Shown here: piece after piece, positions 1 to 64,000 of the stretch
Position numbering within the stretch: the first letter of the stretch is position 1
How the letters are laid out: every line of letters starts with the position of its first letter
Source of the DNA: Bacillota bacterium
Lineage (GTDB): Bacteria > Sysuimicrobiota > Sysuimicrobiia > Sysuimicrobiales > Segetimicrobiaceae
Assembly: GCA_021324295.1 (NCBI GenBank)
Contig: JAJPJJ010000119.1
Span: 1-64,000 of the forward strand
DNA length: 64,000 nt
Direction of reading: 5' to 3'
Notes under the pieces: generated by a model
What the model saw: the letters and a program-made list of their open reading frames with translations, nothing else
Told to the model about the DNA's origin: nothing
Databases searched by the model: none
Program-made: the position numbers and the translations under genes

Positions 1-2
1 GA

Positions 3-413
3 GCCGACGACGCGGGCCGGCGCGGCCGGGGGAGAGAAGAACAAGAACTACAAGGAAGGAGGTGGAGATTCCAGAGATTCACCCTCCACGAAAGCGGGGC
101 AACCTCACATCCGCTGCCGCCCCACGCGATCCTGGACGCCCTCACCGAGATCAGGGTGCAGACGTCGGAGGATCGCGGGACAGGCGCGCCGGCTCGGGCC
201 ACGCTGCGGTCGGTGCGTGTCATCGTGCGCGGGCTCCGGCTCTCGGCGCCGCTCTCCTGGCTCTCGGAGCCGACCCCAGCGGAGGTGCGGTGTCTGGCGC
301 TGGCCGCGCTCGGCACGCGCCACGCCGGTCTTGCGCGCACGCGCGGCCGCGGCCACATCCGCGTGGCGCTCGATGGGGACGTCGCGGCGACGCGCGCGGT
401 GGCGAGGGGATGA
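3..413 (+). CDS. C-terminal part of a CRISPR-associated RAMP-like protein (5' truncated)
   Basis: The frame is open from the left edge to the TGA at 411-413, giving 136 residues with no start inside the window. Near the C-terminus lies LARTRGRGHIRVALD, a basic glycine-rich stretch of the kind that ends RAMP domains of type III effector proteins; it is preceded by a hydrophobic beta-like segment ending in LSAPLSW. The next gene, csx10, starts 2 bp after this stop, so it is the first visible member of the cas operon. The full protein could be another RAMP subunit or the tail of a larger subunit such as Cas10; the visible part does not decide this. Codon use matches the neighbours. Confidence 0.55.
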   Translation, partial: ADDAGRRGRGREEQELQGRRWRFQRFTLHESGATSHPLPPHAILDALTEIRVQTSEDRGTGAPARATLRSVRVIVRGLRLSAPLSWLSEPTPAEVRCLALAALGTRHAGLARTRGRGHIRVALDGDVAATRAVARG

Positions 414-415
414 GC

Positions 416-2113
416 ATGGTGCACCGATATCTACCCTACACCCTCGAGCTCCGCGCGCCCGTGATCCTGGCGGCCGCGGGGAGCGATCCGAACAGCACGC
501 GGACCCTGCCCTATATTCCTGGGTCGGCGCTGCGCGGGGCCGCGGCGCGGGCCCTGGGGGATCCCGGAGCCAATCCGGCGCGCCAGCACGACTTTCGGGC
601 GCTCATCCTGGCTGGCAGCGTCCGCTGGCTCAATGCCTACCCCCGCGCGGGCGGCCGGCGGGCGCTTCCGACGCCGGTGTCCTTCCGCGTCAACAAGAAC
701 GAGATCGAGTCGTCCGAGGGGGCGATCCGGGTGCTGGACCTGGCGGCCAGTGTCGCGCACGCGACCGCCCAGTGGCCCGAAGAACCCCTCATCCCGCTGG
801 CGGAGCGCTTCGTTACACTGGGGGCCACCCAGCCTCTGCGTGTGGAGCCGCGGCGTCGGAGCCGCATCCACCACCAACGCGATCGTGCTCGAGGGCGGGC
901 GTGGACGGAGGAGCGGGACGGACGCGAAGAGGCGCATGGCGCGGTCTTCGCCTTCGAGTTCCTCGACGCCGGCCAGGAGTTCGAAGGTATCGTGCTCGTT
1001 CAGGGCGAGAGCGAGAGCCGGTGCGATGATCTGGCGGACCGGGTTCGCGCGTGTCTCGCCGGTCCGCTGCTTCTGGGCCGATCCCGACGCGCAGGTTACG
1101 GGGGGCAGGCCGCGGTCACGTGGCACGCGCCGCGCCCGCGCGAGGTGGTCGGCGAGGAGCTGGTGCAGCGTGACATCCCGCCCGGCACGATCTTTCGGGC
1201 CTTGCTGACGTCGGCCTACATCGGCCGCAGCCCCGCGACCGGGCAGATCGATCCGACCCGCCTGGAAGCCGAGGTTGTGGCGGCGCTGGCGTCAGGCGAC
1301 GCTGGCGAAGAACCAATGGACCGCGTCCGGGTGCTGGGTCGCTGCTGGGCGTTCGAGGTCGTGGGGGGCTTCAACCGCAAGCAGCGAGTGGAGGTTCCAC
1401 AGGCACTTGCATGCGTCGGCGGCTCGGTGCTCGTGCTGGAAGCTACCGCACCGATCCCGCTTGCCGATCTGCTGGCTGTCGAGCACGCCGGTCTGGGAGA
1501 ACGCCGAGCCGAGGGCTTCGGGAGGGTGGCGTTTCTCGAGAAACCGACCGAGGCGGTCGTCCTACGGCGGCCGCCTATGGCCAGGGTTGGACCGCCGACG
1601 GCCGATCCACCGGAACTTGCCCGGTTCGTCGAATGGCGCATTCTGGATCGCGTGGTGCAGCGAGTGATCGCCGAGGAGGCAGCCCGCCTCGCGGAGCCCG
1701 CAAAGCCGAGGCCGACCGCCAGCCTGATCGCGCGTCTTCGCAATGCCCTGCGCCAGGAGCCTGCAGCAGCCCTCGGCACGCTCCGGGACTGGTGTGCCCA
1801 GGAAGGTAGCGCACGGCTGAGGCGACCCGCCATGGATCAGCTCGAGCGCTGCCGCATTGGCTCGTCGAGCGAGCGGCTATCGGACTGGGTTCGGAAACTG
1901 ACCCGAGAAAGAGCCGACACCGAGCGGTACGCTGCGGAGTTGTTGCGGCTGGAGACCATCGCACAGCGCTACTACGTGATCTCCGAGTCGTCTGCGCGCC
2001 GGACGCTCAGGGCCCGCGACACTCTGATGCGAGCACGCCTGATCGACGCCACGCTTGCCGCCCTGGCACGTGCCTCGCGCGTTCCGGGAAGCCGCCACGA
2101 CGATGTCCGTTGA
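416..2113 (+). CDS. csx10: Csx10-family RAMP protein (type III-D-like effector subunit)
   Basis: A 565-residue protein with a Csx10-like N-terminus: LELRAPVILAAAG, then LPYIPGSALRGAAARAL at residues 31-47, the conserved PGS-LRG loop of RAMP folds. A later segment, NAYPRAGGRRALPTP, also fits this family. Glycine-rich loops (GRSRRAGYGG, and RRAEGFGRVAF further on) mark two RAMP units, followed by a helical C-terminal extension of about 200 residues. In known type III-D complexes Csx10 is a Cas5-like backbone subunit. ATG 416 is preferred over ATG 410 because GAGGGG at 404-409 then sits 6 nt upstream. The gene overlaps the next by 11 bp. The function is inferred from family features, not from any domain search. 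Confidence 0.75.
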   Translation: MVHRYLPYTLELRAPVILAAAGSDPNSTRTLPYIPGSALRGAAARALGDPGANPARQHDFRALILAGSVRWLNAYPRAGGRRALPTPVSFRVNKNEIESSEGAIRVLDLAASVAHATAQWPEEPLIPLAERFVTLGATQPLRVEPRRRSRIHHQRDRARGRAWTEERDGREEAHGAVFAFEFLDAGQEFEGIVLVQGESESRCDDLADRVRACLAGPLLLGRSRRAGYGGQAAVTWHAPRPREVVGEELVQRDIPPGTIFRALLTSAYIGRSPATGQIDPTRLEAEVVAALASGDAGEEPMDRVRVLGRCWAFEVVGGFNRKQRVEVPQALACVGGSVLVLEATAPIPLADLLAVEHAGLGERRAEGFGRVAFLEKPTEAVVLRRPPMARVGPPTADPPELARFVEWRILDRVVQRVIAEEAARLAEPAKPRPTASLIARLRNALRQEPAAALGTLRDWCAQEGSARLRRPAMDQLERCRIGSSSERLSDWVRKLTRERADTERYAAELLRLETIAQRYYVISESSARRTLRARDTLMRARLIDATLAALARASRVPGSRHDDVR

Positions 2114-3626
2114 GCCGCTCAGCGACGCCGGCGGGGTAAGACCGGTCACCGCCCGTTGGGTCGTGACCGGAGACTTGGTGCTGGACAGCGCCGCGCACGT
2201 CGGCAGCGGCAGGGGGACCGGGGATGGCCCGGACATGGTGCTTCTGCGAGACGCGCGCGAGGGGCGACCACTGCTTCCGGGCACCTCCCTGGCCGGGGCC
2301 CTGCGGTGCCATCTCGCGGACGTGCTTGGAGGCTACCGCAGCGACGAGGCTCCTGCCGTGGCACGTCTCTTCGGGGCAGCGAGGGCCCCACGTCGCCGCC
2401 ACGGTCGTCAACGAGGTGGAGCTCCTGCCGTGGCACGTCTCTTCGGGGCAGCGAGGAGCGAGGACGCAGGCACCCAGAGCCCGCTGATCGTCTTCGACAG
2501 CCTCGGTATCCTGCCCGACGGACAGGCGGCGGAGATTCGGGACGGTGTCCAGATCGACGTCGCGCGCGGGACCGCTGCGGAACACAAGAAGTTCGACCTC
2601 GAGGTTGCGCCGGCCGGCACAAGATTCCCGCTGCGATTCGACCTGATCGTGCCCGACGCGGGCGTGGAGGCTGAGCTCGTGAGCCTTCTCGTCGCGAGCC
2701 TGAACGGATTGATGGCAGGCGACTTGTCCCTTGGTGCCCGCCGTTCGCGGGGGCTCGGTGCCGTGCACGCCACGGACTGGAGGGCAATCCGCCACGAGCT
2801 GACCTCGAGGGAAGGGTGGATCGGCTGGGTTACCTCGGACCCTGAGGCACCGATTGCCGGCGGACTGCCCGGGGCGGCGAGCCCGGCTGCCGCCTGCCGT
2901 CGCGCGTTCCCTGGACTCGACCTGCGAGACCAGGAGGATCGCCGGCGGCGTCTTGTGGTCGTTGCCGATCTGTCGGTGAGAGGCGGGCTGCTGGTCCGGA
3001 GCGCACCGACCAGCGCCGATGCGCCGGACGCCGTGCAGTTGCAATCGGGCGGGCGTTCCGTCCTGCCCGGCACGAGCGTAGCGGGCGCGCTCCGCAGTCG
3101 TGCGCTGCGAATCGCACGCATCGTCCGCGCAGCCAAAGGCGACGCGGAGTGGTGGGTCGATCGCCTCTTCGGCCCGCGCACGGAGGGGGTGAGCGGCCGG
3201 GACGCATACGAGCACCGGGCATCCCACCTTCGGGTCTCGGAAGGCCCTCTGCACAACGGCACGGGTCTTCGCATTGCTCGCGTGCGCATCGATCGCTTGG
3301 CACAGGGAGTAGTTCCCGGTGCGCTCTTCGACGAAGAGCCAGAGTACGGCAGCGCCATTCGCATCACGTTTGAGCTTCGCGATCCCCAGCCCGGCGAGCC
3401 CGGGCTCCTGTACCTTGTCCTCAAGGATCTCCTGGCTGGCGACGTTATCATCGGCGGCACGGGTTCCGTGGGGCGGGGTGTGCTGTGCGGCGCGGCCGAT
3501 GTGCGCACGGAGACCGGCGAACGCATACGGCTGGACCCTCAGGGGGACACGGGGCCAGCGAACCAGATCGACCACGCGATCCAAGAGTTTTGGGAGCTGG
3601 ACCCGCTACGGGGGCCGCATGAGTAG
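2103..3626 (+). CDS. Double-RAMP Csm3/Cmr4-like protein carrying an internal 36-bp duplication
   Basis: A 507-residue protein with two tandem RAMP units. The first has LLPGTSLAGALR at residues 57-68, an LFG motif, SPLIVFDS and the glycine-rich loop GARRSRGLG. The second has VLPGTSVAGALR, VDRLFG and GGTGSVGRG. This is the Csm3/Cmr4 (Cas7-like) backbone type that binds crRNA and, in active type III complexes, cuts target RNA using an Asp in an N-terminal loop; GDGPD at 40-44 could supply it. Residues 83-94 and 107-118 are the same 12-residue string APAVARLFGAAR, separated by an unrelated arginine-rich dodecapeptide. A family-like protein would have this string once, just before SPLIVFDS. The start overlaps csx10 by 11 bp. 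Confidence 0.75.
   Translation: MSVEPLSDAGGVRPVTARWVVTGDLVLDSAAHVGSGRGTGDGPDMVLLRDAREGRPLLPGTSLAGALRCHLADVLGGYRSDEAPAVARLFGAARAPRRRHGRQRGGAPAVARLFGAARSEDAGTQSPLIVFDSLGILPDGQAAEIRDGVQIDVARGTAAEHKKFDLEVAPAGTRFPLRFDLIVPDAGVEAELVSLLVASLNGLMAGDLSLGARRSRGLGAVHATDWRAIRHELTSREGWIGWVTSDPEAPIAGGLPGAASPAAACRRAFPGLDLRDQEDRRRRLVVVADLSVRGGLLVRSAPTSADAPDAVQLQSGGRSVLPGTSVAGALRSRALRIARIVRAAKGDAEWWVDRLFGPRTEGVSGRDAYEHRASHLRVSEGPLHNGTGLRIARVRIDRLAQGVVPGALFDEEPEYGSAIRITFELRDPQPGEPGLLYLVLKDLLAGDVIIGGTGSVGRGVLCGAADVRTETGERIRLDPQGDTGPANQIDHAIQEFWELDPLRGPHE
2349..2456 (+). repeat. 36-bp perfect direct repeat flanking a 36-bp unrelated insert (CRISPR-like unit inside a cas gene)
   Basis: Bases 2349-2384 and 2421-2456 are identical over 36 bp; positions immediately outside differ (2348 G versus 2420 A, 2385 G versus 2457 A). 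The intervening 2385-2420 is also exactly 36 bp and unrelated to the repeat. The added 72 bp is 24 codons and in frame. The repeat ends can pair: CTC and CTGCC near one end with GGCAG and GAG near the other, with one bulged base. Size, spacing and duplication pattern match the product of Cas1-Cas2 spacer integration. A local rearrangement or an assembly artefact remains possible. No third copy was noticed in the window. Confidence 0.85.
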
Positions 3627-4188
3627 GCTGCGAGGGTGCCACATCGAGACGCTCGACGACGCGTCCGCACGCGGGTGGGTGGACTGGGTGATGGGCCGCC
3701 GAGACGCCCCGCGGGCGATCGCCGGGCCCGCATGGCTGCTCGCGCACTGCGACGGCGGCGTCACGTGGGGCTGGTTGGAACACGGCCGCTGGCGTCTCGG
3801 CTCGGAGGCTTTTCCCGACCTGTGCCCCAAACCGGACGAGGGGCTCCAGGAGCTGCGGGTGTTCACCCCGGCCGTAGAGCTCCTGCTCTGGCGGGACGCG
3901 GACGCTCTCCGCGGGAGGTCCGTCCGGGACGATGGTGACAGCGCGCCCGACGACCCGCTTCGCCCTTGTGACGAAATGCGCGTCCTCGTCTCCGGCCGCG
4001 TCATCGATCGCCGCAACGGATTCACGCGCGTGCGCGACGGGACAGGGAGAGAACACGCGCTGCCGGGCTCCGTGCCTGACCGCGTGTCATCGTCATGGCC
4101 TCGGCTCCGCGTCCGCCACTACTTTCTGCAGGACGGGGAGACGGGGGCGGTTCGCGTGGCCCTGACGCGCCTCGTGGAGGTGACCTGA
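3619..4188 (+). CDS. csx19: Csx19-family CRISPR-associated protein (TIGR03984-like)
   Basis: A 189-residue protein. The segment LQELRVFTPAVELLLWR followed by an acidic DGDSAPDDP stretch, and the downstream hydrophobic strand RLRVRHYFLQDGE, resemble Csx19 proteins, which accompany Csx10 in type III-D loci; their biochemical role is not well established. An early tryptophan-rich segment (WVDWVMG, WGWLEHGRWRLG) is also family-like. The ATG at 3619 overlaps the end of the double-RAMP gene by 8 bp, and the stop overlaps the next start as ATGA, indicating translational coupling. The position between two RAMP genes supports the call. Confidence 0.65.
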   Translation: MSRLRGCHIETLDDASARGWVDWVMGRRDAPRAIAGPAWLLAHCDGGVTWGWLEHGRWRLGSEAFPDLCPKPDEGLQELRVFTPAVELLLWRDADALRGRSVRDDGDSAPDDPLRPCDEMRVLVSGRVIDRRNGFTRVRDGTGREHALPGSVPDRVSSSWPRLRVRHYFLQDGETGAVRVALTRLVEVT

Positions 4189-6500
4189 TGCCACGCCACG
4201 TCAACCCGACGACGCCTGACCGCACGGCCACCGCGCCGTACAACTTTGTGCCGCTTCCAAATCAAATCTTCACCGTCGATGAGGGCATCCCCGTGGACGG
4301 CGTGAAGATCAAACCCTGGGAGTGCCACGACCGGTTCGTCCCCGGCACCCACAGCGGCTGGATCGAGTGCACGATCGAACTCCTGACGCCGCTCTACGTT
4401 CGGGGCGCCGTTGTACAGCGGGCGGGACAGCACGGGGACTCCCGCGACGCGCGCCTGCGCCCCGACCCGTATTGCACACCTGACGGGCGGCCCGCCATTC
4501 CGGGCTCGAGCCTGCGGGGCATGGTACGCGCTCTGGTCGAGGTCCTCGCCTTTGCCAAGGTTCAGCCGGTAAGCCCGGCGAAGCCGTTCTTCCGGACCGT
4601 GACCCCTGATCGTATGGGCGAAGCCTACACGGCGCGGATGCGCCGCGGCCAGGGCGTGCAGGGCGGGTTTCTCAGACGTCGAGACGACGGCTGGGCCATC
4701 GAACCGTGTCGGGTGCTGCGTGTCGACCGGGACGAGCTTCGGGGGGTACGAGTTGCCTCCACAGCCAACGAGACGCCGCCCTGGCCTCCCCAGCACAGCC
4801 CGTGCTGGGTCAGGGTCGGCGCGGGCGCCGACCGCGTCGATGCCATTCACATCCAGGAGGAGCGGCCCGGAGAGGACGGAGCGTGGCAACGGGGCACGCT
4901 CGTCCTCACCGGTCACGTGCGGAAGAAGCGACGCGAGTTCGTGTTCCTGGATGTCCAGGATCGGGCGCAGGCGGTGCACGTGCCGCAGTACGTATGGGAT
5001 CGGTTCCACGACGAGGACCAGATCACACCGTGGCAGGCGCGGGCGTTCCCGCGCGACAAACCCGAGCCGGGCTGCCGTCGCGCCGACGGGTACCTGCGCA
5101 GCGGCGAGCCTGTCTTTTTCGTCCGGGATGACGAGCTCGCAACCGCTGACAACCCCAATGGGCTGGTGTTTCTCGGAAGGGCCGGCATGTTCCGGCTGCC
5201 GTACGACGTCGGGCCGGCGGATCTCGTCCCGAGCCACCTTGCGAACGCGGGCCTCGACCTCGCGGAGGCCATGTTCGGACGGCTCCGTGACGGGGCAGCC
5301 ATCAAGGGGCGTGTGTTCTTCGAGGATGCGGTGGCCGTCGGCGGCGGGCCCGACTGGTTCGAGGACGTAATCGTTCCGCGCGTCCTGTCCGCGCCCAAGG
5401 TGACAACCTTCCAGCACTATCTGACCCAAGATGGAACGCGAGGTCCGCACGACCTGACCACATACCTGAGAGGCGACCACACCACGATACGCGGTCACAA
5501 GTGGTACTGGCACCGCTGGAGTGACGACAAGGGGCTCGAGCTCGTCAAGGAGTCGCCTGAGGACCACGACCGGCTGCTTCGCGATCTGCGCGGGTCGCAA
5601 CCCGCGGACACCCAGCACACGATCATCCGTCCGGTGAAGGGGGGGACCCGTTTTGCCGGCCGTGTGCGATTCGAAAACCTTACCGACATCGAGCTGGGGG
5701 CGCTCCTGTGTGCCCTGGATCTCCCGACCGGGTGTGCCCACAAGCTCGGGATGGGGAAACCGCTCGGGCTCGGCAGCGTGCGGATCGAGCCGCAGCTGAA
5801 GCTTGTCGATCGCGCTGAGCGCTATCGGAGCTGGCGGGCAAGCGGCGCCACAGCGAGCGACGGCTCACAGTTTCGCAGGGCCTTCGAAGAGGCAATCGTC
5901 CAGCACGCACGAGCGTCGAACGAGCCGATGCTCCAAGGCCGGTTCGGCCTCCGCCGCATCGCGCGACTCGACGCGCTATTTTTTCTCCTCGAGTGGCAGA
6001 ACAGGCCCGCGTCGAGCGCGACCGCGTCCATGGACCTCGCTCGGTTTCGCCAACGCCCGGTGCTGCCCACTCCGCACGCCGTGGCCGGAGCCCCTGAGCC
6101 ACCGTGGCCTTGCGATCCGCCGCGACCGGCCGCTTCGGGCCGGGCGTCTGCGAGGAGGTCCCGAGGAGCCGACGATCGAGGCGGACACGATGCAATGCGT
6201 GTGCGGCCCGTCGAGCCGATCCCGGCACCGGCGCTCAGGGTGGGTGCTCACGTCGAGGCGACGCTGCTGGAGGAGAAGACGAGGAAGGGTGGGTGGAAGG
6301 CACGACACGAACCGTCCGGGCTCGCGGGTCCCATTCAGAATACGGCGCACGTACCGGCTCACCACAAGCCGGGCGACCGCGTAGTCCTCATCGTCGCCTC
6401 GGTCGGGATCCAGGGGATCGCGTTCCGCTTCCCAACAGAGACCGGCGCAGACGCGTCGCGCAGCACGTCGATGAGGAAGAGGAAGGCTGACCGCGCATAG
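4188..6500 (+). CDS. TIGR03986-family CRISPR-associated RAMP protein
   Basis: A 770-residue protein starting with the TIGR03986-like signature APYNFVPLP at residues 16-24. The RAMP loop IPGSSLRGMVRALVE lies at 104-118, a glycine-rich loop GMGKPLGLGSVRIE is in the second half, and the C-terminal domain contains LLEEKTRKGGWKAR and SGLAGPIQN, an OB-like fold typical of this family's tail. Such proteins occur in type III-D-like loci beside Csx10 and Csx19 and are thought to be fused RAMP backbone subunits. Its length is at or above the usual range. The ATG overlaps the csx19 stop; cas3 follows after 9 bp. Confidence 0.75.
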   Translation: MPRHVNPTTPDRTATAPYNFVPLPNQIFTVDEGIPVDGVKIKPWECHDRFVPGTHSGWIECTIELLTPLYVRGAVVQRAGQHGDSRDARLRPDPYCTPDGRPAIPGSSLRGMVRALVEVLAFAKVQPVSPAKPFFRTVTPDRMGEAYTARMRRGQGVQGGFLRRRDDGWAIEPCRVLRVDRDELRGVRVASTANETPPWPPQHSPCWVRVGAGADRVDAIHIQEERPGEDGAWQRGTLVLTGHVRKKRREFVFLDVQDRAQAVHVPQYVWDRFHDEDQITPWQARAFPRDKPEPGCRRADGYLRSGEPVFFVRDDELATADNPNGLVFLGRAGMFRLPYDVGPADLVPSHLANAGLDLAEAMFGRLRDGAAIKGRVFFEDAVAVGGGPDWFEDVIVPRVLSAPKVTTFQHYLTQDGTRGPHDLTTYLRGDHTTIRGHKWYWHRWSDDKGLELVKESPEDHDRLLRDLRGSQPADTQHTIIRPVKGGTRFAGRVRFENLTDIELGALLCALDLPTGCAHKLGMGKPLGLGSVRIEPQLKLVDRAERYRSWRASGATASDGSQFRRAFEEAIVQHARASNEPMLQGRFGLRRIARLDALFFLLEWQNRPASSATASMDLARFRQRPVLPTPHAVAGAPEPPWPCDPPRPAASGRASARRSRGADDRGGHDAMRVRPVEPIPAPALRVGAHVEATLLEEKTRKGGWKARHEPSGLAGPIQNTAHVPAHHKPGDRVVLIVASVGIQGIAFRFPTETGADASRSTSMRKRKADRA

Positions 6501-6509
6501 GGAAGCTGA

Positions 6510-9449
6510 ATGGTCGACTTCTCGACTTACTTCCACGCCCTCTGGGGCTACGCCCCCTTCCCCTGGCAGGCCATGCTCGCAGAGCAGGTGACCGGGGGGC
6601 GGTGGCCGCGAGTCCTCGACCTTCCCACCGCCTCGGGCAAGACGGCCTGCCTGGACATCGCCGTCTACGCCCTCGCCGCGCAGGCGGACCGTCCCCTCGA
6701 TGCGCGCACCGCGCCGCGACGAATCTGGTTTGTAGTGGATCGCCGCATCGTGGTGGACGAGGCGTTCGAGCGCGCTCGAATTATTGCCGACAGGCTGGCC
6801 CACGCCGAGACCGGTCCTCTCAGGACCGTCGCCGACAGGTTGCGTGGCCTGAGCGGCACCTCGCGCGCGCTTGCGGTCGGCCGGCTCCGAGGCGGTGTGC
6901 TCAGGGACGACGGCTGGGCACGCATCCCGTCGCAGCCGGCGGTGATCACCTCCACCGTGGATCAGCTCGGCTCGCGCGTGCTCTTCCGCGGCTATGGGCG
7001 CAGCCTGCTGGCGGCGCCGATCTTCGCCGGGCTGGCCGTGAACGACAGTCTGATCATCGTGGACGAAGCGCACTGCGCCGTCCCGCTGCTCCAGACCCTT
7101 CAGGCCGTCGCACGGTATCGCGGCGCGGACTGGGCTGAAGTCCCGCTCCGCACGCCCTTTGCGTTTGTCACGATGTCGGCTACGCCGTCCTCGCAGGTGC
7201 CCATGGAAGCGGTCTTCCCCGGTGCGGAGCGGGCGCGTGCCCTCGACCATCCGGCGCTGCGCCGGCGGCTGTGCACTCCGAAGCTGGCCGAGCTCGTCGC
7301 GGTCGCTGTCGCGCGCACCACAGCCAACCAGCGACCCGTTCCGGAAGACTCGCTGGTCGCCGAATCGGCTCGCCGCGCCGCGGAGCAGGTGGGCGCGGGG
7401 AAGCGGCGCGTGGCGGTTATGGTGAATCGCGTCCGCACGGCCGAGGCCGTCGCCGATGCGCTGGGCGCCGCACTCGGCGGCGGCGCCGACGTGGTGTTGC
7501 TCACCGGTCGCATCCGGCCGGTCGAGCGCGATGCGCTTGTGGCGCACTGGACCCCGTACTTGAGGGCCACGCAGCCCGAGGAACCCGGGCGCCCCGTGGT
7601 CGTCGTGGCCACGCAGTGCCTGGAGGTCGGGGCCGACTTCAGTTTCGATACGCTCGTGACCGAGTGTGCCAGTCTGGACGCGCTCAGGCAGCGCTTCGGC
7701 CGGCTGGCCCGCCTCGGCGCGGACCAACCGGCGGCGGCGGCGATCCTCATCCGAGAGAACGATGCGAACGGCGATGAACCCGACGCCGTCTATGGGAGGG
7801 CGCTCGCCTCGACCTGGGCGTGGCTTCGGGACATGGCGGTCCGCCGCGACGGTGGCGGGCTCGTCGTGGACCTGGGCGTCGAGGCCCTCGAGAGCAAGGT
7901 GCGTACGGTCTCGGAGCTCGGATCCCTGGCGACCCCGGTCGAGAGCGCCCCTGCGTTGCTACCGGCGCACCTCGATCTGCTCTGTCAGACGGCCCCGGCC
8001 CCGCATCCCGAACCGGACATCTCGCTCTACCTGCATGGCCGGCCGAGCCCGCCTGACGTGTTTGTCGTCTGGCGCTGCGACCTCGCGCCGCACGATACCA
8101 CAACCTGGGTGGAGACCGTGGCCCTGTGTCCCCCGGTGACCGGTGAAATGTTGCAGGTGCCGCTGTGGCGCCTGCGCCGCTGGCTGGCGGAACGGGCCGG
8201 AGCGGACAACGCCGCGGATGTCGAAGGGGTGGGCGAGACCCAGGAGGACGAAGACGGTCGCGTCCGGCCCTGTGTGCTCTGGCGGGGCCGGGACATGTCC
8301 GTGGTGACGACGGCGGCCGCAGAGATCGCACCGCGAGACGTGGTCGTTGTGCCGGCGTCCTACGGCATTGCCGGCCTCGGACAGGCGACCCGGGCGCAGG
8401 CCGTCGGCGTCGATCGCCTGGACCTCTGGGAGGTCGCCCTGGCACAAGCCGGGCGGCCGCCCGCCCTCCGCTTGCATCGTGCCGTGCTCGCCCCCTGGAC
8501 CGACGCCCCGCCGATTGCGGCGCTCCTCGCCCTGGCGGAGATGCCGGTCTGGGATCGCCACGAGATCCAGGCCGCAGCCGAGGTGGCCCTTGCCCATCGC
8601 CCCGCGGCTGACGGGGACCCGCCCGGGCCCCCGGCCTGGTGGCTCGATGTGTTGCGAAAGGTCATGACGGGGCGGTTCGAGGATCACCCGGCCGGTGGTC
8701 TCATTCTCCGCGCTCCGGCCTCCGCCAGGCGTGACGCCCCCGAGCCCGACCTCTTCGCGGATGACGACGACCTGACCTCGACGGCCGAAACGCAGGTCAC
8801 TCTCGATGATCACACGGCGTCGGTGCGCCGCGCCGCGATCAGACTTGCGGGGAAGTGTCTTCCCGACGCCCTGCAGGAGGTGTTCGAGCTGGCCGCCGTT
8901 TGGCACGACGCGGGGAAGCTGGACACGCGATTTCAGGCCGTGCTCCACCTGGGTGACGAGGTGGCGGCGGCGACCGCAAGCGCACCGCTGGCCAAGTCAG
9001 CGACAATGCCGGTCTCTCCCGCGGAGCGGTCCAGGATCCGGGAAGCCACCGGCCTTCCTGCTCACTTCCGGCACGAGATGCTCTCGCGCCTCTTGGTCGA
9101 GCGGTCGGGAGGCCTGCGCGGCGACAGCGACGTCGTGGACCTCGTTCTGCACCTCGTCACCAGCCACCACGGACACGGTCGCCCGTTCGCGCCGGTGTGC
9201 CTGGACACCAGCCCGCCTGGGGTCTCGGGTGTGCTCGGTGGCGTCCGGATCGAGCTCGATGCCACGGCGCGGGTCAACGCGGTGCCCGCCCACCGCCTTG
9301 ATTCCGGCGTGACCGAGCGGTTCTGGCGGCTCACCCGACGGTATGGGTGGTGGGGGCTAGCATATCTGGAGGCGATCCTGCGCCTGGCCGACTGGTATGG
9401 GAGCACGCACGTGGTATCGCCGGAGACCCGACGGGAACCCGAACGATGA
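6510..9449 (+). CDS. cas3: Cas3 helicase-nuclease with C-terminal HD domain (type I-G-like)
   Basis: A 979-residue superfamily 2 helicase. Visible motifs: a Q-motif-like PFPWQ at 16-20, Walker A PTASGKTA at 39-46, DEAH at 185-188, MSATPS at 222-227, motif V-like CLEVGADFS, and motif VI QRFGRLAR at 394-401. The HD nuclease domain is at the C-terminus (about 760-965): H768, WHDAGKLD with H799-D800, RHEMLSRLL, TSHHGHG near 884-890, and RLADWYGS. This order (helicase then HD) is characteristic of type I-G (formerly I-U) Cas3, in contrast to the N-terminal HD of most Cas3 proteins. It should unwind and degrade target DNA after recruitment. GGAAG sits 5 nt before the ATG. No catalytic residue appears lost. 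Confidence 0.9.
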   Translation: MVDFSTYFHALWGYAPFPWQAMLAEQVTGGRWPRVLDLPTASGKTACLDIAVYALAAQADRPLDARTAPRRIWFVVDRRIVVDEAFERARIIADRLAHAETGPLRTVADRLRGLSGTSRALAVGRLRGGVLRDDGWARIPSQPAVITSTVDQLGSRVLFRGYGRSLLAAPIFAGLAVNDSLIIVDEAHCAVPLLQTLQAVARYRGADWAEVPLRTPFAFVTMSATPSSQVPMEAVFPGAERARALDHPALRRRLCTPKLAELVAVAVARTTANQRPVPEDSLVAESARRAAEQVGAGKRRVAVMVNRVRTAEAVADALGAALGGGADVVLLTGRIRPVERDALVAHWTPYLRATQPEEPGRPVVVVATQCLEVGADFSFDTLVTECASLDALRQRFGRLARLGADQPAAAAILIRENDANGDEPDAVYGRALASTWAWLRDMAVRRDGGGLVVDLGVEALESKVRTVSELGSLATPVESAPALLPAHLDLLCQTAPAPHPEPDISLYLHGRPSPPDVFVVWRCDLAPHDTTTWVETVALCPPVTGEMLQVPLWRLRRWLAERAGADNAADVEGVGETQEDEDGRVRPCVLWRGRDMSVVTTAAAEIAPRDVVVVPASYGIAGLGQATRAQAVGVDRLDLWEVALAQAGRPPALRLHRAVLAPWTDAPPIAALLALAEMPVWDRHEIQAAAEVALAHRPAADGDPPGPPAWWLDVLRKVMTGRFEDHPAGGLILRAPASARRDAPEPDLFADDDDLTSTAETQVTLDDHTASVRRAAIRLAGKCLPDALQEVFELAAVWHDAGKLDTRFQAVLHLGDEVAAATASAPLAKSATMPVSPAERSRIREATGLPAHFRHEMLSRLLVERSGGLRGDSDVVDLVLHLVTSHHGHGRPFAPVCLDTSPPGVSGVLGGVRIELDATARVNAVPAHRLDSGVTERFWRLTRRYGWWGLAYLEAILRLADWYGSTHVVSPETRREPER

Positions 9450-10573
9450 CGCAGGATGCCTTCGATCTCTCGGGCCTCGACGGGACCAACCCCCTCGGCT
9501 TCCTCGCTGCGGTCGGGACGCTGGTGGTGCTCGCGCGGGACGGGCATCCCCAGTCGCGGCTGTGGTGGAAGGAGTCGACCACCTGGGTCCCCGTGCTCGC
9601 GGGGGTGCCGGTCGTGGACGAGGAGCGACTCTCGCAGCTCGTCGCGCATGCGTTGGCCGGCGCGGCCGTATCGGCCGACGATGAACGCCGCCGCAGAGAG
9701 GCCGAGCGATCGATGCAGGACGCCAAGCGGTCGCTGGATAGGAAGATGCGGGAGCTGAGGAGCGCGCGTCGCGATCACCGGGAGAGGAACGCGGCGCTCG
9801 AGGAGGCAGTGCGCGCACTCGAAGAGGACTACAGCGAGACGCGCCGGCGATGGCTCCAGGCTCTCCGTCGGGCCGTACCGCGACCGGAGCTCGCGCTCGG
9901 TAGACGCCTCGACTGCACCCCCGACGAGTACCGCGAGCACGCGACCGGCATGCTGGACCATGCCACCTACGCGTCGCGGGATGCGCTCGACCTGCTGGCG
10001 GCTTTCGGAAGCGACGGGTGCTCGCGCCGCGATGGTGCCATCGAGCCCACGCCCTTCTGCTTCATCACGGGGTCCGGGCACCAGGAGTTCCTGGACACGG
10101 TGCGGGCGCTGATCGACAAGGTCACCCCGGAACGCGTCCGGGAGACGCTGTTCCGGCCATGGGACTATCGCGACGCGCGCCTGTCCATGCGCTGGGACCC
10201 CGCGGAAGACAAGCGGTACGCCCTCCTCGACGCGGATCCGAGCGACACGGGAGCCCGCACGGTGTGGATGGCCAACCTGCTGGCCTACCGCGCTTTGTCG
10301 CTCTTCCCGTCCACCCCCACCGCACGGGGTTTGGGCGCGGCGGGATGGAGCCTGGCGGCGGGATCCATGGTGTTCTCCTGGCCGCTGTGGCAATACCAGG
10401 CGTCGCTGGACAGCGTTCGCTCGCTGGTGCAACTCAGCGACCTGGCGCACGCACATCCGGATACGGCGGCCCTGCGCGCCCGGGGGATCGCGGCCGTGTA
10501 CCGGTCTCAGCGCATCGACGTTGGGTCAGGCGGGAAAAGGAAGATCAATTTCACGCCGGCCCGGCTGGTGTAG
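9446..10573 (+). CDS. Type I-G-like Cas3-extension / Cas8-like protein
   Basis: A 375-residue protein opening with DLSGLDGTNPLGFLAAVGTL, a signature I associate with the type I-G Cas3-extension family and related large-subunit-like proteins. Residues about 75-135 form a charged helical, coiled-coil-like stretch (RRREAERSMQDAKRSLDRK and onward). The C-terminal half has WMANLLAYRALSLFP and FSWPLWQYQ, hydrophobic motifs of the same family. The ATG overlaps the cas3 stop (ATGA), so it is coupled to Cas3 translation and probably works with it. It is the last cas gene; transposase debris follows. The exact family name is less certain than its membership of a type I-G-like module. Confidence 0.6.
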   Translation: MTQDAFDLSGLDGTNPLGFLAAVGTLVVLARDGHPQSRLWWKESTTWVPVLAGVPVVDEERLSQLVAHALAGAAVSADDERRRREAERSMQDAKRSLDRKMRELRSARRDHRERNAALEEAVRALEEDYSETRRRWLQALRRAVPRPELALGRRLDCTPDEYREHATGMLDHATYASRDALDLLAAFGSDGCSRRDGAIEPTPFCFITGSGHQEFLDTVRALIDKVTPERVRETLFRPWDYRDARLSMRWDPAEDKRYALLDADPSDTGARTVWMANLLAYRALSLFPSTPTARGLGAAGWSLAAGSMVFSWPLWQYQASLDSVRSLVQLSDLAHAHPDTAALRARGIAAVYRSQRIDVGSGGKRKINFTPARLV

Positions 10574-10730
10574 CGGACGCGACGCAGGATGGGGACGGGA
10601 CACCCGGCAACCCTGTCGAATGACCGCGCGACGGTTGCGGCCGAGTCAGCGTGTGCGGCGGTTGCAGCTCGTCAGACCGACGCGCACCGTCACCACCCGG
10701 GCCACCGAGCGACCCCGGCCGCGGGCGCCA

Positions 10731-11283
10731 GGCCATGGCCGCCACGAGGACGCGACGTTGACGGGCGCCCGGCGGATTCACGTGCCGCGCGGGACCTTGT
10801 GGCCCGGAGAACGCAGCCCGGAGTGTGCCATGGCCAAAGTGTACGTTCAACGGGAGCCCTCGCCGCTGGGCCGCGTCGTAGGCCGAGTCCCGCTGGTTGC
10901 CACCGTGTACGAGCTGCACGCCCGCGGTGCCACCTGTGCGGGAGGCTGTCTAGCGCCACCCCGCCTGACGGCGTCGGAGAGGAAAAGTACGACGCGACGG
11001 CGTCGAGCATGATCGGGCTGCTGAAGTGCAGCGGCGAGATGCCCTTTAATCGCGTGGCGGCCATGCACGCCGGTCTCGAGATCCCCTACCGACGCCCACG
11101 CAGCGAGAGAGCGTCGCGGAGGCCGCCGCACGCCTGCGACCGGTCCATGACCAGCTGATTCACCACGCGGCTCTGGGCGCGGCGCTGCATGACGACCACA
11201 CCCGCATGCTCGTCCGGACGCTTCCGCAGGAAACGCAAGCGCGCAGAGTACCCCTGTGCTCACCTGGCAGAACGTGTGCTTGA
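10731..11283 (+). pseudogene. Degenerate IS66-family transposase (tnpC) fragment
   Basis: Read across three frames, the sequence gives successive IS66 TnpC segments: GHGRHEDATLTGAR, then GRVPLVATVYEL, then RCHLCGR with DGVGEEKYDATASSMIGLLK and MPFNR, then EAAARLRPVHDQLIHH and HDDHTRML. Frameshifts fall near 10920 and near 11095, and a stop follows at 11281-11283. The N-terminal and C-terminal portions and the IS ends are missing. The flanks 10574-10730 and 11284-11487 hold no gene I can support and may be further decayed IS sequence. The remnant marks the right edge of the cas operon and suggests past mobility or rearrangement there. Confidence 0.8.
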
Positions 11284-11487
11284 GCATCCCGTCGGGTGCC
11301 GTCCAGGCCCGCATACAAGTGGGCATAGGGAGAAATGGCGTGCCCGGAGCAGCGGGGATCGCCTCACCCAACTCGCGGGGTTGGTCGACCCTCCTCAGCC
11401 TGCTGGCGCAGTCGGTGGATGAGGCACGCGGGAACCCGGGCAGCGCCGTGGAGCGTCAGGGGGGCGGCGAAGTTCGAAGAGGCGGAG

Positions 11488-12825
11488 ATGGAACGGATTT
11501 TCTTCCTCCTGCTCGGCGTCGCTGTGGGAGTGCTGATTGCCTCGCTGTGGGCGGCATCGAAGCTCCAGAGAGAGCGGCGGGCCGCGGCGGAGGCGTCCGT
11601 CCAGCTCGAGGCCGCGCGGCGCCAGCTCGAGCAGCAGGCGCAGCTCCTCGACACGGCCACGCAGAAGCTCGCCGACACGTTCAAGGCGCTGAGCTCGGAC
11701 GCGCTGCGGAGCAACAACGAAGCGTTCCTGGAGCTCGCCGGGCAGGCGCTCCAGGTGATGATCGAGAGGGCGGCGGGAGACATCGAGCGGCGCACGCGGG
11801 CCGTCGACGCCCTTGTCCAACCCCTTCGGGACGCCCTCAAGGAGTACGAAGCGGAAGTGAGGGCGCTGGAAGCAGCGCGCCAGCATGCGTACGGCAGCTT
11901 GGAGGAGCAGCTCAAGGGTCTCAGCGCCGCGCAGCAGCAGCTGCAGCGGGAAACGGGCAACCTGGTCACAGCATTGCGGACGCCCCAGGTGCGGGGGCGC
12001 TGGGGAGAGATGACGCTCCACCGCGTCGTGGAGCTCGCGGGAATGGTCGAGCACTGTGACTACGTGGAGCAGGAGACAGTCCGATCGGAAGTCGGGCGCC
12101 TCCGCCCGGACCTGGTCGTCCACCTGCCCGGCGGGAGGGTCATCGTCGTCGACGCGAAGGCGTCGCTGGCCGCCTATCTGGACGCGCTGTCGGCGTCGAG
12201 CGACGAGGAGCGGCGTGCGGCCCTGGAGCGGCACGCCCAGCAGATCCGGACCCATATGACCCAGCTGGCAAACAAGGCCTACTGGAACCAGTTCCAACGG
12301 GCGCCGGAGTTTGTCGTCATGTTCATCCCGGGCGAGTCGTTCTTCGCCGCTGCGCTCGAGCACGATATGTCGCTGCTGGAAGACGGGATGGCGAAGGGCG
12401 TGGTGCTCGCGACCCCGACGACACTGATCGCCCTGTTGCGCGCGGTCGCCTACGGCTGGCGTCAGGAGCAGATCGCCGAGAACGCCAAGAAGATCAGCGA
12501 TCTGGGGAACCAGTTATACGAGCGCCTGGGTGCCATGGCGGAGCACTTCCACGATATGGGCGCCGCGTTGGAGAAGGCCGTCGCGGCCTACAACCGGGCG
12601 GTCGCCTCGCTGGAATCCCGCGTGCTGACGGCCGCTCGACGCTTCAGGGAGCTGGGCGCTGCCACCGGGGGCGAGATCCGGGCCGTCGACGCGATCGACA
12701 AGGCGCCGCAGGCACCCGGCGCGTCGGCGGGGGAGCGCCCTGAGATCTGCGCCGACCCGGCAGCGGGGTCGGCCGATCACGAGCTCAGCCTGGACCTGCG
12801 CACGGCAGGGGATGCCACGGCATAG
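11488..12825 (+). CDS. rmuC: DNA recombination protein RmuC
   Basis: A 445-residue protein: an N-terminal membrane helix (residues about 3-20), a long coiled coil of about 100-130 residues rich in Gln, Glu and Ala, then the RmuC nuclease-like core containing [40 protein letters not shown] and [13 protein letters not shown]. RmuC proteins limit recombination at inverted repeats and have a restriction-endonuclease-like fold; the D and K of VDAKAS are the presumed active-site residues. Length is normal. ATG 11488 is chosen because the hydrophobic anchor begins there and GGCGGAG lies just before it. It stands alone between IS66 debris and the convergent molybdenum hydroxylase genes. Confidence 0.92.
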
Positions 12826-13094
12826 CGATCCCCGATCCTGCTGCCGCGCGCGACGTCGGGGAAGACGACCGGGTCGACGCCCCCGACCGGCGTCCTGTCC
12901 CCGGCGACCCACGCCGCGCACCGTGCGTCCCGAAGCGCCCGGCTCCGGGTGACGCGGCGGCGCTCGAGCGGTGAGCGAATGGGCGCGGGGTCGCTCTCGA
13001 CCGCGCGCCGGGTGCCGGCCCTGCGCGGCGGACCGGCGCGTGCTCGGGTCCGGACGGCCGCTCGCGGTCTTCCCGCGCCGGCTCCCTCCGGATC

Positions 13095-15398
13095 TCAGGC
13101 CCGCCGCCCGAGCTCGGCGCGCACCTTTGCGGGGGTGATCGGGAAGGACGTCACGCGCACGCCGAGCGCGTTCGCGACGGCGTTGGCGATCGCGGCCGGC
13201 GTCGGGATGATCGGCGGCTCGCCCACGCCCTTGACGCCGAGGTTGTTGGCGATCGGATCCGGCTTGTCGACCGCGAGCGCCACGATCTCCGGGATCCCGG
13301 TGATGCGGGGGACCGCGTAGGCGTCGAACCCGAGGTCGAGCACGGCGCCCGTCTCGGGGTCCGTGACGTGCTCCTCGCGGAGGGCCATGCCGAGGCCCTG
13401 GATGACGCCGCCGTGGATCTGGCTCTGGTACTGGAGCGGGTTGATCACCCGGCCGACGTCGTGGCAGGCGACGATCCTGAGCACGCTCACCTCGCCGGTC
13501 TCCGGATCCACCTCCACCTCGGCGAACTGCGCGCCCCAGGTGCGGATCGTGACGCCGTCGGGGTTGGGCCCGCGGAACCCGCGGCCCGCGATCGTGAAGT
13601 TCCCGATCTGGCCCGTGAGCTCGGCGATCGCGAGGCCGCGCTCGGGCACGCCCGCGACGAACAGACGCCCGCCCTCGAGCCGCACGTCCTCGGGCGCCAC
13701 CTCGAGCAGGGAGGCGGCGGCGTCGATCAGGTGCCGCCGGGCCTCGTCCGCGGCCATGCGGACCGCCGGGCCGCACGACGCGAGCGTCTGGCTGCCCGCG
13801 GAGAGCGGGCTGTACGGGAAGTCGGTGTCGCCGAGCGAAAGCGTGACCTTCCCCACGGGCAGGGTCAGCACCTCGGCGGCGATCTGCGTGAGCGCGGTCT
13901 TGGTGCCGGTGCCGATGTCCTGCGTGCCGATCCGCACTTCCGCCGTGCCGTCCGGATTGAGGCGCACCTCGGCGTAGGCCGGCGCGGAGCCGGAGCCGCC
14001 CCACAGCTGCGTGGCCATCCCGAGGCCCCGCCGGGGCGGCCCGTCCCGCACGGGCGAGCGCGGCGTGAGCGCGCGGCGCTCCCACCCGATCGCGCGGGCG
14101 CCCATCGCGTACGCCTCCCGCAGGAACTTGCTCGAATAGGGCCGGCCGAGGACCTGGTCCGCCTCCGCGTAGTTGCGCAGGCGCAGCTCCAGCGGGTCGA
14201 TCTCGAGCTGGTCGGCGAGCGCCTCGATCGCGCACTCGAGCGCGCAGGTGCCCTCGACGTATCCCGGCGCGCGGAACGCGGCGGCGGGCCCGGTGTGCGT
14301 GAACACGTTGAGCGTCTCGGCGCGCACGTTCGGGCACGCGTACAGCTCCGTGGCCGGCCCGGCGAGCGGCGTCCCGATCGCCCGGTACGCGCCGATGCTC
14401 GAGACCCCCCAGTAGTCGATGGCCACGAGCGTGCCGTCGCTGCGGGCGCCGACGCGGATGCGCTGCACGCTGCGGGGCCGCTTGCCCGCGGCCTGGCTCT
14501 CTTCCGCGCGCGTGAAGACGATCCGCACCGGCCGGCCCAGCCGCCGCGAGGCGAGCGCGGCGAGGACCGTGTGCTTCCCGGCGTTGTTCTTGCCGCCGAA
14601 GCCGCCGCCCATGAAGGGGCTGAGCACGCGCACCCGGTCGAGCGGGATCCGGAGCGCCGCGGCCACCTGCCGGCGGACCCCGAAGATGTGCTGGGTCGAG
14701 TCCCAGATGACGAGGGTGTCGCCCTCCCACCACGCGACCGAGCCGTGGGTCTCCATGCTGTGGTGGAGCACGTCCGGCGTCGTGACGTCGAGCTCCACGA
14801 TCGCGTCGGCCGCGAGGAATCCCTGCTCGACGTCCCCGCGCGCGTAGCGCTCCGGCGCGCCGCCCAGCACGTTGCCCTGCGGGTGCACCTGCGGCGCGCC
14901 CGGCCGGATGGCCTCGAGCGGGTCGATGACGTGCGGCAGCGGCTCGTACTCCACCTCGATGAGATCGAGGGCATCGCGGGCCGCCGCGGCATCGTCGGCC
15001 ACGACGAGCGCGACCTCGTCCCCGACGTACCGCAGCTCGGTGTCGAAGATCCGGCTCATCCCGTTGTACCAGGGAATCGCGTCGGTGTTCCGGTGCGAGA
15101 GGACGAGGCGCACCCCCGGCGCCTGCTCCGCGCGGGAGGTCCGCAGGGCGCGGATGCGGGCGTGGGGGTGCGGGCTGCGGAGGATCGCGCCGTGCAGCAC
15201 GCCCGCCGGATACAGGTCCGCGGTGTACCGGGCGGTGCCGCCGGCCCGCTGGGCGCCGTCCACGCGCGTGACCGGCGTGCCGATCACCTGGAACCTCTCG
15301 CCGGCCGGCCACACCGGCAGGTCGTCGCCCTCGATGACGACGTTGCGCTCCTCGACCCGTCCCTCAAACTCGACGCGTTGCTTGATGATCCGCGGCAT
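13095..15398 (-). CDS. Molybdenum hydroxylase large (MoCo-binding) subunit, xanthine dehydrogenase family
   Basis: A 767-residue protein of the xanthine oxidase/CO dehydrogenase large-subunit family. It has the N-terminal aldehyde-oxidase hammerhead segment (VDGAQRAGGTARYTADL and LRSPHPHARI), the MoCo-binding motif GGGFGGKN, and FRAPGYVEGTCALE in the active-site region. Near the C-terminus are GVKGVGEPP and a conserved NPLQYQSQIHGG. Such subunits hydroxylate aromatic heterocycles or aldehydes; the substrate cannot be told. It lies 45 bp downstream of the 2Fe-2S subunit on the same strand. No separate FAD (CoxM-type) subunit is present, so electron transfer may go to another partner. Confidence 0.88.
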   Translation of the reverse strand: MPRIIKQRVEFEGRVEERNVVIEGDDLPVWPAGERFQVIGTPVTRVDGAQRAGGTARYTADLYPAGVLHGAILRSPHPHARIRALRTSRAEQAPGVRLVLSHRNTDAIPWYNGMSRIFDTELRYVGDEVALVVADDAAAARDALDLIEVEYEPLPHVIDPLEAIRPGAPQVHPQGNVLGGAPERYARGDVEQGFLAADAIVELDVTTPDVLHHSMETHGSVAWWEGDTLVIWDSTQHIFGVRRQVAAALRIPLDRVRVLSPFMGGGFGGKNNAGKHTVLAALASRRLGRPVRIVFTRAEESQAAGKRPRSVQRIRVGARSDGTLVAIDYWGVSSIGAYRAIGTPLAGPATELYACPNVRAETLNVFTHTGPAAAFRAPGYVEGTCALECAIEALADQLEIDPLELRLRNYAEADQVLGRPYSSKFLREAYAMGARAIGWERRALTPRSPVRDGPPRRGLGMATQLWGGSGSAPAYAEVRLNPDGTAEVRIGTQDIGTGTKTALTQIAAEVLTLPVGKVTLSLGDTDFPYSPLSAGSQTLASCGPAVRMAADEARRHLIDAAASLLEVAPEDVRLEGGRLFVAGVPERGLAIAELTGQIGNFTIAGRGFRGPNPDGVTIRTWGAQFAEVEVDPETGEVSVLRIVACHDVGRVINPLQYQSQIHGGVIQGLGMALREEHVTDPETGAVLDLGFDAYAVPRITGIPEIVALAVDKPDPIANNLGVKGVGEPPIIPTPAAIANAVANALGVRVTSFPITPAKVRAELGRRA

Positions 15399-15443
15399 CG
15401 GACGCCTCCTGCGCGTGTCTGGGCCGGCGGCGCCGCCGGCCGG

Positions 15444-15947
15444 TCACCGGTACCCCTCGGCGGCGCGCGCGACCTCGAGGGCGGCCTGCTGGATCCTCGG
15501 GTACGCGCCGCACCGGCACACGTTGCCCTCGACGGCCCGCCGGATCTCGTCGAGCGAGGGATGCGGGGTCGCGCGCAGCAGCGCGCGCAGGGCCATGACC
15601 TGCCCGGGCGTGCAGAACCCGCACTGCAGCGCATCGTGGGCGATGAACGCCTGCTGGAGCGGATCGAGCGCGCCGTCCCGGGACAGCCCCTCGATCGTCT
15701 CCACGGTGCGCCCATCGGCCTGGACCGCGAGCACGAGGCACGAGAGCATCGCGCGGCCATCCACGAGGACCGTGCAGGCGCCGCACGTGCCGACCCCGCA
15801 CCCCTCCTTGGTCCCGGTGAGGTGCAGGTCCTCGCGCAGCACCTGGAGCAGCGTGCGCCGCGCGGGCACGCGGAGCGCCTCGGGGCGGCCGTTCACGGTG
15901 ACGCGGACAGCGTGCAGCGAGCCGGACGGAGCGGACGGCGTGCTCAT
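15444..15947 (-). CDS. Molybdenum hydroxylase 2Fe-2S subunit
   Basis: A 167-residue protein with the two [2Fe-2S] motifs of xanthine-dehydrogenase small subunits: plant-ferredoxin-like EGCGVGTCGACTVLVDG with a later Cys in LSCLV, and the alpha-helical CGFCTPGQVM followed by GNVCRCGAYPRI. It carries electrons from the MoCo subunit encoded immediately downstream. The start at 15947 follows GGAGG with a 5-nt spacer. Length is typical for the family. The upstream intergenic segment faces the divergent DUF971 gene. Confidence 0.92.
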   Translation of the reverse strand: MSTPSAPSGSLHAVRVTVNGRPEALRVPARRTLLQVLREDLHLTGTKEGCGVGTCGACTVLVDGRAMLSCLVLAVQADGRTVETIEGLSRDGALDPLQQAFIAHDALQCGFCTPGQVMALRALLRATPHPSLDEIRRAVEGNVCRCGAYPRIQQAALEVARAAEGYR

Positions 15948-16031
15948 CGGGACCTCCGACCTGGATGGCGTGCCGGCGATCGGCCCGCGGACCGGGAGGG
16001 CGGGGTGGCGGCCGCGAGCCCGCTCCGCGCT

Positions 16032-16060
16032 TTGACAGCGGAGCACCGGACCTCTAGACT
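16032..16060 (+). promoter_or_regulatory. Sigma-70-type promoter for the DUF971 gene
   Basis: TTGACA at 16032-16037, a 17-bp spacer, then TAGACT at 16055-16060. The predicted +1 is about 16067, only about 4 nt before the ATG at 16071, and no Shine-Dalgarno sequence can fit, so the mRNA should be leaderless or nearly so. Confidence 0.7.
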
Positions 16061-16070
16061 GGTATACGCC

Positions 16071-16433
16071 ATGGCGCGCCGAGCGATGCCCACGCCGTCG
16101 CGGATCGCCGAGGACGCGGCGAGCCGGGAGCTCGTGATCACCTGGAGCGACGGCCACGACAGCCGGTACAGCTACCGGCTGCTGCGGCAGCGGTGCCCGT
16201 GCGCGATGTGCGTGCACGAGTGGACGGGGGAGCACCTGCTCGACCCGTCACGGGTGCCGGCCGGCATCCACCCGACGCAGATCGCCCAGGTCGGCGCGTA
16301 CGCCCTGCGGTTCACGTGGTCGGACGGGCACAGCACCGGCATCTACACCTTCGCGCTGCTGCGCTCCCTCTGCGAGTGCGACGCCTGCGCCCGGGAGCGC
16401 GCAGCCGCCGGGCGCCCCTCCGCCGGGCCCTGA
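16071..16433 (+). CDS. DUF971 domain protein (gamma-butyrobetaine hydroxylase N-terminal-like)
   Basis: A 120-residue protein with ITWSDGHDSRY near the N-terminus, a repeat-like second FTWSDGHSTGIYTF, and two Cys clusters, CPCAMC (residues 42-47) and CECDAC (101-106). This matches the DUF971 domain, which is found alone in bacteria, often near iron-sulfur assembly genes, or at the N-terminus of gamma-butyrobetaine hydroxylase. The Cys clusters probably bind zinc or an iron-sulfur cluster. Divergent transcription from the 2Fe-2S subunit gene hints at a cluster-related role, but this is inference. Confidence 0.8.
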   Translation: MARRAMPTPSRIAEDAASRELVITWSDGHDSRYSYRLLRQRCPCAMCVHEWTGEHLLDPSRVPAGIHPTQIAQVGAYALRFTWSDGHSTGIYTFALLRSLCECDACARERAAAGRPSAGP

Positions 16434-16543
16434 ATCCCACGTCCGGCCAGCGTCGGACGGAACACACCGCACGCGGCCCGGCGCTCCTCGACCGGATCCC
16501 GAGGACCGCGGCCCGTCCCCCGGGGCCGGGCGAGCGCGGCCGT

Positions 16544-17677
16544 TCAGCGGACCGCGTAGCGGCGCACGGCGTCCGGATCGAGCTCCAGGCCGAGCCCCGG
16601 GCCCTGCGGCAGCGCGATCGCCCCGGCGTCGGGCACCGGAAACGGCTCCGTGAAGATCTCCCGCAGCGGGTTCTCGACGTACCGGGTGCCCATGTACTCG
16701 TACGTCGAGAAGTTGGGCGCGGCCGCCGCGAGATGCAGGGACGCGAGGTGCGCGATCCCGCCGCTGAACCCGGTGTGCGGCGCGTACGCGAGGTTGTGCG
16801 CGTGCGCGAGCGCCCAGAGCCGCCGGGCGGGGGTGATCCCGCCGATGCGGGCCACCTCAGGCTGCAGCACGTCGATGCACCCGCGCGCGATGAGGTCCCG
16901 GAAGCCGAACACCCCGAACTCCACCTCGCCGGCGGCGAGCGGGATGCGGACGGACCGTCGGATGTGCGCGTAGCCGTCCAGGTCGTCGCTCGGCACCGGC
17001 TCCTCCAGCCACACGATGTCCAGCTCCTCGAGCTGCCGGCCGACCCGCACCGCGGTGCCGGCGTCGTACGCGCCGTTGGCGTCCAGCATCAGGTCGATGT
17101 CGGGCCCCACGGCCTCGCGGATCGCGCGCACCGTCCGCACATCCGCGCGGTCGCCGCCGCGCGCCGCGGGCCAGCCGATCTGGACCTTGACCTGGCTGTA
17201 GCCGCGCGCGACCTGCGCGCGCGCCTCCTCGGCCATCCGGGGGATCTCGTCGAAGTAGACCTTGGAGATGTAGCAGCGGACCCGATCGCGCCCGGCTCCG
17301 CCGAGGAACTTGTACAGCGGCTTGCCGGCGGCGCGCGCGAGCAGGTCCCAGAGGGCGATGTCGATGCCGCTCATCGCTTCGACGACGAAGCCACGGGAGT
17401 GTCCCCAGCGGCGCAGGAGGCCGAGCATCTCGTCCCACAGCCCCTCGACGTCCCACGGATCGCGCCCGGTGACGAGAGGAGCGAGGAGACGGTCCACGAT
17501 CGTGGCCACGACCTCCGGCGTCCGCCGCGCGATGCACTCGCCGACGCCGCTGAGGCCGTCGTCGGTCGTGACCCGCACGACGACCGCGTAGAACGTCGGG
17601 AACGTGCCGATCGAGAACTCGACGGGCCGCGGGGCGGGCGCGGCGAGCGGGGTGCAGGTGACGGAGGCGATCCTCAT
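16544..17677 (-). CDS. Mandelate racemase / muconate lactonizing enzyme family protein
   Basis: A 377-residue enolase-superfamily enzyme. An N-terminal capping domain precedes the barrel, which shows the three metal-ligand strands: LDANG (Asp), LEEP (Glu) and AAGE (Glu). A C-terminal PHTG supplies a His at the position of the mandelate-racemase general base. The second-strand motif reads VKVQIG where racemases have KxK, so the second Lys is replaced by Gln; this favours an acid-sugar dehydratase-like or divergent function over a racemase. Start 16544-17677 gives the family's usual length. It stands alone between the DUF971 gene and a divergent thioredoxin-like gene. Confidence 0.85.
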   Translation of the reverse strand: MRIASVTCTPLAAPAPRPVEFSIGTFPTFYAVVVRVTTDDGLSGVGECIARRTPEVVATIVDRLLAPLVTGRDPWDVEGLWDEMLGLLRRWGHSRGFVVEAMSGIDIALWDLLARAAGKPLYKFLGGAGRDRVRCYISKVYFDEIPRMAEEARAQVARGYSQVKVQIGWPAARGGDRADVRTVRAIREAVGPDIDLMLDANGAYDAGTAVRVGRQLEELDIVWLEEPVPSDDLDGYAHIRRSVRIPLAAGEVEFGVFGFRDLIARGCIDVLQPEVARIGGITPARRLWALAHAHNLAYAPHTGFSGGIAHLASLHLAAAAPNFSTYEYMGTRYVENPLREIFTEPFPVPDAGAIALPQGPGLGLELDPDAVRRYAVR

Positions 17678-17850
17678 GCCGGTGTCTTCGCGGGGCGGCG
17701 CCCGGACTCCTCGGCGGCCGCCGCGCGGGGCGGCACGCGGGAATGTCCCGCGACGCGGGCTCGTTGAGCGGCGCGGGGCCCGCGCGCGGCCGGGCAGGCG
17801 GACCGCGGGACGGGCGGCCCGACATCAGCTCGATCATCCGGAGGGCACCG

Positions 17851-18411
17851 ATGCAGTGGGCGAGGGTATTCGCGGAAGCGTTCGGCTACCGGGAATTCCT
17901 GCAGCACCACGCGACGCCGGAGCAGCAGGCGCGCTGGCAGGCGGTCTACGACCGCGTCGCGCTGACGCCGGCGCAGCGGACGCTGCTCGGCGGGTTCGTC
18001 CGGGAGATGCACGTCCTCTGCGTCGCCGGCGCGTGGTGCGGCGACTGCGTCAACCAGTGCCCGATCCTGGCCCGCATCGGGGAGCAGAGCCCGCGCATCG
18101 TCGTGCGCTTCGTCGACCGCGACGCCTATCCGGACGCGCAGACGGCGCTCATGATGAACGCCGGCCGCCGGATCCCGGCCGTGGTGTTCCTCAGCGAGGA
18201 CGACGAGGAGTGCGGCCGCTACGGCGACCGGACGCTGGCCTTCTACCGGCAGATGGCCGCGGACCGCCTCGGCCCGGCCTGCCCCACGGGCATCGTGCCG
18301 CCGGGCGAGGCGCTCATGTCGGCGGTGACCGCGGAGTGGGTGGACCAGTTCGAGCGGATCCAGTTGATGCTCCGCCTCTCCAAGCGCCTCCGGGCCAAGC
18401 ACGGCGACTGA
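17851..18411 (+). CDS. Thioredoxin-like protein with CGDC active site
   Basis: A 186-residue protein with a thioredoxin fold: VLCVAGAWCGDCVNQCPIL contains the CxxC redox pair, RIVVRFVDRDAYPD is the next strand, and RRIPAVVFLSED supplies the cis-proline loop (IPAV). There is no signal peptide, so it is cytoplasmic. The C-terminal third is an added helical segment. Members of this group are often annotated as thioredoxin family or bacillithiol-type reductants; the partner is unknown. ATG 17851 follows GGAGG at 17840-17844. The paaABCD operon follows on the same strand but has its own promoter. Confidence 0.8.
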   Translation: MQWARVFAEAFGYREFLQHHATPEQQARWQAVYDRVALTPAQRTLLGGFVREMHVLCVAGAWCGDCVNQCPILARIGEQSPRIVVRFVDRDAYPDAQTALMMNAGRRIPAVVFLSEDDEECGRYGDRTLAFYRQMAADRLGPACPTGIVPPGEALMSAVTAEWVDQFERIQLMLRLSKRLRAKHGD

Positions 18412-18433
18412 CCGAACGCGGCCAGGCGTTCCC

Positions 18434-18462
18434 TTGACACGCCCGCCGGGGCCGCGTAGAGT
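18434..18462 (+). promoter_or_regulatory. Promoter of the paaABCD operon
   Basis: TTGACA at 18434-18439, a 17-bp spacer, and TAGAGT at 18457-18462. The predicted +1 is about 18469, leaving a leader of about 60 nt. This leader is unusually AT-rich for the window and contains GTAACG and AACGTCAC, so it may hold a regulator site. This start keeps a conventional ribosome-binding leader, unlike several other promoters here. Confidence 0.65.
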
Positions 18463-18527
18463 GGTGAATGTAACGGATTCCGCACCAAAGATCAGGAAAC
18501 GTCACAAAAGCAAGGGGGCCCCATGCC

Positions 18528-19484
18528 GTGATGCCGTCCGAGCCCGGCGATCCGGAACAGGTCGCGGCGTTCAACGCGCGTATCGCCGCCGGGGACCAGA
18601 TCGAAGCCGGCGAGTGGATGCCCGAGGAGTACCGCTTCGAGGCGGTGCGCCTCATCAACATGCACGCCAATTCCGAGATCATGGGAGCGCTGCCCGAGCG
18701 GGAGTGGATCCCGCGCGCGCCGACGCTGGCCCGCAAGATGGCCCTCACCGCGAAGGTGCAGGACGAGGTCGGCCACGGAATGCTCCTGTACCGCGTCGCG
18801 GAGACACTCGGCCGGTCGCGGGACGAGATGATCACCGAGCTGGTCGAGGGCCGGGCCCGTTTCCACAACGTCTTCCACTATCCCGCGGAGACGTGGGCGG
18901 ACGTGGCGATCATCCAGGTGTTCGTGGACGGCGCCGCGATGCAGACGCAGGGGGCGCTCCGGTCGTGCTCGTACGCCCCGTACTCGCGCGTGCTGAAGCG
19001 CATCTGCTACGAAGAGGACTTCCACATCCAGCTCGGGCTCGACGTGTGGCGGGCGCTCGCCGAGGGGACGCCCCGCCAGCGCGCGATGCTCCAGAACGCG
19101 CTCAATCGGTGGTGGACGCCGATTTTGCACTTCTTCGGGATGCCGGACCGCGTCTCCCCGCACACCGAGAAGATGCTCGCCTGGCGGCTGAAGGTGAAGT
19201 CCAACGAGGAGCTGCGCCAGCAGTTCCTGCGGCGGTTCGTCCCGATCATCCTCGAGTACGGCCTCGAGGTGCCGGACCCCGCCCTGCGCTGGGTGGAGGA
19301 GGAGCAGCGGTACGTCTACACCGAGCCGGACTGGGAGGAACTCAAGCGGGTCGGCCGCAACGGCGGCCCCAAGAGCGCCGAGCGTCTGGCGCTCCGCCAG
19401 CGCTTCCACCAGCAACACGCGTGGGTGCGCGAGGCGGTCGGCCGCTGGGCGCAGGGCGGGCCGGCCCGGGCGGCCGTTGCGTGA
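18528..19484 (+). CDS. paaA: Phenylacetyl-CoA epoxidase subunit PaaA (catalytic)
   Basis: The 318-residue di-iron monooxygenase subunit. Iron-ligand motifs are visible: an early Glu in RFEAVRLINMHANSEIMGALPE, KVQDEVGHGMLLYR (E/H pair), and CYEEDFHIQLG (E/H pair). PaaA with PaaC forms the epoxidase that converts phenylacetyl-CoA to its ring-1,2-epoxide, the first oxygen-dependent step of the phenylacetate pathway. GTG 18528 is followed at once by ATG 18531; the purine-rich AAGGGGG at 18512-18518 is slightly better spaced for the GTG. It is the first gene of a paaABCD operon. Confidence 0.95.
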   Translation: MMPSEPGDPEQVAAFNARIAAGDQIEAGEWMPEEYRFEAVRLINMHANSEIMGALPEREWIPRAPTLARKMALTAKVQDEVGHGMLLYRVAETLGRSRDEMITELVEGRARFHNVFHYPAETWADVAIIQVFVDGAAMQTQGALRSCSYAPYSRVLKRICYEEDFHIQLGLDVWRALAEGTPRQRAMLQNALNRWWTPILHFFGMPDRVSPHTEKMLAWRLKVKSNEELRQQFLRRFVPIILEYGLEVPDPALRWVEEEQRYVYTEPDWEELKRVGRNGGPKSAERLALRQRFHQQHAWVREAVGRWAQGGPARAAVA

Positions 19485-19562
19485 CCGCGTGAGCCCGGCG
19501 GGGAGGGCGCGACGCGGCCCGGGCGCGACGGCGCCCGGGCGGAGAGGAGTGGCCCTCGTCGC

Positions 19563-19937
19563 ATGAAGGACGCCACGGCCGGAGCGCCGCCGAACGGCGC
19601 CGGCGGCCGGTGGGCCCGGCCGCTCCCGGCGCCGGCCGACGTGTGGGCGGTGTTCCTGCAGGCCCGCAAGCGCGATCCGCACGTGCACGTCGGGGACGTG
19701 CACGCGCCGGATTCCGAGATGGCCCTCGTGCTGGCCAAGGAGAACTACGCCCGGCGCGACCCCTGTGTGAGCCTCTGGGTCGTCCGCGCGGCCGAGATCT
19801 ACGCGACGACCGCCGACGCCGCCGGGATGTTCGAGCCCGCGACGGACAAGAGCTACCGCTTCGGCGGCTCGTACCGGCAGCAGCAGCGCGTGTACCGGGG
19901 CGCGTGGCGCCTCTCGCACCGCGAGGAGGACCAGTAG
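19563..19937 (+). CDS. paaB: Phenylacetyl-CoA epoxidase subunit PaaB
   Basis: A 124-residue protein matching PaaB: WAVFLQARKRDPHVHVGDVHAPD near the N-terminus, then MALVLAKENYARRD and VWVVRA-like SLWVVRAAEIY. PaaB is a small bridging subunit needed for assembly of PaaA/PaaC heterodimers and electron delivery. An N-terminal extension of about 20 residues rich in Gly, Ala and Pro precedes the conserved part. It lies 78 bp after paaA and its stop directly abuts the paaC start. Confidence 0.93.
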   Translation: MKDATAGAPPNGAGGRWARPLPAPADVWAVFLQARKRDPHVHVGDVHAPDSEMALVLAKENYARRDPCVSLWVVRAAEIYATTADAAGMFEPATDKSYRFGGSYRQQQRVYRGAWRLSHREEDQ

Positions 19938-20720
19938 GTGCCCGGCGCGCTCGCGGCGGTCTCCGACCCGGCCCTGAGGGCCGCGTTCCGGGAGTGGATC
20001 CTGCGGGTCGCCGACGACGAGCTGGTGATCGGCCACCGGCACTCGGAGTGGACGGGATTCGGCCCCGACCTGGAGAGCGACGTCGCGATGTCCAGCATCG
20101 CGCAGGAGGAGATCGGGCACGCCCGCGCCTTCTACGAGCAGATCGCCGCGGACGAGGGCAGCGACGTCGACCGCCTCGCGTTCGACCGCGCCCCGGCGGA
20201 GTACCGCCACGCGGCTCTGCTGGAGCGCCCGAACGGCGGGTGGGAGTTCTCGATCCTGCGGCTCCTGCTGTACGAGCAGTTCGAGGCCGCGCGACTGGGG
20301 CTGCTGGCCGCCTCGGGGCAGGAGCCGGTCGCGAGCCTCGCGCGCACGCTCGTGCGCGAGGAGCGCTACCACAGCCTGTTCGCGCGCACCTGGCTGGAGC
20401 GGCTCGCCCGGGCGGACGCCGAGGGGCGGGCGCGCGTCCAGGCCGCGCTGGACAGCGCCTGGCCCGACGCGCTCGGCCTGTTCGAGGCGACGCCGGCGGA
20501 CGGCGTCCTGCGCGCCGCCGGGATCCTCGGGGAGGCGCCGGAGGCGCAGCGCCCCGCCTGGGAGGAAGCCGTGCGGCCGGTCCTCCAGGGATGCGGGCTC
20601 TCGATCCCCGCCGGGCCGGCGCGCGAGGGCGGCCGCCGCGGCCTCCACGGGCCGGAGTTCGAGGAAATGCTCGCGCAGATGACCGAGGTGTGGCGGTCGG
20701 ATCCGGAGGCGCGCTGGTGA
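19938..20720 (+). CDS. paaC: Phenylacetyl-CoA epoxidase subunit PaaC (structural)
   Basis: A 260-residue ferritin-like protein starting at GTG, directly after the paaB stop. Conserved PaaC features include DDELVIGHRHSEWTG, QEEIGHARAFYE and REERYHSLFARTWLERL. PaaC partners PaaA but does not carry the active di-iron centre in studied enzymes, although it keeps helix-bundle E/H residues. Length is typical. A gap of 116 bp with no gene separates it from paaD. Confidence 0.94.
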   Translation: MPGALAAVSDPALRAAFREWILRVADDELVIGHRHSEWTGFGPDLESDVAMSSIAQEEIGHARAFYEQIAADEGSDVDRLAFDRAPAEYRHAALLERPNGGWEFSILRLLLYEQFEAARLGLLAASGQEPVASLARTLVREERYHSLFARTWLERLARADAEGRARVQAALDSAWPDALGLFEATPADGVLRAAGILGEAPEAQRPAWEEAVRPVLQGCGLSIPAGPAREGGRRGLHGPEFEEMLAQMTEVWRSDPEARW

Positions 20721-20836
20721 CAGGTCTCGCGAGGAGATCAAGCGGCCGTCAGCCGTCTCGCGCTGTGGAGACGACGCCGGTGGGCGCGACGCCCCGCGCT
20801 CCGGCCGGCGGGGGCCCGGGCCGTTAGGGGACAGCG

Positions 20837-21328
20837 ATGGCGACGTGGACCAGTAGCAGCGGCGCGGTCGAGGCGGCGGTGTGGGACGTGCTTCGCACCG
20901 TCGAGGATCCCGAGCTGCCGATCGCGATCACCGACCTCGGCCTGGTGCGCGACGTGCACGTCGCGGACGGCCGCGTCGCGGTCCGCCTCGTGCCGACGTG
21001 GGTGGGATGCCCCGCGCTCTACGTCATCCGCCGCCGCGTGCGCGACGCCGTCCTGGCGCTGCCCGGCGTCCGGGAGGCCTCGGTCGAGTACGCGTACGAC
21101 GAGCCGTGGACGCTCGCGCGGATGACGGCGGAGGGGCGCGCGCGCCTCGCGGCCCACGGCCTCGCGGTGCCGGCCTGCCGGTTCGCGGAGCCGCTCGTCT
21201 GTCCCTACTGCGGCTCCCGGGACGTCGCGATGGAGAGCCTGTTCGGCCCCACGCTGTGCCGCGCCACCTACCTCTGCCGGAGCTGCCGCAACCCCTTCGA
21301 GCGGTTCAAGCCCCCGCACGACGAGTGA
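20837..21328 (+). CDS. paaD: PaaD: MIP18-type iron-sulfur maturation protein with zinc ribbon
   Basis: A 163-residue protein with an N-terminal MIP18/DUF59 fold (VEDPELPIAITDLGLVRDV, WVGCPALYVI) and a C-terminal zinc ribbon with two CxxC pairs (CPYCGS and CRSCRN). PaaD is required for maturation of the phenylacetyl-CoA epoxidase system, probably inserting the iron-sulfur cluster of the reductase PaaE. No paaE reductase gene follows; the next gene, after an empty 279 bp, is a convergent peptidase. The Cys in WVGCPA is the conserved MIP18 active Cys. Confidence 0.93.
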   Translation: MATWTSSSGAVEAAVWDVLRTVEDPELPIAITDLGLVRDVHVADGRVAVRLVPTWVGCPALYVIRRRVRDAVLALPGVREASVEYAYDEPWTLARMTAEGRARLAAHGLAVPACRFAEPLVCPYCGSRDVAMESLFGPTLCRATYLCRSCRNPFERFKPPHDE

Positions 21329-21607
21329 TCCGATCGCCGCGGCCGGCGTGCCGTGGCTCCCAGACGCCCTGCTCGTGCTGGCCGGGTCGGGGGTGCCTCG
21401 GCGGTGGATCGCATCTCCGCGCACGACGCCGGGATCCGCCCGCCGCTGCCGAGGAGCAAAGCCCGCCTGCAGAAACGCGAGGGCAGCGCCAGGCCGCGGC
21501 CCAAAGACCGGCGCAGGCGACGAGCCGTGGCGATCACGGCGTAAGATCCCTCGCGGAGGGCCGGCCCGTGCGCCCTCCGCATCCGCCGCGAGACCACGGA
21601 GGCTGCC

Positions 21608-22717
21608 CTAGATCGCCTCGATCACGTCCGTGAGGACGGTGGCCGCGGCGACCATGCCGGCCACCGTCGCGTGCTCGCCGGCGTTGTGGGCCTGCCCGAT
21701 CGTCCCCGGCCCGAGGTTGCAGAAGTCGCGCGTGCGCTCGGCGAAGATCGACAGATCCTGCCGGCCCTGGGAGAACTGTACCGGGGCGCTGCCCTGCAGC
21801 CGCGCGAGGGCCTCGCGGGCGACGGCGAGCGTGTGGCCGTTCCGGTCGGCGAGCGTCGGCAGGCACAGCCGGCTGATCTCGAGCTCGTGCGCCACACCCT
21901 CCGCGGCGCGCCGCAGCTCCGCCTCGAACGTCCCGTAGTCCTCGCCCACGGCGAGCCGGCGGTCGATCGTGAGCCGGAACCGGTCCGGGATGACGTTCTC
22001 CGCCAGGCCCGCGTGGGCCGCCACCACGGACAGCGACGGCACGCTCTGGACGCCGGGCGCGACCTCCACCGGCGCGAGCTGCTCCGCGGCGGCCGCGATC
22101 CGCGCGATCACCTCCACGCCCCGGTAGATCGCGTTGTCGGCCCGGCGCCAGTCCGAGGAGTGCCCGCTGCGGCCGAGCGCGGTCAGGTACCCGATCGCGC
22201 GGCCCTGGCAGCCGATCCCGATGCCGAGCTGCCCGGTGGTCTCGTCGTACGACGGCTCGGTGGTGATCGCGTAGTCGGGCGAGACGCGCGTGATCAGCCG
22301 CCGGACCCCGTTGCGCGGCGAGATTGCGCCGCCCTCCTCGTGGTTGGTGAACGCGAACCACGTCCGCACGCGGGGCCGGACGTGCTGGGCGAGCCACATC
22401 ATGCACGCGAGCCCGGCCTTCATGTCCGAGGCGCCGAGGCCGATGATCCGGCCGTTCTCGACCCGCGGGGAGAAGGGGTCCGTGGTCCAGCCGGCCACGG
22501 GCGGCACGGTGTCCATGTGGCCGTTCACGACCAGCAGGCGATCGCCCCGGCCGACCTCCGCCGTGACGTTGCCCTCGTCGTCGCGGTGGACGGAGACGCC
22601 GGCGCGCGTGAGCGCGTCGTAGATGTACTGCGACACCGCGGCTTCCTCTCCGGTGACGCTGCGGATGCTGACGAGGTCGCACAGGGTGCGCTCCAAATAG
22701 GCCGCCATCTCGGGCAC
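21608..22717 (-). CDS. M20-family metallopeptidase / deacylase (ArgE/DapE-like)
   Basis: A 369-residue two-zinc hydrolase. Metal motifs: VVNGHMDTVPP (His and Asp), LGASDMKAGLACM (bridging Asp), NHEEGG (Glu base and Glu ligand), TTEPS (Asp/Glu ligand position), and QAHNAGEH near the end (final His). The GRSGHSS segment belongs to the dimerisation/lid domain. Family members cleave N-acyl groups or dipeptides: acetylornithine, succinyl-diaminopimelate and similar substrates. The substrate is not evident and it has no biosynthetic neighbours. Convergent with paaD. Confidence 0.87.
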   Translation of the reverse strand: MPEMAAYLERTLCDLVSIRSVTGEEAAVSQYIYDALTRAGVSVHRDDEGNVTAEVGRGDRLLVVNGHMDTVPPVAGWTTDPFSPRVENGRIIGLGASDMKAGLACMMWLAQHVRPRVRTWFAFTNHEEGGAISPRNGVRRLITRVSPDYAITTEPSYDETTGQLGIGIGCQGRAIGYLTALGRSGHSSDWRRADNAIYRGVEVIARIAAAAEQLAPVEVAPGVQSVPSLSVVAAHAGLAENVIPDRFRLTIDRRLAVGEDYGTFEAELRRAAEGVAHELEISRLCLPTLADRNGHTLAVAREALARLQGSAPVQFSQGRQDLSIFAERTRDFCNLGPGTIGQAHNAGEHATVAGMVAAATVLTDVIEAI

Positions 22718-23097
22718 GGGCCGTCACCTCTCCGGCAGGGTGTGGACCGGCCGGGCGCCTGCGCGGGCGGGGCCGGGGCGCCGCGGCGCGGCTTTGCCGG
22801 GACTGGTTCGCCCCGGCACCGGGCGACGCCTGCGGGCGGCCGCGTGCCGCAGCCGGCGGCGCCCCGGCCGGCGTCGCGGTGGATCACCGCTGCCGACGGT
22901 CGTCGCGACGCCGCCTCCCCCTGATCTCGCGTGTCCGATTCACCTCCCCGAGGGTGATCGCACAGCCTTCGCGGTCGCGCATGCGACGCACGTGCTGAGG
23001 GCCGCCCTTCGCCACGGTGGTGCGTGTTACGGCAAGACATACGGCGCCGCGCGCATCCAACTGCCTGCCGCGCGCGGCGCCGCGCGGTGCCTCGACG
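22718..23097. other. Intergenic region, no gene seen
   Basis: The 380 bp between the M20 peptidase start and the end of the metal-transporter operon carry no reading frame with convincing codon use or homology. The part nearest the transporter contains a perfect inverted repeat, listed separately. The remainder must hold the promoter of the peptidase gene, but I see no convincing -35/-10 pair. Confidence 0.5.
23042..23082 (-). terminator. Probable terminator hairpin after the metal ABC transporter operon
   Basis: Perfect 13-bp inverted repeat: 23042-23054 pairs with 23070-23082 across a 15-nt loop. It begins 16 bp past the permease stop codon on the minus strand. A T-run after the stem is poor (TGTATGTCTT), so termination strength is uncertain. 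Confidence 0.5.
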
Positions 23098-23958
23098 TCA
23101 GCGGGCCGCCGCGCGCGATGGGGGAGTGTCGCGGCCCCGTCGCGGTGCCCACCTCGGCCCGGCGTGGAGGTGCGCGTACAGGCGCGCCAGCAGGTAGGCG
23201 GTGAAGCTCAGGGCGGACACGAAGAAGCTCACCGGCCACCCCGTGGACACGGCGCACGCGAGGCCCCCCAGCGTGGCCCCGAGCGCGATCAGCACGCTGT
23301 ACGCCAGGGCCCGGCCCGGATGGACGGTCAGGCGCTGCGCCGCGCCGGCCGGGACGATGAGCAGCGTCAGGATCAGGAGCACGCCGACCACCTGGACCGC
23401 CTCGGCCACGGCGAGGGCCAGGATGAGGAGGAAGGCGGCCGACAGCACCCGGATGGGAACCCCGCGCGCCTCGGCGACATCGGGATCGACGCTGGCGAAG
23501 CGCAGCGGCCGGTAGATGACCGCCAGCGCGAGCAAGGCCACCGCGCCGACGAGCGCGGATCGGATCACGTCCTGGCGGGTGACCGCCAGGATCGACCCGA
23601 AGAGGATCCCGTACGCCTCGGTCGCGTACCTCGGCGTCAGCGTGAGAAAGAGGACGCCGAGCCCGGTCCCCAGGGCCATCACGCTGCCGACCGCGACGTC
23701 GCGCTCCCGCAGGCGCACCCCGAGCGCGCCGATCGCGAGGGCGGCCGCGCACGTCGTGGCGAGCACGCCGAGGCTGGGCGGCAGGCCGAAGAAGACCGCC
23801 GCCGCGGCCCCCGTGAAGCCCACCTCGGCCAGGCCATGGACCGCGAACGACATGCTGCGCGCCGTGACGAACAGGCCCACGCACCCGGCCACGACCGCCG
23901 TGATCACGCCGACCAGCAGCGCCTGCTGGACGAACGCGTAGCGCCAGAGATCGCTCAT
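23098..23958 (-). CDS. znuB: Zinc/manganese ABC transporter permease (ZnuB/TroC family)
   Basis: A 286-residue integral membrane protein with about eight hydrophobic segments. Family features: ARSMSFAVHGLAEVGFTGAA near the N-terminus, DPDVAEARGVP in the coupling region, and VVGVLLILTLLIVPAGAAQRL late in the protein. It forms the channel for a divalent metal cation. Its ATG overlaps the ATPase stop (ATGA), and the operon order is regulator, binding protein, ATPase, permease. The C-terminal 25 residues are a basic cytoplasmic tail. Confidence 0.9.
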   Translation of the reverse strand: MSDLWRYAFVQQALLVGVITAVVAGCVGLFVTARSMSFAVHGLAEVGFTGAAAAVFFGLPPSLGVLATTCAAALAIGALGVRLRERDVAVGSVMALGTGLGVLFLTLTPRYATEAYGILFGSILAVTRQDVIRSALVGAVALLALAVIYRPLRFASVDPDVAEARGVPIRVLSAAFLLILALAVAEAVQVVGVLLILTLLIVPAGAAQRLTVHPGRALAYSVLIALGATLGGLACAVSTGWPVSFFVSALSFTAYLLARLYAHLHAGPRWAPRRGRDTPPSRAAAR

Positions 23959-24761
23959 CGCTCGACCGCCGGGGCGGCGGGCAGGGGCTCGTGGCCGCCG
24001 ATCTCGGCGCCCAGCACCACGACCCGCCCGTGCAGGCGGAGCACATCCACCGGGGACCCGTAGACCCGGCTGAGGGTGCCTTCCGTGAGCACCTCGTCGG
24101 CCGGGCCCACGGCCCACCGGCCCCTGGCGAGCACGAGCACCCGATCGATCGCCCCGAGGAGCGGGTTGATGTCGTGCTCGACGAAGATGACGGTGGCGCC
24201 CCGGCGCCGGCGCCACGCCGTGACGAGCTGCACGATCGCCTGCTGCGAGGGGAGATCGAGGCTCAGCAGCGGTTCGTCGCACAGCAGGATCGCGGGATCC
24301 CCCACGAGGGCCTGCGCGATGCGCAGCCGCTGCTGCTCTCCTCCGGAGAGCCGGCCGGCCGGAGCGTCCGCGAAGTGCTCGGCGCCGACGAACGCGAGCA
24401 TCTCGTCGACCCGGCGCCGGGTCTCGCGCCGGGGAAGCGCGAGCCCCCACCGGTGGCCATCCAGGCCGAAGGCCACGAGGTCCCGCGCCCGGACCAGCAG
24501 GTCGGGCTCGACGGCCCGCTGCTGCGGGATGTACCCGATGGACGCGTCGCCGCGGCGCGGGGGGCGCCCCTGAACGCGCACCCGCCCGCCGCTGAGCGGC
24601 TGGAGGCCCAGCAGAACGCGGAGCAGGGACGTCTTGCCGGCGCCGTTCGGCCCGAGGACCGCGAGGCACTCGCCGCCCGGGACGGTGAGCGACAGGCCCT
24701 CCCACACCGTCCGTCCGCCGAGCCGGAGCGAGGCGTGCTCGAGCCAGACGGCCGGCGTCAC
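23955..24761 (-). CDS. znuC: Zinc/manganese ABC transporter ATP-binding protein (ZnuC family)
   Basis: A 268-residue ABC ATPase: Walker A GPNGAGKTS (residues 37-45), Q-loop in GYIPQQRAVEPD, signature LSGGEQQRLRIAQAL (138-152), Walker B AILLCDEP, and H-loop VEHD. It energises metal uptake through the adjacent permease. It starts at GTG 24761, overlapping the substrate-binding protein stop by 4 bp, and ends in an ATGA overlap with the permease. Confidence 0.92.
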   Translation of the reverse strand: MTPAVWLEHASLRLGGRTVWEGLSLTVPGGECLAVLGPNGAGKTSLLRVLLGLQPLSGGRVRVQGRPPRRGDASIGYIPQQRAVEPDLLVRARDLVAFGLDGHRWGLALPRRETRRRVDEMLAFVGAEHFADAPAGRLSGGEQQRLRIAQALVGDPAILLCDEPLLSLDLPSQQAIVQLVTAWRRRRGATVIFVEHDINPLLGAIDRVLVLARGRWAVGPADEVLTEGTLSRVYGSPVDVLRLHGRVVVLGAEIGGHEPLPAAPAVER

Positions 24762-25690
24762 CCGCGCCTCCCCGGCTCCAGGGCACGCCGCAGCGCCCGG
24801 AGCTGCTCCAGCATCCACCGCTGGTACGTCGTGCCGGGCGGTTCGGTCTCCGATACCCCGACGACCGGGATCCCTGCCCGCGCGGCAAGCCCCCGCGCCC
24901 GCGCCGTCACCGGCGAGACCGTCTGCGTGTTGTACACGAGCACCCTGACCTGGCGCAGGCGGAGCTGATCCTCCATCTGCGCCACCGCGGCCGCGGGCGG
25001 ATCCACGCCCGCCTCGATCGCCTTCTGGAACGCCACCGGCGTGCGGACGGCAAGGCCGATCGCCTCCGCCATGTAGTTGAACACCGGCTCCGTGGCGGCG
25101 ACCGGCACACCCGCGTACTGCGCCCTGAGGGCGGCGATCGCGCGGGCCACGGGGCGCAGCGAGGCCTGGAAGGCCCGGTACCGTTCGCGGTAGAACGGCG
25201 CGCCCCCGGGATCCAGCTGGGCGAGGGCCTCGGCAAGGGCCTGCGCCACCCTGGGCATCGTCGTGGGATCGTACCACAGGTGCGGGTTGTCGCCCGGGCG
25301 GCGCGCGGTGAGATGCGCGACGACGATGAGCCGGCGCGCGGGGTTGGGGGACGCCGCGACGAGGCGGTCGATGAACGTGTCGTAGCCCAGGCCGTTTGCG
25401 ATGACGAGCCGGGCGCGCGCCACGGCTGCCGCGTCTCGGGCGTTCGTCTCGTACTCGTGGGGGTCGACGGCGGGGTTGCTCAGGATGCTCGTGATCGCGA
25501 CGCGGTCCCCGGCGAGCTGCTCGACGATGTCGCCCCAGACGTTTTCGGCCGCCACGACGCCGATCCGGAACGGCGGCGCTCCCCGGCTCGCCGGCGCCGC
25601 CGCGAGCAGCAGGAGCCCGAGGACGACCCCCGCCGCGCACGGGCTGACGCGCCGTGCCGGCATCGAGCAGCGCGGGAGCGCGAGGAACAT
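24758..25690 (-). CDS. znuA: Zinc/manganese ABC transporter substrate-binding protein (ZnuA family)
   Basis: A 310-residue cluster A-I metal-binding protein. The N-terminus has a signal peptide (hydrophobic CAAGVVLGLLLLAAAPASRG). Metal-site residues are visible in DPHEYE (His) and NPHLWYDP (His), with EPVFNYMAE and YNTQTVSP in the second lobe. There is no long His-rich loop of the ZnuA type, so manganese is possible as well as zinc. The ATG at 25690 overlaps the last base of the Fur-family gene stop (TGATG), so regulator and transporter are co-transcribed. Confidence 0.9.
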   Translation of the reverse strand: MFLALPRCSMPARRVSPCAAGVVLGLLLLAAAPASRGAPPFRIGVVAAENVWGDIVEQLAGDRVAITSILSNPAVDPHEYETNARDAAAVARARLVIANGLGYDTFIDRLVAASPNPARRLIVVAHLTARRPGDNPHLWYDPTTMPRVAQALAEALAQLDPGGAPFYRERYRAFQASLRPVARAIAALRAQYAGVPVAATEPVFNYMAEAIGLAVRTPVAFQKAIEAGVDPPAAAVAQMEDQLRLRQVRVLVYNTQTVSPVTARARGLAARAGIPVVGVSETEPPGTTYQRWMLEQLRALRRALEPGRRG

Positions 25691-26130
25691 CACCGCGCGT
25701 CCTGGCACGAGCGGCACAGCCCGAACAGGTCCAGGCGGTGCCCGGTGACGAGAAAGTCACTCCCGGCGAGCCGCACGCCCTCGAGCGGTCCCAACAGGCA
25801 GGCGTCCATCGCCTCCACCGCCCCGCACCGCTGGCAGATCACGTGATCGTGGTGACGATCGGCGAGGCCGAAATGCGCGGTCCCGTTCATCTCGACCTGC
25901 TCGACAAGGCCGGCCGCGTGGAGGCCGGCCAGGGTCCGGTAGACGGTCACGAGGCCGAGGTCGCGGCGGAGCCGCTGCGCCTGTTCCCAGATCGCCTGGC
26001 AGGAGGCGAGATGGCGGCCCATAGCCAGGGCCTGGAGAATGGCCAGACGCTGGGGGGTGACGCGCCATCCCGCCCTCCTGAGCAGCGCGACAAGCCGAGG
26101 GTCGGTTAGATGACAGTTCTTTTCATTCAT
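25690..26130 (-). CDS. Fur-family transcriptional regulator (Zur-like)
   Basis: A 146-residue Fur-family repressor: winged-helix domain with WRVTPQRLAILQAL and recognition helix VTVYRTLAGLHAAGLV, a regulatory metal site HFGLADRHHDHVICQ, and structural CxxC pairs (CQRCG, CRSCQ). Being first in an operon with a zinc/manganese transporter, it most likely acts as Zur or Mur and represses its own operon when metal is plentiful. A promoter on the minus strand puts the transcription start on the first base of the ATG, so the mRNA is predicted to be leaderless. Confidence 0.88.
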   Translation of the reverse strand: MNEKNCHLTDPRLVALLRRAGWRVTPQRLAILQALAMGRHLASCQAIWEQAQRLRRDLGLVTVYRTLAGLHAAGLVEQVEMNGTAHFGLADRHHDHVICQRCGAVEAMDACLLGPLEGVRLAGSDFLVTGHRLDLFGLCRSCQDAR

Positions 26131-26136
26131 GTTCCA

Positions 26137-26165
26137 AAGGTATGTTACAATTGGCGCCCAGTCAA
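26137..26165 (-). promoter_or_regulatory. Leaderless promoter / probable metal-regulator operator of the fur-znuACB operon
   Basis: On the minus strand: TTGACT (26165-26160), 17-bp spacer, TACCTT (26142-26137). The +1 by standard spacing is 26130, exactly the A of the regulator's ATG. The AT-rich spacer contains TTGTAACATACC, and a TGT...ACA arrangement spans 26130-26149, a plausible site for autorepression. No Shine-Dalgarno is present. Confidence 0.6.
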
Positions 26166-26472
26166 GACCGTCGGTCTCGATACATGATAAGCATTTTTAC
26201 GCTGCCCTCCGGGCCTGGCTCTCTCCTCGCGGACTCGGACGCCGATGGGCCGGTCACAGGCGGCTCGCTCGAGGACCTCGCCAGACTGCGGGCTTTCTTG
26301 GGGAGGGGCAGGCGGCCCCGGCCGGGGGGCGCGAGCCGGCAGGCGGTCCCGCCGATCCGGGATGGAGCGTCTCCGCGCCGCGCGGCCCGGGGCCTACGTA
26401 CAACACGAAGGGGCCGGCGCCGGCCGGGGCGGTACTCCTCGCCGACTTGGTGCGGTGCGGGAAGGCGCCGCG
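26166..26472. other. Intergenic region, no gene seen
   Basis: Between the regulator promoter and the convergent end of the RibD-C-like gene. It contains the self-complementary GGCCGGCGCCGGCC near 26413, possibly a terminator stem for the RibD-C-like gene, but no T-run and no supported reading frame. Confidence 0.4.
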
Positions 26473-27345
26473 CTACGGCGGGTAGACCACCCGGAAGCGG
26501 TCGAACGACTCCGCAAGCCGGGCCCCGGTCTCCGGGTCCTGGAACGCGTGCTCGTAGCGGCTCACGCGCTCCAGCAGCAGCGGCCGCCCCGTGCCCGTGA
26601 CGTCCTGCGCGATGGGGCGGAGAGCCAGCGGGTCGCCGGTCGCGCACGGGCTCGTGGTCAGGAAATATTCGCGGACGAGCCGCGCGCGGAGCAGCGATGC
26701 GAGCACGCGGGGACCGCCCTCGCTCAGCACGATCCGCGCCCCGCGCGCGGCCAGGAGCCGGAGCGCCGCGGCGGCGTCCGGGCGGCCGGACGGGTCGGAC
26801 GCGACGCGCACGACCTCCACGCCGGCCGCCTCGACACGGCGGATGTCCGCCGGCACCGCCCGCTCACCCGTGATGACCAGCTTGTCGAAGCGCGGGTCGG
26901 TGAAGAACCGCCGCGAGAGCACCTCCGGCCCCCACGCGACGCCCGAGGCGAGGATCGACGCCAGCAGGCGCGGCGTCCGGCCGGACGCCGCGCGCCGCGC
27001 GGACGCCGCCTCGGGCAGCACCGCGGTCACATCCTCCGCCAGGAGGGTGCCCGCGCCGCTGAGGAGCGCGTCGGCCGCGGTCCGGAGCCGCGTCAGCGCG
27101 AGGGCGTCGACCGGGGTTCCGATCGTCACGGCCTTGCCGCCGATCGTCGCCTCGCCGTTCAGGGTCATCACCATGTTCACGACGAGGTAGGGGAGCGCCC
27201 CCGGTGCCGCGGGGAACTCGAGGTCCGCGTAGAAGCCGGCGATCGGGACATCACGCGGGTGGGGCTCCGACGCGTGCCAGGCGAGCCGCACCGACGCCGG
27301 CAGCCGCAGCGAGCGTTTCCACCCGGGGCCGCGCGCCGCGCTCAT
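26473..27345 (-). CDS. RibD C-terminal / dihydrofolate-reductase-like oxidoreductase
   Basis: A 290-residue protein of the RibD_C family. LVVNMVMTLNGEATIGG is the substrate-binding start of the fold, DALLSGAGTLLAED follows, and LSEGGPRVLASLLRARLVREYFLTTSP is the diagnostic C-terminal signature. In riboflavin synthesis this domain reduces the ribosylamino-pyrimidine, but stand-alone copies outside rib operons, like this one, reduce unknown substrates. No deaminase domain or rib genes are adjacent. NADPH is the likely cofactor. Confidence 0.85.
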   Translation of the reverse strand: MSAARGPGWKRSLRLPASVRLAWHASEPHPRDVPIAGFYADLEFPAAPGALPYLVVNMVMTLNGEATIGGKAVTIGTPVDALALTRLRTAADALLSGAGTLLAEDVTAVLPEAASARRAASGRTPRLLASILASGVAWGPEVLSRRFFTDPRFDKLVITGERAVPADIRRVEAAGVEVVRVASDPSGRPDAAAALRLLAARGARIVLSEGGPRVLASLLRARLVREYFLTTSPCATGDPLALRPIAQDVTGTGRPLLLERVSRYEHAFQDPETGARLAESFDRFRVVYPP

Positions 27346-27368
27346 GAGCGCGGCCCCCCCCGCCTGCG

Positions 27369-27390
27369 GGCCCCCCGCGCGCGGGGGGCC
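27369..27390. repeat. Perfect 22-bp GC palindrome
   Basis: A 22-bp self-complementary sequence (GGCCCCCCGCG and its complement) in the 243-bp space between divergent genes. It has no loop, so it could extrude as a cruciform or form a strong RNA stem. Its role is unknown. Confidence 0.7.
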
Positions 27391-27588
27391 TCTCCCGGGG
27401 GCAGGGACAACGCGGCCCCGGGCGGAATTCCCCGACCTGGACCCCCGCTCACCGGCGTCCGCCGCATCGCACCGGGCACATCATAGCACACGCGTGGCTC
27501 GCCATTTGAGCACCGTCGTCGATCGGTGCAGCCGCACAGCGTTCCGCAGCTCGTAGCTCGCGCTGCGGGAGTAGAGGGGCGACGTCCG

Positions 27589-28164
27589 ATGGTGGAGGAG
27601 CACACGACCGCCGAGCCCGGGCCGGGAGCCTGGGAGGCCCTCTGGCAGTGCCTGGACGGCCTCCAGGCGGACGCGCGGGCGCTGCGGCGCCTCTCCCAGC
27701 AGGAGCCGCTCCTGCAGGCGCGCCCGGACTATCCCCGCGCGCGCATCGGGCGCCCGCACACGGACGAGGTGCGGCAGGCGCTCAACGACGTGGTCCGCCG
27801 ACTCGGCGACGTGAGGCGGCTCCTGCCGGAGGTGTTCGCGGAGCTCCGGGAGTCCCCGGAGAGAGGGACCCCCGGTGGGCGGCCGGCCGGCCTTGCCGCC
27901 GACGAGTCTCCGCGGGCGATCGCCGCCCGGGTCGAGGCGCTCGTGCGGACCGCGACGAGCCTGGAGCAGGAGGCGTTCGAGCCGCTGCCGGCGCTGCCGC
28001 CGCACGCGCCGCCGTATCTCGCGGGCTCCGAGCCGCCCGGGCACGAGATGGCCGGGACGAAGGCGATCCTCCTGAGCCTCGGGATCGAGACGATCGTCTC
28101 CGCGCTGCGGAACGCGCTGCTCGGGATCGCGAACACCCGGGGCGGGCCGGCCGGGGCGCCCTGA
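27589..28164 (+). CDS. Hypothetical protein, helical, Ala/Leu/Arg-rich
   Basis: A 191-residue protein I do not recognise. The first 140 residues are charged and predicted mostly helical (for example LDGLQADARALRRLSQQE and VRQALNDVVRRLGDVRRLL), then a proline-rich linker (PALPPHAPPYL) precedes a short hydrophobic C-terminal helix (AILLSLGIETIVSALRNALLG). This shape suggests a peripheral or single-pass membrane-associated protein. ATG 27589 is chosen because codon use becomes regular there; an earlier in-frame ATG at 27526 is less likely. Convergent with the DUF1501 gene, 10 bp apart. Confidence 0.6.
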   Translation: MVEEHTTAEPGPGAWEALWQCLDGLQADARALRRLSQQEPLLQARPDYPRARIGRPHTDEVRQALNDVVRRLGDVRRLLPEVFAELRESPERGTPGGRPAGLAADESPRAIAARVEALVRTATSLEQEAFEPLPALPPHAPPYLAGSEPPGHEMAGTKAILLSLGIETIVSALRNALLGIANTRGGPAGAP

Positions 28165-28174
28165 GCGCGCCGCC

Positions 28175-29467
28175 TCACCCGCCGGATGCCGGCGCGCCCG
28201 CCCGCGGCCTGAGCACGTCCAGCGCCGGGAAGCGACCGCCGAGGATCGCGTCGCTGCGGACGCCCATCCACTGCTCGAGCACCGTCGCGTAGACGCTGCG
28301 GAAGTCGGTCGCGTAGCGCAGGTCCCCCTGGTCGAGGTCCGACAGGCTGGGGTGCGCGCCGTGGACCCCGGGAACCACCGCCCCACCGATCAGCAGCATC
28401 GGGGCCGCGGTGCCGTGGTCGGTCCCGCCCGACGCGTTCTCCGCGACGCGCCGGCCGAACTCGGAGAACGTCATCACGAGCACCTTCTCCGCGAGGCCCC
28501 GCTGCGTGAGGTCGGCGAGGAAGGCGCCGAGGCCGCCGCCGAGCGCCTCGAGGAGCCGATCGTGGCGGCCCGCCTGCGTGGCATGCGTATCGAAGCCGCC
28601 CAGGCTCACGTAGTAGACGCGCGTGGGAGCGCCCGCCGCGATCAGCTCCGCGACGACCCGGAGCTTCTGGGCGAAGGGATCGGCCGGATACGCGGCCCCG
28701 CGCGCCTCGCCGAGGCGCCCGGTGATGCGCCGCATCTCGGAGGCGGCCACGAGCGCGTTCATCTCGGTGTGGGTCAGGAAGTCGACGACCGGCTCGCCGC
28801 CCGCCACCGGCTGGACCACCTGGCGGAACGCCTCGACCTCCTCGGGGCCCGCGCCCGGGATCGGGTGGAACCCGAAGCGGGCCGGGTTGTCCATCGCGAC
28901 GACCCGCCCGGAGGTCCCCTGCATCGCGAGCGGCATCTGCGCCGAGAGCGTCAGCCCGGCGAGCTGGCCGCAGTCCGGACACTCGCTGTCGAAGAGACGG
29001 CCGAGCCATCCGGTCCGGGGCCCGGTGCCCGCCGGGTCGGCGGTCTCCCAGATCTCCATCGACCGGAAGTGGCTGCGGTTGGGGTTCGGGTAGCCGACGC
29101 CCTGGACGATCGCGACCCGGCCGCCGTCGTACAGCTCCTTGAGCGGACGCAGCGCGGGGTGCAACCCCACCTCGTCCGTGAGCCGGAGCAGCTTGGCGGC
29201 CGGCACGGCGAGGCGGGGCCGGGCGCGGTAGTACTCGTCGTGCGCGTAGGGAACGACGGTGTTGAGACCGTCGTTGCCCCCGCCGAGCTGCACCACGACG
29301 AGCGTCGGCCACTCCGGCCGGCCGGCGGCCGACGCGGTCAGCGGGTGGTCCCAGGGATTGGTGATCGCCAGGGCCGTGCGCGTGAGGAACATCGGCGCGG
29401 TCGCGCCCGCGGCGACGATCGTCAACCCCTTCCCCAGGAACTCCCGGCGCGTCATCATGCTCCGCAT
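28175..29467 (-). CDS. DUF1501 domain protein, Tat-exported
   Basis: A 430-residue protein with a twin-arginine signal (TRREFLGKG plus hydrophobic segment) and DUF1501 features: LVVVQLGGGNDGLNTVVPY, FTEFGRR-like MTFSEFGRRVAENASGGTDHG, and LLIGGAVVPG. The fold is related to sulfatases and alkaline phosphatases. It sits 13 bp downstream of the DUF1800 gene, the common pairing in many bacteria, where both are thought to act in the cell envelope. Biochemical function is unknown. Confidence 0.9.
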   Translation of the reverse strand: MRSMMTRREFLGKGLTIVAAGATAPMFLTRTALAITNPWDHPLTASAAGRPEWPTLVVVQLGGGNDGLNTVVPYAHDEYYRARPRLAVPAAKLLRLTDEVGLHPALRPLKELYDGGRVAIVQGVGYPNPNRSHFRSMEIWETADPAGTGPRTGWLGRLFDSECPDCGQLAGLTLSAQMPLAMQGTSGRVVAMDNPARFGFHPIPGAGPEEVEAFRQVVQPVAGGEPVVDFLTHTEMNALVAASEMRRITGRLGEARGAAYPADPFAQKLRVVAELIAAGAPTRVYYVSLGGFDTHATQAGRHDRLLEALGGGLGAFLADLTQRGLAEKVLVMTFSEFGRRVAENASGGTDHGTAAPMLLIGGAVVPGVHGAHPSLSDLDQGDLRYATDFRSVYATVLEQWMGVRSDAILGGRFPALDVLRPRAGAPASGG

Positions 29468-29480
29468 CGCGACGCCCTCC

Positions 29481-30890
29481 TTAGGCGACCTGGTATTCGG
29501 GCATGCTCATCACGAGGTGGAGCGCCTCCGGGATCGGCCGCCCCGACGTCACCCGGCGGAGCGCCGCGCTGCGCGACGGGGCGAGCGGGCGCCCGATCAG
29601 GTGGGCGGTGATCGCGTCGACGGACGAGAACGATGCGAGCTGCGGCGCGCCCAGCCTGCCGGCGATGAGCGCCGCCGCGGTATCGGCCCGGGCGAACACG
29701 GTCCCGGCGGTCATCCAGGCCGGGCCGCCGTGCCACCCCGCGACCGTCGGGGGGAAGAACAGCCGCTGGCCCATCACGGCCAGCGCGCCCGAGAGCCGGG
29801 TCCAGTCCGGGTCGGCGATCCCGAGGTGCCGGACGGCGCCGACCACGAACTCGACCGGGCTCTTCACCTGCGCGTGGATGACCTCGGGCCGGTAGAACGC
29901 CCGCGACCGGAACAGCGCGCGCAAGGCCGGCGCGAGCGCGTACCCGCCGGCCGCGATCTCGCGGGCCAGGGCCTCGACGAGCGCCGGGTCCGGCTGCGGC
30001 GCGACGAAGAATCGCGCGAGCTTCCCGGCGATCCACCGCGGCGTCTCCGGCCGGGAGAGGATGATCCGCAGCACGTCGGTCCCGTCCCACGGGCCGGTCT
30101 CGCCGAGGAAGGTCTTCTCGCCAGCGTCGTGCATCCCCGGCGTGAACGCGAACGTCCGCCGGCCTTCGTACGTGCGGGGGTCGCGCAGCGTCCACCCGGT
30201 CCAGGCACGCGCCGACTCCTTCACATCGGCCTCGGTGTACTGCCCGATCCCCATCGTGAACAGCTCCATCAGCTCGCGGGCCCAGTTCTCGTTGGGGTGC
30301 CCCTTGCGGTTCTCGTCGTTGTTGAGGTAGCGCAGCATCGCCGGATCCCGGGCCACCCCGTCGAGCAGCTGCGCGAAGTTGCCCGCGGCGTGGCGCCGGA
30401 ACAGCTGGTTCTGGTTGTACATCGCGACGACGTCGTGGACGTCGCCGAACGAGCTGGTGAAATGGCCGTGCCAGAACAGCACGAGCTTCTCCTGCAGCGG
30501 CGCCGGCGAGCGGGCCATGCGGTCGAGCCACCAGGCCGTGAGCGCCGGCACCGCCCGGGCGTGGGCGCGCTGCGCCTCCTGGAACAGCGCCCGGAGCTCC
30601 GGGTGGTCCTTGAGGGCGACCCTCGGCCCGCCGCCGCGCAGCGCGTCCGCCGCGGAGGCGAGCCGGGCCTCCGCGGCCCGCACCTCCTCGAACGCGGCGG
30701 GCGGCCCGGGCTCGGGGGGGAAGCGGAAGAGCGCGTCGACGGCGCGGTCCGGTCCGGCCGCCACGGCCTCCGCGACCTCCCGCGGCAGCGGGCCGAAGCC
30801 GGCGCGGCGCAGCAGGTGGGCGGCCTTCGTCTCGTCCCACGGATCGTGCGAGGATGGAACAAACGGCTCGAGCCCGCCCGGCATCGTCAC
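29481..30890 (-). CDS. DUF1800 domain protein
   Basis: A 469-residue DUF1800 protein. Hallmarks: AAHLLRRAGFGPLP at the N-terminus, WWLDRMARSPAPLQEKLVLFWHGHF in the middle, NENWARELMELFTMGIGQY, the tryptophan-rich SARAWTGWTL, and VAGWHGGPAWM near the C-terminus. It is upstream of and co-transcribed with the DUF1501 gene. The pair is widespread in soil bacteria; its role is unknown, though an envelope function is assumed from the Tat signal of the partner. No signal peptide is obvious here. Confidence 0.9.
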   Translation of the reverse strand: MTMPGGLEPFVPSSHDPWDETKAAHLLRRAGFGPLPREVAEAVAAGPDRAVDALFRFPPEPGPPAAFEEVRAAEARLASAADALRGGGPRVALKDHPELRALFQEAQRAHARAVPALTAWWLDRMARSPAPLQEKLVLFWHGHFTSSFGDVHDVVAMYNQNQLFRRHAAGNFAQLLDGVARDPAMLRYLNNDENRKGHPNENWARELMELFTMGIGQYTEADVKESARAWTGWTLRDPRTYEGRRTFAFTPGMHDAGEKTFLGETGPWDGTDVLRIILSRPETPRWIAGKLARFFVAPQPDPALVEALAREIAAGGYALAPALRALFRSRAFYRPEVIHAQVKSPVEFVVGAVRHLGIADPDWTRLSGALAVMGQRLFFPPTVAGWHGGPAWMTAGTVFARADTAAALIAGRLGAPQLASFSSVDAITAHLIGRPLAPSRSAALRRVTSGRPIPEALHLVMSMPEYQVA

Positions 30891-30969
30891 CCCCCCAGTC
30901 GCCCCCGCCCGCGCGGCGGGCAGCGTGTCCGTCGGCTCGTAAGCGCCCGAGGGGAGCGCGGAGTTCCCG

Positions 30970-31956
30970 CTACCGCGTGGTGGCCCGGGCCAGGGGGACG
31001 GCCGGGCCCCTCCGGCGCGGGAGCGGGGAGGCGGCCCGGCCGTCGTAGCGTAGCCGCTGGGCGGCGCGGCGCAGGCGGGCGTCGGTGACCTCGTAGTAGA
31101 CCTGCGTCGTGGTCGGGCTCTCGTGCCCGAGCAGGCGCTGCGCCTCCTCGATCCCCACCCCGAGGGTGGCCATCTGCTGCCCGGCCGTGTGCCGCAGGTG
31201 GTGGAACGCGATCCCCTCGGGGATCGGCACCGCGGCGCGCGCGGCGTAGCGCTTGAAGATCCGCTCGACGCTCGCGTAGTGCAGCCGCGCGCGCCGCCGC
31301 TGGAAGGGCAGGCGGAAGAAGAGCGCGGTCGTCGGCACCGCCGGCCGCACCCTCAGCCAGTCCCGGAGCGCCAGGCGGGCGTCCTCGGTCAGCGGCAGCA
31401 CCTGCTCCTTGCCGCCCTTGCGCCAGACGACGATCGCCGCGCGCGCCGGGTCGGCCAGGTCGACCAGCCGCTCGATGTCCAGCCGGATCACCTCGCTGAC
31501 CCGCAGCCCCATGAGGCCGAGCTCCGCCATCGCCCGGTCGCGCAGCACGCGCGGCGCGGACCCGCGGAACGCCGCGCGGAACCGCGCGACTTGGTCCTCG
31601 GTCCACCAGCGGTGCACGCGCCGCCGGCGGCGCGGGGGGCGGAGGTCCTGGGCGATCGAGAACGGCCGCCCCTGCTTCCGTCGGAGCCAGCCGTAGAACT
31701 GCCGGAGCGCCGTGATGCGGCGGGCCCGGGTGGCGACCGACAGGCCCGCCTCGGTCATCGCGCGGGCGAACCGAACGAGGTCCTCGGACGTCGCCTCGGC
31801 GAGCCGCCCCGCGACGTGCTCCGCGAAGTCGCCCACGTCGCGGACGTAGGCCAGGCGCGTGTTCAGGGCGCGGCCCTCTCCTTCGAGGTCCGTCCACCAC
31901 TCGAGGAGCAACGGGTGCGTCGATGGAACGGGCGATCGCGGGCGGCGCAACGGCAT
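30970..31956 (-). CDS. Tyrosine recombinase (XerC/XerD-like)
   Basis: A 328-residue integrase. The N-terminal SAM-like core-binding domain (residues about 10-95) is followed by a catalytic domain with Arg in LMGLRVSEVIRLD, Lys in WRKGGKEQ, HHLRHTAGQQM (H-x-x-R), LLGHES (His) and the nucleophile in TQVYYEVTD. All catalytic residues are present. ATG 31956 follows GGAGG with good spacing and is preferred over an upstream ATG at 32004. It could be the housekeeping dimer-resolution recombinase or a mobile-element integrase; no flanking att repeats were found. Confidence 0.87.
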   Translation of the reverse strand: MPLRRPRSPVPSTHPLLLEWWTDLEGEGRALNTRLAYVRDVGDFAEHVAGRLAEATSEDLVRFARAMTEAGLSVATRARRITALRQFYGWLRRKQGRPFSIAQDLRPPRRRRRVHRWWTEDQVARFRAAFRGSAPRVLRDRAMAELGLMGLRVSEVIRLDIERLVDLADPARAAIVVWRKGGKEQVLPLTEDARLALRDWLRVRPAVPTTALFFRLPFQRRRARLHYASVERIFKRYAARAAVPIPEGIAFHHLRHTAGQQMATLGVGIEEAQRLLGHESPTTTQVYYEVTDARLRRAAQRLRYDGRAASPLPRRRGPAVPLARATTR

Positions 31957-32151
31957 TCCGATCCTCCGACGTCGGGCCGATCCGTGGGGCGACTGCGCCG
32001 GCAACCGTGGCCTGTGCTCCAGGGGTTCGCAGCGCGCGCGCGGTTCTCCTCCGGCCCCGAGGCCCGGGCGGCTTGCCCGCCGGCGCGCAGGGTGCTATGA
32101 GAGAAGCGGGCGGGCCGTGGCCCGCGAGCGCGATCGACAGGAGGTCGGGCG

Positions 32152-32391
32152 ATGCTCAGGTGCTCCCAGTGCGGCAAGGAGTACACCCCGGGCGCGGCCG
32201 GGTGGTACGCGCGGCTCGAGGGCCTCGGGCCCGCAGGCCGCGTCGAGGCCCCGCTGCGGCGCACGCTGCTGTGCGCGGAGGACTTCAGGAAGCTGCCGCC
32301 GAGACGGCGGATGATCTGGCACGAGTTCACCGGCCGGTCGCACGGGCCGACCCGCGAGAAGCGGCCGGGCCACCTGGGCGAGGCCGGCTAG
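32152..32391 (+). CDS. Small Cys-containing (zinc-ribbon-like) hypothetical protein
   Basis: A 79-residue basic protein starting MLRCSQCGKEYTPG, a CxxCG knuckle, with a third Cys in LLCAEDF; a fourth ligand might be a His in the C-terminal half (IWHEFTGRSHG). AGGAGG 8 nt upstream of the ATG is a strong ribosome-binding site. It looks like a zinc-ribbon protein of unknown role. It lies alone between the recombinase and a convergent transaminase gene. Confidence 0.65.
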   Translation: MLRCSQCGKEYTPGAAGWYARLEGLGPAGRVEAPLRRTLLCAEDFRKLPPRRRMIWHEFTGRSHGPTREKRPGHLGEAG

Positions 32392-32420
32392 CCGGGGCCG
32401 GCGCCACCGCGCCGGCGCGG

Positions 32421-33776
32421 TTACGCCGCCGCGGCCCCGATCGCGGCGCGGAGGATGTCGACGATGCGGTCGAGCGTGTCCTCCGGCGTCACGAGAGGCG
32501 GGGCGAGGCAGATCGTGTCCCCGATCGGCGGATCGACGGAGCCGGCGCGCAGCCGGGGCAGCAGGCCGCGCGAGATCGCCTCCCGCACGACGCGCGGGCC
32601 GAGGCCCACCGCCGGCTGCTTGGTCGCCCGGTCCGTGACCAGCTCGACCGCGCACATCATCCCGAGGCCCCGCACGTCCCCGACGGCCGGCAGGTCCCGC
32701 AGGGTCTCGAGCCCGGCCAGCAGGCGCCGGCCCATCACGGCGGCGAGTTCCACGAGCCCCTCGCGCTCGATGATCTCCACGTTCCGGAGGCCCACCGCGC
32801 AGCAGACGGGGTGGCCCGAGTAGGTGGCCGCGTGCATGTACTTCTTGTCCGGCGGCGCCTCCAGGAGCGCGGCGTGGACCCGCTGCGAGAGGAGGATGCC
32901 CCCGAGCGGCTGGTACGCGCTCGTGACGCCCTTCGCGAACGAGACGATGTCCGGCTCGACCCCCCAGTGGCCCAGGGCGAACCACCGTCCGGTGCGGCCG
33001 AAGCCGGTGATGACCTCGTCGGCGATGAAGAGGACGTCGTAGCGGGTGCAGATCTCGCGCACCCGCGGGAAGTACGTGTCGGGCGGCACGATCACGCCGC
33101 CCGCGCCCATCACCGGCTCGGCGATGAACGCCGCGACGGTCTCGGGGCCTTCCCGCTGGATCGCCTGTTCGAGCGCGTCCGCGGCCTCCACGCCCGGGTC
33201 GCCCGCGCCGGGCCAGCGGTAGGGGTAGGGGGGCGGGATCTGGATGAACTGCGGGACGAGCGGCCCGAACATCCGGTGGTAGGCGGCCTTGCCGGTGGCG
33301 CTCATCGCCGCCATCGTCACGCCGTGGTAGGCGTGGACGCGCGAGATGATCTTGACCTTGTCCGGCTTGCCGCGGACCTTCCAGTAGTAGCGGGCCGTCT
33401 TGAACGCCGACTCGTTGGACTCCGCTCCGCCGGTGGTGAAGTAGACGCCGGAGCTGCTGGGGTAGGCCAGCCCGACGAGCTTCTCCGCCAGGCGGATCGA
33501 CGGGATGTTGGTCATCCCGGCGTAGTTGGAGGCGAACGCGAGGCGGCGCATCTGCTCGGCCGCGGCCTCGGCCAGCTCCGCGCGGCCGTGCCCGGCGTTG
33601 ACGTTCCACAGGCCGGCGAGGCCGTCGATGTACTCACGCCCGTCCGCGTCCGCGAGCATCGCCCCGCGGCCCTCGACGATGAGCAGCGGCCGCTCGTGGT
33701 CCTGCGGGTGGTGCAGCGGGTGGATCAGGTGTTGCTGGTCCTCGCGCAGCAGCTCCGCGATCTCCGTCACGCTCAT
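32421..33776 (-). CDS. Class III (omega) aminotransferase
   Basis: A 451-residue PLP enzyme. YFTTGGAESNESAFKTAR is the phosphate-binding region, ADEVITGFGRTGRWFA holds the Asp that contacts the pyridine nitrogen, and SFAKGVTSAYQPLGG contains the Schiff-base Lys. The early HHPQDH segment is common in omega-amino acid:pyruvate or putrescine-type transaminases. Substrate cannot be decided. The ATG at 33776 is crowded by GGAGGG; a GTG two codons later has better spacing and may be the true start. Divergent from the sulfite reductase operon. Confidence 0.88.
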   Translation of the reverse strand: MSVTEIAELLREDQQHLIHPLHHPQDHERPLLIVEGRGAMLADADGREYIDGLAGLWNVNAGHGRAELAEAAAEQMRRLAFASNYAGMTNIPSIRLAEKLVGLAYPSSSGVYFTTGGAESNESAFKTARYYWKVRGKPDKVKIISRVHAYHGVTMAAMSATGKAAYHRMFGPLVPQFIQIPPPYPYRWPGAGDPGVEAADALEQAIQREGPETVAAFIAEPVMGAGGVIVPPDTYFPRVREICTRYDVLFIADEVITGFGRTGRWFALGHWGVEPDIVSFAKGVTSAYQPLGGILLSQRVHAALLEAPPDKKYMHAATYSGHPVCCAVGLRNVEIIEREGLVELAAVMGRRLLAGLETLRDLPAVGDVRGLGMMCAVELVTDRATKQPAVGLGPRVVREAISRGLLPRLRAGSVDPPIGDTICLAPPLVTPEDTLDRIVDILRAAIGAAAA

Positions 33777-33902
33777 CCCTCCACCGCCCCGCGTCCGGCC
33801 GCGGGGCCGCTCACTTCTTCTGCGCGGCCGCGGATCTCCCTGTCGCGCGCCGCGCGGTCGGTGCGCGCGCTCGGCGCCAGGCGCCGAGGGTCACGCGAAT
33901 GC

Positions 33903-33931
33903 TTGACAACCGGGCCGGCGTTCCGTACAGT
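33903..33931 (+). promoter_or_regulatory. Promoter of the sulfite reductase operon
   Basis: TTGACA at 33903-33908, 17-bp spacer, TACAGT at 33926-33931. The predicted +1 near 33938 lies about 4 nt upstream of a short ORF (ATG 33942) and about 230 nt upstream of nirA, so the operon has a long leader headed by an almost leaderless upstream ORF. Confidence 0.7.
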
Positions 33932-33941
33932 CAGCGGTAAG

Positions 33942-34025
33942 ATGCTGGTGACCGCGCCCGATCCTCGCGTGCAGTGCATCTGTCCCGGGCGGAGGCGGCC
34001 GCTGCCTGCGCCCGGCCCCGCGTAG
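33942..34025 (+). CDS. Putative 27-aa upstream ORF with Cys codons (leader peptide)
   Basis: ATG 33942 to TAG 34023-34025 encodes 27 residues with the sequence VQCICPG in its middle and a Pro/Arg/Ala-rich tail. Its start is 3-4 nt after the predicted transcription start, so it would be translated as a leaderless ORF. Mycobacteria are known to use leaderless Cys-rich short ORFs as cysteine-responsive attenuators ahead of sulfur genes. Here two Cys codons separated by one Ile would sense Cys-tRNA less strongly than consecutive Cys codons. A strong hairpin lies between it and nirA. The assignment is inference from position and composition. Confidence 0.5.
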   Translation: MLVTAPDPRVQCICPGRRRPLPAPGPA

Positions 34026-34115
34026 GCGTCCCAGGCTTCCTCCGCAGACCCCACCGTTGCCCGAGTTGAATACGGAGCCGCCGCGCGCGGGCGCCGACCC
34101 CGCGCGGCGAGCACC

Positions 34116-34150
34116 GCCGTGCTCCGCGGCCGTCCCGCGGGGAGCACGGC
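34116..34150 (+). promoter_or_regulatory. Leader hairpin upstream of nirA (possible attenuator)
   Basis: GCCGTGCTCC at 34116-34125 pairs perfectly with GGAGCACGGC at 34141-34150, and the loop can extend the stem through CCGCGG elements. The hairpin ends 10 nt before the GGAGGA ribosome-binding site of nirA. A further GC-rich stem can form around 34080-34107. No T-run follows, so it may act on translation, or as part of a Rho-type or intrinsic attenuator. Confidence 0.5.
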
Positions 34151-34169
34151 CGCAACCGCCGGAGGAGCG

Positions 34170-35816
34170 ATGGACGCGCCGGTCAAGGAGACGAAGGCCC
34201 AGCGGGTGGAGCGCCTCAAGCGCGAGCGCAACCCCTGGGAGATGCTGCCGGACCTGTTGCGCTACGCGCGCGAGGGGCTCGCCGCGATCCCCGCCGACGA
34301 CCTCAACCTCCGCTTCCGCTGGTGGGGCCTGTACACGCAGGGGGACGGCCGGGGCGCGCTCGGCGGCGCCGCGCCGTACTTCATGGTGCGCATCCGGATC
34401 CCCAACGGGTTCCTGCTCTCGCACCAGCTCCGCACGATCGCCGACCAGGCCGACCGGCACGGCCGCGGGTTCGGCGACATCACGGTGCGCCAGAACATCC
34501 AGCTGCACTGGATCCGAATCGAGGACGTCCCGGACCTGTTCCTGAGCCTGTTCCGCGCCGGGCTCACCACGGTGGGCGCCTGCGGCGACGACACCCGGAA
34601 CCTCGTGGGCTGCCCCCTCGCCGGCGTGGACGCCGCCGAGGTCTGTGACGCCTCGCCGGTCCTGCTGCAGGCGAACCGGATGCTCGAAGGGAACCCGGCG
34701 TTCTACAACCTGCCGCGCAAGTACAAGATCGGCGTCACCGGGTGCCGGCTGTGGTGCTCCCACCCGGAGATCAACGACGTCGGGCTGACCGCGCTCCGGC
34801 GGCCGGCCGACGGCGCGCTCGGGTTCAGCCTGCGCGTGGGCGGCGGCCTCTCGACGCACCCGCACTTCGGCGTCCGCCTGCCGGCGTTCGTGCCCTGGCA
34901 CCGGGCGCTCGCCGTGATCCGGGGCGTCACCGAGATCTTCCGCGACAGCGAGGTGCTGCGCGAGAGCCGGGAGAAGGCGCGGTTGAAGTTCCTGTTCCTC
35001 CAACACGGATGGACCGCGGAGACGTTCCTCGCGGCGCTGGAGCGCCGGCTCGGCTTCGAGCTCGACCCCGATGTGCCGGAGGAGCCTCCGCGCAGCACGT
35101 ACCGCGACCACGTCGGCGTCCATCCGCAGAAGCAGGCGGGGCTCTGCTACGCCGGCTTCGCGGTGCTGCGCGGGCGCCTCACCGCCGCCGAGATGCGCGC
35201 CGTCGCGGACCTCGCGGACCGGTACGGCGACGGGACGGTCCGCACGACCAACATGCAGAACATCGTCGTGCTCAACGTCCCGGCCGCGCGGGCCGACGGG
35301 CTCCGGCGCGAGGCCGCGGACGCGGGCCTGCGGCTCGAGGGCTCGCCGTTCTGGCGGGGGACGATCGCGTGCACCGGCACGGAGTTCTGCAAGCTCGCCG
35401 TCGCGGAGACCAAGGGGTTCGCCCGGTGGCTCGTGGAGGCGCTGGAGGCGCGCGTGCCCGAGATGGACACGAACCTCAAGCTGCACGTCACCGGCTGCCC
35501 GAACGACTGCGGCCAGCACTGGATCGCCGACATCGGCCTCCAGGGCGCGAAGGCCAAGGTCGGCGGCCAGATGGTCGACGCCTACGACGTCTTCCTCGGC
35601 GGCGGGGCGGGGGCGCACCAGCGGTTCGCGCGCCGCGTGGGCGTCCGCGTGCCGGCCGCCGACGTTCCCGACGCGCTGGCCCGCCTGCTGCGCGCGTACA
35701 TGCGGGCGCGCCTCGAGGGGGAGGGCTTCCTCGACTTCTGCCGGCGGCACAGCGACGCGGAGTTGCGCGCGGCGCTGCTCGGCCACCCCGCGCCGGCGGC
35801 GGGAGGGGCCGGATGA
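34170..35816 (+). CDS. nirA: Ferredoxin-type sulfite (or nitrite) reductase, siroheme/4Fe-4S
   Basis: A 548-residue siroheme reductase with duplicated ferrite-reductase domains. The siroheme/[4Fe-4S] ligands are visible as CTGTEFCKLA and, further on, GCPNDCGQHWIADIG. Siroheme-binding regions include HGRGFGDITVRQNIQLHWI and YKIGVTGCRLWCSHPE. It reduces sulfite to sulfide or nitrite to ammonia with six electrons. The downstream siroheme genes and the Cys-containing leader favour assimilatory sulfite reduction; actinobacterial proteins of this type, though named NirA or SirA, are sulfite reductases. GGAGGA lies 5 nt upstream of the ATG. Confidence 0.9.
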   Translation: MDAPVKETKAQRVERLKRERNPWEMLPDLLRYAREGLAAIPADDLNLRFRWWGLYTQGDGRGALGGAAPYFMVRIRIPNGFLLSHQLRTIADQADRHGRGFGDITVRQNIQLHWIRIEDVPDLFLSLFRAGLTTVGACGDDTRNLVGCPLAGVDAAEVCDASPVLLQANRMLEGNPAFYNLPRKYKIGVTGCRLWCSHPEINDVGLTALRRPADGALGFSLRVGGGLSTHPHFGVRLPAFVPWHRALAVIRGVTEIFRDSEVLRESREKARLKFLFLQHGWTAETFLAALERRLGFELDPDVPEEPPRSTYRDHVGVHPQKQAGLCYAGFAVLRGRLTAAEMRAVADLADRYGDGTVRTTNMQNIVVLNVPAARADGLRREAADAGLRLEGSPFWRGTIACTGTEFCKLAVAETKGFARWLVEALEARVPEMDTNLKLHVTGCPNDCGQHWIADIGLQGAKAKVGGQMVDAYDVFLGGGAGAHQRFARRVGVRVPAADVPDALARLLRAYMRARLEGEGFLDFCRRHSDAELRAALLGHPAPAAGGAG

Positions 35817-36013
35817 GCCGCGTGATCCGCCTCGACGACGTGGAGGCCACGCTGCTCTTCCCCGGCGGCATCGCGGTGGAGCTGAGCCTCGCCGGCAAGA
35901 GCCTCGACCTGCGCGCGCGGGTGCGGGAGCGCGCCGCGCTGCTGCGGGTCGGCACGGACGCGGATTTGCAGGTCACCGTGGACATCGTCGAGCGCCGCGA
36001 GGCCGAGGAGTGA
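35813..36013 (+). CDS. Small protein of the sulfite reductase operon (66 aa)
   Basis: A 66-residue protein with alternating hydrophobic and charged residues suggestive of a compact beta-rich fold (for example ATLLFPGGIAVELSLAGKSLD and LQVTVDIVE). It has no Cys and no transmembrane segment. I do not recognise it. Its ATG overlaps the nirA stop (ATGA) and its stop overlaps the next start (GTGA), so it is translationally locked between the reductase and siroheme genes. A role in reductase assembly, cofactor delivery or electron transfer is inferred only from position. Confidence 0.75.
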   Translation: MSRVIRLDDVEATLLFPGGIAVELSLAGKSLDLRARVRERAALLRVGTDADLQVTVDIVERREAEE

Positions 36014-36690
36014 GCGCGGGGTCGCCTCGCCCCGGCGCGGCGGCGGGCCGGACGGCTCGGTGGTACCCGGTGTCCCTGGACCTCGCGGGGCGGGAGGCGG
36101 TGGTGGTCGGCGGCGGCGCCGCGGCCGAGCAGAAGGTGCTCGCGCTGCTCGACGCGGGCGCCCGCGTGACCGTGATCAGCCCGCGTCCGACGCCGCGCCT
36201 GCGTGAGCTGGCAGCGCAGGCGCGCATCCGGCTCCTGCGCCGGTCCTACGCGCGCGGCGACCTGCGCGGCGCGTTCCTCGCGATCGCGGCGCCCGAGGAC
36301 CGCGCGGTCACCCGCGCGGTCTGGGAGGAGGCCGAGGAGGGGCGGGTCCTCCTCAACGCGGTCGACGACCTCCCGCACTGCCACTTCATTGCGCCCGCCG
36401 TCCACCGGCAGGGGGACCTCACGGTGGCCGTCTCCACCGGCGGGAAGAGCCCGGCGCTCGGCGTCCGCGTCCGCAACCGCCTGCGCGCGCTGCTCGGGCC
36501 CGAGTACGCCGCGTTCCTCGAGCTGCTCGGCGAGTTGAGGGCAGAGGTCGCCGCGCGCGAGCCCGATCCGGCCCGGCGCGCGGCGCTGTGGTACCGGCTC
36601 GTCGACTCGGAGGCGCTCGAGCGCCTGCGCCGCGGGGACGCGGACGGCGCCCGGCGATGCCTGGCGTCGCTGCTCGAGGCGGCGCGCTGA
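36010..36690 (+). CDS. Precorrin-2 dehydrogenase / sirohydrochlorin ferrochelatase (CysG N-terminal, Met8-like)
   Basis: A 226-residue protein starting at GTG with a Rossmann fold: WYPVSLDLAGREAVVVGGGAAAEQK binds NAD, and NAVDDLPHCHFIAPAVH followed by VAVSTGGKSPALG is the conserved CysG-N region with the catalytic Asp. It oxidises precorrin-2 to sirohydrochlorin and probably inserts iron to make siroheme for the adjacent reductase. The C-terminal 70 residues are the helical dimerisation domain. It overlaps the 66-aa gene by 4 bp. Confidence 0.9.
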   Translation: MSAGSPRPGAAAGRTARWYPVSLDLAGREAVVVGGGAAAEQKVLALLDAGARVTVISPRPTPRLRELAAQARIRLLRRSYARGDLRGAFLAIAAPEDRAVTRAVWEEAEEGRVLLNAVDDLPHCHFIAPAVHRQGDLTVAVSTGGKSPALGVRVRNRLRALLGPEYAAFLELLGELRAEVAAREPDPARRAALWYRLVDSEALERLRRGDADGARRCLASLLEAAR

Positions 36691-36695
36691 CGCGC

Positions 36696-37490
36696 ATGCC
36701 GCGCGGGGTGGTGTACCTCGTCGGCGCGGGCCCGGGCGACCCCGGCCTCATCACGGTGCGCGGGCTCGAGGCGCTGCGCGCCTCCGACGTGGTGGTCTAC
36801 GACCGGCTCGTGCACCCCGCGCTGGTCCGGGAGGCGCGCCCCGATGCGGAGCGCGTCTTCGCGGGCAAAGGGCCGGGGTCGTGCCGGCTCGCCCAGGCGG
36901 AGATCAACGCCCTGCTCATCGAGCGGGCGCGCGCCGGACGCGTCGTGACGCGCCTCAAGGGCGGCGACCCGTTCGTCTTCGGCCGGGGCGGCGAGGAGTG
37001 CGAGGCGCTGCGCGCCGCGGGGATCCCGGTCGAGGTGATCCCGGGGGTGACATCGGCCATCGCCGTCCCGGCGGCTGCCGGGATCCCGGTCACCCACCGG
37101 CGGTACGCCTCCGCGTTCGCGGTGGTCACCGGGCGCGCGGGCGGGGACGCTCCCGATCCCGACTGGGGCGCGCTCGCCCGCCTGCCGACGCTCGTGATCC
37201 TGATGGGGCACCGCGCGCTTCCGGAGATCTCGCGACGGCTGATCGCGCACGGCCTGTCGCCGTCGACGCCGGCCGCGGTCGTGAGCCGCGGGGCGACCCC
37301 GCGGCAGCGGGCGGTGACCGGCACGCTCGCGACGATCGCGGCCCTCGCGGACGCGGCGGGCCTCGAGCCGCCGTCGGTGATCGTCGTCGGCGAGACCGTC
37401 CGCCTGCGCGAGGCGTTGCGGGATACGATGCCGGCGGGTGGGGCCGTCCTGCGGGCCGCGGCGCCCGCCGCGCTGCCGCAGCGGCGGTAG
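36696..37490 (+). CDS. cobA: Uroporphyrinogen-III C-methyltransferase
   Basis: A 264-residue SAM methyltransferase with family motifs [19 protein letters not shown] (SAM loop), [49 protein letters not shown] and LVILMGH. It makes precorrin-2 from uroporphyrinogen III, the entry to siroheme. It is the last gene of the sulfite reductase operon, 5 bp after the siroheme synthase gene; in enterobacteria the two activities are fused in CysG, here they are separate. Length is typical of stand-alone SUMT enzymes. Confidence 0.93.
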
Positions 37491-37533
37491 CGAGCCGATC
37501 CTTCAGGCCGCCGGACGGCCCCAGGGCGGCCCC

Positions 37534-38418
37534 CTACAGGAGGGAGAGTTGCCGGGGCGGGGGGGCCGGCTGCAGGTACCGGGCGGCCCGGACCCGGTGC
37601 CGCTCCTTGAACGCCTCGACGAGCCGGCCGATCGCGGATCGGTAGGCCCCCGGGGCGTACTTGCCCCGATACATGCTCCGGTATTGTGCCACGAGGTGCG
37701 GCCGCCGCCGCGCGAGGTAGCGCGCGAAGGCGTCGCGCGTGACCTCCCCGAGGTGGAGGACCGTGTGCCCGACGAACTGCGCGCCGTGGTCGCGCGCGGC
37801 CTGCACGACCGCCTCCAGGGCCTCCGGCCGGTCCGTGATGCCCGGGAGGATCGGGGCCAGCAGCACCCCGGTCCGGATCCCGGCCGAGGAGAGGTGCTCG
37901 ACCGTCCGGAGGCGCTGGGCCGGCGGGGCCACGGTCGGCTCGATCTCGCGCGCCAGAACCGGGTCGGTCGTGGCGACGCTCACGCACACGACCACCCCAG
38001 CCTGCTCGGCCAGGGCGCGCAGGACGTCGATGTCCCGGCGGATCATCGGGCAGCGGGTCACGATGCTCGCGGGCGTGCGGAAGTCGCGCAGGGTCTCCAG
38101 GATCCGCCGCGTCAGGCGGTACTTCCCCTCGATCGCCTGGTACGGGTCGGTCGCGGTGCCCACGGCCACCAGCTCGCGCCGCCAGGAGGGCCGCGCGAGC
38201 TCGCGGCGCAGGACCTCCGGCGCGTTCACCTTCACGAAGATCCGGGTGGACCACCGGTCGATGCCGTCCTCGTCGAGGAACCAGTGCGTGCGCCGGGCGT
38301 AGCAGAAGACGCACCCGTGAGAGCATCCCCGGTAGGGGTTGATCGACCAGCGGAAGGGCATGCCCTCGACCTTGTTGAGGACCGACCTCACCGTGACCTC
38401 GACGAACTCGCGGACCAT
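37534..38418 (-). CDS. Radical SAM protein, Rv2578c / spore photoproduct lyase-like family
   Basis: About 294 residues from ATG 38418 (a frame-linked ATG at 38427 is upstream). The radical-SAM cluster is in [17 protein letters not shown] (CxxxCxxC). [23 protein letters not shown] and [17 protein letters not shown] are typical of the Rv2578c-type family distantly related to spore photoproduct lyase. The promoter's -10 overlaps the first ATG, so 38418 is favoured, giving a leaderless mRNA. A LexA-type palindrome fills the promoter spacer, suggesting SOS control and a DNA-repair role. The reaction is unknown. Confidence 0.85.
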
Positions 38419-38425
38419 CGAGGCC

Positions 38426-38454
38426 ATTGTAATACGAACGTACGTTCGCTACAA
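38426..38454 (-). promoter_or_regulatory. SOS-type promoter with LexA palindrome
   Basis: On the minus strand: TTGTAG (38454-38449), 17-bp spacer, TACAAT (38431-38426). The spacer contains the perfect 14-bp palindrome CGAACGTACGTTCG at 38435-38448, matching the Gram-positive LexA box CGAAC-N4-GTTCG. The +1 falls at 38419-38418, on the second in-frame ATG. LexA bound here would block RNA polymerase directly. Confidence 0.8.
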
Positions 38455-38800
38455 TCCGCGCAGCCGCCTGGTTCGCGCGGAAGACGGCCTGGCCGTGCAC
38501 GTGCCCCGGCCGACCGGTGCCGCCCGCAGCGTGGCGCGGCCGGGCGCCGCGGCGCGCCGCACGGACGCCCGGCCCTGGACGCGTGCCGGCGCACCGCGGT
38601 CGGGACGACCGCCCGCGGCCTCGACCCGCGACACGCGATCCGGAGTCAGCCGCGGCTCGGCGCGCTGAGGCAGGCCGCGCGGCTGCGACGCAGCCGGCCA
38701 CGACCGCAGCCGCGGTCGTCCTGGAGACCCCCGGGAGCCGCGGGAAGAGGGGAGGCCGGTCCCGGCGGTCCGGAGGATGCGCGGCGGCGACGAGGTCGGC
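38455..38800. other. Intergenic region, no gene seen
   Basis: The 346 bp between the SOS promoter and the cupredoxin gene are very GC-rich and show only antisense-type open frames without family features. No promoter, RNA gene or repeat could be supported here. Confidence 0.4.
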
Positions 38801-39244
38801 CTAGGACTTGGGGTTGTAGCCGGCCGGCCACACGACGAGCGCGCCGGTCTGCCCCTGGGAGGCGTGGTTGAAGACCGGGCAGATGAACGGCCACTGGCCC
38901 CGCCCCTGCGCGACAAACTCGACCTCGGCCTTCCTGCCCGGTTCCAGCACGACCGACTTCCAGCCGTCCCTGGTCACGTCCTGTTTCGCATCCCCGCGCA
39001 CCGTGAGGCCCACGGTGGAGAAGTAGGGGGACGCGATCCCGTGGGCCCGCTTCTCGTCGTCGTTCTGGAGTTGCAGGACCACCCGCTCGCCGTCGTGTAG
39101 CGTGAACAGGTTCGGGGTGAACTTGAACGACACCAGCGAGACCTTGATGACCTGCACGGGCTGCGCAGGGGAGACGGTCCCCTGGCCCAGCAGCAACCCC
39201 ACAGCGAGCGCGAGCACGAGGATGCCGCGGATCCGCACACCCAT
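38801..39244 (-). CDS. Secreted cupredoxin-domain protein
   Basis: A 147-residue protein with an N-terminal signal sequence (ILVLALAVGLLLGQG) and a plastocyanin-like beta sandwich. Type 1 copper-site candidates are the His in KRAHGIASPY, and Cys and His in FICPVFNHASQGQTG. The usual axial Met after the last His is replaced by Gln (SQGQ), so the site would be stellacyanin/nitrosocyanin-like if copper is bound. It would act outside the membrane as an electron carrier or copper carrier. AGGAGG lies just before the ATG. Confidence 0.8.
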   Translation of the reverse strand: MGVRIRGILVLALAVGLLLGQGTVSPAQPVQVIKVSLVSFKFTPNLFTLHDGERVVLQLQNDDEKRAHGIASPYFSTVGLTVRGDAKQDVTRDGWKSVVLEPGRKAEVEFVAQGRGQWPFICPVFNHASQGQTGALVVWPAGYNPKS

Positions 39245-39267
39245 CCCTCCTCGTCGATGCCGTGACG

Positions 39268-39296
39268 ATGTACGGTATCCGTTGTACGGGTGTCAC
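39268..39296 (-). promoter_or_regulatory. Promoter with direct repeats upstream of the cupredoxin gene
   Basis: Minus strand GTGACA (39296-39291), 17-bp spacer, GTACAT (39273-39268). Two direct copies of CCGTACA lie in and beside the spacer, 14 bp apart (39289-39283 and 39275-39269), and GTGAC/GTCAC forms an outer inverted pair. These suggest an operator, possibly metal- or redox-responsive. Confidence 0.4.
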
Positions 39297-39308
39297 GTAA
39301 AGAGCGTG

Positions 39309-40226
39309 TCACGCGCCGGCGCCGCCGGAGACCACGCCCTCCTGCGCCAGCACCTCGCGGATCCGGCGGATCGCCTCGATGTGGGCGCCCGCGGACCCGA
39401 GGCCGGCCCGCATCGTGTTCACGCTGAGGTGCGTCCCGCCGAGCGCCCGCCATTCGGCCGCGGCGCGGGCCCACTCACGCGGGGGATCGGCCGCGTTGAT
39501 CCGCCGCTCGAGGCCGACGGCCGCCGGGGGCCGGCCCGCCTCGCGCGCGTACTCGCGGAGCCTCGCCACCATCGCCGGATACCCGCCCGGATCGCGCGCG
39601 AGCCGGGCGGTCGGCGTGCGGAGCGTCCCGCCGGCCATCCAGCCGTCGGCGAGCCGCGCCGTCCGGCGCAGCGCCGCATCGCTCTCGCCGCCCATCCAGA
39701 TCGGAATCGGACGCCGCACGGGCAGCGGGTTGATCCCGGCCTCGACGAGGCGGTGCCAGCGCCCCTCGAAGGTCACGACCTCCTGCGTCCACAGCGCCCG
39801 CAGCAGCGCCACCTGCTCCTCGGCGCGCGCCCCGCGGGACCGGAAGTCGGCGCCCATCGCGTCGAACTCCGCGCTGTTCCAGCCCACGCCCACGCCGAGG
39901 CGGAGGCGGCCGCCGCTCAGCACGTCGACCTCCGCGGCCTGCTTGGCAACGAGGCGGGCGTCGCGCTGCGGCAGGACCAGGATCCCGGTCGCGAGCTCCA
40001 GGCGGCGCGTGATCGCGGCGAGGTACCCGAACAGCACGAGGGGCTCGTGGAACGTGTCCTTGTACGTGTACCCCTTCCAGTCGGCGCTCCGGGGGACGAC
40101 GCCGAGCACGTGGTCGTACGCCACTACGTGGTCGTAGCCCATGTCCTCCGCGGCCCTGGCGAACGCCGCGATGTCGGCCGCGCTGGTGCCGATCTCGGTC
40201 TGGGGAAAGACCACGCCGACCTTCAT
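39309..40226 (-). CDS. LLM-class flavin-dependent oxidoreductase (F420-type)
   Basis: A 305-residue TIM-barrel protein of the luciferase-like monooxygenase class: MKVGVVFPQTEIGT start, FARAAEDMGYDHVVAYDHV, TRRLELATGILVLPQRDARLVAKQAAEVDVLSGGRLRLGVGVGWN, and PIPIWMGGESDAALRR. These fit the TIGR03619-like F420-dependent group common in actinobacteria. Substrate unknown. ATG 40226 is the conserved N-terminus, preceded by GGAGGG. Confidence 0.88.
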   Translation of the reverse strand: MKVGVVFPQTEIGTSAADIAAFARAAEDMGYDHVVAYDHVLGVVPRSADWKGYTYKDTFHEPLVLFGYLAAITRRLELATGILVLPQRDARLVAKQAAEVDVLSGGRLRLGVGVGWNSAEFDAMGADFRSRGARAEEQVALLRALWTQEVVTFEGRWHRLVEAGINPLPVRRPIPIWMGGESDAALRRTARLADGWMAGGTLRTPTARLARDPGGYPAMVARLREYAREAGRPPAAVGLERRINAADPPREWARAAAEWRALGGTHLSVNTMRAGLGSAGAHIEAIRRIREVLAQEGVVSGGAGA

Positions 40227-40479
40227 GGGAGAGACCCTCCTCGGCCCGCCGGGGTGGGGCCCCGCGCCGAAGACTTCGCTGCCGCGGCGGGCGCGCACCT
40301 GCGTCCGCCGGCTCCTCAAGACACGGTTACTCACGCGAGCCACCGCCCGCGCCTGACCTCCAGGAAAGCGCACAGGGGCTCGCGCCTTGCGGTATCGTCA
40401 ATAGGTGTGGAACACCATAGCCGCTCTCGGCGAGCACGGTGGCGCGGCTCAAGGCCCGCTGGCAGATAGCGTAGGACGC

Positions 40480-40680
40480 GTGGAACACGCGGCGGCTCGA
40501 CGCGCTGGAAGTCGTCTACCTGTGGGGGGACGGGGTTACGTCAAGGCCGGGCTGGAGCGGGAGAAGGCGGCGCTGCCGATTGCCGTGGCAGGCCTCAGCG
40601 ATGGGCGCAAAGTCGTCGTTGGGCGTCGTGATGCGGGCCACAAGCGACGAAGGCCGGCTTCCCTGGTTGCCTCCGATATC
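40480..40680 (+). pseudogene. Degenerate IS256-family transposase fragment
   Basis: The translation contains RLDALEVVYLWGDG in one frame and, after a 1-bp deletion near 40535, YVKAGLEREKAALPIAVAGLSDGRKVV in the next, which together match the central region of IS256-family (Mutator-like) transposases. Both ends are absent. The remainder of the 475-bp gap between the LLM gene and the toxin-antitoxin pair (40227-40479) has no supportable gene. The fragment ends where the toxin-antitoxin promoter begins. Confidence 0.75.
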
Positions 40681-40695
40681 ATACTCTGATATGAT
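40667..40695 (+). promoter_or_regulatory. Leaderless promoter and operator of the toxin-antitoxin operon
   Basis: TTGCCT at 40667-40672, 17-bp spacer, TATGAT at 40690-40695; +1 is 40702, the A of the antitoxin ATG. Inverted repeat ATATCA (40676-40681) and TGATAT (40687-40692), 5 bp apart, overlaps the spacer and -10 and is the likely ribbon-helix-helix operator for autorepression. Confidence 0.75.
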
Positions 40696-40701
40696 AAAAG
40701 T

Positions 40702-40950
40702 ATGAAAAGGCTCACGATCACGCTCCCCGCAGACCAGGCCGACGCGATCGAGAAGATCCGTCGCCGCCGGCACGTCCCGCGCAGCCGAGTGATCCAGGAG
40801 GCCGTGGCCCGCTTCCTAGAGGCGCGGGGCGTTTCAGGCCAGGTGCGCAGCTACGAGCGAGGATACCGGCGCGTCCCCGAAGACGTCGGAGACGCCCGCG
40901 CGTTTGCCCGCGCGGGAGCAGGGACCCTTGCCATCGAGGACTGGGAGTGA
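40702..40950 (+). CDS. Ribbon-helix-helix antitoxin
   Basis: An 82-residue protein with an N-terminal RHH fold: KRLTITLPADQADAIEKIRRRRHVPRSRVIQEAVARFLE, the beta strand contacting DNA and two helices. The C-terminal 30 residues, acidic and ending IEDWE, should wrap and neutralise the toxin. The gene overlaps the toxin start by 4 bp (the ATG at 40947 precedes the antitoxin stop), and an operator with inverted repeats lies in the promoter. Leaderless translation is predicted. Confidence 0.88.
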   Translation: MKRLTITLPADQADAIEKIRRRRHVPRSRVIQEAVARFLEARGVSGQVRSYERGYRRVPEDVGDARAFARAGAGTLAIEDWE

Positions 40951-41261
40951 AGCGCGGTGAGGTGTGGTGGGTGCGGTTTCCAGATCCCATCGGGCGCCGT
41001 CCGGCCGTGCTGATCTCCAGGGATCAGGCATATCGAGTGCGTGCCGCCGTCACGGTGGTCCCGCTGACGCGGACGGTACGGGGCATCCCTGTGGAGGTAC
41101 CTCTTGGCCCGGCGGACGGTGTTCCTCGCCCGAGCGTCGCCAATGCCGACACGATCACGACGGTGCCGAAGGATACGCTCGAAGAATACCTCACGACGCT
41201 GCCCCCGGCGAAGATGGAGGCCTTGGAGGCCGCCGTCAAGTTTGCGCTCGACTTGGCCTGA
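40947..41261 (+). CDS. MazF/PemK-family toxin (endoribonuclease)
   Basis: A 104-residue MazF-fold protein: KRGEVWWVRFPDPIGRRPAVLISRDQAY at the N-terminus, VVPLTRTVRG, and ANADTITTVPKDTLEEYLTTL. MazF toxins cleave single-stranded mRNA at short sequence motifs; the Arg of GRRPAVL and the Thr/Ser after VPLT are usual active-site residues. Translationally coupled to the antitoxin. Together with the adjacent IS256 debris it suggests a small horizontally acquired patch. Confidence 0.92.
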   Translation: MKRGEVWWVRFPDPIGRRPAVLISRDQAYRVRAAVTVVPLTRTVRGIPVEVPLGPADGVPRPSVANADTITTVPKDTLEEYLTTLPPAKMEALEAAVKFALDLA

Positions 41262-41320
41262 ACCCCGGCACGAGAACCGGATCTCAGGGTAGCGCCTCGA
41301 TCGCCCACCGAGCTACATCA

Positions 41321-41336
41321 CATAACGCGGATTATG
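41321..41336. repeat. AT-rich inverted repeat, possible recombinase core site
   Basis: CATAA (41321-41325) and TTATG (41332-41336) flank a 6-bp centre CGCGGA. The local sequence ACATAACGCGGATTATGC stands out in a GC-rich background and resembles core sites of tyrosine recombinases (short inverted arms, 6-8 bp centre). It lies 60 bp beyond the toxin gene. Function unproven. Confidence 0.4.
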
Positions 41337-41447
41337 CAGCCTACTAGCCGCCCGTCCGCGGCCCGCGGCCCGGGGCCTGTGCCATCGTGATCGCGAGATT
41401 CCCGGCCACCTCGCGGGGCCTCCGGTGGCCCTCTGCTGCCGTCGCGC

Positions 41448-42383
41448 TCAGGAGCGTCTCACCGCCGCGTCCCCGCCGGCGCGCGGGCTGGGGAGCGGCG
41501 TGAGCGCGCGCTCGAGCTCGACGCGCAGGTGCTCGAACGCCGGCGGAAGCGAGAGCCGTTCGCCGAGGCGCTCGGCCGGCTCGTCGATCGCGAACCCGGG
41601 ACCGATCGTCGCGATCTCGAACAACACCCCGCTCGGCTCGCGGAAATAGATCGAGCGGAAGTAGAAGCGGTCGATGATCGGCGTCGGCCGGCCGCCGCCC
41701 TGGATCACCCGCGTGCGCCACGCCGGGTGGTCCTCCGGTCGCGACGCCCACGCGACGTGGTGGACCGCGCCGGCGCCGATGGTCCCGGGCCGCGCGATGA
41801 GATCGTACGCGTAGACGGAGCCGCGCCGCGCCCCCCGGGCCTCGAAGCCCGCGGCGCCGGCGGGCGCGAAGCCGAGCGTCTCCTCGAGGAAGCGCCGGCT
41901 CCGCCCGGGGTCGGCGCTGTAGGCGCGGACGCCGTCGAACCCCTGGAGCGCGACCGCCTCCGGGATCTCGGGATGCATCGCGACGAGCGGCTCGTCCCCG
42001 GTCTCGGAGACGCGGAGCTCGAGGCCGAGGCCCTCCGGGTCCCCAAAGCGCAGGCGATCGTCCTCGCGCGTGGCCGCGATCCCCTCGCGGCGCAGCCGCC
42101 CCTCCCAGAACGCCAGCGCGTCGTGCGAGGCGACCCGCCAGACGATCCGGTGCACCATCCCGGCGCCGGGCCGTCCACGCTCCATCCCCGGGTACTCGAA
42201 GAACGTGAGGTCGGCGCCGGGGCTGCCGCGCTCGTCGGCGTAGAAGAGGTGGTAGGCCGTCGGATCGTCCTGGTTGACCGTCTTCTTGACGAGCCGCAGG
42301 CCGAGCACCCGCGTGTAGAAGTCCAGGTTCCGCCGGGCGTCGGCCGTGATCGCGGTGATGTGGTGGATGCCCTCGAGGCGCAT
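41448..42383 (-). CDS. Ring-cleaving dioxygenase, VOC family (LinE/MhqO-like)
   Basis: A 311-residue protein with two vicinal-oxygen-chelate modules. MRLEGIHHITAITADARRNLDFYTRVLGLRLVKKTVNQDD starts the family; metal ligands are His in GIHHIT and GAVHHVAWAS with Glu in GVLFEIATIGPGF. Such proteins are annotated as hydroquinone or chlorohydroquinone ring-cleaving dioxygenases. Physiological substrate unknown. Quinone or aromatic detoxification is likely, consistent with the aromatic genes elsewhere in the window. The ATG at 42383 gives the conserved N-terminus. Confidence 0.85.
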   Translation of the reverse strand: MRLEGIHHITAITADARRNLDFYTRVLGLRLVKKTVNQDDPTAYHLFYADERGSPGADLTFFEYPGMERGRPGAGMVHRIVWRVASHDALAFWEGRLRREGIAATREDDRLRFGDPEGLGLELRVSETGDEPLVAMHPEIPEAVALQGFDGVRAYSADPGRSRRFLEETLGFAPAGAAGFEARGARRGSVYAYDLIARPGTIGAGAVHHVAWASRPEDHPAWRTRVIQGGGRPTPIIDRFYFRSIYFREPSGVLFEIATIGPGFAIDEPAERLGERLSLPPAFEHLRVELERALTPLPSPRAGGDAAVRRS

Positions 42384-42634
42384 GGCTCATCCCCCCAACG
42401 TGAGCGCCGCTGGGCGCAGCCTGCGGCGCTCGCTGGATTCTTACCCACCTACGGGCTGCGCGGCGCCGGCCGGCGAGGGCCCCGTCGTCGCGCCGGCCCG
42501 GCGCCCCGCGGATCGGACCGGTCCCCGGACGCGCCTATTGCGGGCGCGTCCGGGGCATCCAAGCGTACAGACGGGCCGGCGCCGCGCGATGCGCGGTCCA
42601 CGCGGGCCCGGGACCACACCGGAGGCGACGCGCG

Positions 42635-43801
42635 ATGGCACCGCGGCGACCGCTCGTGTTCCTGCTCGTGCACGGCATCGGCCCCCAGAACGCGCCCTTC
42701 CAGGAGGACTTCCTGTGCGCCGTCCGCAAGGCGACGCGGCGGCACCTGGAGCGGCACCAGCAGCCGGCGCTCCTCGAGCGGCTCGTGATGGTGCGCGCGG
42801 ACTGGAGCCACCTCTACAAGGACGAGCGGTGCGACTGGCTCAGCACGCTCTACCCCGAGCACGCGCGCCCGCTGGTGGTCCTCCGGCGCAAGCTGCGGAT
42901 GCTGGCGCGCATCGTGGCGCTCGCGATGCTGCCCGCCGCCGGGGTCGGGGCCGGGGTGGCGCTCGCGCACACCGTCGTCGCCGCGCTGTGGCTCGGCGCG
43001 CTGGGGGCGGCCGCGGGCCTCCTCGCCGCGTACGCCGCCGCGCGGGCGGTGGTGCTCCCCCGCTTCCCCTGGGGCGACCTGTGGACGATGGGGCGCTCCT
43101 TCGAGGCCAACACGATCAGCGACATCGTCCTGTACGAGAGCGACGGGCCGCGGGAGGCGATCACCCGCACGGTGCTCGACGCGCTCGGGCCGGTGCTCGC
43201 CGAGGCCTACCCGGTCGCCCGGGCCGACGACCGCCCCTGCCTGCCGGTGGTCCTGGCCGGCCACAGCCTCGGGACCGTCATCGTCTACGACGCGCTGCTG
43301 GCGACGACCGCCCGGGCGCGCGGCGCACCCACCCGGGCGCAGCGCGAGCTGCGGGAGGACGGGCCGGGCCTGGCCGAGGCGCGGCGGCGCTACCTGGAGC
43401 GCCTGCGGGACGCGCACGAGGTCCTCTGCCCGGTCGGGATGGCCACGATGGGGTCGCCGATCGCGCTGTTCCTGTTCCGCAAGCCGGAGGTGCTGCGGCA
43501 GCGCAACCTGTGGACCCTCGCCTGTCCTCCGCCGTTCGCGGAGACCGGCGCGATGACGACCGCGGCCGGCGCGTCGCTGCGCTGGCGGTGGCAGAACTTC
43601 TGGCACGCCGCCGACTTCGTCGCGCACCGGCTCGGGCCCGTCTTCAACGAGGGGTATCCCGGCGGGCGATTCGTGGAGGACGTGCGGGTCCGCCCGCCGG
43701 CTCCCGATCCGATCGACGCCCACTCCACCTACTGGACCGACCGGACCGTGGTCGACCGGATCGCCGCGCACCTCGCGGACATCTTGATCTCCCTCCCCTG
43801 A
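42635..43801 (+). CDS. Membrane-inserted alpha/beta hydrolase-like protein
   Basis: A 388-residue protein. The N-terminus FLLVHGIGPQNAPFQ is an oxyanion-hole-type strand and turn; VVLAGHSLGTVIVYDALL is a GxSxG nucleophile elbow (Ser). Between them two or three hydrophobic segments (about residues 90-140) are predicted to span the membrane, with APAAGVGAGVALAH-like and LGAAAGLLAAYAA-like composition. After the elbow a charged region and ETGAMTTAAGASLRWRWQNFWHAADFVAHR follow; IDAHSTYWTD near the end could supply the catalytic His. Fold is alpha/beta hydrolase; substrate unknown. Confidence 0.7.
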   Translation: MAPRRPLVFLLVHGIGPQNAPFQEDFLCAVRKATRRHLERHQQPALLERLVMVRADWSHLYKDERCDWLSTLYPEHARPLVVLRRKLRMLARIVALAMLPAAGVGAGVALAHTVVAALWLGALGAAAGLLAAYAAARAVVLPRFPWGDLWTMGRSFEANTISDIVLYESDGPREAITRTVLDALGPVLAEAYPVARADDRPCLPVVLAGHSLGTVIVYDALLATTARARGAPTRAQRELREDGPGLAEARRRYLERLRDAHEVLCPVGMATMGSPIALFLFRKPEVLRQRNLWTLACPPPFAETGAMTTAAGASLRWRWQNFWHAADFVAHRLGPVFNEGYPGGRFVEDVRVRPPAPDPIDAHSTYWTDRTVVDRIAAHLADILISLP

Positions 43802-43954
43802 TCGCCGCGGCCGCCGGCGACCGCGCGGCGGCGCCTCGCCGGGGCGACACGGGCGCACGACGGCGGACGACGGGGCCCGGCTCGCCCTGCGGAAGGAGTT
43901 CAGGGCCGCGAACGTAAATCCCGACGGTATCTGGACCGCACGAGGAGGAGCGGC

Positions 43955-44611
43955 GTGTACCGTCCCGCGCACTTCACGGAAGATCGCGTTCCGGTCCTGC
44001 ACGATGCCATCCGGCGGCTCGGCTTCGGCACGCTCGTCACGTCCGGCGCCGGCGGACTCGCGGCCACGCACCTCCCCCTGCTGCTCGACGCCGACGCAGG
44101 GCCGCTCGGGACGCTCGCCGGCCACGTGGCGAGGGCGAACCCCCAGTGGCGCGACATGCAGGCCGGAGGCCAAGCGCTCGCGATCTTTCTCGGGCCGAAC
44201 GCCTATATCACGCCGTCGTGGTACCCGACCAAGCGGCGGACCGGCAAGGTCGTCCCGACCTGGAACTACCTCGCCGTGCACGCCTACGGGGAGATCCGCG
44301 TCTTTGACGATCCCGCGCTGCTGCGAGAGCACGTGAGCAGGCTGACGGCCGCGCACGAAGCCGCGCGGCCGGCGCCGTGGGCGGTCAGCGACGCGCCGGG
44401 CGACTTCATCGACGCGATGCTGCGCGCCATCGTGGGCTTCACCATGCGCATCACTAGGCTCGAAGGCAAGTGGAAGATGAGCCAGAACCGCCCGGCGGAG
44501 GATCAGGCGGGCGTCCATCGAGGCCTGACGGCCGAAGGCGGTCCCGAACGGCTCGCCGTGGCCGAGATCGTGGCGTCCCGCGCCGCGTCCCGGGCCGGCG
44601 GGGGCGGGTAG
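43955..44611 (+). CDS. PaiB-like FMN-binding negative transcriptional regulator family
   Basis: A 218-residue flavin-reductase-fold protein starting at GTG: MYRPAHFTEDRVPVLHDAIRR, ATHLPLLLD, LGTLAGHVARANPQWRD, FLGPNAYITPSWYPTKR, VPTWNYLAVHAYG and KWKMSQNRPAEDQAGV. These are strongly conserved in the PaiB family, named for a Bacillus regulator of sporulation and degradative enzymes, though most members' function is untested and an enzymatic FMN role is possible. GAGGAGGAG precedes the GTG. Confidence 0.9.
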   Translation: MYRPAHFTEDRVPVLHDAIRRLGFGTLVTSGAGGLAATHLPLLLDADAGPLGTLAGHVARANPQWRDMQAGGQALAIFLGPNAYITPSWYPTKRRTGKVVPTWNYLAVHAYGEIRVFDDPALLREHVSRLTAAHEAARPAPWAVSDAPGDFIDAMLRAIVGFTMRITRLEGKWKMSQNRPAEDQAGVHRGLTAEGGPERLAVAEIVASRAASRAGGGG

Positions 44612-44851
44612 CGCACGTCGGTCCCGCGCCGGAGCGCTCGCGCCGGCGCCGGTCGTCCGGCCGCTCCTCCGAGCGGTGCCCGGCCTCGACCTCGCGGGGC
44701 GCCCGTGGATGGCGGCGAGGCGTGAGGGCGCGGGGCCCGGCACGCTGGAACCGTGATCCGCATGCGGGCGGCGGCGGCGCCGGACGAGACAGGCGATCTG
44801 CGGTGGCTCGAGCAGCGCGGGCCGGCCGCCCCCGGGCGCCACCGCGACCGG

Positions 44852-45616
44852 ATGACCGCTGAGCACGCCGTGGGACCCGGGCGCTCGGGCGCGCGGCGGG
44901 ACGGCGGGGGCCCGATCAAGGTCGGGTGCTGCGGCTTCCCCCGCCGGCTCGCCGAATACGCGAAGGCGCTCCCGGTGGTCGAGGTGCAGCAGACGTTCTA
45001 CAGGATGCCGCGGCCCCAGACCGCCGAGCGGTGGCGGGCCGCGGTCCCCGCGGAGTTCGAGTTCACGCTGAAGGCGTGGCAGCTCATCACCCACCCGCCG
45101 GCGAGCCCCACGTACCGGCGCCTCGGGCGCGAGATCCCCGCGGCCGCGCGGCCGCGCTACGGGTCGTTTGCGCCGACCGACGAGGTCCGGGAGGCGTGGC
45201 GCGAGACGCGCGCGGTCGCCCGCCTGTTGGGCGCCACGGTCGTCGTGTTTCAGTGTCCGGCGAGCTTCGCGCCGACCCGGGAGCACGTCGCCAACCTGAG
45301 GCGATTCTTCCGGGACGCCGAGCGAGAGGAGTTCCGCTTCGTCTGGGAGCCGCGCGGCGGGTGGCCCGCCGACCTGATCGAAGGTCTGTGCCGGGAACTC
45401 GACCTCGTGCACTGCGTGGACCCGTTCGCCGACCGGAGCGCGTACGGCACCCCGCGCTACTACCGTCTGCACGGCCGGCGGGGCTTCCGCTACCGCTACA
45501 CGGACGATGACCTGCGCGCGCTGCGCGGGTGGTGCCAGGCGCCCGCCTACGTGCTGTTCAACAACGTCGCGATGTGGGAGGATGCGCTGCGGTTCGTGCA
45601 CGAGCTCGCGCGGTGA
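44852..45616 (+). CDS. DUF72 domain protein
   Basis: A 254-residue TIM-barrel-like DUF72 protein. Conserved parts: IKVGCCGFPRRLAEYAKALPVVEVQQTFYRMP, FEFTLKAWQLITHPP, FRFVWEPRGGWP, YYRLHGR and YVLFNNVAMWEDALRF. DUF72 proteins are widespread; a nuclease or phosphodiesterase activity has been suggested for some but no function is settled. The start is uncertain: ATG 44852 gives 25 residues before the conserved core, and an upstream GTG at 44753 is possible. Confidence 0.85.
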   Translation: MTAEHAVGPGRSGARRDGGGPIKVGCCGFPRRLAEYAKALPVVEVQQTFYRMPRPQTAERWRAAVPAEFEFTLKAWQLITHPPASPTYRRLGREIPAAARPRYGSFAPTDEVREAWRETRAVARLLGATVVVFQCPASFAPTREHVANLRRFFRDAEREEFRFVWEPRGGWPADLIEGLCRELDLVHCVDPFADRSAYGTPRYYRLHGRRGFRYRYTDDDLRALRGWCQAPAYVLFNNVAMWEDALRFVHELAR

Positions 45617-45771
45617 CGGTCCGAGCCGCGCGCGCCGCTCGGCCGCTCCCCTCCGTCGTCCAGCCGGGACGCGTGCTGTGCGCCGGCGAAGGCCAAGCAG
45701 GCCGGCGGCGCGGGGCACCCCGCGGCCGATCCGTCCCGCCGCGATCCTCGTCGGACGTCGGAGACCACGCG

Positions 45772-46272
45772 CTAGAATTCGCGGCGCGGCGGGGCTTGCT
45801 CGCGTCCCACGCGGCCGACCACGATGTCGGCGACGAAGTAGTTCTCCCCGCGCACCGGCGCGCCCGCGAGCGCCCGGCGTGTCGCCAGCTGCCCGACGTG
45901 CGTGAGCGCGTCGGCGATCGGCCCCTGAAACAGCCGCTCCGCAGGGGCGTGGAGCGGGGCCCCGGAGGCGAGGTAGGCATCGAACGCCGCGAGCGCCGCG
46001 AAGAAGCGGCGCACGCCGTGCTCCCACGAGGCCGGCGCGGTATCGTGCCACTCCTTCGCGCCGTTGGCCAGGGAGAGCGCCCACTCCATCAGGTCGCCCA
46101 AGTGCGCCAGGATCTCGCCCGGGGTGCGCGTCGCCTGCGAGAGGCGGAACTCCGCGAATCCCTCCGGCGCGTCGCGCAGCGCCTTGGCGGCGCGGTACGC
46201 GAGCGTCGCGAGGCAGTGGCGGAGCCAGCGGCGGGCCGCGTCGGCGGCCCCGGGCTCGCCGGCCGCGCTCAC
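45772..46272 (-). CDS. DinB-like helical-bundle protein
   Basis: A 166-residue all-helical protein with the DinB-superfamily look: ATRTPGEILAHLGDLMEWAL early on, WEHGVRRFFAALAAFDAYL, and IADALTHVGQLATRRALAG holding a His near the C-terminus; metal ligands would be His57, and His125 or so. Such proteins are thiol transferases or metal-dependent enzymes acting with low-molecular-weight thiols. It starts at GTG overlapping the upstream molybdopterin oxidoreductase stop, so the pair is co-translated. Substrate unknown. Confidence 0.7.
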   Translation of the reverse strand: MSAAGEPGAADAARRWLRHCLATLAYRAAKALRDAPEGFAEFRLSQATRTPGEILAHLGDLMEWALSLANGAKEWHDTAPASWEHGVRRFFAALAAFDAYLASGAPLHAPAERLFQGPIADALTHVGQLATRRALAGAPVRGENYFVADIVVGRVGREQAPPRREF

Positions 46273-48332
46273 GGGCGCCGTCCGTCCGCCGCGCCGCCGT
46301 CCCGGTGGCCGGCGCCCCGCACCTCGACGAAGGTGCTCTGGTACGTCGCCCCCTCGCCGAGATCGGTGTAGCGGGTCGAGCACAGCGTGTTCACGGTGCC
46401 GTGGCGAGCCTCCCCGCTCGGCCGCTGGCCGGGGACCAGGACGACGCCCGGCGGCACCTCGTCGCTCACCCGGAGCGTCACCCCGAGGGCGCCGCGGTCG
46501 TTGTAGACGTCGATGTCGTCGCCGTCCCGGAGCCCGCGGCGCACGGCCTCCGCGGGGTGGAGGACCGCCACCGGCGGGCCCTGGCGCGCGCGCAGGACGG
46601 GGTTGCCGGAGTACGCGGTGTGGCTCTGGTAGTAGCCGGGGGCCGTGAGGAGGCGCAGCGGCCAGCGACGCGCCTCCGCGTCCTCCGCGGGGTCCGGCTC
46701 CCAGTCGGGGAGCGGCGGCAGCCCCTGCGCCTCGAGCGCCGCGGAGTAGAACTCGAGCTTCCCGGACGGCGTCGCGAATCGCTGGCCCCCGGGCGCGGGC
46801 GGGACCTTGATCGGCCCCGCGGTGCGCAGCGCCCCGGGATCGACGCTCGACAGGGCGCCGGTCGCGCCGCGGAGCACCGTCCGCGCCAGCTCGTCCGGGG
46901 TCATCGAGAAGACGGCGTCGCGCAGTCCCAGCCGCCGCGCGAGCTCCTGGGCCAGGCGGAGGTTGGACCAGGCCTCGCCGACCGGGGCAATCGCCCGGGG
47001 CCCGAACTGCAGGTAGTACGTCCCGTACGAGCGGTACAGGTCCTCGGTCTCCAGGAACGTCGCCGCCGGCAGCACGAGGTCCGCGTAGCGGGCCGTGTCG
47101 CTCAGGAACGGCGTGTGCACCACCGTGAACAGGTCGTCTCGGCTCAGCCCTCGCCGGACCGCCCCGGCGTCCGGACAGGTGACGGCGGGGTTGTTGCCCG
47201 CGACGAACAGCGCGCGGATCCGCGGCGCGTCGAGGTGCAGCAGCGCGTCGCCGAGCCGCGAGGGGTTGACCGTGCGCGTCCGGGTGGGGCCGGACGGCCG
47301 GCGCACCGGGTCGACATCGAGGCCGAAGCTCTGGCTCGTCGCGAGGAGCGCGCCGCCGCCGGGCCGGCCGTAGGCGCCGGTGATCCCCGGCAGGAGGGCG
47401 ACGGCCCGGATCGCCTGGCCGCCGTGCACGTTCCGCGACATGCCCCAGCCGATCCGGATGAACGGCGCACGGGCGCGCCCGTAGAGCCCGGCGAGGCGCT
47501 CCACGTCGGAGGGCGCGATCCCCGTGATCGCCGCGGTGCGCGCCGGGGTGAACCGCGGCAGGACCTCGCGCTCGAGCCGCTCGAACCCCAGCGTCTCGCG
47601 CGCCAGGTACTCGCGGTCGCAGCGCCCGTCCCGCACCAGGACGTGCATCACGCCGAGGGCCAGCGCGGCGTCGGTGCCGATCCGGGGCGCCAGGTGCCAG
47701 TCGGCAAGGGCGGCGGTGCGGCTCCGCCGGGGGTCGATCGCCACCAGCGTCGCGCCCGTCCGCCGCGCCCGCTCCACCTTCGCCCAGAAGTGCACGTTGG
47801 TCGTGACGAGGTCGGCGCCCCAGGCGATCACCAGATCGGAGCGCACGACGGACTCCGGATCGGCACCGCCGATCGGGCCCACGGTCGCGTCCCACGCCGC
47901 GTCCGCGCACGTGTCGCACACGGTTCCCGGCAGCAGGCGGGTCGCGCCGAGCGCGTGGAACAGCGCCATCGGCAGCCAGCGATTGAACTGGCCCTGGTGT
48001 GCGCTGTAGCAGTAACCGAGGATCGCGAGCGGGCCGTCCTCGGCGATGATCGCCCGCCAGCGGGCGACGACCTCAGCGAGCGCCTCCTCCCAGCTCACGG
48101 GCGCGAACGCCCCCGTCCCCTTCTCGCCCGACCGCCGGAGGGGACGCGGGATGCGTTCGCGCGAGTGCACGAGATCGGGCTCGCGGCTCACCTTCGCGCA
48201 GACGAAGCCGTCCGTAAAGGGCTGGTCCGGATCCCCCTGGATCCGGACGATGCGACCGTCCTCGACGTGCGCCAGCAGCGAGCACATGTCGGGACAGTCG
48301 TGCGCGCAGACGGTCCTGACCGTGGCCTTCAC
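46269..48332 (-). CDS. Molybdopterin oxidoreductase, DMSO reductase family
   Basis: A 687-residue protein starting at GTG. The N-terminal [4Fe-4S] motif is CAHDCPDMC with the fourth Cys in GFVCAK (C9, C13, C17, C44). PVSWEEALAEVVARW, GTVCDTCADAAW, WGADLVTTNVHFW, and IDPRRSRTAALADWHL mark the bis-MGD binding domains; LRRGLRDGDDIDVYNDRGAL lies in the C-terminal cap. The protein has no Tat signal, so it is cytoplasmic. It may be a formate dehydrogenase-like, thiosulfate-type or other reductase; family features do not fix the substrate. Confidence 0.85.
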   Translation of the reverse strand: MKATVRTVCAHDCPDMCSLLAHVEDGRIVRIQGDPDQPFTDGFVCAKVSREPDLVHSRERIPRPLRRSGEKGTGAFAPVSWEEALAEVVARWRAIIAEDGPLAILGYCYSAHQGQFNRWLPMALFHALGATRLLPGTVCDTCADAAWDATVGPIGGADPESVVRSDLVIAWGADLVTTNVHFWAKVERARRTGATLVAIDPRRSRTAALADWHLAPRIGTDAALALGVMHVLVRDGRCDREYLARETLGFERLEREVLPRFTPARTAAITGIAPSDVERLAGLYGRARAPFIRIGWGMSRNVHGGQAIRAVALLPGITGAYGRPGGGALLATSQSFGLDVDPVRRPSGPTRTRTVNPSRLGDALLHLDAPRIRALFVAGNNPAVTCPDAGAVRRGLSRDDLFTVVHTPFLSDTARYADLVLPAATFLETEDLYRSYGTYYLQFGPRAIAPVGEAWSNLRLAQELARRLGLRDAVFSMTPDELARTVLRGATGALSSVDPGALRTAGPIKVPPAPGGQRFATPSGKLEFYSAALEAQGLPPLPDWEPDPAEDAEARRWPLRLLTAPGYYQSHTAYSGNPVLRARQGPPVAVLHPAEAVRRGLRDGDDIDVYNDRGALGVTLRVSDEVPPGVVLVPGQRPSGEARHGTVNTLCSTRYTDLGEGATYQSTFVEVRGAGHRDGGAADGRRP

Positions 48333-48740
48333 GTCGCGACTCCTTCGCCGCGCGCGCGGATCCGTCCTGTGAGCGCGACGGGATGCGAGCGGCGTGACGC
48401 GCCAGCCGGGCCCCCGCCCTCCCGGCCCTGGCAGCCGATGCGGGGACACGCGTCACACCGGGAGCCGCGCACCTGTCCGCCGCCGGCCGCCTCTGGCAGG
48501 GTCTCGACGGGCGGGCCGTGCCGCCGGCTTCGGACCGCGGCAGCGGGCCCGCGCCGCCCGCCGCACCGCCCCGGTCGCGACACCGCTCCGCGATCCGCGG
48601 CGCCGGCAGGGGGTGCGGCCGCCGGGGCACGGATTCCCGCCCCGACGAATCGCGGAAGGACGGCGATTCGTTCGGGGCCCCGGGGGCGCTCGGGCCAGCC
48701 CCCACGCCCCCTCCCCCGCCCCCGAACGAACGCAACGACG
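48333..48740. other. Intergenic region with one strong hairpin
   Basis: The 408 bp between the molybdopterin oxidoreductase start and the upstream exported-protein gene, both on the minus strand. Apart from the hairpin listed separately, it shows GC-rich sequence without a supported gene. It must contain the oxidoreductase promoter unless transcription reads through. Confidence 0.4.
48639..48678 (-). terminator. Probable terminator of the exported-protein gene
   Basis: 48639-48653 pairs with 48663-48678 (15 bp with one bulged A, 9-nt loop). It lies 62 bp past the stop of the gene ending at 48741. No clear T-run follows on the minus strand, so strength is uncertain. Confidence 0.5.
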
Positions 48741-49424
48741 CTATGGCGCGGCGAGCGACGACGAGATCGCCCCGATCGTAGGCGCGAGCGCGCGGTGCAG
48801 CACCTGTTCGGTGATCACGAGGCGGACCATCCCGATCGCGTCCCCCTCCCCTCGCGCCTGGGCGACGACGCGCCCTTGGCGCGCGTCGAAGACCTGGACG
48901 ATCACCTCGGCGGACCCCATGATCGGGCCGTCGCCCACGCGCGGGAAGTCGCCGTCCGAGCCCGCCGAGGAGTTGACGAGCTCGCGGATCCAGCCCACGA
49001 CGAGCCGGTCGGCCTGCAGGCGCCGCGCGAGCTCCGCCAGGCGGTCGTACTTCAGCACGTCGCCGTCCCGCCACCGCAGGCCCCGCTCCGCCTGCTGCAC
49101 GGCCGCGCGCGGGATGACCTCGAACCGGCCGCCCGACGACTGCGCGAGCATCCTCGAGAGGTCGTCCGAGGCGAACAGCTCGGGGGTGAGCCCTGAGACC
49201 GGCGGCACAGGCGTGATCGCGTAGAAGTCCACGACGCCGATCGCGGGCACCGGCGCCGCCGCGACCGCCGACGGGCCGCCGGATGCGGCCAGCAGGACGG
49301 CGCAGGCGGCGAGCGCCCGCCACAGCGCCGGCCGCGGCGCGATGCCCGGGGCCGCCGATCGGCCCGGCGCACCCGGGCCCGTTGACGGTGTGCGCGGGAC
49401 CGCTCCCGCGTGATCTGTCCGCAT
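48741..49424 (-). CDS. Exported protein of unknown function (CsgG/TolB-N-like)
   Basis: A 227-residue protein, N-terminal part with a signal-like segment (LWRALAACAVLLAASGGPSAVAA) after a Pro/Arg-rich extension of about 30 residues. The mature part has IGVVDFYAITPV, MLAQSSGGRFEVIPRAAV, RRLQADRLVVGWIREL and VIVQVFDARQGRVV, a pattern of alternating strands and helices seen in CsgG-like and TolB N-terminal-like periplasmic or outer-membrane-associated proteins. Function is unknown. The start codon may be downstream of 49424, since the first 30 residues look unlike a signal peptide. Confidence 0.55.
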   Translation of the reverse strand: MRTDHAGAVPRTPSTGPGAPGRSAAPGIAPRPALWRALAACAVLLAASGGPSAVAAAPVPAIGVVDFYAITPVPPVSGLTPELFASDDLSRMLAQSSGGRFEVIPRAAVQQAERGLRWRDGDVLKYDRLAELARRLQADRLVVGWIRELVNSSAGSDGDFPRVGDGPIMGSAEVIVQVFDARQGRVVAQARGEGDAIGMVRLVITEQVLHRALAPTIGAISSSLAAP

Positions 49425-49690
49425 GGTGTGCCTCGTCCGCCGGCTCGGGCTGGGAGACGCCCGGGTCAGCTACGAGGGTTCTCCTCCCTTCCCGTGAGGG
49501 CTCGTGCGCCCTCCCCGGAGCTATTGTGCCAGAAGGACTGTCACGTCGGCGTGAAGGCGGCCGCAGGAGAACCGCATCCGCGTCGCCAAACTGCGTGAGG
49601 ATCGCGCCGCCGGCCCGATCCGCCCGCGGGGGACGCTGCGCCGGACAGCCCGCGGGACCGGCAGCGGTGTCGCCGGGGAGGACCGCGTCG

Positions 49691-50272
49691 ATGAGCAACC
49701 GGCAGGTGACGGTGTTCGGATCCTCGCGCGTCGGGCCGCAGGAGGCCCTCTACCACGAGGCGGTCCGCCTGGGCCGGCAGCTCGCCGCGGCGGGCTACAC
49801 GGTGTGCTCGGGCGGGTACGCGGGCGTGATGGAGGCCGTGAGCCGCGGCGCGGTCGAAGCTGGGGGCGCCGCCGTCGGCGTGACCGTGGAGCTGTGGTCG
49901 TCCCGCGCGCGGCCGAACGCCTGGCTCACCGAGGAGATCGCCGCGCCGCACCTGTTCGACAGGATGTCTCGTCTCGTGGCGAGCGATGCGTACATCGCGC
50001 TGCCGGGCGGGCCGGGGACGCTCGGGGAGGTGGCGGTCACCTGGAACCTGTTCCAGACGGAGTCGATCCCGCTGCGGCCCCTGATCCTCGTCGGCGAGTC
50101 GTGGCGCAGGGTGATCGCCTGCCTGCAGGAAGGGATGCGCATCGAGCCGCGCGACCTCGCGCTCCTGCGGTTCGTCGATACCGTGGACGACGTCGTGCCG
50201 CTGCTGCGCGAGCTCCCGCTGCCCCGGACCCCGTGGGGCCCCGGGCCCGCGCCGCGCGCGGCGCCGCGGTGA
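49691..50272 (+). CDS. LOG-family protein (TIGR00725-like)
   Basis: A 193-residue Rossmann-like protein: VTVFGSSRVGPQEALYHEAVRLGRQLAAAGYTVCSGGYAGVMEAVSRGA at the N-terminus and ALPGGPGTLGEVAVTWN, the PGGxGTxxE motif characteristic of the LOG (lonely guy) family. LOG enzymes release cytokinin bases or cleave nucleoside 5'-monophosphates; bacterial members may be general nucleotide phosphoribohydrolases. The catalytic Arg/Glu residues of the motif are present. The ATG is preceded by GGAGGA at 49677-49682. Confidence 0.85.
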   Translation: MSNRQVTVFGSSRVGPQEALYHEAVRLGRQLAAAGYTVCSGGYAGVMEAVSRGAVEAGGAAVGVTVELWSSRARPNAWLTEEIAAPHLFDRMSRLVASDAYIALPGGPGTLGEVAVTWNLFQTESIPLRPLILVGESWRRVIACLQEGMRIEPRDLALLRFVDTVDDVVPLLRELPLPRTPWGPGPAPRAAPR

Positions 50273-50279
50273 GCGCGCG

Positions 50280-50834
50280 CTACTGGCCGCCCCAGGACCG
50301 TGGCGCCCAGACGGTCCGGGACGCGTGCCGACGGAACACCGTGATCGTGTCCACCAGGCCGCGTCGCTCGCCGACCTCCCGCACGTAGAACGCCACGCCT
50401 TCGTCGTCGTACACGAGGACCGTGAACCGATCCGCGCGCAGCACGCGGTCCGGCCGGTAGCCGAACGCCTGCTTCACGTCGGCCCGCGTGCTGCGGAACG
50501 TGACCGTCTTCCCGCCGGCGCCCTCCACCCCGTACGCCGGCTCGGCGCCCGGGCACTGCCCCGCCACATCGACCCAGACGTCGAGGGCGAGCAGGCGTCC
50601 CGCGGGCGTGTAGCGGGCCCCGAGGCAGAGCGCCTCCCACCGTTCGATGATGATCGACGGGTTGGTCGGGTCCTGCAGCTCGCTGCTCGGGGCGCCCAGC
50701 AGGCCCTCGACCGTCCGCACGGTGGCGGACAGGGGCACCCCGGCGGCCGCGACCCCGGGCGTCACGGCCGCGCCGCCGCACGCCGGCCCGGCCGCGAGCG
50801 CGAGCAGCGCCGCCGCGGCCGCCGCGCGCCTCAC
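50280..50834 (-). CDS. Small exported/lipoprotein-like protein
   Basis: A 184-residue protein starting at GTG with a hydrophobic signal peptide ([20 protein letters not shown]); a Cys at the end might be lipidated though the preceding residues fit the lipobox imperfectly. The mature domain contains TVRTVEGLLGAP, YTPAGRLLALDVWVDV, and VTFRSTRADVKQAFGYRPDRV, suggesting a BamE/OmlA-like small fold, but I do not recognise a specific family. It overlaps the end of the FAD oxidase gene by 4 bp (GTGA), so it is co-transcribed with it. Confidence 0.6.
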   Translation of the reverse strand: MRRAAAAAALLALAAGPACGGAAVTPGVAAAGVPLSATVRTVEGLLGAPSSELQDPTNPSIIIERWEALCLGARYTPAGRLLALDVWVDVAGQCPGAEPAYGVEGAGGKTVTFRSTRADVKQAFGYRPDRVLRADRFTVLVYDDEGVAFYVREVGERRGLVDTITVFRRHASRTVWAPRSWGGQ

Positions 50835-52339
50835 ACCCACACTCCGGCCGCGGCCGGCGCGCCGGCCGGTGCCCGGCGCGCCGGCGCGGCCTGCGCCAGC
50901 ACCTCGGCGGACGAGACCGGCGTGGGGAACAGTTTCCACGGGTTCATCAGCCCCTCCGGGTCGAAGACGTCTTTGACCGCGCGCATCGCCCGCAGATCGG
51001 CCTCGCTGTAGATCCACGGCATGTAGTTGCTCTTTTCGAAGCCGACGCCGTGCTCCCCGGTGATCGTCCCGCCGGCCGCGACGCACACCCGCAGCATCTC
51101 CTCCCCGGCGCGGATCACGCGGGCGGTCTCGCCCGGCACCCGCCCGTCGAAGACGATGATCGGGTGGAGGTTGCCGTCGCCCGCGTGGAAGACGTTCGCC
51201 ACGGTGAGGCGCTCCCGCGCGGCGATCGCCTGCACGCGGCGCAGCACCTCGGGCAGACGCGAGCGCGGCACCACCGCGTCGTGCAGGTAGTAGTCGACGG
51301 CGATCCGGCCGAGCGCTCCGAACGCCGCCTTCCGGCCGAGCCACAGCGCCTGGCGCTCCTCCTCGGTGCGGGCGACCCGCACGTCGACCGCACCGCGCGC
51401 GCAGCAGATGTCCTCGACGAGCGCCGCCGCGCGGGGGAGGGCGTCCCGCACGCCCTCCACCTCGACGAGCAGCACCGCCTCGGCATCGAGCGGGTACCCG
51501 GCATGCACGAACGGCTCGACCACCGCGATCGTGTTGCGGTCGAGCATCTCCAGCGCGACCGGCCCAACGCCCCGCCCGATGATCTCCGTCACCGCTTCGC
51601 TCGCCCGGTCCAGGCTGTGGAAGATCGCGAGCAGCGTCGCGACCGCCTCCCGCCTGCGCAGGAGGCGCACCCAGATGCGGGTGACGATGCCCAGGGTGCC
51701 CTCCGCCCCGACGACGAGGCCGGCGAGGTCGAGCCCGGGCGCGTCCGGCGCCGGGCCGCCCAGGCGGACGCGCTCGCCGCTCGCGAGGACGACCTCGAGG
51801 CCGAGCACGTGGTTCGTCGTCACGCCGTATGCGATCGTGTGCGGGCCGCCGGAGTTGTGGCCGACGTTGCCGCCGATGCTGCTCGCGTACTGGCTGCTCG
51901 GATCGGGCGCGTAGAAGTAGCCCCGGCCCGCCGCGGCGCGGGTGATGTCGATGTTGGTGACCCCCGGCTCGACGATCGCGTAGCCGCTGTCGAGATCGAG
52001 CGACAGGATCCGGTTCATCCGCGTGAGGGCGACGACGATCCCGCCGACGACCGGAAGGGCCCCGCCGGCGATCCCGGTGCCGGCCCCGCGCGGGACGACC
52101 GGCACCCGGTGCCGCGACGCCACCCGCAGGACCGCGGCGACCTCGTCCTCCGTCGCCGGCAGCACGACGAGGTCGGGGACCGCGGTGAGGTTCGAGGCAT
52201 CGTACTCGTAGGCGAGGACGTCGCCGGGGCTCTCGAGGACGTGGGCCGCGCCGACCGCGTCCCTCAGCTCGCGCGCGATCGCGGCCCACGAGGCACGGCG
52301 CGGGCGGGCCGCGCGCAGCGCGCCGAGCGGATCACGCAT
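50831..52339 (-). CDS. FAD-linked oxidase, GlcD (glycolate / lactate dehydrogenase) type
   Basis: A 502-residue flavoprotein of the vanillyl-alcohol-oxidase/GlcD family. FAD loop VVPRGAGTGIAGGALPV, SSIGGNVGHNSGGPHTIAYG in the cap, VANVFHAGDGNLHPIIVF, and GTITGEHGVGFEKSNY near the C-terminus carry the substrate and flavin residues. Such enzymes oxidise glycolate or D-lactate and pass electrons to a respiratory chain. No glcE or glcF subunit follows, so it resembles stand-alone D-lactate dehydrogenase. Length is normal. Confidence 0.88.
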   Translation of the reverse strand: MRDPLGALRAARPRRASWAAIARELRDAVGAAHVLESPGDVLAYEYDASNLTAVPDLVVLPATEDEVAAVLRVASRHRVPVVPRGAGTGIAGGALPVVGGIVVALTRMNRILSLDLDSGYAIVEPGVTNIDITRAAAGRGYFYAPDPSSQYASSIGGNVGHNSGGPHTIAYGVTTNHVLGLEVVLASGERVRLGGPAPDAPGLDLAGLVVGAEGTLGIVTRIWVRLLRRREAVATLLAIFHSLDRASEAVTEIIGRGVGPVALEMLDRNTIAVVEPFVHAGYPLDAEAVLLVEVEGVRDALPRAAALVEDICCARGAVDVRVARTEEERQALWLGRKAAFGALGRIAVDYYLHDAVVPRSRLPEVLRRVQAIAARERLTVANVFHAGDGNLHPIIVFDGRVPGETARVIRAGEEMLRVCVAAGGTITGEHGVGFEKSNYMPWIYSEADLRAMRAVKDVFDPEGLMNPWKLFPTPVSSAEVLAQAAPARRAPAGAPAAAGVWV

Positions 52340-52375
52340 CCGGCCGCGCCGGCCCTCCGCGGGCGGGACGGCGGA

Positions 52376-53782
52376 TCATCCGGCCGCGGTCGCGGTGGGG
52401 AGCCGCGAGGCCTTCCAGGCGGCGATGCCGCCGACGAGATCGCTGACCCCGGCGAACCCGCGCTGCTCGAGGAGGCTCGCCGCGATCGAGGAGCGATAGC
52501 CGGTGGCGCAGTGGACGACGATCGGCCGGCCCTCGCGGGGCAGATCGGCGAGCTGCTCGCCCAGGCGCGCCAGGGGGATGTGCACGCTGCCGGGGATCCG
52601 CTCCGCCCGGCGCTCCGCGTCCGTCCGCACGTCCAGGACGAGCGGCGCCGCCGCCGAGGCCAGGTGCTCGGCCAGCGTCGCGGCGTCCATGCGCTCGGTG
52701 CGGCGGAGGAGGTCCGGACGGGCATCGAGCGCCGCCATGCCGCCCGCGAGGTACCCCGCGACGTGGTCGAACCCGATGCGTCCGAGCCGCATCGCCGCCT
52801 CCGCCTCGCGGCCCGGATCGGCGACGATCACGATCGGCCGATCGCGGTCGAGCAGCGTGCCCGCCCAGCTCGCGTACTGCCCGCCGAGGCCGATGTTGAG
52901 GCTGTCGACGAGGTGCGCCCCCGCGTACTCGGCCGGGTCGCGCGCGTCGAGGATCTGCGCGCCCGCGTTGCGCAGACGGAGCACCTCCTCGAGCCCCAGC
53001 GGCTGCAGGACCTCCTTGAGGGTCGCGTCCAGGGTGGGCCGCTCCTTCGTGTTGAGGATCGCGTCGTAGGTGAAGTACGAGGGGGCGTCCGGCTGATCGG
53101 CGGTCACGATCCGGATGAACTCCTCCTTGCTCATCGGCTGGAGCGCGTAGTTGTACCGGCGCTGCGCGCCGATCGTGGAGACGGTCTCCGTGCTGATGTT
53201 GCGGCCGCAGAGGGATCCGGCCCCGTGCGTGGGGTAGACGAGCGTCTCGTCGGGCAGCGCGAGGAGCTTGGTCCTGAGCGAGTCGTAGAGCATGCCCGCC
53301 AGCTCCTCGGCCGACCAGCCGAGGGCGGCCCGCAGGTCGGGCCGGCCGACGTCCCCGATGAACAGCGTGTCGCCCGTGAGGACCGCGCGGGGGGTGCGGT
53401 CGCTGCGCGCGAGATCGTAGACGAGCAGCGAGATCGACTCGGGCGAGTGGCCCGGGGTCTCGAGGGCGGCGAGGCGCACCGAGCCGAACTCGATCACGTC
53501 GCCGTCGCCCAGCCCCGTGAAGGCGTACTCCGCCCGCGCCCGGCGCCCGAGGTAGATGCGCGCCCCGGCCCGGTTGCGCAGCTCGAGGTGCCCCGCGACG
53601 AAGTCGGCGTGAAAATGGGTCAGTATGACGTGGCGGATCTCCAGGCCCGCGCGGCGCGCGTCCTCCAGGTACTGGTCCACGTCACGCTGCGGATCGACGA
53701 CCGCCGCGGTGCGGCTCCCCGCGTCCCCCACGAGGTAGGACGCGTGTGCCAGACAGCGCAGGTAGTACTGCGTGAAGATCAT
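52376..53782 (-). CDS. Persulfide dioxygenase-like MBL protein fused to two rhodanese domains
   Basis: A 468-residue fusion. Residues about 1-235 form an ETHE1-like metallo-beta-lactamase domain: VDPQRDVDQYLEDA, THFHADFVAGH, LETPGHSPESISLL, TGDTLFIGDVGRPDL and YPTHGAGSLCG. Two rhodanese domains follow. In the first the active-site Cys position reads VIVADPGRE, so it lacks Cys; the second has VVHCATGYRSS with the catalytic Cys. Such fusions oxidise glutathione persulfide or related thiols to sulfite. Sulfite from this enzyme could feed the sulfite reductase encoded elsewhere. ATG 53782 follows GGGAGGGG. Confidence 0.9.
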   Translation of the reverse strand: MIFTQYYLRCLAHASYLVGDAGSRTAAVVDPQRDVDQYLEDARRAGLEIRHVILTHFHADFVAGHLELRNRAGARIYLGRRARAEYAFTGLGDGDVIEFGSVRLAALETPGHSPESISLLVYDLARSDRTPRAVLTGDTLFIGDVGRPDLRAALGWSAEELAGMLYDSLRTKLLALPDETLVYPTHGAGSLCGRNISTETVSTIGAQRRYNYALQPMSKEEFIRIVTADQPDAPSYFTYDAILNTKERPTLDATLKEVLQPLGLEEVLRLRNAGAQILDARDPAEYAGAHLVDSLNIGLGGQYASWAGTLLDRDRPIVIVADPGREAEAAMRLGRIGFDHVAGYLAGGMAALDARPDLLRRTERMDAATLAEHLASAAAPLVLDVRTDAERRAERIPGSVHIPLARLGEQLADLPREGRPIVVHCATGYRSSIAASLLEQRGFAGVSDLVGGIAAWKASRLPTATAAG

Positions 53783-53842
53783 GCGCACCCCTCCCGTCCC
53801 CATCCTTCGCGGTGGCGTGCAACTCCCGCCCGCGCCGTCTGC

Positions 53843-54385
53843 CTACGGCAGCCTGACGAAGTCGGGCTCGAGCTCGACCTCGAGCGGCTCGAGGATCCTG
53901 GCGATCATATTATAGTACGCCACGACCTGCACCAGCTCCACGATCTGCGGGGTGTCCAGAAACGAGCGCAGCGCGTCGAAGGTCGCGTCGCTGACCCGCA
54001 CATCGCGCGTCGCCTCGACGCTGTACCGCACCACCGCGCGCTCCCGCGCCGTCAACCCCGGGGCATCGTCGTACGCCGCGAGGGCCTCGAGCTTTTCGCG
54101 GGGCACGCCCGCGCGGCGGGCGACGTTCCAGTGATGCCCCTGCTCGTAGGACGCCCCGCAGAGGCGGCCGACGGTCAGGATCGCGAGCTCGCGCAGGTGC
54201 GGATCCAGCGTCAGCCCGAACCGGATCTCGGTGCTGTACCCGACGAGGCGCCGCAGGAGGGCCGGCGTGTGGGCCAGCACGCGGAAGAGGTTGAGGACGC
54301 CCCCGCGCCGCGCCACGAGATCGTCGTAGATGTCCCGATCCTCCGGCCGGAGGTCCTCGCGGCTCAGGTACGGCACCCGCGCCAT
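53843..54385 (-). CDS. Carboxymuconolactone decarboxylase family protein
   Basis: A 180-residue all-helical protein of the CMD/AhpD family. YSTEIRFGLTLDPHLRELAILTVGRLCGASYEQGHHWNVARRAGV is the core, with the conserved Glu and His (SYEQGHH); the CxxC of AhpD is missing, so it is not an alkylhydroperoxidase but may be a decarboxylase or a stress-related family member. It sits upstream of the MBL-rhodanese gene and next to an SDR gene on the same strand, so these may form one operon. Substrate unknown. Confidence 0.85.
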   Translation of the reverse strand: MARVPYLSREDLRPEDRDIYDDLVARRGGVLNLFRVLAHTPALLRRLVGYSTEIRFGLTLDPHLRELAILTVGRLCGASYEQGHHWNVARRAGVPREKLEALAAYDDAPGLTARERAVVRYSVEATRDVRVSDATFDALRSFLDTPQIVELVQVVAYYNMIARILEPLEVELEPDFVRLP

Positions 54386-54436
54386 CCCATCCCCTCCGTG
54401 TCGCAGACTCGTGGACGCCCCGCCGCCCCGCGCGGC

Positions 54437-55228
54437 TCACAGGGGCGGCGTGAAGCGGCCGTCGATCGCGGTCCACCCTCCATCGACGAGGAGCACGGAT
54501 CCCGTCACGTAGCTGGCCGCCGCCGAGGCCAGGAACACGATGGGGCCGGCGATCTCGTCGGCGGTGGCCCAGCGGCCGAGGGCGCTCCTCTCGGCGTAGG
54601 CGCTGTACCACGCGGCGTTCGCGGTGATGGGCCGCGTGAGCGGGGTCTCCACGACGCCCGGCGCGACCGCGTTGACGCGGACGCCGCGCGGGCCCAGCTC
54701 GGCGGCGAGCGTTCGCACGATCTGGACGATGCCGGCCTTCGTCGCCGAGTAGACGCTCTGGCCCGGCTCGACGGTGAGCGCGCGGATCGACGCGCACGCG
54801 ATGATGCTGCCGGATCCCTGCGGGCCCATCCGGCGCGCGGCCGCGCGGAGCACGTAGAACGTGCCCTTCAGGTTCACCGCGATCACGCGCTCCAGGTCCT
54901 CGGCCGTGTACGCGAGGACCGGCTTGCGCACGTTGATGCCGGGGGTGACCAGGACGACGTCCAGCGCAGGGTGCCGCGCGGCCGTGGCCGCGAAGAGTCG
55001 CTCGACGTCCTCCTCCCGCGCCACATCGACCGCCTCGGCGTCGGCCGCGCCGCCGGACGCGGCGATCAGGTCCGCGGTCGCGCGCGCGGCCTCCGGGTCG
55101 AGGTCTGCCACGACGACGCGGGCGCCGTGGGCGGCGAGCGCCCGCGCGGCGGCCCGTCCGATGCCCGACCCCCCGCCGACGACCAGCGCCACCTTGCCAT
55201 CGAGGCGAAACAGGCGCGCGTAGTCCAC
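54437..55228 (-). CDS. Short-chain dehydrogenase/reductase
   Basis: A 263-residue SDR starting at GTG 55228. Glycine-rich NAD(P) loop VALVVGGGSGIGRAAA, and the catalytic tetrad: Asn in IAVNLKG, Ser in IIACASIRA, and Tyr/Lys in SVYSATKAG. VVVADLD at the end of the second strand with an Asp suggests NAD preference. The C-terminus ATADEIAGPIVFLASAAASYVTGSVLLVDGG is canonical. TPGIN replaces the usual NAG motif. Substrate unknown. Confidence 0.9.
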   Translation of the reverse strand: MDYARLFRLDGKVALVVGGGSGIGRAAARALAAHGARVVVADLDPEAARATADLIAASGGAADAEAVDVAREEDVERLFAATAARHPALDVVLVTPGINVRKPVLAYTAEDLERVIAVNLKGTFYVLRAAARRMGPQGSGSIIACASIRALTVEPGQSVYSATKAGIVQIVRTLAAELGPRGVRVNAVAPGVVETPLTRPITANAAWYSAYAERSALGRWATADEIAGPIVFLASAAASYVTGSVLLVDGGWTAIDGRFTPPL

Positions 55229-55388
55229 AGCCCTCCCCCCTTCCGCGGCAGCCGCTCCCCGCCCGCGGGAAGGTTCGCGGCGGCGCGCGCAAATACTTCT
55301 TTCGCGGTCGCGCCGCGCGACAGGGATTCCGGCGCCGCGGAGCCGAAGTACTCCCGCCGGATCACGCACCGCACGGGAGGACGCGATC

Positions 55389-56744
55389 GTGCCGGACACC
55401 CGGGTCTCGCCGCAGGCGCTCATCGAGGAGTACACGCGGGACCGGCCGCGCTCGCGCGCGGCGTTCGAGCGCGCCTCGCGGGTGCTGCCCGGGGGCCTCA
55501 CGCACGATGTCCGCGCCTTCACCCCGTTCCTCCCGTACATCGCGCGGGCCGCGGGCGCGCGCAAGTGGGACCTCGACGGGCACGCCTACGTGGACTACGC
55601 GATGGGCCACGGCGCGCTCATCCTGGGCCACGCCCACCCGGCGATCGTGGAGGCGGTCGCCCGGCAGGTGGCCCTGGGCACGCACCCCGGCGCCAACCAC
55701 CTGCTCGAGGTCGAGTGGGCCGAGCGCATTCGATCGCTCGTCCCGGGGGCGGAGCTCGTGCGGTTCACCAGCTCCGGGACCGAGGCGACGCTGCTCGCCC
55801 TCCGGCTCGCCCGCGCGGCGACCGGCCGGCCCAAGGTGGCGAGGTTCCAGGGGCACTTCCACGGATGGCACGACGCGGTGGTGCGCGGCCAGTCCCCGCC
55901 GTGGGACGATCTTCCACCCGGGGTGCCGCCCTCGGCCGAGCGCGAGACCGTGGTCCTCCCCGCCGACCTCGCCGCCGCCGAGCGCGCGCTGCGCGACGAC
56001 CCGGAGATCGGCGTGGTGATCGTGGAGCCGAGCGGGGCGTCCTGGGGCACCGTGCCGCTGGCCCCGGGCTTCCTGGCCGGCCTGCGGGCCCTCACCGCCG
56101 AGCGCGGCGTGTGCCTCGTGCTCGACGAGGTGATCACCGGGTTCCGCTGGGCGCCGGGGGGCGCCCAGCAGCGGTACGGCATCCGGGCGGATCTCGTGAC
56201 GATGGCCAAGATCGTGGCCGGGGGCCTGCCCGGAGGCGCGGTGGCGGGCCGCCGGGACCTCCTCGAACCGGTGGGCCTGCCCGGCGACGCCCGCGGCAGG
56301 GTCCCCCACCCGGGCACCTTCAACGCGAACCCGCTCACGGCCGCGGCGGGCACCGCCTGCCTCGACCTCGTCGCGGATCCAGCGGTGCAGCGCGGCTGCG
56401 ACCGGCGCGCGGCCGACCTCCGGGCCGGTCTGAACGAGGTGCTCCGGCGCCGCGGGATCCGGGGCGCCGCGTACGGCGAGTCGTCGACGTTCCACCTGGC
56501 CTTCGATCCGCGGATCGCCCCGGGCGAGCCGGCGTCGCTCGCCGCCCTCTCCGCCGAGGAGCTCAAGCGCGAGCGTCGCCGGCCGCTCCAGGCCGCGCTG
56601 TCGCTCGCGATGCTGCTCGAAGGCGTGCACCTCTTCACGCTCGGCGGGTTCCTCAGCACCGCCCACGGCGAGGCGGAGCTCGCGCAGACGGTGGACGCGC
56701 TCGACCGCGCCGTAGAGCGGTGCGAGGGGCTGCTGCCCCGCTGA
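55389..56744 (+). CDS. Class III aminotransferase / glutamate-1-semialdehyde aminomutase-like
   Basis: A 451-residue PLP enzyme starting at GTG. Family features: VLPGGLTHDVRAFTPF, FTSSGTEATLLALRLARA, FQGHFHGWHDAV, LDEVITGFRWAPGGAQQ (PLP-binding Asp) and TMAKIVAGGLPGGAVAG with the Schiff-base Lys. It resembles HemL-type aminomutases, but the length and the absence of tetrapyrrole neighbours suggest a general aminotransferase. Divergent from the SDR gene; both promoters share the gap 55229-55388. Confidence 0.88.
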   Translation: MPDTRVSPQALIEEYTRDRPRSRAAFERASRVLPGGLTHDVRAFTPFLPYIARAAGARKWDLDGHAYVDYAMGHGALILGHAHPAIVEAVARQVALGTHPGANHLLEVEWAERIRSLVPGAELVRFTSSGTEATLLALRLARAATGRPKVARFQGHFHGWHDAVVRGQSPPWDDLPPGVPPSAERETVVLPADLAAAERALRDDPEIGVVIVEPSGASWGTVPLAPGFLAGLRALTAERGVCLVLDEVITGFRWAPGGAQQRYGIRADLVTMAKIVAGGLPGGAVAGRRDLLEPVGLPGDARGRVPHPGTFNANPLTAAAGTACLDLVADPAVQRGCDRRAADLRAGLNEVLRRRGIRGAAYGESSTFHLAFDPRIAPGEPASLAALSAEELKRERRRPLQAALSLAMLLEGVHLFTLGGFLSTAHGEAELAQTVDALDRAVERCEGLLPR

Positions 56745-56888
56745 CCCTCCGGCCGCGCGCGTAGATCCGGCACGCCGGGGGTCGGCCCACCGCTGCTATC
56801 CGGCGGCCCGACCTGAAGACCGCACCGGCTGGAAGCGGCGGGCAGCCCCCATCGCCGCACCCGTCGCCGAGCGCGACGAGACGGAGCG

Positions 56889-57779
56889 CTACCCCGGGCC
56901 GGAGGGCGGGTGCTCGGGCGTGCGGAGGCGGTAGCAGCGAACCGCGGTGCCGCCGAGGATCTCGGCCCGGGCGCCGTCCGCTTCCCCGCGCAGGGCGTAC
57001 AGGAGCGCGTCCAGGACCTGGCCGTAGGATCCGGCCACGAGGCAGACCGGCCAGTCCGACCCGAACATCAGGCGCTCCGCGCCAAACCACCCCAGCGCCC
57101 GGCGGACGTATGGGACGAGGTCGTCGGGGCGCCAGGCCGACCAGTCGGCTTCCGTGATCATCCCCGAGAGCTTGCAGAACACGTTGCCGCACGCGCCGAA
57201 CGGGGCCATCGCCTCGGCCCACGCGCGCGCGTCACCCGAGCGGATCGGCGGCTTGGCGATGTGGTCGATCACGAAGCGCATCGCGGGGAAGTCGCGGACC
57301 GTGCGGAGCGCCGCCGCGAGCTCGCGGGTGCGGACCAGCAGGTCGTAGGCGAGCCCGGAGGCGGCCACCGCGGCCAGACCGCGACGCACATCGGCCCGCA
57401 GGAGCCAGCGGGGGTCCGGCTCGTCGTGCACCTGGTGCCGGACGCCGACGAGCTTGTCTCCTCCCGGCGACGCCCGCAGCTCCGCGAGGACCCGAGCCAC
57501 CTCGGGATCGGTGAGATCGACCCACCCCACCACGCCGGCGATGAAGTCCGTCGCCGCGGCGACCGCGAGAAACTCGCGCGTCTCCTCGAGGCTCGAGCGC
57601 GTCTGTACGAGCACCGTGCGATCGACGCCGTGCCGGGTGAGCAGCGGCCGCAGGTCCTCGGGCCCGAAGGGGCGGCGGATGGGGGCCAGTGCCTCGGTCA
57701 TCCACGGGTACTCGGCACGGGCCGGATCCCAGAAGTGGTGGTGCGCGTCCACCACCGGGGGCCGGCTCACGCTCGCCAC
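56889..57779 (-). CDS. Amidohydrolase / L-fuconolactonase-like
   Basis: A 296-residue TIM-barrel hydrolase of the amidohydrolase-2 group. VVDAHHHFWDP at the N-terminus is the metal/His cluster, GVRHQVHDEPDPRWL, RFVIDHIAKPPI, and LMFGSDWPVCLVAG (Asp) are the others. L-fuconolactonases and 2-pyrone-4,6-dicarboxylate lactonases share this pattern. It lies 12 bp after an aldo-keto reductase gene whose family includes L-fucose dehydrogenase, so a sugar-acid lactone substrate is likely. No other fuc genes are seen. Confidence 0.87.
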   Translation of the reverse strand: MASVSRPPVVDAHHHFWDPARAEYPWMTEALAPIRRPFGPEDLRPLLTRHGVDRTVLVQTRSSLEETREFLAVAAATDFIAGVVGWVDLTDPEVARVLAELRASPGGDKLVGVRHQVHDEPDPRWLLRADVRRGLAAVAASGLAYDLLVRTRELAAALRTVRDFPAMRFVIDHIAKPPIRSGDARAWAEAMAPFGACGNVFCKLSGMITEADWSAWRPDDLVPYVRRALGWFGAERLMFGSDWPVCLVAGSYGQVLDALLYALRGEADGARAEILGGTAVRCYRLRTPEHPPSGPG

Positions 57780-57791
57780 CCGCGCATCGAC

Positions 57792-58802
57792 TCATCCGCC
57801 ACCGGGAACGGGCGCCTCCTCCGCGATCAGACGCTCGGCGCGAAGCTCCTCCCAGAGCGCCGCCGGGACCTCGCAGCGGAACATCGCGAGGTTCTCCTCC
57901 AGCTCCGCGACAGACCGGGACCCGACCACGATCGATGCGACCGCGGGGTGGCCGAGCGGAAACGCTAGCGCCGCCGCCTTCAGCGGGACGCCGTGGCGAC
58001 GGCAGACCGCCTCGAGCCGCCGCGCCCGCTCGAGGACGCCGGGCGCAGCCGGCACGTAGTCGAACGTCGCCCCCGGCCGGGGATCGGCGAGGATGCCGCT
58101 GTTGTAGACGCCGCCCGCGATGATCGCGATGCCGCGCTCCAGGCACAGGGGCAGCAGCTCGCGGAGGCCCGTCTGGTCCAGCAGCGTGTAGCGCCCGGCC
58201 AGCAGGAAGCAATCGAAGTCCGCCTCGCGCGCGAAGCGGGCGAGCATCTCGGCCTGGTTCATCCCCGCGCCCACCGCCGCGATCGTCCCCTCGCGGCGCA
58301 GGCGGTCCAGCGCGCGGTAGGCGCCGCCGAGCGCCTCCTCGTAGTGCCGGTCCGGGTCGTGGATGTGCAGGATCTCGACGCGCTCGAGGCCGAGGCGCGC
58401 GAGGCTCTCCTCGAACGAGCGCATGACACCGTCGTAGCTGAAGTCGAAGACAGGGTTGAGCGCCGGCGCATCCTTGTAGAACGGCTCGCCGCGATAGAAC
58501 TGGCTCTCCTCGGGCGGCGCGTCCGGCCGCAGCAGGCGGCCCACCTTCGTCGCGACGGCGAGCTGGTCGCGCGGCCGCCCGCGGAGGGCATCGCCGAGCC
58601 GCCGCTCCGCGAGCCCGGACCCGTACAGCGGGGCGGTATCGAAGAGGGCGAGGCCGGCCCGGCAGGCCCGGTCGACGACCGCGCGCGCCTCCGCGTCCGC
58701 GACGGGCCGGAACAGGTTGCCGAGGGGCGCGGTGCCGAGGCCAAGCCGCGTGACGCGCAGCCCTGTCCTGCCGAGCGGCACCCGCTCGAGCGGATCCATC
58801 AC
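57792..58802 (-). CDS. Aldo/keto reductase (L-fucose / D-threo-aldose dehydrogenase-like)
   Basis: A 336-residue barrel oxidoreductase with the catalytic tetrad: Asp in ALFDTAPLYGSGLAERRLG, Tyr in the same motif, Lys in VATKVGR, His in ILHIHDPDRH. The N-terminal LGRTGLRVTRLGLGTAPLGNLFRPV is shared with D-threo-aldose 1-dehydrogenases, and the length suits them. NAD(P) site residues are in the C-terminal VGSRSVAELEENL. It would oxidise L-fucose or another sugar to a lactone, the substrate of the adjacent lactonase. A start at the second Met (58799) is also possible. Confidence 0.88.
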   Translation of the reverse strand: MMDPLERVPLGRTGLRVTRLGLGTAPLGNLFRPVADAEARAVVDRACRAGLALFDTAPLYGSGLAERRLGDALRGRPRDQLAVATKVGRLLRPDAPPEESQFYRGEPFYKDAPALNPVFDFSYDGVMRSFEESLARLGLERVEILHIHDPDRHYEEALGGAYRALDRLRREGTIAAVGAGMNQAEMLARFAREADFDCFLLAGRYTLLDQTGLRELLPLCLERGIAIIAGGVYNSGILADPRPGATFDYVPAAPGVLERARRLEAVCRRHGVPLKAAALAFPLGHPAVASIVVGSRSVAELEENLAMFRCEVPAALWEELRAERLIAEEAPVPGGG

Positions 58803-58881
58803 CGCCGGCCACGCGCCTGCGCCGGGCGGCGGCCGGGCCCGCCGGCGTCCGGTGCGCCAGAGCGCGGGGTTGCGCGCCGGG

Positions 58882-59856
58882 CTACGACGAGCGCGCGAGG
58901 TATTTCTGGAACCACGCGATCACCCGCCCCCAGGCGTCCTGCGCGGCCTGCGCGTTGTAGTTGGGGCCGGTATCGTTGAAGAACGCGTGGTTGGCGCCGG
59001 GATACACGACGATCTCGTGCACGATCCTCGCCTGCTCCAGGGCCTGGCGGATCGCGGGGATCCCCGCGTCGATGCGCTGGTCGAGCGCGCCGTAGATCGC
59101 CAGGATCGCGGCCCGGATGCGCGGCACGTCTGCGAGCGACGGATTGACGCCGTAGAACGGCGCGACCGCAGCGAGGTCGGCCTCCTGCGTCGCCAGGCGC
59201 CACGCCAGGCCACCGCCGAAGCAGAAGCCGATCGCGCCGACGCGCTGGCCCTGCACGGCCGGCAGGCGCTGCAGGTAGCGCACCGCCGCCTCCAGCATCG
59301 CGACGAGCTGGTCGGGCGGCGTCCGGCCGAGAACCGCCGTGACCTCCGCCGGGTCGGAGAAGCGCTCGGTCCCGCCCGCGGGCGACGCCAGGTCCGGCGC
59401 GAGCGCGAGGTAGCCCGCCTTCGCGAACCGGCGCGCGACGTCCTTGATGTGGTCCACGAGCCCGCGGTTCTCATGGATGACGAGCACCCCCGGCGCTCTC
59501 CCGACGCCCCGCGGCTGGACGAGGTAGCCGATCACCGGTGCCGCGCCCATGGGCACCGTGAGCATCCGCGCGTCGAGACCCGCATCGTCCGGCGGCACGA
59601 CCGGGGCGAACGCGCCGCGTGGCGACGCCCCGGAGGCCCCGGCCCCGGGGAGCGCGGACGCCGCCTCGGCCACCTCCTCGGCCGAGGCGGCTACCCCGAG
59701 GGTGTGCAGCATCTGCGCGCCCAGCGCCGCGCCGCCCGCGAAGAGCGCGATCCGCCGCAGGAGCTCCCGCCGCGCGAGCAGTCCCTCGCGGTACTCTTGG
59801 GCCCACTCCTCGATCAGGTAACGGCCGAGGTCGGTCACGGCAGCACCCCCCATCAC
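58882..59856 (-). CDS. Dienelactone hydrolase family protein with N-terminal membrane anchor
   Basis: A 324-residue alpha/beta hydrolase. An N-terminal segment (LLRRIALFAGGAALGAQML) looks like a membrane anchor or Tat-type leader (ARRELLRRI). The catalytic triad can be read: Cys in GAIGFCFGGGL, Asp in IYGALDQRID and His in YPGANHAFFND. Dienelactone hydrolases open lactones in chloroaromatic degradation; relatives act on many esters. A GTG at 59838 with GGGGGG upstream could be the true start. It is alone on its strand. Confidence 0.88.
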   Translation of the reverse strand: MMGGAAVTDLGRYLIEEWAQEYREGLLARRELLRRIALFAGGAALGAQMLHTLGVAASAEEVAEAASALPGAGASGASPRGAFAPVVPPDDAGLDARMLTVPMGAAPVIGYLVQPRGVGRAPGVLVIHENRGLVDHIKDVARRFAKAGYLALAPDLASPAGGTERFSDPAEVTAVLGRTPPDQLVAMLEAAVRYLQRLPAVQGQRVGAIGFCFGGGLAWRLATQEADLAAVAPFYGVNPSLADVPRIRAAILAIYGALDQRIDAGIPAIRQALEQARIVHEIVVYPGANHAFFNDTGPNYNAQAAQDAWGRVIAWFQKYLARSS

Positions 59857-59870
59857 AGACCCCGTCTCAC

Positions 59871-59900
59871 ACTATCGACCGCGTGTAAACGGCGTGTCAA
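59871..59900 (-). promoter_or_regulatory. Promoter of the dienelactone hydrolase gene
   Basis: TTGACA at 59900-59895 on the minus strand, an 18-bp spacer, GATAGT at 59876-59871. The predicted +1 is near 59864, about 8 nt before the GTG 59856. Confidence 0.45.
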
Positions 59901-59956
59901 CGCGCAGTCGGCGCGCTCCGGGACACGGGAGCCGAGGACGCCGCCGCGAGGCGGCG

Positions 59957-61612
59957 TCAGGCCCGGGCGCCCTCGCGCAGCAGCGGCCACGGGTTCGGCA
60001 TCTCGCCGACCGGCACCTCGATGAGGACGGGACGGTCCTCCCGCAGGGCCGCCCGCAGCGCCAGCCGGAGCCCGTCCGGGCCCTGGGCGCGCATCCCCTC
60101 GACCCCAAAGGCCTCCGCCAGCTTCACGAAATCCGGGTTGTGCAGATCCGAGGCGATCAGCCGCCCGCCGAAGCTCTCCTTCTGGATGCGGCGCACATTG
60201 CCGTAGGCGTTGTCGTTGAACACGATCGTGATGACGTTGAGCCGGTGGCGCACGAGCGTCGAGAGCTCCTGGACGTTGTACATGAAGCCGCCGTCGCCGT
60301 TGATGGAGACCACGCGCCGGTCCGGGGCGCCGACCTGCGCGCCCAGCGCCGTCGCGAACCCGTATCCCAGGGTGCCCTGGTACCCGGAGGTGAGGTACGT
60401 GCGCGGCGCGTAGACCGGGAAGCCCATGTGCGCCCAGTAGCCGACCTGGGTGCTCTCGCTCACCACGATCGCGTCGTCGGGCAGCTCCTCGCGGATCGCC
60501 ATCGCGTACGCCGCCTGCGGCTGCAAGGACAGGAGGCGCTCCTGCGTCCGCTGCTTCGCGGCCACCAGCTCGTCCCGGCGCGAGGGTCGCCGGCGGTTGT
60601 ACCGGGGCAGCCGCGCGGCCAGCGCGTCGAGCCCGCGTCGCGCGTCCGCCACGATGCCGATCGCGACCGGCCGGTTCCGGCCGAGCTCGTCGGGATCGAT
60701 GTCGATCTGGATGAGCGTCTGGCCGGCCTGCGGTCCCCACGTCGAGCCCGCCGGCTGGAGAAATCGCGTGCCCACGATCAGGACCGCATCGGAGCCGGGC
60801 AACAGGTCGGGCGCCGCGAGCATGTTGTGGGCGAGATAGTGCCGGTCCGAGAGCGCGCCCTTCCCGTTGCTCGACATGATGACCGGGGCCTGCAGCGCTT
60901 CCGCCACCCGCTGCAGCGGCTCCCACGCGCCCGCGCGGAGCACTCCCCCGCCGGCGAAGACGATCGGCCGCGCAGCCGCGCCGACCACCTGCGCCGCGCG
61001 CTCGATCAGCTCCGGGTCGCCCGCCTCCCGCTCCACCTCCACGCGGTCGAGCGGCGCGATGTCCGCGGATGCCTGGAGGACATCCGGGGGGATCTCCACC
61101 GCCACAGGACGCACGTGGCCGCTCTGGAGCTGCCGGAACGCCTCGCGGACGACCCGCGGCACCTCCTCGGGGGTGGCGGCGCGCGCCACCCACTTGGTGA
61201 CCGAGCGCACCGCCTGGAGCTGCTCCTTGATCTCGTGCAGGAGCCCGCGGCCCGCGCCGATCTGGTGGGAGGGGATCTGGCCGGTCACGCAGAGGACAGG
61301 CGAGGAACAGGCGTACGCGGTGGCGAGCCCGGCCATCGCGTTCAGGAGGCCGGGCCCCGGGACCACCAAGCAGACGCCGACCCGGCCGGTCGTGCGCGCG
61401 TACCCGTCGGCCATGTACGAGACCGCCTGCTCGTGCCGGGTGTGGTACACGGTGATCGCGTCCCGCGCCTGATAGAGCGCGTCGAACAGCCAGTCGAGCT
61501 GGACGCCCGGCAGCCCGAACACGACATCGACGCCCTGGGCGACGAGCCCCTGCACGAGCGCCTGTCCTCCGGTCAGCCGCGTCGCTGGGCCTCGCGTCCG
61601 CGCCGTCGACAC
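59957..61612 (-). CDS. Thiamine-diphosphate-dependent enzyme, acetolactate synthase-like
   Basis: A 551-residue three-domain ThDP enzyme. Conserved parts: YHTRHEQAVSYMADGYARTTG with the activating Glu, GLATAYACSSPVLCVTGQIPS, WGPQAGQTLIQIDIDPDELG in the central domain, and the ThDP-magnesium motif INGDGGFMYNVQEL...FNDNAYGN. Catalytic homologues include acetolactate synthase, but no regulatory subunit gene is adjacent, and the family also contains sulfoacetaldehyde acetyltransferases and glyoxylate carboligases. GTG 61612 follows AAGGGGGGTGG and matches the family N-terminus. Substrate uncertain. Confidence 0.85.
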   Translation of the reverse strand: MSTARTRGPATRLTGGQALVQGLVAQGVDVVFGLPGVQLDWLFDALYQARDAITVYHTRHEQAVSYMADGYARTTGRVGVCLVVPGPGLLNAMAGLATAYACSSPVLCVTGQIPSHQIGAGRGLLHEIKEQLQAVRSVTKWVARAATPEEVPRVVREAFRQLQSGHVRPVAVEIPPDVLQASADIAPLDRVEVEREAGDPELIERAAQVVGAAARPIVFAGGGVLRAGAWEPLQRVAEALQAPVIMSSNGKGALSDRHYLAHNMLAAPDLLPGSDAVLIVGTRFLQPAGSTWGPQAGQTLIQIDIDPDELGRNRPVAIGIVADARRGLDALAARLPRYNRRRPSRRDELVAAKQRTQERLLSLQPQAAYAMAIREELPDDAIVVSESTQVGYWAHMGFPVYAPRTYLTSGYQGTLGYGFATALGAQVGAPDRRVVSINGDGGFMYNVQELSTLVRHRLNVITIVFNDNAYGNVRRIQKESFGGRLIASDLHNPDFVKLAEAFGVEGMRAQGPDGLRLALRAALREDRPVLIEVPVGEMPNPWPLLREGARA

Positions 61613-62077
61613 GTGCCACCCCCCTTGTCGCCGTGACCTTCGCCGGGACGGTTCCACCGCTCCGGGCGTCCCGTTCTCCTCGGCAGGCGTGGCGGCCGGC
61701 CCTTCGCTTCCCGTCGAGGGACGGGTCCGGCCGGCACGCGGTTCCACCCGGCGGGGTCGAGGCCGTCCGCCGACCCCGCTTGGGCAAGGCCGAGACCGCC
61801 GGAGAGCCGACCGCCCCGGCGCTCTCGATGACACCGAGCCGCCGCGGCGGGGCGCTCGCGCCGTCGCGGTGCGCGGCTTCCGCCCGCGCGCACCGGCGCC
61901 CTCGCGCCGCGGGTGCGAGCAGACATGGAACTATTCGACCTGCGAGGCCGCAGAACTTTCTCGTCTCAGCGGGGGGAGCCCGGAGCGCGGGGGCGGCATC
62001 ACGCAAGACGGCGCCCGCGGGCCCGCGGGCGCCGGATCCACGATCCTACATCGCCGTACCGTCCTCCGGCGCCGGCG
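61613..62077. other. Intergenic region, no gene seen
   Basis: The 465 bp upstream of the ThDP enzyme gene contain only antisense-type frames. A less GC-rich stretch around 61925-61970 could be a promoter or regulatory site, but no convincing hexamers were found. Confidence 0.4.
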
Positions 62078-62146
62078 CTATCGGATAATCAGGTGCCCGG
62101 TCGCCCAGAGGAACAGCCCGGCCAGAATCAGCAGAGGCACGAGCAT
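62078..62146 (-). CDS. 22-aa single-pass membrane peptide
   Basis: A short ORF on the minus strand (ATG 62146 to TAG 62078) encodes MLVPLLILAGLFLWATGHLIIR, 22 residues: one hydrophobic helix of about 16 residues with a His/Arg C-terminal end. It has a textbook ribosome-binding site, GGAAGGAGGTGAACGCG, with the ATG 7 nt after GGAGGT. It is 68 bp after the stop of the gene 62215-63015 on the same strand, so it may be the last gene of that operon. No homology can be claimed. Its strong SD and clean transmembrane composition support real translation. Confidence 0.6.
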   Translation of the reverse strand: MLVPLLILAGLFLWATGHLIIR

Positions 62147-62214
62147 CGCGTTCACCTCCTTCCCTTCGCACCGCTTTTACCCGGCGGCCCGTCCCGCCAA
62201 ACGTCCGGCCGGCC

Positions 62215-63015
62215 TCAGGTCTCGGGCGCGGGGAACCACCGCACGTGGCTCCACCGCAGATACCGGTCCGAGAGCAGCTCGAGCGACTTGCGGGCCGTCG
62301 GAAACTCCTCGGCCAACGCCTCCAGGACGCGTCCCTCGGACGGCGCCTCGGAGCGGGACGCAGCCAGCCGGTAGAAGCGGCGGCCGTGCTCCTCGTACGT
62401 CTCGAGCGTCGGCGGAACCGCGCGGGGAATCGCGCGGCCGCGCGCGCGCATCCCGCGCAACGAGTCCGGGAAGATCCCGCTCTGGAACAGGGCGATGTCG
62501 GCGATCCGCCGGAACAGCCACGGCGCCTCGTCCTCGACGCCGAGGGCGGCCAGCTCCATCATGTCCTCGAGGCTGGACGTGCTGAGGCGCCGGCGGACGT
62601 AGCGGTCGCCGCGCGGGATGAGGACGATCACCGACTCGTTGCGGACGAACGAGGCGAGCATCGACACCAGGTAGCTCCAGATCGCCGGCTCCGCGATGAA
62701 GCGGCGAAGGTGCACCGCGTCGAATACCGCGACGGTCTCGGCCGGCGTGCGCTCGAGCGTGTACGGCCGCTGGCGAAGGTCGCGCGCCACCCGCCGGAGC
62801 AGCACGCTGAAGACGAACCGCGGCGACACGCGCACCAACGCGTGCTCGTCCCCCAAGAGGCGCTCCACGAGCCGGTCGTCCTCGAGCATCACATCGAGCA
62901 GGTCCTCGCGTTCCCGCAGCACCGCCGGCGCCTCCGCCGGATCGCAGCGTCCGGCGCCGACGGTCTCCGCGACAAACCGGAGGTCGTCGTCCGTAAACTG
63001 GATCGGTCCTGTCAT
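62215..63015 (-). CDS. Hypothetical protein, likely cytoplasmic
   Basis: A 266-residue protein I do not recognise. It has a mixed, largely helical composition: FTDDDLRFVAETVGAG at the N-terminus, an acidic REREDLLDVMLEDDRLVERLLGDEHALVRV segment, RFVFSVLLRRVARDL, SYLVSMLASFVRNESVIVLIPRGD, and GRRFYRLAASRSEAPSEGRVLEALAEEF. No signal peptide or metal motif. ATG 63015 has GGAGGGG upstream and is preferred over 63069. It lies 90 bp downstream of the MEMO-family gene; the two may be an operon. Confidence 0.7.
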   Translation of the reverse strand: MTGPIQFTDDDLRFVAETVGAGRCDPAEAPAVLREREDLLDVMLEDDRLVERLLGDEHALVRVSPRFVFSVLLRRVARDLRQRPYTLERTPAETVAVFDAVHLRRFIAEPAIWSYLVSMLASFVRNESVIVLIPRGDRYVRRRLSTSSLEDMMELAALGVEDEAPWLFRRIADIALFQSGIFPDSLRGMRARGRAIPRAVPPTLETYEEHGRRFYRLAASRSEAPSEGRVLEALAEEFPTARKSLELLSDRYLRWSHVRWFPAPET

Positions 63016-63105
63016 CGGAAGAGCCCCTCCCTGCACGCATCGCGCCGGGGCGCCCCGCCCGGACGACACGGACGGGCGCCCGCCGCAGCGCGTCCGTGGA
63101 GAATG

Positions 63106-64000
63106 TTACCCATCGGGCCGGCGCGTGGCGACCTCCGCCGGTCCGAACACCACCGCGGAGAACCCCACGAGGCCCCCGGCCGGGTCGACGCCCTGGTCGT
63201 AGCCGAGGATGCGCCCGCGCACGGGCTCGAGCACGCGCAGGACGGTGTAGATCGCCCCGAGCCCGCAGACCCGGCGCCGGTTGCCGTCCCCCGCCACCAC
63301 CCGCCAGAATCCCTCCGCATCGCCGGCCGCGACGCGGTCGAGGGCCTCCCGGTCGAGCGCGCGGGCGGAGGCGGCGAGGCGCGGGCCGACGGGCTCGGCG
63401 TCGCCGAACCGTGGCCCGACGTGGCTGAGGTCCACCCCGCCGACCACGCAGACGGGGCGGCCGAGGGAGGCGATCCCCGCCCGCAGCGCCGCGATGAACG
63501 CCTCGATCTCGGGCACGGAGGACGGCGAGCCGGACCCGCACAGCGCGTCGAGGCTGCCCGTGAGCACCGGCAGGATCGTGATCCGGCGCCCGCGGGCGAG
63601 GTAGGCGAGGAACAGCGCCTGGAACTCGATCGAGTGCTCGGCGCGGTGCGCGGGCTCGTGGGCGAGCGCGTCGAAGGGGCAGCGCTCGGCGACCGCCTCG
63701 AGGAGCGGCCGGTCGACGTCCAGCACGCCGAACGGCGTCTCGTACCCCTTGCGCGTCAGCACGTACGGGGTGGGCGGGGCGGCGTGCGCGACGCCCAGGA
63801 CGACCACGCACGCGCCGTCCGGGAGCGCCCCGAGCGCGCGGTACGCGCGGCCGTACATGGCGCCGCCGCGCGCGAAGTCGATGTGCGGGGCGAGGATGCC
63901 GGGCGGGCAGCCGCCGTCGCCGGCCGGCGCTCCATCCCCGCCCGCGTCCAGGTAGCCGCGCAGCGTGCGTGCGAGCGCGGTGGGATCCGCCGGATACGAG
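63106..64000 (-). CDS. MEMO1 / AmmeMemoRadiSam-B family protein (5' truncated by window edge)
   Basis: The frame stays open from the right edge (first codon at 63999) to the stop at 63106, about 297 residues visible. The visible N-terminal part reads ILAPHIDFARGGAMYGRAY, with the His/Asp of the MEMO1 fold, LGVAHAAPPTPYVLTRKGYETPFG, HRAEHSIEFQALFL, GGVDLSHVGPRFGD and GLGAIYTVL. In AmmeMemoRadiSam loci, MEMO-family proteins pair with AMMECR1 and a radical SAM protein; none is seen inside the window, but the 5' side is cut off. Function is unknown, with a nonheme-iron dioxygenase-like fold. Confidence 0.87.
   Translation of the reverse strand, partial: SYPADPTALARTLRGYLDAGGDGAPAGDGGCPPGILAPHIDFARGGAMYGRAYRALGALPDGACVVVLGVAHAAPPTPYVLTRKGYETPFGVLDVDRPLLEAVAERCPFDALAHEPAHRAEHSIEFQALFLAYLARGRRITILPVLTGSLDALCGSGSPSSVPEIEAFIAALRAGIASLGRPVCVVGGVDLSHVGPRFGDAEPVGPRLAASARALDREALDRVAAGDAEGFWRVVAGDGNRRRVCGLGAIYTVLRVLEPVRGRILGYDQGVDPAGGLVGFSAVVFGPAEVATRRPDG

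Follow-up and report, generated by a model that had tools for sequence, protein, structure and literature searches.

The hybrid III-Dv/I-G locus and the gene with the insertion

The DNA analysed here (the window, 64 kb in length) is the start of contig C106 in a draft genome of 129 contigs, 4.02 Mb and 96% complete. Between positions 410 and 10573, type III-Dv effector genes are joined directly to a type I-G Cas3g gene and a Cas3-extension family gene, forming a hybrid III-Dv/I-G locus (Table 1). The same hybrid arrangement was seen in two relatives, Nitrosovibrio sp. Nv17 (L014) and the Thermoleophilia MAG FR_37 (L015). The true start of the Cas3-extension gene is probably downstream of position 9347.

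Table 1. Features of the hybrid locus and of the repeat-insert-repeat structure in cas7-2x
Feature	Position in window	Strand	Remarks
Putative insertion-sequence end	1–105 (borders approximate)		Shared 18-bp terminal sequence TTGCCCCGCTTTCGTGGA; other end on contig C54
Csx10-like RAMP gene, same operon as cas7-2x	410–2113	+	TIGR02674, E = 7.2e-26, below the curated cut-off
cas7-2x (double-Cas7 RAMP, type III-Dv), bears the insertion	2103–3626	+	Open frame, 507 aa
R1, upstream copy of the duplicated 36-bp target	2349–2384	+	Exact direct repeat; codes APAVARLFGAAR
Spacer-like 36-bp insert	2385–2420	+	Translates to APRRRHGRQRGG in the cas7-2x frame
R2, downstream 36-bp copy of the target	2421–2456	+	36/36 identical to R1
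ORF at the csx19 place in the operon	3619–4188	+	Matches annotated III-Dv loci in place and size
Cas7-insertion type RAMP gene	4188–6500	+	TIGR03986, E = 3.7e-112, above the cut-off
Type I-G Cas3g gene	6510–9449	+	TIGR02621, E = 7.1e-209, above the cut-off
Type I-G Cas3-extension family gene	9347–10573	+	NF049934, E = 7.3e-72, above the cut-off

The gene that bears the insertion is, by its sequence, cas7-2x of a type III-Dv CRISPR operon. It matched the Cas7-2x of PDB entry 8s9t with E = 3.6e-22, the second domain being matched weakly by sequence, and its homologues, which cover 87–97% of the query, have csx19 and TIGR03986 genes as neighbours, including the homologues in plasmid III-D loci. 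The initial annotation had called it a cas RAMP gene of the CRISPR system concerned. It is indeed a RAMP gene, more precisely cas7-2x of type III-Dv; the Cas1 gene and array found in this genome are part of a type I-G locus, which lies on a different contig.

Within cas7-2x, a 36-bp segment (GCTCCTGCCGTGGCACGTCTCTTCGGGGCAGCGAGG) occurs twice on either side of an unrelated insert (GCCCCACGTCGCCGCCACGGTCGTCAACGAGGTGGA). The base preceding the segment is G at R1 and A at R2, and the base following it is likewise G at R1 and A at R2. Because the bordering bases differ on both sides, the repeat and the insert are each exactly 36 bp long, and the perfect duplication reported at this site is real, with unambiguous borders. 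R1 and R2 form the sole direct repeat in the window with an exact run of at least 18 bp and a start-to-start distance of 20–600. The gain of 72 bp adds 24 residues in frame, as had also been claimed, and the gene reads as one open frame from the ATG at 2103 to the stop that ends at 3626.

The extra residues (95–118 of the protein numbered from this ATG) are in the connector of the first Cas7 domain, between blocks aligned to residues 3–66 and 85–193 of 8s9t. They follow by about 50 residues an aspartate (D44) that aligns with D33 of 8s9t, the catalytic Asp of domain 1 in that Cas7-2x (PMC11026444). Since the insertion sits between the aligned blocks, an in-frame Cas7-2x product with 24 extra residues is conceivable. 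An AlphaFold2 model of the protein, built from a three-sequence alignment, had a mean pLDDT of 38 and was unusable.

The first ~105 bases of the window appear to be one end of an insertion sequence, and the end of C54, a 5.2-kb contig on which Cas10 is located, its other end. (CATC may be a 4-bp target duplication, and the same insertion-sequence end is also present after the I-G array of contig C91.) When compared with the L014 operon, the end of C54 and the start of C106 meet at a single point (L014:4031–4033), and this, together with the shared insertion-sequence ends, indicates that the insertion sequence probably splits the leading RAMP gene of the III-Dv operon. As the operon is interrupted upstream in this way, this copy of it is probably decaying, not gaining function. 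The insertion in cas7-2x probably persists there under weak selection.

Empty sites in homologues and dimensions of the native array

The homologues in L014 and L015 were compared with cas7-2x by tblastn. The alignment opens a gap of 24 residues at the insertion, where the sequence of both homologues is continuous and contains a single copy of the segment. Because two close homologues are without exactly these 24 residues, the insertion is, on this comparison of sequences, derived. A check against homologues had been proposed in the initial annotation; neither homologue shares the duplication, and both have the empty site. The event was probably recent, since R1 and R2 are identical. Among 399 Thermoleophilia genomes searched for further III-Dv relatives, only the one already known was found.

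One Cas1 gene was found in the genome, a Cas4-Cas1 fusion of 553 aa (C91:38593–39432). The locus on C91 is of type I-G, with Csb1 (TIGR02570), Csb2 (TIGR02165), a Cas3-like ORF, an array and, beside the array, a Cas2-like ORF, so that genes for an integrase are present in the same genome as the insertion. The array comprises 23 repeats of GTTTCCACGACCGCAAGGTCGTGGCTCCATTGAAGC, all 36 bp long, and 22 spacers of 35–39 bp. The duplication in cas7-2x has the length of the native repeat, and the insert falls inside the native spacer range. The CRISPR-typical 36/36/36 dimensions that were first pointed out for this site are therefore in agreement with the genome's own array.

A second structure in the Thermoleophilia relative

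The L015 genome, an assembly consisting of a single 4.6-Mb contig, had been obtained only as the source of a cas7-2x homologue. It contains a 37-nt direct repeat with one mismatch (10789–10825 and 10860–10896), with 34 nt between the copies and a period of 71. One base of this repeat may be a chance extension, which would make the dimensions 36/35. The structure lies inside a TIGR02710 CARF gene, where the frame through the first copy meets a stop in the insert and the protein resumes in another frame from the second copy; the FSYVGG segment occurs once in two Thermus homologues of the gene. (A further frame break, upstream in the same CARF gene, was seen in the reading frames.) An array starts 2 kb from the duplication and has 85 repeats, all of 36 bp, with spacers of 34–40 bp, most commonly 35. 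The duplication of 36–37 thus compares with a native repeat of 36, and the insert of 34–35 lies within the native spacer range. This structure is a second case, independent of the one in the window.

Other non-array direct repeats were sought with a finder that requires an exact run of 18–22 bp, so that older events may escape it. The neighbourhoods of 80 other Cas1 loci were surveyed, about 1.4 Mb in all, and no further case of such dimensions was found in 643 kb at 40 loci of the genome's own phylum and Thermoleophilia, or in 778 kb at 40 loci of a second phylum. Another 585 kb and 280 kb, from the two genomes that carry the cases, gave none either. A two-repeat case from the second-phylum scan (L143) was set aside as an apparent genuine mini-array on the basis of its repeat sequence. 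That scan also gave, near another Cas1 locus (L160, 12675–12767), a 28-bp exact direct repeat that surrounds 37 bp of apparently noncoding DNA; it was rejected as a case of array dimensions, as it does not match the 37-bp repeat of its array.

Origin of the insert and explanation of the structure

The initial annotation had suggested searching for the insert in phages, plasmids and the host, and these searches gave no convincing source. No copy within three mismatches was present elsewhere in the 4.0-Mb genome. A 17-bp match to the start of the insert at C1:7707 was discarded as a donor, since it does not extend to 36 bp within three mismatches. The best match among phages and plasmids had an E value of about 0.1, and the 20-base core of the insert and its degenerate coding version were both absent from the viral contigs searched, as was the core of the L015 insert. 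Neither insert matched spacers of the genome's own array or of the L015 array. In frame +1 the insert reads PHVAATVVNEVE; every third position is G or C, which has the look of borrowed coding DNA, but the search of viral contigs returned no relative. Most CRISPR spacers are without a known source, so the lack of one here neither favours nor rules out a foreign origin.

The choice of site was also considered. The duplicated segment is identical to the native repeat at 11 of 36 positions in direct orientation and at 17 of 36 to its reverse complement, the latter a level reached by 0.7% of local 36-mers; the duplicated target in L015 has no such reverse-orientation likeness to the L015 repeat. 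The two targets share the 9-mer GGCAGCGAG near their 3' ends; a shared run of such length is expected in ~1% of random pairs. We treat the reverse-complement likeness and the shared 9-mer as leads, not as evidence. A leader-like context common to the two sites was not established.

We regard off-target Cas1-Cas2 integration as the best explanation of the repeat-insert-repeat structure in cas7-2x, and a probable one, because the lengths match those of the native array, the homologous sites are empty, an integrase is encoded in the genome and the L015 case fits its own array. On these grounds the initial annotation was right in part: the off-target spacer insertion that it proposed is the best-supported reading. 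Against it count the failure of the searches to find a source for the insert, the weak and reverse-only likeness of the target to the native repeat, the occurrence of repeat-insert-repeat structures of other sizes and the small number of cases, namely two. In the course of events that we infer, with Cas1-Cas2 as the agent, foreign DNA as the insert and gap repair as the cause of the duplication, the integrase would most likely have been the Cas4-Cas1 fusion and Cas2 of the type I-G locus, which would have put a 36-bp prespacer into cas7-2x instead of the leader-repeat junction of the array. Each strand would have been attacked by one 3' end of the prespacer, at points separated by 36 bp as at the native 36-bp repeat, and gap filling would then have duplicated the 36-bp target on both sides. 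Off-target integration has been observed with purified Cas1-Cas2 (PMC6895254), and in vitro, type I-G spacer-side integration took place at the correct site in only 60–70% of events (PMC10504553).

The main rival, which we hold to be unlikely, is an accident of repair or replication in which CRISPR had no part: 36 bp would have been duplicated and a 36-bp filler taken up at a staggered break or by template switching, and the agreement in size with the array would be coincidental. Direct repeats of other dimensions around fillers do exist in the surveyed DNA (28/37, 35/73 and 21/63), and the origin of the filler may be missing from a draft that is 96% complete. However, two cases in two genomes each fit the repeat and spacer lengths of their own array, and the genome search found no adequate donor. 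The argument is that two lengths match in each of two genomes, and we attach no formal probability to it. Target duplications made by known transposases are roughly 2–15 bp long, and a transposon target duplication was rejected because 36 bp exceeds this range.

An artefact of assembly is very improbable. The genome is in many contigs, and the window contig ends at an insertion sequence, but the structure spans just 108 bp, both junctions are internal to the contig and the frame is kept; moreover, the comparable L015 structure is in a single-contig assembly. Most improbable of all is a selected function, whether as a working nascent CRISPR or as a deliberate regulatory or protein-level repeat, both of which had been raised for this site. 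The insertion is in frame, stop-free and located in a connector, where it may be tolerated. Against this, it is missing from the homologues, the L015 case is in an unrelated gene with a broken frame, and the operon is interrupted upstream. The duplicated segment does not have the sequence of the native repeat, and no Rfam match was found for the structure. Where a CRISPR array would have at least three units of a native-like repeat, there are here two copies of a segment with the low direct identity given above. Neither the functional nascent CRISPR nor the regulatory repeat was thus borne out.

Off-target integration has been proposed to give rise to new CRISPR arrays and also to endanger the host genome, and natural fossils of it are few. 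For Yersinia pestis and Sulfolobus islandicus, putative natural cases were reportedly listed by Nivala, Shipman and Church in 2018. Two independent, dimension-matched cases in cas genes, together with homologues that have the empty site, offer concrete sites for an integration assay. They also suggest a signature for a genome-wide census, since the duplicated length should track the native repeat length of each genome. Two of the three close relatives examined carry a structure of this kind; it is unlikely that hybrid III-Dv/I-G loci are genuine hot spots at which spacers integrate ectopically. If they were, the adaptation machinery would be attracted time and again by its own effector operon, damaging or remodelling it, possibly by way of the shared GGCAGCGAG.

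The gene and its surroundings resemble the Synechocystis III-Dv system (PDB 8s9t–8s9x; PMC11026444) in the two Cas7 domains of Cas7-2x, the gene neighbourhood and the aligned catalytic Asp, and differ from it in the 24 extra residues in the connector of the first domain, the neighbouring I-G Cas3g gene and the probable splitting of the operon by an insertion sequence. The adaptation genes on C91 correspond to those described for type I-G (Cas4/1-Cas2; PMC10504553), with a Cas4-Cas1 fusion, a Cas2-like ORF, an array of 36-bp repeats and spacers of 35–39 bp, whereas the integration proposed here would have occurred outside both leader and repeat. With the non-canonical spacer integration of Nivala, Shipman and Church (2018), as cited in PMC9456107 and PMC11788318, the structure has in common a spacer-sized insert that lies outside an array between exact duplicates as long as a repeat; it differs in its location within cas genes (one for a III-Dv effector subunit here, a CARF gene in the relative), in a Cas1 that is fused to Cas4 and in the 36-bp length of the repeats. 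Natural off-target integration is thus of a known kind, and what is of note here is that a CRISPR system's own genes appear to have been struck and that this recurred in a relative.

Follow-up and report, generated by a model that had tools for sequence, protein, structure and literature searches.

Organization of the Locus

The window analyzed here, a 64,000-nucleotide stretch of contig JAJPJJ010000119.1 from a genome of the Ca. Sysuimicrobiota, carries on its minus strand a gene for a little-studied radical SAM protein, preceded by a compact promoter region that harbors a palindrome. The features of the locus, with the evidence on which each of them rests, are as follows.

37534..38418, minus strand: radical SAM protein of 294 aa, related to the Rv2578c and PA0069 families, with a predicted spore photoproduct lyase (SPL) fold (Pfam, NCBIfam, AlphaFold2 model and PDB search)
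37537..37551, minus strand: C-terminal QLSLL, predicted sliding-clamp (DnaN) binding peptide (family statistics)
38302..38325, minus strand: CX3CX2C FeS/SAM motif (C32, C36, C39; alignment, invariant in 33/33 sequences)
38416..38418, minus strand: preferred start codon ATG, 7 nt after the −10 hexamer (spacing conserved in orthologues)
38426..38431, minus strand: putative −10 hexamer TACAAT, 17 bp from the −35 hexamer (read directly, and orthologues)
38435..38448, no strand assigned: predicted LexA operator (SOS box) CGAACGTACGTTCG, a perfect palindrome (read directly; genome enrichment, recA/lexA motif, orthologue conservation)
38449..38454, minus strand: putative −35 hexamer TTGTAG, weak (read directly; TTGAC or TTGCA in orthologues)

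Positions 38454 to 38416 of the minus strand read, in order, TTGTAG, CGAACGTACGTTCG, TAT, TACAAT, GGCCTCG and ATG, exactly as in the initial annotation, which had described a perfect palindrome between TTGTAG and TACAAT with an in-frame ATG downstream. The palindrome takes up 14 of the 17 bp of the spacer, and its proposed match to the Gram-positive LexA consensus CGAACRNRYGTTYG holds on both strands. The window contains a single instance of the corresponding pattern, CGAACN4GTTCG, where a first-order Markov model predicts 0.08 per 64 kb. The ORF caller begins the gene at an upstream ATG (38427) that overlaps the −10 hexamer; the ATG at 38418, favored by the initial annotation, is to be preferred, since its distance of 16 nt from the box falls within the 14–19 nt usually seen in orthologues. 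The gap of 7 nt between the −10 hexamer and this ATG leaves no room for a Shine-Dalgarno sequence, and the transcript of the radical SAM gene is likely to be leaderless, as predicted from the sequence.

The −35 hexamer TTGTAG retains three of the six consensus bases, and a promoter scan scored only the mirror-image promoter on the plus strand (TTGTAA-17-TACAAT, 9/12), as would be expected if the promoter were real and under LexA control but read mainly rightward. Against this reading, which we consider improbable, no convincing plus-strand gene lies downstream, and orthologues retain strong promoter hexamers on the strand of the gene. Since these orthologues carry TTGAC(N) or TTGCAT at the position of the −35 hexamer, the original assignment of the promoter to the radical SAM gene is supported. 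The promoter is near-symmetric (38427–38455) and scores also on the plus strand, with no clear gene behind it.

Conservation of the Operator in Orthologues

Within the order (Ca. Sysuimicrobiota), 19 of 24 assessable orthologues present the exact box at the promoter, three a form with one mismatch, one a form with two mismatches and one no box; this set leaves out G038 and G009, where the contig ends inside the intein-bearing gene. The orthologue with no box upstream (G026) sits behind ABC-transporter genes. Another genome of the order (G030) contains a locus whose sequence corresponds to record VBAP01000106, 'Terrabacteria group bacterium ANGP1', classified in Ca. Segetimicrobium of the Ca. 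Sysuimicrobiota. In the Eremiobacterota (WPS-2), the exact box was found in all orthologues examined, and the orthologue loci taken together (144 kb) contain 27 exact boxes and not a single instance of the control pattern. In most orthologues the box is flanked by TTGAC- and TATNNT-like hexamers and the start codon follows directly, but this layout is not universal, because in three Eremiobacterota loci (L031–L033) the box abuts the ATG. The recurrence of the box upstream of orthologues, which the initial annotation had proposed as a check, is thus borne out in two phyla, together with the predicted leaderless layout. That the palindrome arose by chance, or is a structural feature devoid of regulatory role, can be given only negligible weight: the number of occurrences expected in the window is small, yet above zero, but the same promoter position is conserved in orthologues of two phyla.

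Several of these orthologues (L048, L052, L056, L057, L059, and L030) contain a large in-frame insert just after the first cluster cysteines. These inserts, with open frames of 480–680 aa, are probably inteins, and intein-bearing Rv2578c proteins are already represented in NCBIfam; the copy in the window has no in-frame insert.

The Predicted LexA Regulon of the Genome

The whole genome (4.02 Mb) contains 12 sites with the CGAACN4GTTCG pattern and one with its reversed control; in a set of 43 genomes from the order, the pattern is usually more frequent than the control. The initial annotation had made its reading depend on the palindrome also being present at the recA and lexA genes of this genome, and both carry the motif: recA in its exact form, CGAACATACGTTTG, and lexA with one mismatch, CGAACATCTGTTTG, adjoining a TATAAT. 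Counting the box or its one-mismatch form, the SOS set further comprises dinB, with a box 13 nt from its start, ruvC, dnaB, radA, and an Hrq1/MrfA-type DEAD helicase, all with an upstream box, and a RecA-like gene, possibly imuA, that carries CGTACGTATGTTCG. The dnaB gene (G000:C7:39868 onward) combines a perfect SOS box with an intein. The LexA protein encoded at position 65342 of the contig that carries the radical SAM gene, about 27 kb away from that gene, matches both the DNA-binding (PF01726, 97 bits) and the S24 peptidase, self-cleavage (PF00717, 121 bits) domains.

Short GC-rich palindromes are also typical of TetR-type operators, and the palindrome might in principle be the target of such a repressor rather than of LexA. 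The same motif is carried, however, by recA, lexA, dinB, and ruvC, and distant relatives of the radical SAM gene display differently spelled LexA boxes that are best explained by LexA control (see below). We regard a TetR-type operator as highly improbable, and this reading was dropped in view of the SOS regulon that shares the motif. Perfect palindromes are also located in or near genes without a known repair role (L004, L006, L007, L008, and L011), so the motif by itself does not constitute proof. Taking the genome-wide sites and the orthologue promoters together, we consider it highly probable that CGAACGTACGTTCG is a LexA operator within the promoter of the radical SAM gene, and it is very likely, as far as can be judged from sequence, that LexA binds this site and that the gene is induced by DNA damage.

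Several other elements of this network deserve mention. The perfect box upstream of the Hrq1/MrfA-type helicase, a mitomycin-repair family, lies 37 nt before the gene (G000:C91:15207), and suggests that crosslink repair belongs to the SOS regulon of this genome. At L003, L008, and L011, perfect boxes in promoter-like contexts precede genes that are unrelated to repair or of unclear role (periplasmic binding protein, Na/Ca exchanger side, unknown), and possibly mark new SOS genes. A second full LexA (L014, G000:C7:19293) is preceded by two variant boxes, CGTACATACGTTCG and CGTACAATAGTTCG, and may define a second regulon. Lastly, a 52-kb contig (G000:C8) encodes a second recA, a dnaN-like start, a ribonucleotide-reductase-like gene and a LexA-like DNA-binding domain (L015, L018), and may be a phage or another mobile element.

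LexA Motifs in Distant Family Members

The Rv2578c/PA0069 family is present in several bacterial phyla. A Gram-positive-type box precedes the family gene in two actinobacteria, Arthrobacter (CGAACATACATTCG) and Streptomyces (CGAACATGTGTTCT), and GTTC-N7-GTTC is found upstream of six of the seven alphaproteobacterial PA0069-type genes. The PA0069-family gene on pSymB of S. meliloti carries an alpha-type LexA box and the Aeromonas gene an E. coli-type box, CTGTATATATAAACAG, upstream, while a LexA box was sought and not seen upstream of the Legionella and Subdoligranulum family genes. Since distant members carry the LexA box of their own clade, the regulation appears to have been kept while the LexA motif changed. 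Phage records yielded only distant matches (≤31% identity), which are uninformative on regulation; a distant relative (~30% identity) is encoded by the archaeal Acidianus bicaudaviruses (H45–H48).

Protein Family and Predicted Structure

The protein encoded in the window matches Radical_SAM in Pfam, and its scores against the NCBIfam models Rv2578c (NF038135, 312 bits) and PA0069 (NF033668, 245 bits) fall under the curated cut-offs of 430 and 360 bits, respectively, which places it in a sister group of both families. Its initial designation as Rv2578c-like is hence accurate in the sense of a relative, Rv2578c being the best family match, but not at the level of the equivalog, whose cut-off it misses. 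With both families it has in common the FeS motif and the C-terminal peptide.

An AlphaFold2 model built from 26 sequences, with plasmid-derived rows left out, reached a pLDDT of 88.7. Its best PDB match is spore photoproduct lyase (4fhc/4rh0/4k9r; TM 0.67–0.70 at 12–14% identity), followed by other radical SAM folds at a TM of about 0.5, while a PDB sequence search with the single window protein returned nothing significant. The protein shares with SplB the CX3CX2C cluster motif, but is shorter. Outside the cluster, no alignment column holds Cys in over 11 of the 33 sequences, so that the H-donor cysteine of SPL (C140/C141) lacks a conserved counterpart; the SPL model TIGR04070 does not match the window protein and matches only three of 33 relatives, weakly. 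The description of the gene as photoproduct-lyase-like therefore stands for the fold, but not for the chemistry. Spore photoproduct lyase was accordingly ruled out as a name: cysteine conservation is confined to the three residues of the FeS motif, and a protein of this kind should not be called SPL.

The C-terminal Peptide

Bacterial sliding-clamp peptides take the form QL[SD]LF, which the C-terminal QLSLL of the window protein resembles, and the proteins that bind the clamp are replication and repair proteins. Of 57 distinct family members, 38 carry a Q[LI]x[LF][FLI] peptide in their last 10 aa, whereas shuffled sequences would be expected to yield 0.09; because the members share ancestry, these 38 occurrences are not independent events. 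Looser criteria raise the number to 43 of 57, and 11 of 57 lack a recognizable clamp peptide even when loose criteria are applied to the last 80 aa. The peptide is absent from all 22 more distant relatives. Within the family, the linker that precedes it varies in both length and sequence, and in the AlphaFold2 model the tail has a pLDDT of about 54, as expected for a flexible peptide. On the strength of these family statistics, binding of the peptide to the sliding clamp seems reasonably probable. A literature search found no paper joining radical SAM with a clamp-binding motif.

These observations bear on the nature of the substrate. The gene could be controlled by LexA and yet encode an enzyme that does not act on DNA, modifying for instance protein or RNA under stress, with the C-terminal peptide as only a tail. 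The resemblance to SPL would accommodate this possibility, extending no further than a TM of about 0.70 at low identity where other radical SAM folds reach about 0.5, as would the missing counterpart of the H-donor cysteine. The QLxLF-type end, however, is kept after variable linkers in the family and absent from the 22 distant relatives, and clamp binding is a property of the replication and repair machinery. We deem a non-DNA substrate unlikely, and judge it probable, from sequence and modeled fold, that DNA is the substrate of the enzyme.

A Proposed Model for SOS-Induced, Clamp-Tethered Repair

The locus probably encodes an SOS-induced radical SAM repair enzyme that is tethered to the clamp. 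Because the operator occupies the spacer between the −35 and −10 hexamers, LexA bound to it should block RNA polymerase. Upon DNA damage, RecA-stimulated self-cleavage of LexA would release the promoter and give rise to a leaderless mRNA for the 294-aa enzyme with its predicted SPL fold. The QLSLL of the disordered tail would then probably bind the replication sliding clamp and recruit the enzyme to stalled forks, and there it may use radical chemistry to reverse or process a lesion in the DNA. In a broader version of this model, to which we assign an even chance, the enzymes of the Rv2578c/PA0069 clade are widespread, SOS-induced and clamp-tethered, and repair at replication forks a lesion different from the spore photoproduct, such as an intra- or interstrand crosslink, with a regulation that is kept while the LexA motif changes between phyla. 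Conserved LexA control under several LexA motifs and the clamp-type peptide would offer two independent and cheap tests of the repair role.

LexA regulation of splB (COG1533) has been described for the Alpha- and Betaproteobacteria (PMC3323433) and the Bacteroidetes (PMC8565304). The present case likewise concerns a COG1533 radical SAM gene under predicted LexA control, but in the Ca. Sysuimicrobiota and Ca. Eremiobacterota, and with a box of Gram-positive type lying in the spacer of a promoter predicted to be leaderless. Control of splB by LexA being already published, the novelty lies in the phyla rather than in the kind of regulation. Two further points are new, namely that the tested cases belong to the Rv2578c/PA0069 clade and that a clamp-type peptide is present; the pertinent passages of both reports make no mention of a clamp peptide or of this clade. 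LexA control conserved under several motifs, together with the clamp-type peptide, also suggests that the splB genes listed in published SOS regulons include at least some members of this clade, which are not true spore photoproduct lyases. No paper linking Rv2578c with LexA, or LexA with the Eremiobacterota, was found in a literature search, and a 2026 paper on a Streptomyces member of the family calls its link to DNA repair speculative (PMC12924846).

A parallel is provided by the archaea, where SplB-like genes adjoin genes for NreB, and where the related NreA has a PCNA-binding motif needed for mitomycin repair (PMC4929162). The archaeal proteins are likewise SplB-like and linked by neighborhood to clamp-associated repair, but their PIP motif resides on the Nre protein, whereas in the present case the enzyme would carry the clamp peptide.
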